DNA of 17,341 nucleotides from a bacterium (GTDB lineage Bacteria > AUK180): positions 1 through 17,341 of the forward strand of contig JAUXGM010000032.1 in the NCBI GenBank assembly GCA_030622125.1, read 5' to 3'. The notes below the pieces were generated by a model. It was not told the origin of the DNA and ran no database searches. It saw nothing but the letters and a program-made list of their open reading frames with translations. The position numbers were made by a program, and so were the translations under genes. Shown in pieces: positions 1-17,341 of the stretch (position 1 is the stretch's first letter; each line of letters begins with the position of its first letter).

Positions 1-408
1 GGGACGGTGGTTGCAAAAGTTGCAAAATTATTTTAATAAATGACGAACATGTCATAAATTATTAAAAAACATAGTCAAACAGTCAAACGACTATTTGACT
101 GAAAATACCGTCTTCAAGTATGAAATGATAGTCAAAGAATTTATAAAATGAGATTCCTACGGGAACAAGTTCCCTCTGAATGACGGGAATACTGGATTCC
201 TGATCAGGTCAGGAATGACAATGCCAAGGGAAATTTGGAAAAAAATAAATGAGATTCCTACGCAATTTTCAATTGCTCTGAATGACAGTTGAATATAATG
301 GACAATTAGAAAGCAGGTAAAGAAAGAAACTGCTGGATTCCACAGTCGCTGTGCTCCTTCTGAATGACAAGTAAAAAATGGGGACGGTGTTTCGGATACT
401 TCGGATAT
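1..408. repeat. Two copies of GGGACGGTG, each followed by a short tandem duplication
   Basis: GGGACGGTG occurs at 1-9 and again at 381-389. The first copy is followed by two identical 9-base units GTTGCAAAA (10-18 and 19-27). The second is followed, after one T, by TTCGGATAC and TTCGGATAT (391-399 and 400-408). The same head motif in front of two different tandem 9-mers suggests a dispersed element with a variable tail. The first copy may be cut by the window edge. No gene lies here. Confidence 0.45.
64..100 (-). terminator. Hairpin plus T-tract, possible terminator of the minus-strand operon
   Basis: Bases 73-84 (AGTCAAACAGTC) and 89-100 (GACTATTTGACT) form a 12-bp stem with one mismatch and a 4-base loop. 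Read on the minus strand, the stem is followed after three bases by six T (plus-strand A at 64-69). This is the shape of an intrinsic terminator, although the stem is AT-rich. It lies about 380 bases beyond the mutL stop, so it would end a long 3' tail, or it could belong to a gene outside the window. Confidence 0.35.
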
Positions 409-454
409 AATGAAGAAAGTCAAAAAATGGATTCCACGCTTCGCTCTGAATGAC
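150..454. repeat. Cluster of five REP-like palindromic elements
   Basis: Five short elements share the ends GATTCC and GAATGAC: 150-184, 194-219, 251-286, 335-368 and 429-454. The ATTC/GAAT ends can pair. Most inner parts form stems whose sequences differ between copies: GGGAAC/GTTCCC in copy 1, ATTCCTGA/TCAGGAAT (8 bp, 5-base loop) in copy 2, GCAATT/AATTGC in copy 3 and CACAG/CTGTG in copy 4. Copy 5 has only a weak inner stem. Similar GATTCC...GAATGAC elements are widespread between genes of many uncultured bacteria. An open frame across this cluster (157-588, minus) is made of the repeats and is not a gene. Bases 1-481 hold no other gene-like feature. Confidence 0.7.
422..454 (-). terminator. 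Repeat copy 5 with T-tract, possible mutL terminator
   Basis: The REP-like copy nearest the mutL stop (429-454) is followed on the minus strand by a run of six T (plus-strand A at 422-427). A palindrome next to a T-run about 30 to 60 bases past a stop codon could act as an intrinsic terminator. The inner stem of this copy is poor, so this is a weak call. Confidence 0.25.
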
Positions 455-481
455 AGAGAATGATAAGAAAAGATAGATTTT

Positions 482-2170
482 TCATTTTCTCTTAAAAAGC
501 TTTTCAATATTTCCCTTTGTCCATTCGATGACGGTGGGTCTGCCGTGAGGACATTGATAAGGATTTTTACATTTTGATAAGGATTCAATAATTTCCTTAA
601 TAAGTTTAAAGGGTAGTTTTTGCCCTCCTTTTACTGCACTTTTACAGGCAAGCTGTTTGATCCAATCCATAAAATCATGTTTCTCTTTTACAAGATCACA
701 AAGTATTCGGTCTATTTCTTCTTTTGTATGCCTCATATTGAGCCATGTCGGGATCGCTTCTATTTTATTTTCCTTGATAGCAAAACCAATATCCTCTAAA
801 AATTCCAGCTGGTGGTTCTCAAGGGAAAATTGTAATTCAATGGGAAATAAAAGTTCCTGGGAAAGTTTTATCTTCTCATTGATATCTTCTTCTATCTTTT
901 CAAAAATTACCCGTTCATCCGCCGCATGCTGATCTATTAAAAGCATCTTACTCTCACTTTTAAGAAGAATATAAGTTTGAAACAGTGTGCCAATATAAAT
1001 ATAATCTTTATCTCTAAATTTAATTTCGTTGTGCTCGGATATTCTGCCGGATAACGAGGCGGAATATTCTCCCTTTTCACTTTTTGTAAATTCAAAGTTT
1101 CCTTGCTTTCCTCTCTTTTTTATGTTAAGTTCAATCTGTTCTATCTTTACCTCTTCATCATTCCCTGAATTGTAAGAAAAAGCATCTGTATTACTTTGCA
1201 AACCATTAAATATCGCTTCAAAAACATTATTTCTTACCGTTGAAGGTGAAAGAAATTTTACCTCCGTTTTGCGAGGATGAACATTCACATCAAGAAATTC
1301 CGGTTCCATCTTTATTTCCAGAACACCCTCCGGAAATTGTCCTTTCATTAGAAATTGCCCGTATGGAGCAGTGAAGTAATAAATCAACTTGAAATCCTTT
1401 AAGAAACGGCCGTTTACGGATATATAGATCCTGCTTTTATTTTTTCTGTATGCAAACGGTCTGGAGATAATGCCGGATATCTTAAATCCGTCCTTCTCAT
1501 AGTTTATTTCAATAAGTTCTTCCTTTTTGACGTCCTTATAGAGCATTATAAATCTATTTATTATCGGTGCGGAAACATAAGTCTTGATCTCTTTTCCGTT
1601 ATGTAAGAGACGGAATTGAATAGTCGGATAAAAAAGAACAAAATTTTTTACAACATTCATTATTTCAAGATATTCAGCGTTTTCCGATTTCAAAAATTTT
1701 TTTCTTACGGGAATATTGGCAAAAAGGTTTTTAATCGTAATATTTGTACCAGTAGGTCCACCGCGTTGATATTCCTCTATTATGTTGCCTTTTTCAAGTT
1801 TCAGATAGTACCCCTCTTTGTTTTTTGCTACCTTGGAATAAATATCAATATCCGAAACAGAGGCAATACTCGGAAGAGCTTCTCCTCTAAAACCAAGGCT
1901 GTTGATCTTAAAAAGATCTTCGATCGTAGATATTTTGCTCGTTGCATATCTTTCAAATGCAAGCCTTAGATCGTCTTTCTCCATTCCGCTGCCGTTATCA
2001 ATAATCCTTATCAAACGATCTCCGCCACCGGTAATTTCCAGAATGATAGAAGTTGCATCGGCATCGATGCTGTTTTCAATAAGTTCTTTTACAACGGATG
2101 CGGGTCTTTCAACTACCTCTCCGGCTGCTATTTTATTTATTAAATTCTTATCTAATTTCTTTATTTTCAC
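482..2170 (-). CDS. mutL: DNA mismatch repair protein MutL, endonuclease type
   Basis: MutL (562 aa) links mismatch recognition by MutS to strand incision. The N-terminal GHKL ATPase is intact: E29 and N33 in the first motif, DNGSG at 58-62 and GFRGEAL at 93-99. A variable linker (about 330-400) joins it to the C-terminal dimerisation domain. That domain carries the metal-dependent endonuclease motif DQHAADERVIFE from residue 413, ACKSA near 509, CPHGRP near 540 and a terminal FKR. MutL proteins with this motif nick DNA themselves and occur in bacteria that lack MutH. The start is GTG, and its GTGA overlaps the mlaD stop TGA, so translation is probably coupled. No ATG lies near the expected N-terminus. 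It is the last gene of the run. Confidence 0.97.
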   Translation of the reverse strand: MKIKKLDKNLINKIAAGEVVERPASVVKELIENSIDADATSIILEITGGGDRLIRIIDNGSGMEKDDLRLAFERYATSKISTIEDLFKINSLGFRGEALPSIASVSDIDIYSKVAKNKEGYYLKLEKGNIIEEYQRGGPTGTNITIKNLFANIPVRKKFLKSENAEYLEIMNVVKNFVLFYPTIQFRLLHNGKEIKTYVSAPIINRFIMLYKDVKKEELIEINYEKDGFKISGIISRPFAYRKNKSRIYISVNGRFLKDFKLIYYFTAPYGQFLMKGQFPEGVLEIKMEPEFLDVNVHPRKTEVKFLSPSTVRNNVFEAIFNGLQSNTDAFSYNSGNDEEVKIEQIELNIKKRGKQGNFEFTKSEKGEYSASLSGRISEHNEIKFRDKDYIYIGTLFQTYILLKSESKMLLIDQHAADERVIFEKIEEDINEKIKLSQELLFPIELQFSLENHQLEFLEDIGFAIKENKIEAIPTWLNMRHTKEEIDRILCDLVKEKHDFMDWIKQLACKSAVKGGQKLPFKLIKEIIESLSKCKNPYQCPHGRPTVIEWTKGNIEKLFKRK

Positions 2171-3435
2171 ATTATACCTAATAAATATTTTAAATTATCT
2201 TCTTTAAATTTGAATGTCAAACCGAATCGCATGTTAAAATCATTGATAATATTATCAAAGGTTAGATTCAATCCGACAGATTTAAAATAGCCGTTAAGTG
2301 TAGCTCTGAGATTTACACCGTCAAAACCTTTATTCCAATAGTAACTATCTATTTTAAAAGTGAAAAAATCTGTAAAATTAAGCCCAATGCCGAGATAGGG
2401 TGTTTCCTGCATAAAGCCGCCTGAAAAAACAAATTTCCTTGAAATCAAATTAAGATACCCATTTAATTTAGGCACTTGAACGCCGGCTTTTGTAAGTCCG
2501 ATTGAATAGGATCGTGTTTTTCCAAAAAAAAGTTGGACATTTGCAGAACCTTCGATAATGGAAAGATCACTGTTTGATATAAGATCGGCATTCCACCAAA
2601 ATTCAAGTTCATCAGCTCTTTTTATTGATTTTTCCACTCTTTCTGAAAGGGAATCTATCTTTTTATAAAGATTTTCGTCATAGATCAATTTACCGAGCGT
2701 TCCTTTTCCTTCTTTGATCTGCATAAGTGTAGGTATGGTATTGTCAAGAAGCGCATTAACCTTCTTTCCCGTCAGTGTGAGAGTTTTTATTGTCTCTTCA
2801 TATTTTTTTTCATTTAAAAGATTATCTACTTTTTTCAGTGCTCTGTTAGCTGTTAGTGTAATCTCCTCTATTTGCCTTGACAGTTTTTTTAATGGAGTCA
2901 TTATAATATTTGCCTTTGCAAACATATCATCCATATTTGTATTTAAATTGCTTAGTGAACTGTTAATGAGTGAAATGCTTTTTTCAAATTTACCCAATTT
3001 TACGGAAAATTCGTTCAGGTTATAGATAAGATCTCCAACGCTTACCGCATCCCTTCCTTGAAGCGGTATCTTTCGTGATTTATCATCATAGAAACCGGCA
3101 TCGGGAAGACCCAGGGTTATTTCAATATAATTTTCTCCGATCACACCGATAGTATTGATATATATGACCGCTTTTTTATTAATTTTAATACCTTTTTGAA
3201 TTTCAAGTATTATTCTTGGATGCTGATCTGCGATAAAGACCTTGCTTACCTCACCGATCCTCACACCGGATAATCTAACGGGAGCTCCCTTATTAAGGCC
3301 ACCGACATAATTAAAATCAACGGTTACCTTATAGTTCCTTCTTTTTATCTGATAGTTGGATATGCTAATTATAAACCATACCGCTACAACAACTACTGCT
3401 GCTGTAAATATTCCGATCTTTACTTCTCTTCCCAT
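2167..3435 (-). CDS. mlaD: MCE-domain lipid transport protein MlaD with a long beta-rich C-terminus
   Basis: This is the substrate-binding MCE component of a lipid ABC system (422 aa). Residues 7-27 form one membrane anchor and 36-112 the MCE domain, containing GAPVRLSGVRIGEV. Residues 132-278 are mainly helical and coiled-coil-like, and 245-257 match the GTLGKLxxDxxLY motif seen after MCE domains. Residues 279-411 differ: repeated alternating polar and aromatic strands (for example VQLFFG, GYLNLI, KFVFSGGF, FTFKIDSYYW, FGLTFKF) look like an outer-membrane barrel. E. coli MlaD is only about 180 aa. A MlaD with a C-terminal outer-membrane barrel has been described in Veillonella parvula, and this protein fits that plan. 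The barrel is my inference from the sequence. mlaD overlaps mlaF by 16 bases and has the ribosome site GGAGG four bases before its ATG. Confidence 0.9.
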   Translation of the reverse strand: MGREVKIGIFTAAVVVVAVWFIISISNYQIKRRNYKVTVDFNYVGGLNKGAPVRLSGVRIGEVSKVFIADQHPRIILEIQKGIKINKKAVIYINTIGVIGENYIEITLGLPDAGFYDDKSRKIPLQGRDAVSVGDLIYNLNEFSVKLGKFEKSISLINSSLSNLNTNMDDMFAKANIIMTPLKKLSRQIEEITLTANRALKKVDNLLNEKKYEETIKTLTLTGKKVNALLDNTIPTLMQIKEGKGTLGKLIYDENLYKKIDSLSERVEKSIKRADELEFWWNADLISNSDLSIIEGSANVQLFFGKTRSYSIGLTKAGVQVPKLNGYLNLISRKFVFSGGFMQETPYLGIGLNFTDFFTFKIDSYYWNKGFDGVNLRATLNGYFKSVGLNLTFDNIINDFNMRFGLTFKFKEDNLKYLLGIM

Positions 3436-4202
3436 TTTCCCTCCATTACGGTTTTTATTGGACCTGTAAGTTTCCCTTTTATAAATTGATCTACATAGGG
3501 GTTTTTACATTTCGCAACATCCTTCGTATCTTCAATGGCAACAAGTTTCCCATTATAAAGTAACCCGATCCTATCCGATATGGATAAGGATGTTTTAACA
3601 TCATGACTAACAATTATTGATGTTATTTTTTTTGCTTTATTTAATTCATTTACTAATTTAGTAATTACGGAGGCGGTTATCGGATCTAAACCGGTTATCG
3701 GTTCATCGTAAAAGACAACTTCCGGATTCAAGGCAATCGTTCTTGCCAGAGCTACTCGTTTTTGCATTCCACCTGATAGTTCTGCGGGATAAAGAGACTC
3801 AATATCCTTTAATCCAACCTCTAAAAGCAGCTTTGCTACTCTTTCTTTCTTTTCATCAATGGTTATTTTTAGATGTTCATCCAATAAAAATGAAACATTT
3901 TCAAAAACAGTTAATGAATCAAAAAGAGCGCCGTTTTGAAATAACATACCCATTTTTTTTCGGATCTCGATCCACTCCCTATCGGATGAATTGGTTATAT
4001 TTTTATCTTTAAAATAAATTTCTCCGCTGTCTGGACTTAATAATCCCAATATCAGCCTGACAAAAACGGATTTGCCTACACCCGATTGTCCCATAAGTGT
4101 AAATATTTCACCACGGTAAAAAGAAATCGATACATTATCAATCACCGTCATACCTTCAAATTTTTTGCATAAGTTCTCTACTCTAAGTATTTCTTCTACC
4201 AT
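3420..4202 (-). CDS. mlaF: Lipid transport ABC ATPase MlaF
   Basis: This cytoplasmic ATPase (260 aa) drives the MlaE permease. All nucleotide-binding elements are present: Walker A GQSGVGKS at 38-45, Q-loop Gln89 in LFQNGALF, signature LSGGMQ from 142, Walker B VVFYDE at 162-167 followed by the D-loop GLD, and the switch His200. The LFQxGALFDSLTVxENV stretch and the GLDP...A segment are typical of the MlaF/Ttg2A branch rather than of general importers. The start overlaps the end of mlaE by 7 bases. The 3' end overlaps mlaD, so E, F and D are translationally linked, as expected for subunits of one complex. Confidence 0.96.
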   Translation of the reverse strand: MVEEILRVENLCKKFEGMTVIDNVSISFYRGEIFTLMGQSGVGKSVFVRLILGLLSPDSGEIYFKDKNITNSSDREWIEIRKKMGMLFQNGALFDSLTVFENVSFLLDEHLKITIDEKKERVAKLLLEVGLKDIESLYPAELSGGMQKRVALARTIALNPEVVFYDEPITGLDPITASVITKLVNELNKAKKITSIIVSHDVKTSLSISDRIGLLYNGKLVAIEDTKDVAKCKNPYVDQFIKGKLTGPIKTVMEGKWEEK

Positions 4203-4963
4203 ATTACAAGATTTAATACATAATCAGCGCCAAGTATCAGGATCATTGCGGTAACAACCGATTCCATAGTCGCTTTTCCCACACCTTTGCTGCCGCCCCT
4301 GACATTAAAGCCCTTCCAGCAGCCGACCAAGGCAATAATAATTCCAAAAATAAAACCTTTTAATGTAGAAGCAAAAAAATCCTTCATAACAAGATCTTTC
4401 AATGCATCCGATATGAAACTGCGCGGATTTAAATTCAGAACAAAACTCCCGACAAAATAACCTCCGTATAGTCCGACGAAATTTGCAAGGATCACGATTC
4501 CGAGCATTGCCAATGCCGTTGTGACCAATCTTGGTACGGAAAGGTATTGAATCGGATTAACACCTAAAATACTTAAAGCATCAATCTGATCGGTAACCTT
4601 CATCGTACCGATCTCTGCCGTTATTGCCGCACCAACCCTTCCCGCCATGACAAGTCCCGCCAAAACAGGAGCAAGTTCTCTAATTAAGGATAATCCTAAT
4701 GATCCCGGACACACCGATTCCAAACTAAATTCTTTTAGGGAATAGTATAATTGAACAATAAATATCATCCCGATAAATGCCGATGTGATCAAAGCAACCG
4801 GTAATGTTTCGATTCCGATTTTTTCCATCTGTTCAACGAAGAGTTTTTTCCTAAAAGGTCGGCGAAATGTCCACTTGAAGGTTTCTAAAATAAATAGGCT
4901 GAAGTTTCCTATTTCCCTGAATAAAACTATAAAAAATTGATATATTAAATTAACAATTATCAT
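4196..4963 (-). CDS. mlaE: Lipid transport ABC permease MlaE
   Basis: This integral inner-membrane permease (255 aa) is the dimeric core that holds MlaD and MlaF. Residues 1-35 look like an amphipathic or interfacial helix, and about five hydrophobic segments follow. The family signature is clear: RELAPVLAGLVMAGRVGAAI, then AEIGTMKVTDQIDAL and LGVNP, the region that contacts the ATPase. The gene starts 17 bases after the dnaB stop. The ATG at 4961-4963 has no strong Shine-Dalgarno and lies at the foot of a small hairpin. An out-of-frame ATG four bases upstream runs into a stop after five codons. Transport direction cannot be told from the sequence. Confidence 0.95.
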   Translation of the reverse strand: MIIVNLIYQFFIVLFREIGNFSLFILETFKWTFRRPFRKKLFVEQMEKIGIETLPVALITSAFIGMIFIVQLYYSLKEFSLESVCPGSLGLSLIRELAPVLAGLVMAGRVGAAITAEIGTMKVTDQIDALSILGVNPIQYLSVPRLVTTALAMLGIVILANFVGLYGGYFVGSFVLNLNPRSFISDALKDLVMKDFFASTLKGFIFGIIIALVGCWKGFNVRGGSKGVGKATMESVVTAMILILGADYVLNLVIW

Positions 4964-4977
4964 CCATTTTTATGGAT
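4962..4977 (-). promoter_or_regulatory. Small hairpin over the mlaE start region
   Basis: ATCCAT (4962-4967) and ATGGAT (4972-4977) form a perfect 6-bp stem with a 4-base loop, between the dnaB stop and the mlaE start. On the minus-strand mRNA the 3' arm runs into the first two bases of the mlaE ATG. It could lower mlaE translation unless ribosomes from dnaB open it. It has no T-run and is unlikely to terminate transcription. Confidence 0.35.
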
Positions 4978-4980
4978 AAA

Positions 4981-6408
4981 CTACCTTATCTCCTCAAATA
5001 TAAAATCGGATTTTTTAAATAAGAAAGGAACCATACCGGTCGGACCGTTCCTATTTTTACTAACGGAAAAATTGATAGTTGTTTCCACTTTATTCAATAC
5101 ATATTCCTCATCAATGATATTTTTTTTGAAACCTTTTTCGGATAAGAACATTACAACATCCGCATCCTGCTCTAATGCTCCCGAGTCTCTGAGATCCGAA
5201 AGTTTTGGAGACTTATCTTTCTCTTCCCGCTGTTCAATATTTCTTGAAAGCTGTGAGAGGACAAAGAGTGCGACATTTTCCTCCATAGCTATCTCTTTCA
5301 ACCCGCGGGAAATTTCAGTTACCTCTCTTAATTTAGTTTGATAAACAATTCTACCTTCAAGAGTTGTTGCAGGTTTAATGAATTGGAGATAATCAATAAA
5401 TACAACATCAATATCTTTTTCCATTTTGTATTTTCTCGTCAAATTCTTGATGTTATTCATATCAAGATCTGTTTTGCTGTTATCAATGATATTTATTCTC
5501 TCTGCATAACTATCGATATTGTTTAAAGCGGTTTCAAAGAGCTCCCCTATATCCTGTCCCGGGTATTTTTCCTCAATAACATGCAGATCACCCAACATTA
5601 CCTGACTGAATGGAATTTCAAGTGTCATTGATAAAAATCTACCGATAATTTGCTCTACCGGCTGTTCTAAGGAGAAGAAAAGTATTTTTCTTCCCTCGGA
5701 TGCCATATTTTTTATTAAGTTTAGTGCAAAAGATGTTTTTCCAATAGATGGACGGGCAGCCAATATATTATAACTTCCAGGATATATTCCGCCACCTATG
5801 GTTTTGTCAAGCGTAGTAAATCCTGTTTTAATGAAATCCGGTTTATATGTTCCGTCAACGATTTTTGTTATAATATCTTTTTTAAATTCAAGAAGATTGT
5901 CTTCTAAATTAGATTGTTCCGCTACTACAAGGTTAACCTTTGAAATGATAGAAAAATTTTTATACATATCATCTATAATTGCATTTATTTCATTTTGCGC
6001 CAAAGCACTATGAATAATTTTTTCGCATCTGCTTATTATCATTCTGTATGTAAATTTTTCTTTAATGATTTTAATATATCCGTCTAAGGTATCAATAAAT
6101 GCTCCTGCATTTATATAATCGGTCAGAAGTTTATCGCCGCCAATCTTGTCAAATAATTCCTTTTTAGTCAAATGTTCTTTTAGATTTAATGAATTTATTG
6201 ACTTTTTCGCATTGTGAAGTTCAATAAAGCCTTTATAAATAATTCTATTTTGTTCAAAATAAAAAAAACTCTCATCGGTAAGTTTTGAATGAACCTCATT
6301 GAATATATCTCCATTTAAAAGAATTCCCGCTATAAGTCCTTTCTCGGCATCTTCGTTGTAGGGAACTTCTTTCAGTAGCTTGATCTTATTCGGATCCTTT
6401 TTCTTGAT
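4981..6408 (-). CDS. dnaB: Replicative DNA helicase DnaB, probable ATC start
   Basis: DnaB unwinds DNA ahead of the replisome as a ring hexamer. The RecA-like C-terminal domain has Walker A ARPSIGKTS (about 218-226), SLEQ, Walker B VVFIDYLQF, LSQLSRNIEQR and SDLRDSGALEQDAD. The first in-frame ATG, GTG or TTG is the TTG at 6171, which would cut away half of the N-terminal primase-interaction domain. The frame stays open upstream and encodes the missing half (KEVPYNEDAEKGLIAGILL and onward), back to a stop at 6421-6423. Between them are no ATG, GTG or TTG codons in frame. The best start is ATC at 6406-6408, six bases after a perfect AGGAGG at 6415-6420, giving 475 aa, a normal DnaB length. ATC at 6382 or CTG at 6373 are alternatives, and a base error is possible. 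The start overlaps the end of rplI. Confidence 0.9.
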   Translation of the reverse strand: MKKKDPNKIKLLKEVPYNEDAEKGLIAGILLNGDIFNEVHSKLTDESFFYFEQNRIIYKGFIELHNAKKSINSLNLKEHLTKKELFDKIGGDKLLTDYINAGAFIDTLDGYIKIIKEKFTYRMIISRCEKIIHSALAQNEINAIIDDMYKNFSIISKVNLVVAEQSNLEDNLLEFKKDIITKIVDGTYKPDFIKTGFTTLDKTIGGGIYPGSYNILAARPSIGKTSFALNLIKNMASEGRKILFFSLEQPVEQIIGRFLSMTLEIPFSQVMLGDLHVIEEKYPGQDIGELFETALNNIDSYAERINIIDNSKTDLDMNNIKNLTRKYKMEKDIDVVFIDYLQFIKPATTLEGRIVYQTKLREVTEISRGLKEIAMEENVALFVLSQLSRNIEQREEKDKSPKLSDLRDSGALEQDADVVMFLSEKGFKKNIIDEEYVLNKVETTINFSVSKNRNGPTGMVPFLFKKSDFIFEEIR

Positions 6409-6856
6409 CTTCCGCCTCCTTTAAAATCTTTATCTTAATATCAACTTGTTTACCGTCCTTTAATTTTATCGCAGCAGTAAAATCGCCGGTTGTTTTGATA
6501 TGTTCGGAAAGAACAATCTGATCTTTTTCAATAGACATTCCCTTTTCAACTAATTGCCGATAGATATCTTTTTCAGAAATGGAACCGTAAAGTTTATCTT
6601 CATCATGTATTTTTTTTGTAAATACGATTTCCATATCCTTTAATTCTTCGGTAAATTTTTCAATCTTTTGAATTTCTTTATCCTGCTTCTTTTGATAAGC
6701 GGTTTTTTCCATTTCAAGTCGCTTTATATTCCCTTTGCTATATGGTATCGCAATCTTTTGTGGAAGTAAAAAATTTCTTGCATAACCATCTTTTACATCA
6801 ATAACACCACTTCTCTTTCCTAAATTTGGAAAATCCTTTAATAATATAACCTTCAC
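6386..6856 (-). CDS. rplI: 50S ribosomal protein L9
   Basis: L9 (156 aa) binds 23S rRNA at the base of the L1 stalk and helps maintain reading frame. The N-terminal rRNA-binding domain is typical: [21 protein letters not shown], then [14 protein letters not shown] long charged connecting helix (about 43-75) leads to the C-terminal domain, with [11 protein letters not shown] near 88-98. The start is GTG and its GTGA overlaps the TGA of rpsR. The last codons carry the AGGAGG that probably serves dnaB, whose frame overlaps this gene by about 23 bases. The lysine- and glutamate-rich tail is slightly longer than in many L9 proteins. Confidence 0.97.
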
Positions 6857-7089
6857 TTTTTCATTCTCCTCTTGTGTGCTGTCGTATCAAAAGGCAATAA
6901 AGCCATTGTCCTTGCTCTTTTTATTGCTTTTGTTAACTGTCTTTGATGAAAAGCACAAGTAGATGTAACTCTTCTTGGTAGAATCCTTCCTTTTTCGGTA
7001 ATAAAATCTCTCAAGGTTTCAGCATCTTTATAATCTATTTTTCTGATTCCTTTTTCACAAAATCGACATTTTTTTCTTTTGTTGAACAT
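6853..7089 (-). CDS. rpsR: 30S ribosomal protein S18
   Basis: S18 (78 aa) sits in the platform of the 30S subunit and binds as a pair with S6, encoded two genes upstream. The family core [17 protein letters not shown] and [14 protein letters not shown] is plain. The N-terminus carries CRFC (Cys8 and Cys11), found in S18 forms that may bind zinc. The ATG at 7087-7089 follows the ribosome site GAGGAG, placed between the ssb stop and this start. The order rpsF-ssb-rpsR-rplI(-dnaB) is widely conserved in bacteria. Confidence 0.97.
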
Positions 7090-7100
7090 CTAATACTCCT

Positions 7101-7589
7101 CTACTCGTTCGTCCAAAGATCCGTAGTATCTTCTTCGTCTTTTTCTTTCTCATCACTTGTAATTTTTTTCTCGGTATCCGTTTCAATAGAATGTTTTTCA
7201 TATCCGCCCGTAGAATTGTAATTACTATCGGTTTCCGCAGATCTTCCTCTACTGGTAATAAACGATACCTTCTCTGCTGTAACATCAAGAAAAGTTTTTG
7301 TAGTTCCATCATCCTGTGTCCATTGTTTTGAAGTTAATCTACCCTCGACGAAAATATTTGCACCTTTCTTTAAATAATTTACAATCTGCTCCGCTAATCT
7401 ATTCCATGCAGCAACACGAATAAATAAGGTTTCCTCTTTTTTCACAGAGTTTTCACCATCACCTTTTGAATAATATACTCTGTTGATCGCAAGTGTAAAA
7501 TTACAAACTTTACTGGTACCGACATCCTTTAATTCGGGATCAGCCGTAATGTTCCCAGCAAATAGAACCTTGTTTAAATAAAAAGCCAT
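7101..7589 (-). CDS. ssb: Single-stranded DNA-binding protein SSB with atypical C-terminal tip
   Basis: SSB (162 aa) coats single-stranded DNA during replication, repair and recombination. The OB fold covers about 1-112, with NKVLFAGNITADPEL at the start, NFTLAINR, FIRVAAWNRLAEQIVNYLKK, VEGRLTSKQW and FLDVTAEKVSF. A polar acidic tail of about 45 residues follows. The tail ends in DTTDLWTNE instead of the usual D-D-I-P-F type tip whose final Phe docks on partner proteins. Other reading frames across the 3' end give no better tip. The ATG follows AGGAG six bases upstream, in the 12-base gap after rpsF. Confidence 0.96.
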   Translation of the reverse strand: MAFYLNKVLFAGNITADPELKDVGTSKVCNFTLAINRVYYSKGDGENSVKKEETLFIRVAAWNRLAEQIVNYLKKGANIFVEGRLTSKQWTQDDGTTKTFLDVTAEKVSFITSRGRSAETDSNYNSTGGYEKHSIETDTEKKITSDEKEKDEEDTTDLWTNE

Positions 7590-7601
7590 AACTCTCTCCT
7601 C

Positions 7602-7892
7602 TTATTCCTTTACTATTGGCATATACCTTAAAATTTTTTCATCATACTTAAAAGTTTCTAAAAGTATTTTATTGAAATTTGTCGGTACTTCATAATTAAA
7701 AATCAAATAATACCCCGAATTTTGTTTTTTTATCGGGTATGTAAGATTTCTCTTTTCCTGTTTAACCTTTTCAATCATATTGCCGTTATTATCTTTAACT
7801 AACTTTTCAATTGTCTTTACAAATTTGTTGACATCATCGTTGGTTAATGTAGGCAGCAATATAAACATTGTTTCGTATTTCTTCAACTTCAT
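7602..7892 (-). CDS. rpsF: 30S ribosomal protein S6
   Basis: S6 (96 aa) binds the central domain of 16S rRNA with S18. The N-terminus KKYETMFILLPTLTND and the segment RNLTYPIKKQNSGYYLIFNYE match the alpha-beta S6 fold. The length is typical and there is no extended acidic C-terminus. I start the gene at ATG 7890-7892, because AGGAGG at 7898-7903 lies five bases before it. An in-frame TTG one codon earlier is too close to that site. The Shine-Dalgarno lies directly beside the hppA stop, so the two genes are almost contiguous. Confidence 0.96.
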   Translation of the reverse strand: MKLKKYETMFILLPTLTNDDVNKFVKTIEKLVKDNNGNMIEKVKQEKRNLTYPIKKQNSGYYLIFNYEVPTNFNKILLETFKYDEKILRYMPIVKE

Positions 7893-7904
7893 CAAATCCT
7901 CCTA

Positions 7905-9932
7905 TTATATTGTTGAAAATATTTTTTTTGCAATATCGATCAATGTTGTCCAGATATAAGTTCTTGCTATAAGTGGAGCAAACACCAATGATATTATTGA
8001 CATTAATTTTATTAGTATATTCAGAGATGGTCCCGATGTATCCTTAAATGGATCTCCAACGGTATCTCCGATAACAGCTGCTTTGTGAGCATCCGAACCC
8101 TTTCCTCCATAAGCACCCGCTTCAATTTTTTTCTTTGCATTGTCCCAAATCGCCCCGGAATTAGACATAAGGATCGCATTCAACACTCCTGAAACCGTGG
8201 CACCCGCAAGTAATCCGATAAGGGCTTTCGGTCCGAGTAAAAATCCAACCAAAATTGGTGTTAGAATAGCGGTCAAGGCAGGAGTGATCATTTTTTTTAA
8301 CCCGTTATTCAACGCTATTTTTACACATTTATCACTATCCGGGTCTGCTGTCCCTTCCATTAATCCTTTGATCTCCTTAAATTGCCGCCGAACCTCCAAT
8401 ACCATTCTGTTCGCCGAAAAAGAAACGGCTTTTATTGTTAATGCAATAAAAATAAAAGGTAATAGTCCACCGATAAATAATCCTATTACTACCAATACGG
8501 AGTCAATAGTCGGATTGAATTGCCCTTTACTTATATTTGCCGTAATGGTTGCAGAAAAGGCATTTAATAATGCCAATGCAGTTAAAGCAGCAGATCCGAT
8601 TGCAAAACCTTTTCCAATTGCTGCTGTGGTATTTCCAAGTGCGTCAAGTTTATCTGTTCTTTCCCTAACATCATTGCCGAAACCAGCCATTTCGGTAATA
8701 CCACCTGCATTATCCGCAATAGGTCCATAAGCATCAACGGACATAATTATACCGACTATGGAAAGCATTCCCACTGCTGATATTGCAATACCGTATATTC
8801 CCATTGATAAATATGAGATCACTGTTGAGATCAGAATAATAACTATTGGCAGAAGAGTTGAAATGCTGCCGAAAGCGTATCCCGAAAGGATCGTTGTAGC
8901 GGGACCTGTTAATGAATCTTTTGCCACCTCATCAACCGGCTTTGAAGATGTATAATACTGTGTAACAAGTCCTATTAAAAGCCCCGTTACAAGTCCCGAT
9001 AATACGGGACAAAAGACCTTAAATTCAGGAGCTATGAATTTTGCGGAGAAAAAAACACCGATAATATAAAAAAAACTGACCCCGTAAGTTGCAATATTCA
9101 GTGCTGATTTTGGTTCTTTTTTGGAAAATACTTTTACGAAAACAACACCTAAAAGTGAGAATAAAAGACCTATTCCGGCTATAAAAACGGGAAATATTAC
9201 CCATCCGGAATTTTTCATCAGCAGTCCTATTGTAATGGTTGCAATAATAGATCCGACATAAGATTCAAAAAGATCGGCTCCCATTCCTGCAATATCTCCG
9301 ACATTGTCCCCGACATTATCAGCTATAACCGCAGGATTTCTGGGGTCATCCTCAGGAATGGAAAGTTCTATTTTCCCAACAAGGTCAGCTCCTACATCGG
9401 CTGCTTTGGTATAAATACCGCCGCCAACCCTTGCAAAAAGTGCAATAGAAGATGCGCCCATTGCAAAACCGGTAATTATCTGTGCATCTCTTGTAAGAAG
9501 TAGAATTACCGCAAGACCGATTACGCCAAGCCCTGCAACAACGATTCCCATTACCGAACCACCTGTAAATGCAACTAAAAGTGCATTGGAAATTCCTTTT
9601 TTCGCTGCTTCCGCTGTTCTTACATTACTAAGAGTTGCAGCATTCATACCGATATAACCCGCCAACATGGAAAGTAGTCCACCACCGAGAAACGCAATAG
9701 CGGTTTTTATGTTTATCAATATAAATAAGAGGACGAAAACAATTATGATAAAAGCGGCAATAATGAAATATTCCTTTTTTAAAAATGTAAATGCACCGCT
9801 TCGTATCTTTTCGCTAATATCATAAGCTTTTTTGTCTTCTACCTTGATCTTTTTAATACTTAAAAAATTAATCAATGCAATGACCAAAGAAAAAAAACCA
9901 ACAAACAGAACATATACCAATAAATTATTCAT
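7905..9932 (-). CDS. hppA: Membrane-bound ion-translocating pyrophosphatase, K+-dependent type
   Basis: This enzyme (675 aa) hydrolyses pyrophosphate in the cytoplasm and pumps H+ or Na+ across the membrane. About 16 hydrophobic segments are present. The substrate site is complete: DVGADLVGK at 179-187, [19 protein letters not shown] at 195-213, [14 protein letters not shown] near 398-411 and the C-terminal [14 protein letters not shown]. At 433-442 the sequence is [10 protein letters not shown]. Ala and Gly at its variable positions mark K+-dependent enzymes, while K+-independent ones have Lys and Thr there. Whether it moves H+ or Na+ cannot be decided here. ATG 9930-9932 is chosen because GAGGG precedes it and the first helix follows directly. 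Earlier in-frame codons lie inside pth. The start overlaps the end of pth by 8 bases. Confidence 0.97.
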
Positions 9933-10479
9933 CTTGCCCTCGATTATATATAGTTTGTGCTGTGCTAAAATTCTTGCGGACAATAGCATATATTGCTTTT
10001 TTTGCAAGATTCAATCCCGTATCCAATTTTTTTTTCTCATCATCCGAAAAATCATTAAGGACATACTCTACTTTATCAATACCGGACGGCTTTGAGATGC
10101 CGATCCTAAGTCTAAAGAAATCATCGGTTTCAAGCGAATCAATGATCGATTCAATACCTTTATGACCGGCGGAACCTCCTTTATGCTTCAATTTTATTTC
10201 ACCGATAGAAATATCCATATCATCGTAACAGACAATTATATCGGTTGATTTTTTTTTATATTTATTCAGTATGCAGCTCACTGCATTCCCGCTTAAATTC
10301 ATATAGGTTTGAGGTTTGATAAATTTATCTACTCCATTATTGCCATTATAAATATAACTACGGCAGGCACTTATTCTATGCGAATTTTTTCTTACCATTC
10401 GATCAATAAGCATAAAACCAACATTATGCCGGTTATTTTTATAGGATAAATCAGGATTTCCGAGACCGACTACAAACAT
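9925..10479 (-). CDS. pth: Peptidyl-tRNA hydrolase
   Basis: Pth (184 aa) frees tRNA from peptidyl-tRNA that drops off ribosomes. The family sequence GLGNPxxxYxxxRHNxGF is present, with Asn8 and His18. Asn61 lies in YMNLSGNAV and the catalytic-site Asp86 in CYDDMD, followed by KHKGGSAGHKGIESI and FRLRIGISKPSG. The usual GLGNPG reads GLGNPD here. The ATG shares a base with the rplY stop (TAATG), indicating coupled translation. The prs-rplY-pth order is common in bacteria. Confidence 0.96.
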   Translation of the reverse strand: MFVVGLGNPDLSYKNNRHNVGFMLIDRMVRKNSHRISACRSYIYNGNNGVDKFIKPQTYMNLSGNAVSCILNKYKKKSTDIIVCYDDMDISIGEIKLKHKGGSAGHKGIESIIDSLETDDFFRLRIGISKPSGIDKVEYVLNDFSDDEKKKLDTGLNLAKKAIYAIVRKNFSTAQTIYNRGQDE

Positions 10480-11132
10480 TATTTTTTTGTATCTTCTTCC
10501 GGGGATGCCTCTTCACCTTCACCGGGTTCTTCTATTAATCCTTCTTCTTCCTCCTCGGTTTTCTCTGCTTTGAGAGATGACGGCACCCCTATGTGAACAA
10601 TTGTTTCATCTTGCGAGGAAAGTATGTCATATTTATTATCAAAGGGAATATCTTTTACCTTTATATAATCATTAACATCAAGATTGGTAATATCAACTGA
10701 AAAATGTTCCGGAATATCCACAGGCAAACATTTTATTAAAAGTTCCTTTGTAATATGTTCTATTACTCCGCCTGTTTTCGCTCCCACAGATTCACCTAAA
10801 AGAACAATCGGTATTTTAACTTCAAGCTTTTGCCCTCTTTTAATGGCATAAAGATCTAAATGTATAACTGCATTTTTATAGGTGTTATAGATAACTTCTT
10901 TGATTAGAGCTTCATAAGTTTTTCCACCCAATTTTAAATTAAAAATAGTACTTTCCCATTCAAGCTTCGTAATGATCCTATTGATATCTTTTTCATCAAA
11001 AGAAACCGAGATCGGTTTTTCAATTTCCTGCCCATAAAATATTCCCGGGATCCTGCCTTCTTTTCGCATTCTTTTAGCATATCTTTTGCCGATATCTTTT
11101 CTAATTTTTCCTTCTATCTCTTTTGCTATCAT
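10479..11132 (-). CDS. rplY: 50S ribosomal protein L25, general stress (Ctc) form
   Basis: This is the long two-domain L25/Ctc protein (217 aa), which binds 5S rRNA. The N-terminal L25 domain (about 4-95) contains GKRYAKRMRKEGRIPGIFYG, and the C-terminal TL5-like domain runs from about 98 to 190, with VPIVLLGESVGAKTGGVIEH in slightly variant form and LPVDIPEHFSVDITNL. The last 25 residues are an acidic tail rich in Glu. The ATG at 11130-11132 follows AAGGAG. The gene starts 15 bases after the prs stop and shares one base with pth. Confidence 0.95.
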   Translation of the reverse strand: MIAKEIEGKIRKDIGKRYAKRMRKEGRIPGIFYGQEIEKPISVSFDEKDINRIITKLEWESTIFNLKLGGKTYEALIKEVIYNTYKNAVIHLDLYAIKRGQKLEVKIPIVLLGESVGAKTGGVIEHITKELLIKCLPVDIPEHFSVDITNLDVNDYIKVKDIPFDNKYDILSSQDETIVHIGVPSSLKAEKTEEEEEGLIEEPGEGEEASPEEDTKK

Positions 11133-11147
11133 CTTTTACTCCTTAAA

Positions 11148-12083
11148 TTAAATAAACAATGAACTCACGGATTCGTTCCTATGAATTCTTAAAATTGCTT
11201 CACCTATCAATGGTGCAACATCAAATATTTTCACCTTATCACAAATTTCTTTTTGGGCAATAGAGTTTGTTATTGCCACTTCCTTGATCTTACTTTTTCC
11301 CAAACGATTTTGTGCATTTTTTGAAAATACCCCATGAACACCTACAACCCGTACCTCTTTTGCTCCATTTGCAATAAGTGCATTAGCAGCATTTATAACC
11401 GTTCCGCAGGTATCCAAAATATCGTCATAAAGCACAATGCTTTTACCTTTTACATTCCCAATAATATTTACTACCTCGGATTTATTCGGTACCTGTCTTC
11501 TTTTATCTATTATAACTATTCGTTTTCTCATTCTTTTTGCTACCGCCCGTGTTCTTGCAACACCACCTATATCGGGCGAGGCAAAAAGATCGAATCTTAT
11601 TTTTTTTAAATATTCTTCTATAAAGACCGGAACGGCATATAGATGATCAACCGGAATATTGAAAAAACCCTGTATCTGATCAATATGAAGATCCATGGTC
11701 AATACCCTACTTGCACCAGCCGAAGAAATTAGATCCGCAACCAATTTAGCGGTAATTGGAACTCTTGGTTTGTCTTTACGATCCTGTCTCGCATATCCGT
11801 AGTATGGTAAAACAGCGGTGATCCTACCTGCCGATGCTCGTTTTAAAGCGTCAATGCCGATTAAAAGTTCCATTAGATTGGTATTTACATCGGGAGATGT
11901 CGGTTGAATAACAAAGCAATCCCGTCCTCGTACATTTTTTTTAATTTGAACGAATATTTCACCGTCTGCAAAATAATTAACATCCATTGGGGACAACTCT
12001 ATTTTTAGATATGATGCGATACTCTTTGCCAACGGTATATTAGAGTTGCCGCTGAATATTCTCAATTCGTCATTTTTGCACAT
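11148..12083 (-). CDS. prs: Ribose-phosphate pyrophosphokinase (PRPP synthase)
   Basis: Prs (311 aa) makes PRPP from ribose 5-phosphate and ATP for nucleotide, His and Trp synthesis. Visible motifs are FADGEIFVQI, the ATP-loop region YYGYARQDRKDKPRVPITAKL, the His-containing MDLHIDQIQGFF, SPDIGGVARTRAVAKRM and the PRPP loop YDDILDTCGT. The Cys in the last motif occurs in other Prs proteins, including human PRPS1. I choose ATG 12081-12083, which has AAGGA about ten bases upstream. An in-frame TTG three codons earlier abuts that site. The start overlaps the end of the upstream GlmU-like gene by 14 bases. Confidence 0.97.
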   Translation of the reverse strand: MCKNDELRIFSGNSNIPLAKSIASYLKIELSPMDVNYFADGEIFVQIKKNVRGRDCFVIQPTSPDVNTNLMELLIGIDALKRASAGRITAVLPYYGYARQDRKDKPRVPITAKLVADLISSAGASRVLTMDLHIDQIQGFFNIPVDHLYAVPVFIEEYLKKIRFDLFASPDIGGVARTRAVAKRMRKRIVIIDKRRQVPNKSEVVNIIGNVKGKSIVLYDDILDTCGTVINAANALIANGAKEVRVVGVHGVFSKNAQNRLGKSKIKEVAITNSIAQKEICDKVKIFDVAPLIGEAILRIHRNESVSSLFI

Positions 12084-12792
12084 AATTTTCAATCCTTTTT
12101 AATTCTTCCGGAGTATTGACACCTAAAAGTTCCCAATAATTTTTAAAAAGGTATCCGACTACTTTCTTGCTCTTTTCATTTAAGATCTCCACCAAGGTTG
12201 TAAGATAGTATTCTCCCTGTGCATTATTATTAGAGATTGCATTAAGGTTTTCATTTAATATTTGACCTTTTGTCAAATAAACACCACCGTTTATCATATC
12301 AATATTCTTTTCTTTTTCAGTCGCATCTTTTTCTTCTACGATCTTTACAATTTCCTCGTTGTCCATTATAATTCTTCCATATCCCGTCGGATCATCTATC
12401 CGTATGATCCCTATCGTAAGGACACCCGAATTGAATAGATGAAATTCGTACATTCCCTTCAAACTATCCATTGTCAAAAGCGGAACATCTCCATTCAGAA
12501 TAAATATATCATCATCATCGTTGATATATAAAAGAGCACTTTTAACCGCATCAGCGGTACCAAGCTGTTTTTTCTGGACAACATAACTCAAATTATCATA
12601 TTCGCTATTCAGGATGGCTTTTACAAGTTCTCCCTTAAAGCCTAAAACAATAATTATTTCATCAAAATAGCTGCTCACAGAACTCAATAGAATCTTTATT
12701 AACGGTTTATTCCTAATAGAATATAAAACCTTTGGGAGCTTTCCTCCCATTCTTTTTCCTAAGCCTGCTGCTAAAACTATTGCTTTTTTCAT
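12070..12792 (-). CDS. UDP-GlcNAc pyrophosphorylase, GlmU N-terminal domain only
   Basis: This 240-aa protein matches the uridylyltransferase half of GlmU, which makes UDP-GlcNAc from UTP and GlcNAc-1-P. Motifs are LAAGLGKRMGGKLPKVL at 7-23, QLGTADA at 76-82, GDVPLL at 101-106, then GYGRI, EEKDA, NGGVY and GEYYLTT. The left-handed beta-helix acetyltransferase domain of bifunctional GlmU (normally about 450 aa) is absent, and prs begins at the end of this frame. Another enzyme would have to acetylate GlcN-1-P. The ATG at 12790-12792 lies only 10 bases past the encoded CCA of tRNA-Gln, has no Shine-Dalgarno, and overlaps the ispE TGA as ATGA. An upstream in-frame GTG at 12873 lies inside the tRNA and adds nonfamily residues. 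Confidence 0.9.
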   Translation of the reverse strand: MKKAIVLAAGLGKRMGGKLPKVLYSIRNKPLIKILLSSVSSYFDEIIIVLGFKGELVKAILNSEYDNLSYVVQKKQLGTADAVKSALLYINDDDDIFILNGDVPLLTMDSLKGMYEFHLFNSGVLTIGIIRIDDPTGYGRIIMDNEEIVKIVEEKDATEKEKNIDMINGGVYLTKGQILNENLNAISNNNAQGEYYLTTLVEILNEKSKKVVGYLFKNYWELLGVNTPEELKRIENYVQK

Positions 12793-13697
12793 ATACAAAT
12801 TTTGGCTGGGGTGGAAGGATTCGAACCTCCGAATAGCGGTACCAAAAACCGCTGCCTTGCCACTTGGCGACACCCCAGCAATTTGGTATCAATTATATTA
12901 AACGGTAATTGTATCTCGGACTTCGGTTTAAAAAATACCGCTGCTCCGCTACCGCTTAAAAGTGCAAACTCACTTTTCAATTTTATCATTTCATAGATTG
13001 CTTTTAGATCCTTATTCAGACAAAAAAAAGCCGGTTCAAGATCATTAAAAAGCAGATCATTTAATTCAGTAAATAAACATTTCTTTACCGAATGCAATAT
13101 TTTACTAATTTTTTTAGAATTTGTCAAATTTACTTTAGCCTGTTCATCAAATATTTCATATACTTCTTTCGTTGATGTATCCTTATTCGGAAAGAATATC
13201 TTTATTTTTTTCTCGCATTTTAGATCTATCGGAAAGATTATATTCTGAACTCCCATAATCCGAGCAGCATTCTGTGGGATTAAAAAGAATGTAACATCTT
13301 TTCCAATCTCATGGCCGAATCTTAACATGTTCATAAGATCTGCAAAGATATTGTACCTGTTCTGTAGAAAAATAATGAATGCCGCCGCATTACTCGATCC
13401 GCCACCCAAGCCGGCACCAACGGGAATCCGCTTTTCAATCTTTATATGGAAGTTCGGAAGTTTTTTGATGGTATTTATTCTTTTAAAAACCCGAAAAAGG
13501 ATATTTGAGGAATCAACCGGTACTTTATATTTACCTGCTGCTCTTATTTCAAAGGTCTCCGCCTCTTTAACGGTGATCGTATCATGAAGAACGATCTTAT
13601 GAAAAAGTGAATCTATTTCATGGAAATTCCCCGTTTTTTTAATAACAGATAGATAGAGATTTATTTTAGCGTAAGACCTTAATTTCCATTCATTCAT
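12789..13697 (-). CDS. ispE: 4-diphosphocytidyl-2-C-methyl-D-erythritol kinase, frame extending through tRNA-Gln
   Basis: IspE is the ATP-dependent kinase of the MEP isoprenoid pathway, a GHMP-family enzyme. Key features are Lys11 in YAKINLYLSV, the ATP loop GAGLGGGSSNAA at 94-105, GKDVTFF with Asp134, and SGSGAAVFF at 248-256. The open frame is 302 aa. Residues 1-273 lie before the tRNA. From residue 274 onward the frame is inside tRNA-Gln (LGCRQVARQ...), and the TGA comes only at 12789-12791, overlapping the next ATG. IspE proteins are commonly 260-300 aa, so 273 residues could suffice, but the usual helix and strand after SGSG appear short. The tail may be translated, or a cleaved or nonstop message may result. 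The ATGA overlap with murA supports the start. Confidence 0.9.
   Translation of the reverse strand: MNEWKLRSYAKINLYLSVIKKTGNFHEIDSLFHKIVLHDTITVKEAETFEIRAAGKYKVPVDSSNILFRVFKRINTIKKLPNFHIKIEKRIPVGAGLGGGSSNAAAFIIFLQNRYNIFADLMNMLRFGHEIGKDVTFFLIPQNAARIMGVQNIIFPIDLKCEKKIKIFFPNKDTSTKEVYEIFDEQAKVNLTNSKKISKILHSVKKCLFTELNDLLFNDLEPAFFCLNKDLKAIYEMIKLKSEFALLSGSGAAVFFKPKSEIQLPFNIIDTKLLGCRQVARQRFLVPLFGGSNPSTPAKICI
12803..12877 (-). tRNA. tRNA-Gln (anticodon TTG)
   Basis: The minus strand folds as a complete cloverleaf. The acceptor stem is TGGGGTG/CACCCCA with discriminator G and an encoded CCA (12803-12805). The D arm has GCC/GGC. The anticodon stem GCGGT/ACCGC encloses the loop TTTTGGT with anticodon TTG. 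A 5-base variable loop and a T arm GGAGG-TTCGAAT-CCTTC follow. The U1-A72 pair is a typical tRNA-Gln feature. The gene lies between the bodies of ispE and the GlmU-like gene. The ispE frame runs through it without a stop. Placement of tRNA-Gln near ispE and prs is, as I recall, also seen in some deltaproteobacteria. Confidence 0.97.
12892..12897 (-). promoter_or_regulatory. Possible -10 box of tRNA-Gln
   Basis: A perfect TATAAT lies on the minus strand 14 bases before the tRNA 5' end, so a start around 12885 would give a leader of about 8 bases. No good -35 sits 16 to 18 bases upstream, and the box lies inside the ispE coding end, which is AT-rich. It may drive the tRNA and the downstream genes, or be chance. 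Confidence 0.3.
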
Positions 13698-14944
13698 TCC
13701 CTTCCCTTTACAATTTTTGCTCCTAATTTCCGTAATCGTTTATCAATTGCTTCGTATCCTCTCTCTATGTGATAGATCCGTCTCAGGGTTGTTTCTCCTT
13801 CCGCTGCAAGTGCAGCGATTAAAAGAGCAGCGCCTGCTCTAATATCCGAAGCCATAATATCGGCAGCGGTTAATTTATCTACACCGTCAATAAAGATCGC
13901 CCTATCGTCCTTTTTTATTTTTGCACCCATTCTTTCAATTTCCGAAACCCACATGAATCTATTTTCAAAGATGGTTTCCATAATGATGGAATTTCCTTTT
14001 GTAATTGTAAGTAAGGCACCGATGATCGGCTGAAGATCGGTAGGAAAACCTGGATAAACCATTGTTTTAATATCAACATTGCCAACAAGTTCATCTACTG
14101 AAAAATGGTAAATGTTATTTCTCAGATAGACATTACAGCCTATTTCCTCAAGTTTTTCTCTAAAAGACGAGATATAATCGGGGGCATTCCAGATAAGATC
14201 GACACTTCCCATTGTTGCAAGAGCAGCAGCACCTATCGTCCCAAGTTCAATTCTATCAGGAATAATCGTGTATTCAATCGGTTCTAATTTCTTAACACCC
14301 CGTATTACAACCATTTTCGGTAGGATCTTTATATTTGCGCCTGATTTTTGTAAAAAATTAATGAGATCAAGAACTTCGGGTTCGCCAGCATAATTTTTTA
14401 TAATGGTTTCTCCCTTTGCGAGAACTGCTGCCATTATTAAATTACAGGTAGCTCCAACGGAAGGAAAGTCCAATATTAATTCCGTCCCATTCAGCTTTGG
14501 ACATTCGGCAATGATATTTCCTTCGGTTATCTTTATACTGCTGCCCATTTTTTCAAATCCGTTAAGATGAATATCGATGGGTCTAACTCCGAGTAAACAA
14601 CCGCCGGGGAAGGAAACCTCTGCGATCCCCCTTGTAGCAAGCAGGGGACCCATTACATAAATAGAAGCTCTCATTGTCTTAATAAGCTCATAAGGTGCGG
14701 TGTGATTGCTGATACAGGATGGGTCCAGGATCAAGGTATGCCCCGTCATTTTCGCCTTGACTCCTAACATTTCCAAAAGACGGATCATTGTCCGAGTATC
14801 ACGAAGATCGGGAATGTTGTGCAAAGTAATTGGTTCTTTAAATAGTATTGACGCTGCCATTATCGGAAGTGCCGCATTTTTTGCACCGTTTATTTTTAAA
14901 GTACCGTTTAAGGGAATGTTCCCTTCTACCTTAAAAAAATCCAT
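13694..14944 (-). CDS. murA: UDP-N-acetylglucosamine 1-carboxyvinyltransferase MurA
   Basis: MurA (416 aa) adds enolpyruvate from PEP to UDP-GlcNAc, the first committed step of peptidoglycan synthesis. Lys22 and Asn23 lie in NGAKNAALP. The catalytic Cys116 sits in PGGCLLGVRPIDIH, so the enzyme should have the fosfomycin-reactive Cys. The later motifs IPDRIELGT, YPGFPTDLQP and the DIRAGAALLIAALAAEG segment are also present. The length is normal. The start shares one base with the prmC stop (TGATG), and the end overlaps ispE as ATGA. The UDP-GlcNAc it uses would be made by the GlmU-like protein two genes downstream. Confidence 0.97.
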   Translation of the reverse strand: MDFFKVEGNIPLNGTLKINGAKNAALPIMAASILFKEPITLHNIPDLRDTRTMIRLLEMLGVKAKMTGHTLILDPSCISNHTAPYELIKTMRASIYVMGPLLATRGIAEVSFPGGCLLGVRPIDIHLNGFEKMGSSIKITEGNIIAECPKLNGTELILDFPSVGATCNLIMAAVLAKGETIIKNYAGEPEVLDLINFLQKSGANIKILPKMVVIRGVKKLEPIEYTIIPDRIELGTIGAAALATMGSVDLIWNAPDYISSFREKLEEIGCNVYLRNNIYHFSVDELVGNVDIKTMVYPGFPTDLQPIIGALLTITKGNSIIMETIFENRFMWVSEIERMGAKIKKDDRAIFIDGVDKLTAADIMASDIRAGAALLIAALAAEGETTLRRIYHIERGYEAIDKRLRKLGAKIVKGRE

Positions 14945-15813
14945 CAGTTTCTTTTTTCTGCGATCAAAATTCGTGGTTTATTGTTCATATCATTGATAAC
15001 TTCGGAAGAAAAATACCTTGACGCAAATTTTTCCGCCTCTCTTTTTTGTTCCTCTCCGATCTCCATAATAAGAATGCCGTTGTACAGCAGTAGCCCATTG
15101 GCAATTCTGATTATCTTTTTAATGAAATCAAGTCCATCCTCTCCTGCTGCCAAAGCATCTCGTGGTTCGAACTTTGATATTTCGGGCATTAGATCATTTA
15201 TTTTATCATTTGGAATATATGGAGGATTACTAACTATCACATCAACATAATTAGTGGATTGTTTAAGTTCATTATAATCATCAAATATCGATCTTTTAAA
15301 AAAATGAATCTTGTTCATTACGCCGTTGTTTTCTGCGTTCTCTTTGGCAATGGCAAGCGCATTTTCATTGTTATCCATTGCGTATAGTTCAACGATATTT
15401 GAATTTTTAGCAATAGAGATAGCAATATTCCCGCTCCCTGTTCCGATATCAAGTATTTTCATTGTTTTATCAAATTGATCATTTATATGATCTAAGGCTA
15501 TTTCAACCAATTGTTCGGTTTCCGGTCTTGGGATCAGAACGGATTCATCAACCTTGAATCTCAAGCCGTAAAAATCAGTGTATCCGAGTATATACTGGAG
15601 GGGTTTTCTTCTTGAACGTTCTTTTATCATATTCTTATAAACATCTACTTTTTCCTGCGGGATAATATTTTCATTTTTTATGTAAAGTTGTAGTCTGGAT
15701 TTTCTAATCACGATTCCAAGAAATATTTCCGCCTCAAATTTGCTGTTTTCTATTCCCGCCTCTTTTAAGGTAAGGTCTCCATACCTAATAAGATCTAAAA
15801 CTTTATTTTTCAT
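14944..15813 (-). CDS. prmC: Release factor glutamine methyltransferase PrmC
   Basis: PrmC (289 aa) methylates the Gln of the GGQ motif in release factors, using S-adenosylmethionine. The N-terminal helical recognition domain includes the [16 protein letters not shown] segment. Then come PRPETE at 95-100, the cofactor loop DIGTGSG at 122-128 and the catalytic NPPY at 196-199 in VSNPPYIPN. The gene overlaps the end of prfA as ATGA, so enzyme and substrate are co-translated. It also shares one base with murA. Confidence 0.97.
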
Positions 15814-16886
15814 TTTTTCCCTATATGTTCCAACTGTTGTAAATTATCAGCGTATCTTAATTTTTCTATTATTTCCTCAATATCACCGTTCATTATGAAT
15901 TCCAATTTATATAATGTGAGTTTGATCCTATGATCGGTTACCCTGTTTTGCGGGAAATTATAGGTTCGTATCTTTTCCGATCTGTCCCCTGAGCCGATCA
16001 TTGATTTTCTCATGGAATCCCTTTTTGTCTCTTCTTTCTGTCTTTCAACATCGTAAAGTTTTGTGCGAAGGATCAGCATAGCCTTAATTTTATTTTGCAG
16101 CTGCGATTTTTCATCCTGACAGGTGATTACTATTCCCGATGCAACATGAGTGATCCTAACTGCGGAGTCGGTTGTATTCACACTCTGTCCTCCTGGACCC
16201 GATGAACGGTAAACATCTACTCTGATATCCTCCGGATTTATAACAACCTCGACATCCTCCGCTTCCGGTAAAACAGCAATTGTTACTGCCGAGGTATGTA
16301 AACGACCCTGTGATTCTGTTTGTGGAATTCGTTGAACCCTGTGAACTCCACTTTCATATTTCAAAAAATTATAAGCATTAGTGCCGGAAATTCTAAGTAT
16401 TACATCTTTGAATCCACCCATTCCTGTTGGGGTAAAATTTAATGTTTCAACCTTCCATTTCCTATACTCGGCAAATTTTGAATACATCCGAAAAAGATCC
16501 GCCGCAAAAAGAGCTGCTTCATCTCCTCCGGTACCGGCACGGATCTCCATAATAACATTTCGTTCATCCTCCTTGGTAGCGGGGATCAGTTTGCTTATTA
16601 ATTTAAATTCGATCTCTCTAAGTTTCTCTTTCAAGGAGGGAAGTTCTTCTTTACATATCTCCATTAGTTCTTGTTCTTCTCCATTATTTAATATTTCATT
16701 GTCCTCTTTGATCGTTTTTTCCAATTTTAAATATTCTTTTGACGGTTCATCAATATCCTTTAAAAAACTGTATCTTTTAGACAGAATTATATATTCTTTT
16801 TGCTGCAATTTTTCCGGATGTGATATTTTTTTCTCAATTTCTGTTAACTCTTCTCTAAAATTTGAAATAACTTTCCCTAAATCCAC
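15810..16886 (-). CDS. prfA: Peptide chain release factor 1
   Basis: RF1 (358 aa) reads UAA and UAG and triggers peptide release. The codon-recognition tripeptide is PQT at 188-190 in [15 protein letters not shown], of the P-x-T type that separates RF1 from RF2 (SPF). The catalytic GGQ is at 232-234 in [16 protein letters not shown]. The Gln is the target of the neighbouring PrmC. The start is GTG at 16884-16886, in the same frame as rpmE and one codon past its TAA. No strong Shine-Dalgarno precedes it, so translation probably depends on ribosomes finishing rpmE. Confidence 0.97.
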
Positions 16887-16889
16887 TAC

Positions 16890-17090
16890 TTATTTTATCT
16901 TATATTTCTTTTTGAATTTTTCCATTCTTCCGGCAGTATCAATATATTTTTGCTGTCCCGTAAAGAATGGATGACATGCAGAACAGATCTCTACATGTAA
17001 TTCCTTCTTTGTAGCTTTGGTCTCAAATGTATTTCCACATGCACAAGTTACTGTGCACTCAACATATTTAGGATGAATGTCTTTTTTCAT
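16890..17090 (-). CDS. rpmE: 50S ribosomal protein L31, zinc-binding form
   Basis: L31 (66 aa) forms part of the bridge between the subunits. It carries the four zinc ligands of the C+ type: Cys16 and Cys18 in CACGN, Cys36 and Cys39 in [29 protein letters not shown] is the family C-terminus. The ATG at 17088-17090 is preceded by GGAGG with a 5-base spacer. A GTG at 17108 in the same frame would only add residues encoded by the ribosome site itself. It is the first gene of the run. Confidence 0.97.
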
Positions 17091-17119
17091 CTTTTCCTCC
17101 GTAATCACTTTAATTTTTT

Positions 17120-17148
17120 AGTTTATCATATTTTTATAAAAAAATCAA
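17120..17148 (-). promoter_or_regulatory. Promoter upstream of rpmE
   Basis: On the minus strand TTGATT (17143-17148) and TAAACT (17120-17125) are 17 bases apart. The -10 is preceded by TG at the extended -10 position (TGATAAACT). It lies in an AT-rich tract just before the rpmE ribosome site and is the only clear sigma70-like promoter found for the long minus-strand run. Each hexamer matches 4 of 6 consensus bases. Confidence 0.55.
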
Positions 17149-17197
17149 TTTTTTTTAATATTTTTTTTAACTAACCTCTAACCTCTGTATTTTCCTT

Positions 17198-17330
17198 ATT
17201 CCCTTGTCTATATCGTTTTCGGGTGGTTTATCGTTATCTAATGAAGAGTCCGGGACACAGTCATTCTATTCCCTTTGATTATATTGTTCTCGGGTGGTCT
17301 ATCGTTATCTAATGAAGAGTCCGGGACACA
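17198..17330. repeat. Two direct repeat copies with a 71-base period
   Basis: Copies at 17198-17259 and 17268-17330 start with ATTCCCTT and end with GAGTCCGGGACACA. The last 31 bases are identical, and the first halves differ by a few substitutions and one extra base. The array may continue past the window edge. The spacing is too large and the copies too few and too diverged for a CRISPR. The stretch 17149-17341 holds no gene or RNA that I recognise. Confidence 0.75.
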
Positions 17331-17341
17331 CCTCAACTTTA

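Follow-up and report, generated by a model that had tools for sequence, protein, structure and literature searches.

A bacterial ispE reading frame overlapping a whole tRNA-Gln(UUG) gene on the same strand, conserved within a family

The ispE, tRNA-Gln and glmU-like genes

The window, i.e. the whole stretch of 17,341 nt analysed here (contig JAUXGM010000032.1), carries on its minus strand a gene series in which ispE is followed by tRNA-Gln(UUG) and a glmU-like gene (Table 1). The first-pass annotation had claimed that ispE has no stop ahead of the tRNA, runs through all of its bases and ends at a TGA overlapping the next ATG. The open reading frame and the ARAGORN tRNA call bear out all of this, and the first in-frame ispE stop is the TGA of the ATGA in which the glmU-like gene begins. 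Farther upstream, prfA/prmC and murA/ispE are overlapping pairs as well.

Table 1. Features of the ispE/tRNA-Gln/glmU-like region in window coordinates
Feature	Position	Strand	Basis and remarks
Gene order: prfA, prmC, murA, ispE, tRNA-Gln, glmU-like, prs, rplY, pth, sodium-translocating pyrophosphatase gene		-	Family matches
ispE reading frame	13697..12789	-	302 aa, stop TGA
ispE outside the tRNA (residues 1-273)	12879..13697	-	Whole predicted kinase core (AlphaFold)
ispE tail (29 codons, 274-302)	12792..12878	-	Overlaps tRNA and spacer; mostly low pLDDT
tRNA-Gln, anticodon TTG	12877..12803	-	75 nt, CCA encoded; ARAGORN; RF00005 58.7 bits
Spacer from tRNA CCA to ATG	12793..12802	-	10 nt; length equal in 5/5 family genomes
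ATGA overlap of ispE and glmU-like gene	12789..12792	-	ispE stop TGA 12791-12789; glmU-like start ATG 12792-12790
glmU-like uridylyltransferase gene	12070..12792	-	240 aa; no Shine-Dalgarno seen; TIGR01173 E 4.6e-66, model positions 2-238 of 452
ATGA overlap of murA and ispE	13694..13697	-	murA stop, ispE start; like junction without tRNA

The ispE product is assigned to IspE (CDP-ME kinase) by profile, GHMP kinase motifs and predicted fold. The IspE family models match it with E about 1e-39, TIGR00154 giving 136.2 bits, just under its cut-off of 138.7; a GHMP_kinases_N domain is found, and the best 18 PDB fold matches are all IspE. An AlphaFold model from 29 sequences has a mean pLDDT of 89.9 and places the final strand of the core at residues 268-273. 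The tRNA begins within codon 274, so codon 273, which closes the predicted core, is the last one ahead of it. With the fold matches, this suggests that a complete kinase is probably encoded upstream of the tRNA.

The tail is mostly below pLDDT 50 at residues 278-293 in the same model, which also places a confident strand at 300-301 that is absent from a 5-sequence model. Conservation of the tail was considered as a sign of protein function and rejected, because the tRNA dictates its sequence apart from a few differing codons. As for the glmU-like protein, its match leaves the GlmU model uncovered beyond position 238; the protein thus lacks the acetyltransferase half.

The tRNA-Gln(UUG) has the looks of a functional tRNA, with a cloverleaf fold, the anticodon TTG, an encoded CCA and conservation in relatives. 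Only one tRNA-Gln(TTG) was found in each of five family genomes, and the second tRNA-Gln, where found, has the anticodon CTG. By the genetic code, decoding of CAA requires that the tRNA-Gln(UUG) be released from the transcript by processing.

Conservation in the family and ispE stops in other lineages

The phylum is represented in the collection by seven genomes, five of the window's family and two of a sister family. The five come from four genera and separate assemblies, and hold four distinct tRNA sequences. In all five, ispE crosses the tRNA in the identical phase, stops 14 nt past it and forms the ATGA stop-start overlap with the glmU-like gene. Since the layout is so conserved, one RNA must act as both message and tRNA.

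The other four IspE proteins are 51, 43, 40 and 39% identical to that of the window, and the linker and spacer sequences have diverged among the family genomes though the spacer length is constant. Most likely, as these sequences indicate, the read-through event predates the family. A single-sequence IspE scan of the genome contigs gave no match, and an alignment-based one picked out the four relatives with no additional close family member.

How readily a frame passes through this tRNA depends on its phase. Among 52 distinct tRNA-Gln(TTG) genes, the phase of ispE entry is stop-free in 47 and stopped in 5, while the other two phases hold stops in 34 and 26, usually TAG at nt 8-10 and TAA in the D-loop. 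Thus, an ispE frame without its own stop will usually terminate within the tRNA if it enters in either of two phases, and will usually read on past it in the third. Judged by these genes, it is hardly surprising that a frame entering in this phase should cross. The element beyond chance is the conservation of phase, end point (+14 nt) and 10-nt spacer in all five genomes.

Shuffling was applied to the flanking segments. For the linkers, taken as the last 12 codons and being coding, the probability that all four distinct lineages lack an in-frame stop is 0.02. For the spacers, which are AT-rich, it is 0.10, and the absence of stops there is weak evidence. A special RNA structure between the tRNA flanks was also considered and rejected, as the flank pairing is no stronger than that of shuffled flanks in any of the five genomes.

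Related genomes were compared at the ispE 3′ end, where a stop before the tRNA in relatives would have spoken against the read-through. Such stops occur outside the family only and in none of its members. In the two sister-family genomes, ispE enters the tRNA in a different phase and stops at the D-loop TAA, 21 nt into it. In more distant lineages, the stop is the TAG at tRNA nt 8-10 or lies ahead of the tRNA.

The 27 distinct ispE/tRNA-Gln junctions in the loci compared comprise seven with a gap of more than 100 nt, nine with a gap of 0-42 nt, seven with a stop 10-21 nt inside the tRNA and four crossed completely, these last being the four distinct tRNA sequences of the window's family. This graded series of stops, before the tRNA, at nt 8-10, in the D-loop and after the tRNA, supports the earlier suggestion that an original ispE stop was lost. 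The best reading of the sequences is that an old ispE/tRNA junction lost its stop, and the frame here came into the single phase that tRNA-Gln rarely interrupts and finishes in an overlap of the type usual in translational coupling.

Two wider searches were made for further crossings. A tail-peptide search of 386 genomes gave matches in 142, and none of the 16 regions examined, chosen from the long open frames of those matches, has an ispE frame that runs across the tRNA. A full-length IspE profile matched 352 genomes, and among the matches listed, a stop-free run into the tRNA-encoded tail at the tRNA occurs only in the window's family. One other genome, G061, matches as far as profile position 294, but there the tRNA is located farther downstream.

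Several side observations concern the same or similar junctions. Three of the four family genera have C or A at a D-loop position where T is usual (GGTAA; window 12803-12877, L004-L007). This change removes the D-loop TAA that the sister family uses as its ispE stop. In several other genomes, a spoVG-like small gene lies between ispE and tRNA-Gln (L013, L018, L029). In another genome (G132), an entire tRNA-Gln is read through by a membrane-protein-like frame unrelated to ispE (L132 2104-2176); this frame is open for 169 codons before the tRNA and has its stop 7 nt beyond it.

In the window's own genome, 35 tRNA genes of 40 matches were inspected, and no other tRNA is crossed by an upstream open reading frame of at least 90 aa. 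A 176-aa membrane-protein frame there ends at the TAG of nt 8-10 of tRNA-Pro(CGG) (L110 1498-1573, minus strand, contig C4), and is a second protein gene of this genome with its stop inside a tRNA.

Possible fates of the transcript and alternative explanations

We favour, at a probability of about 0.5, that this conserved same-strand overlap of ispE with a whole single-copy tRNA gene gives an operon transcript with two alternative fates, namely to be translated through the tRNA or to be cut by RNase P. Ribosomes reaching the tRNA before RNase P would unfold and translate it, making IspE with a 29-residue tail. They would then stop on the glmU start codon and could restart there, which amounts to translational coupling.

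RNase P acting first would instead release tRNA-Gln(UUG) and split the message into a stopless ispE mRNA and a downstream mRNA whose leader is about 10 nt long. A non-stop ispE message is plausible because tmRNA was found in all five family genomes, and RNase P RNA in that of the window. RNase P cutting should leave the ispE mRNA in that state, and tmRNA would rescue it.

The coupling step stands at about even odds, with a neutral overlap as its serious rival. It is suggested by the murA/ispE pair, also joined by ATGA. No Shine-Dalgarno was seen at the glmU-like start in any of the five family genomes, and other starts in these operons have one. According to PMC12548453, coupling works best over short distances, and RNA can be unfolded by ribosomes translating the upstream gene.

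Two observations count against the coupling. In the sister family, where ispE stops in the D-loop, the glmU-like start follows just after the tRNA without a Shine-Dalgarno and without frame overlap; coupling is hence not needed there and is not the sole way to express the gene. Moreover, in each of the five family genomes a Lys codon follows the glmU start, so the A of ATGA is given anyway.

A further extension appears unlikely to us, though it follows the same lines. Any one operon transcript would become either message or tRNA, with the ribosome and RNase P competing for the tRNA, so that tRNA maturation makes the ispE mRNA a tmRNA substrate, uncouples glmU and sets isoprenoid and cell-wall precursor synthesis against the supply of the sole tRNA-Gln(UUG).

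The strongest alternative, somewhat less probable than the two-fate reading, is an overlap tolerated without function. Compaction would have brought the ispE end right up to the tRNA, and with its stop gone the frame would run on to the next one in phase, by coincidence that in the glmU ATGA; the added residues would be harmless and nothing regulated. It gains from the stops borrowed within tRNA-Gln in several other lineages and once more here at tRNA-Pro, from the openness of the used phase in most tRNA-Gln genes and from the mostly disordered prediction for the tail. However, the constancy of phase, end point and spacer length across four genera speaks against it, as does the lack of any other crossed tRNA among those inspected in the window's genome.

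Much less probable is that the arrangement serves mainly as a non-stop switch of the arfA kind, in which RNase P removes the stop and tmRNA tags IspE for degradation, so that the IspE level follows tRNA processing. Besides the tmRNA and RNase P RNA found here, arfA itself is a precedent, an RNase cut inside its frame regulating it via trans-translation (PMC3989581). However, no sign of a regulatory need is seen, and the partial ispE/tRNA overlaps elsewhere would have an equal consequence.

Similarly improbable is a tRNA promoter inside ispE, by which message and tRNA would come from different transcripts and not compete. The window has a TATAAT 15 nt before the tRNA, but by eye the other family genomes lack the motif at this position, so a shared internal promoter was rejected. 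Besides, any operon transcript that extends over the tRNA would be cut all the same.

A base or assembly error hiding a stop, which the first-pass annotation had raised, can practically be excluded, for although the window comes from a draft genome of 192 contigs, the same read-through is present in four relatives with separate public records (JAGGYO01, CALMGJ01, JAGLGN01 and JAGLWT01).

Relation to known arrangements and significance

Overlaps of coding sequences with tRNAs and ATGA junctions are known kinds of arrangement. The ispE/tRNA-Gln(UUG) neighbourhood of many bacteria has the same gene order, strand and short or absent gap as here. There, ispE stops before the tRNA or in its first 21 nt, whereas here the whole tRNA is crossed.

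The translationally coupled ATGA overlaps likewise have the upstream TGA in the next ATG, here too with no Shine-Dalgarno seen. In the present case, unlike those, the last 29 upstream codons overlap a tRNA and spacer, and the layout points to a possible coupling.

Message and tRNA also abut or overlap in the tRNA punctuation of mitochondria, where tRNA processing separates them. The mitochondrial overlaps are usually a few nucleotides and their stops can be completed by poly(A). The ispE message resembles these in adjoining and overlapping a tRNA, but the overlap here is a full tRNA and in a bacterium.

In arfA, as PMC3989581 reports, the non-stop mRNA is regulated by RNase III and tmRNA. The likeness is that an RNase acting inside the frame would leave a stopless mRNA. 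In the present case, however, RNase P is the expected enzyme and its cut would also yield a tRNA, while rescue and regulation are putative. In the open-access literature, titles and abstracts did not turn up any bacterial reading frame reported to run through an entire functional tRNA with conservation across genera.

In summary, the ispE/tRNA-Gln(UUG) overlap of this family would offer two natural tests, one of the ability of a bacterial ribosome to read its way through a functional tRNA, and the other of the outcome when tRNA maturation removes the stop codon of a gene. The graded stop positions among the lineages show how a protein gene comes to borrow, and then to skip, the stops inside a neighbouring tRNA.
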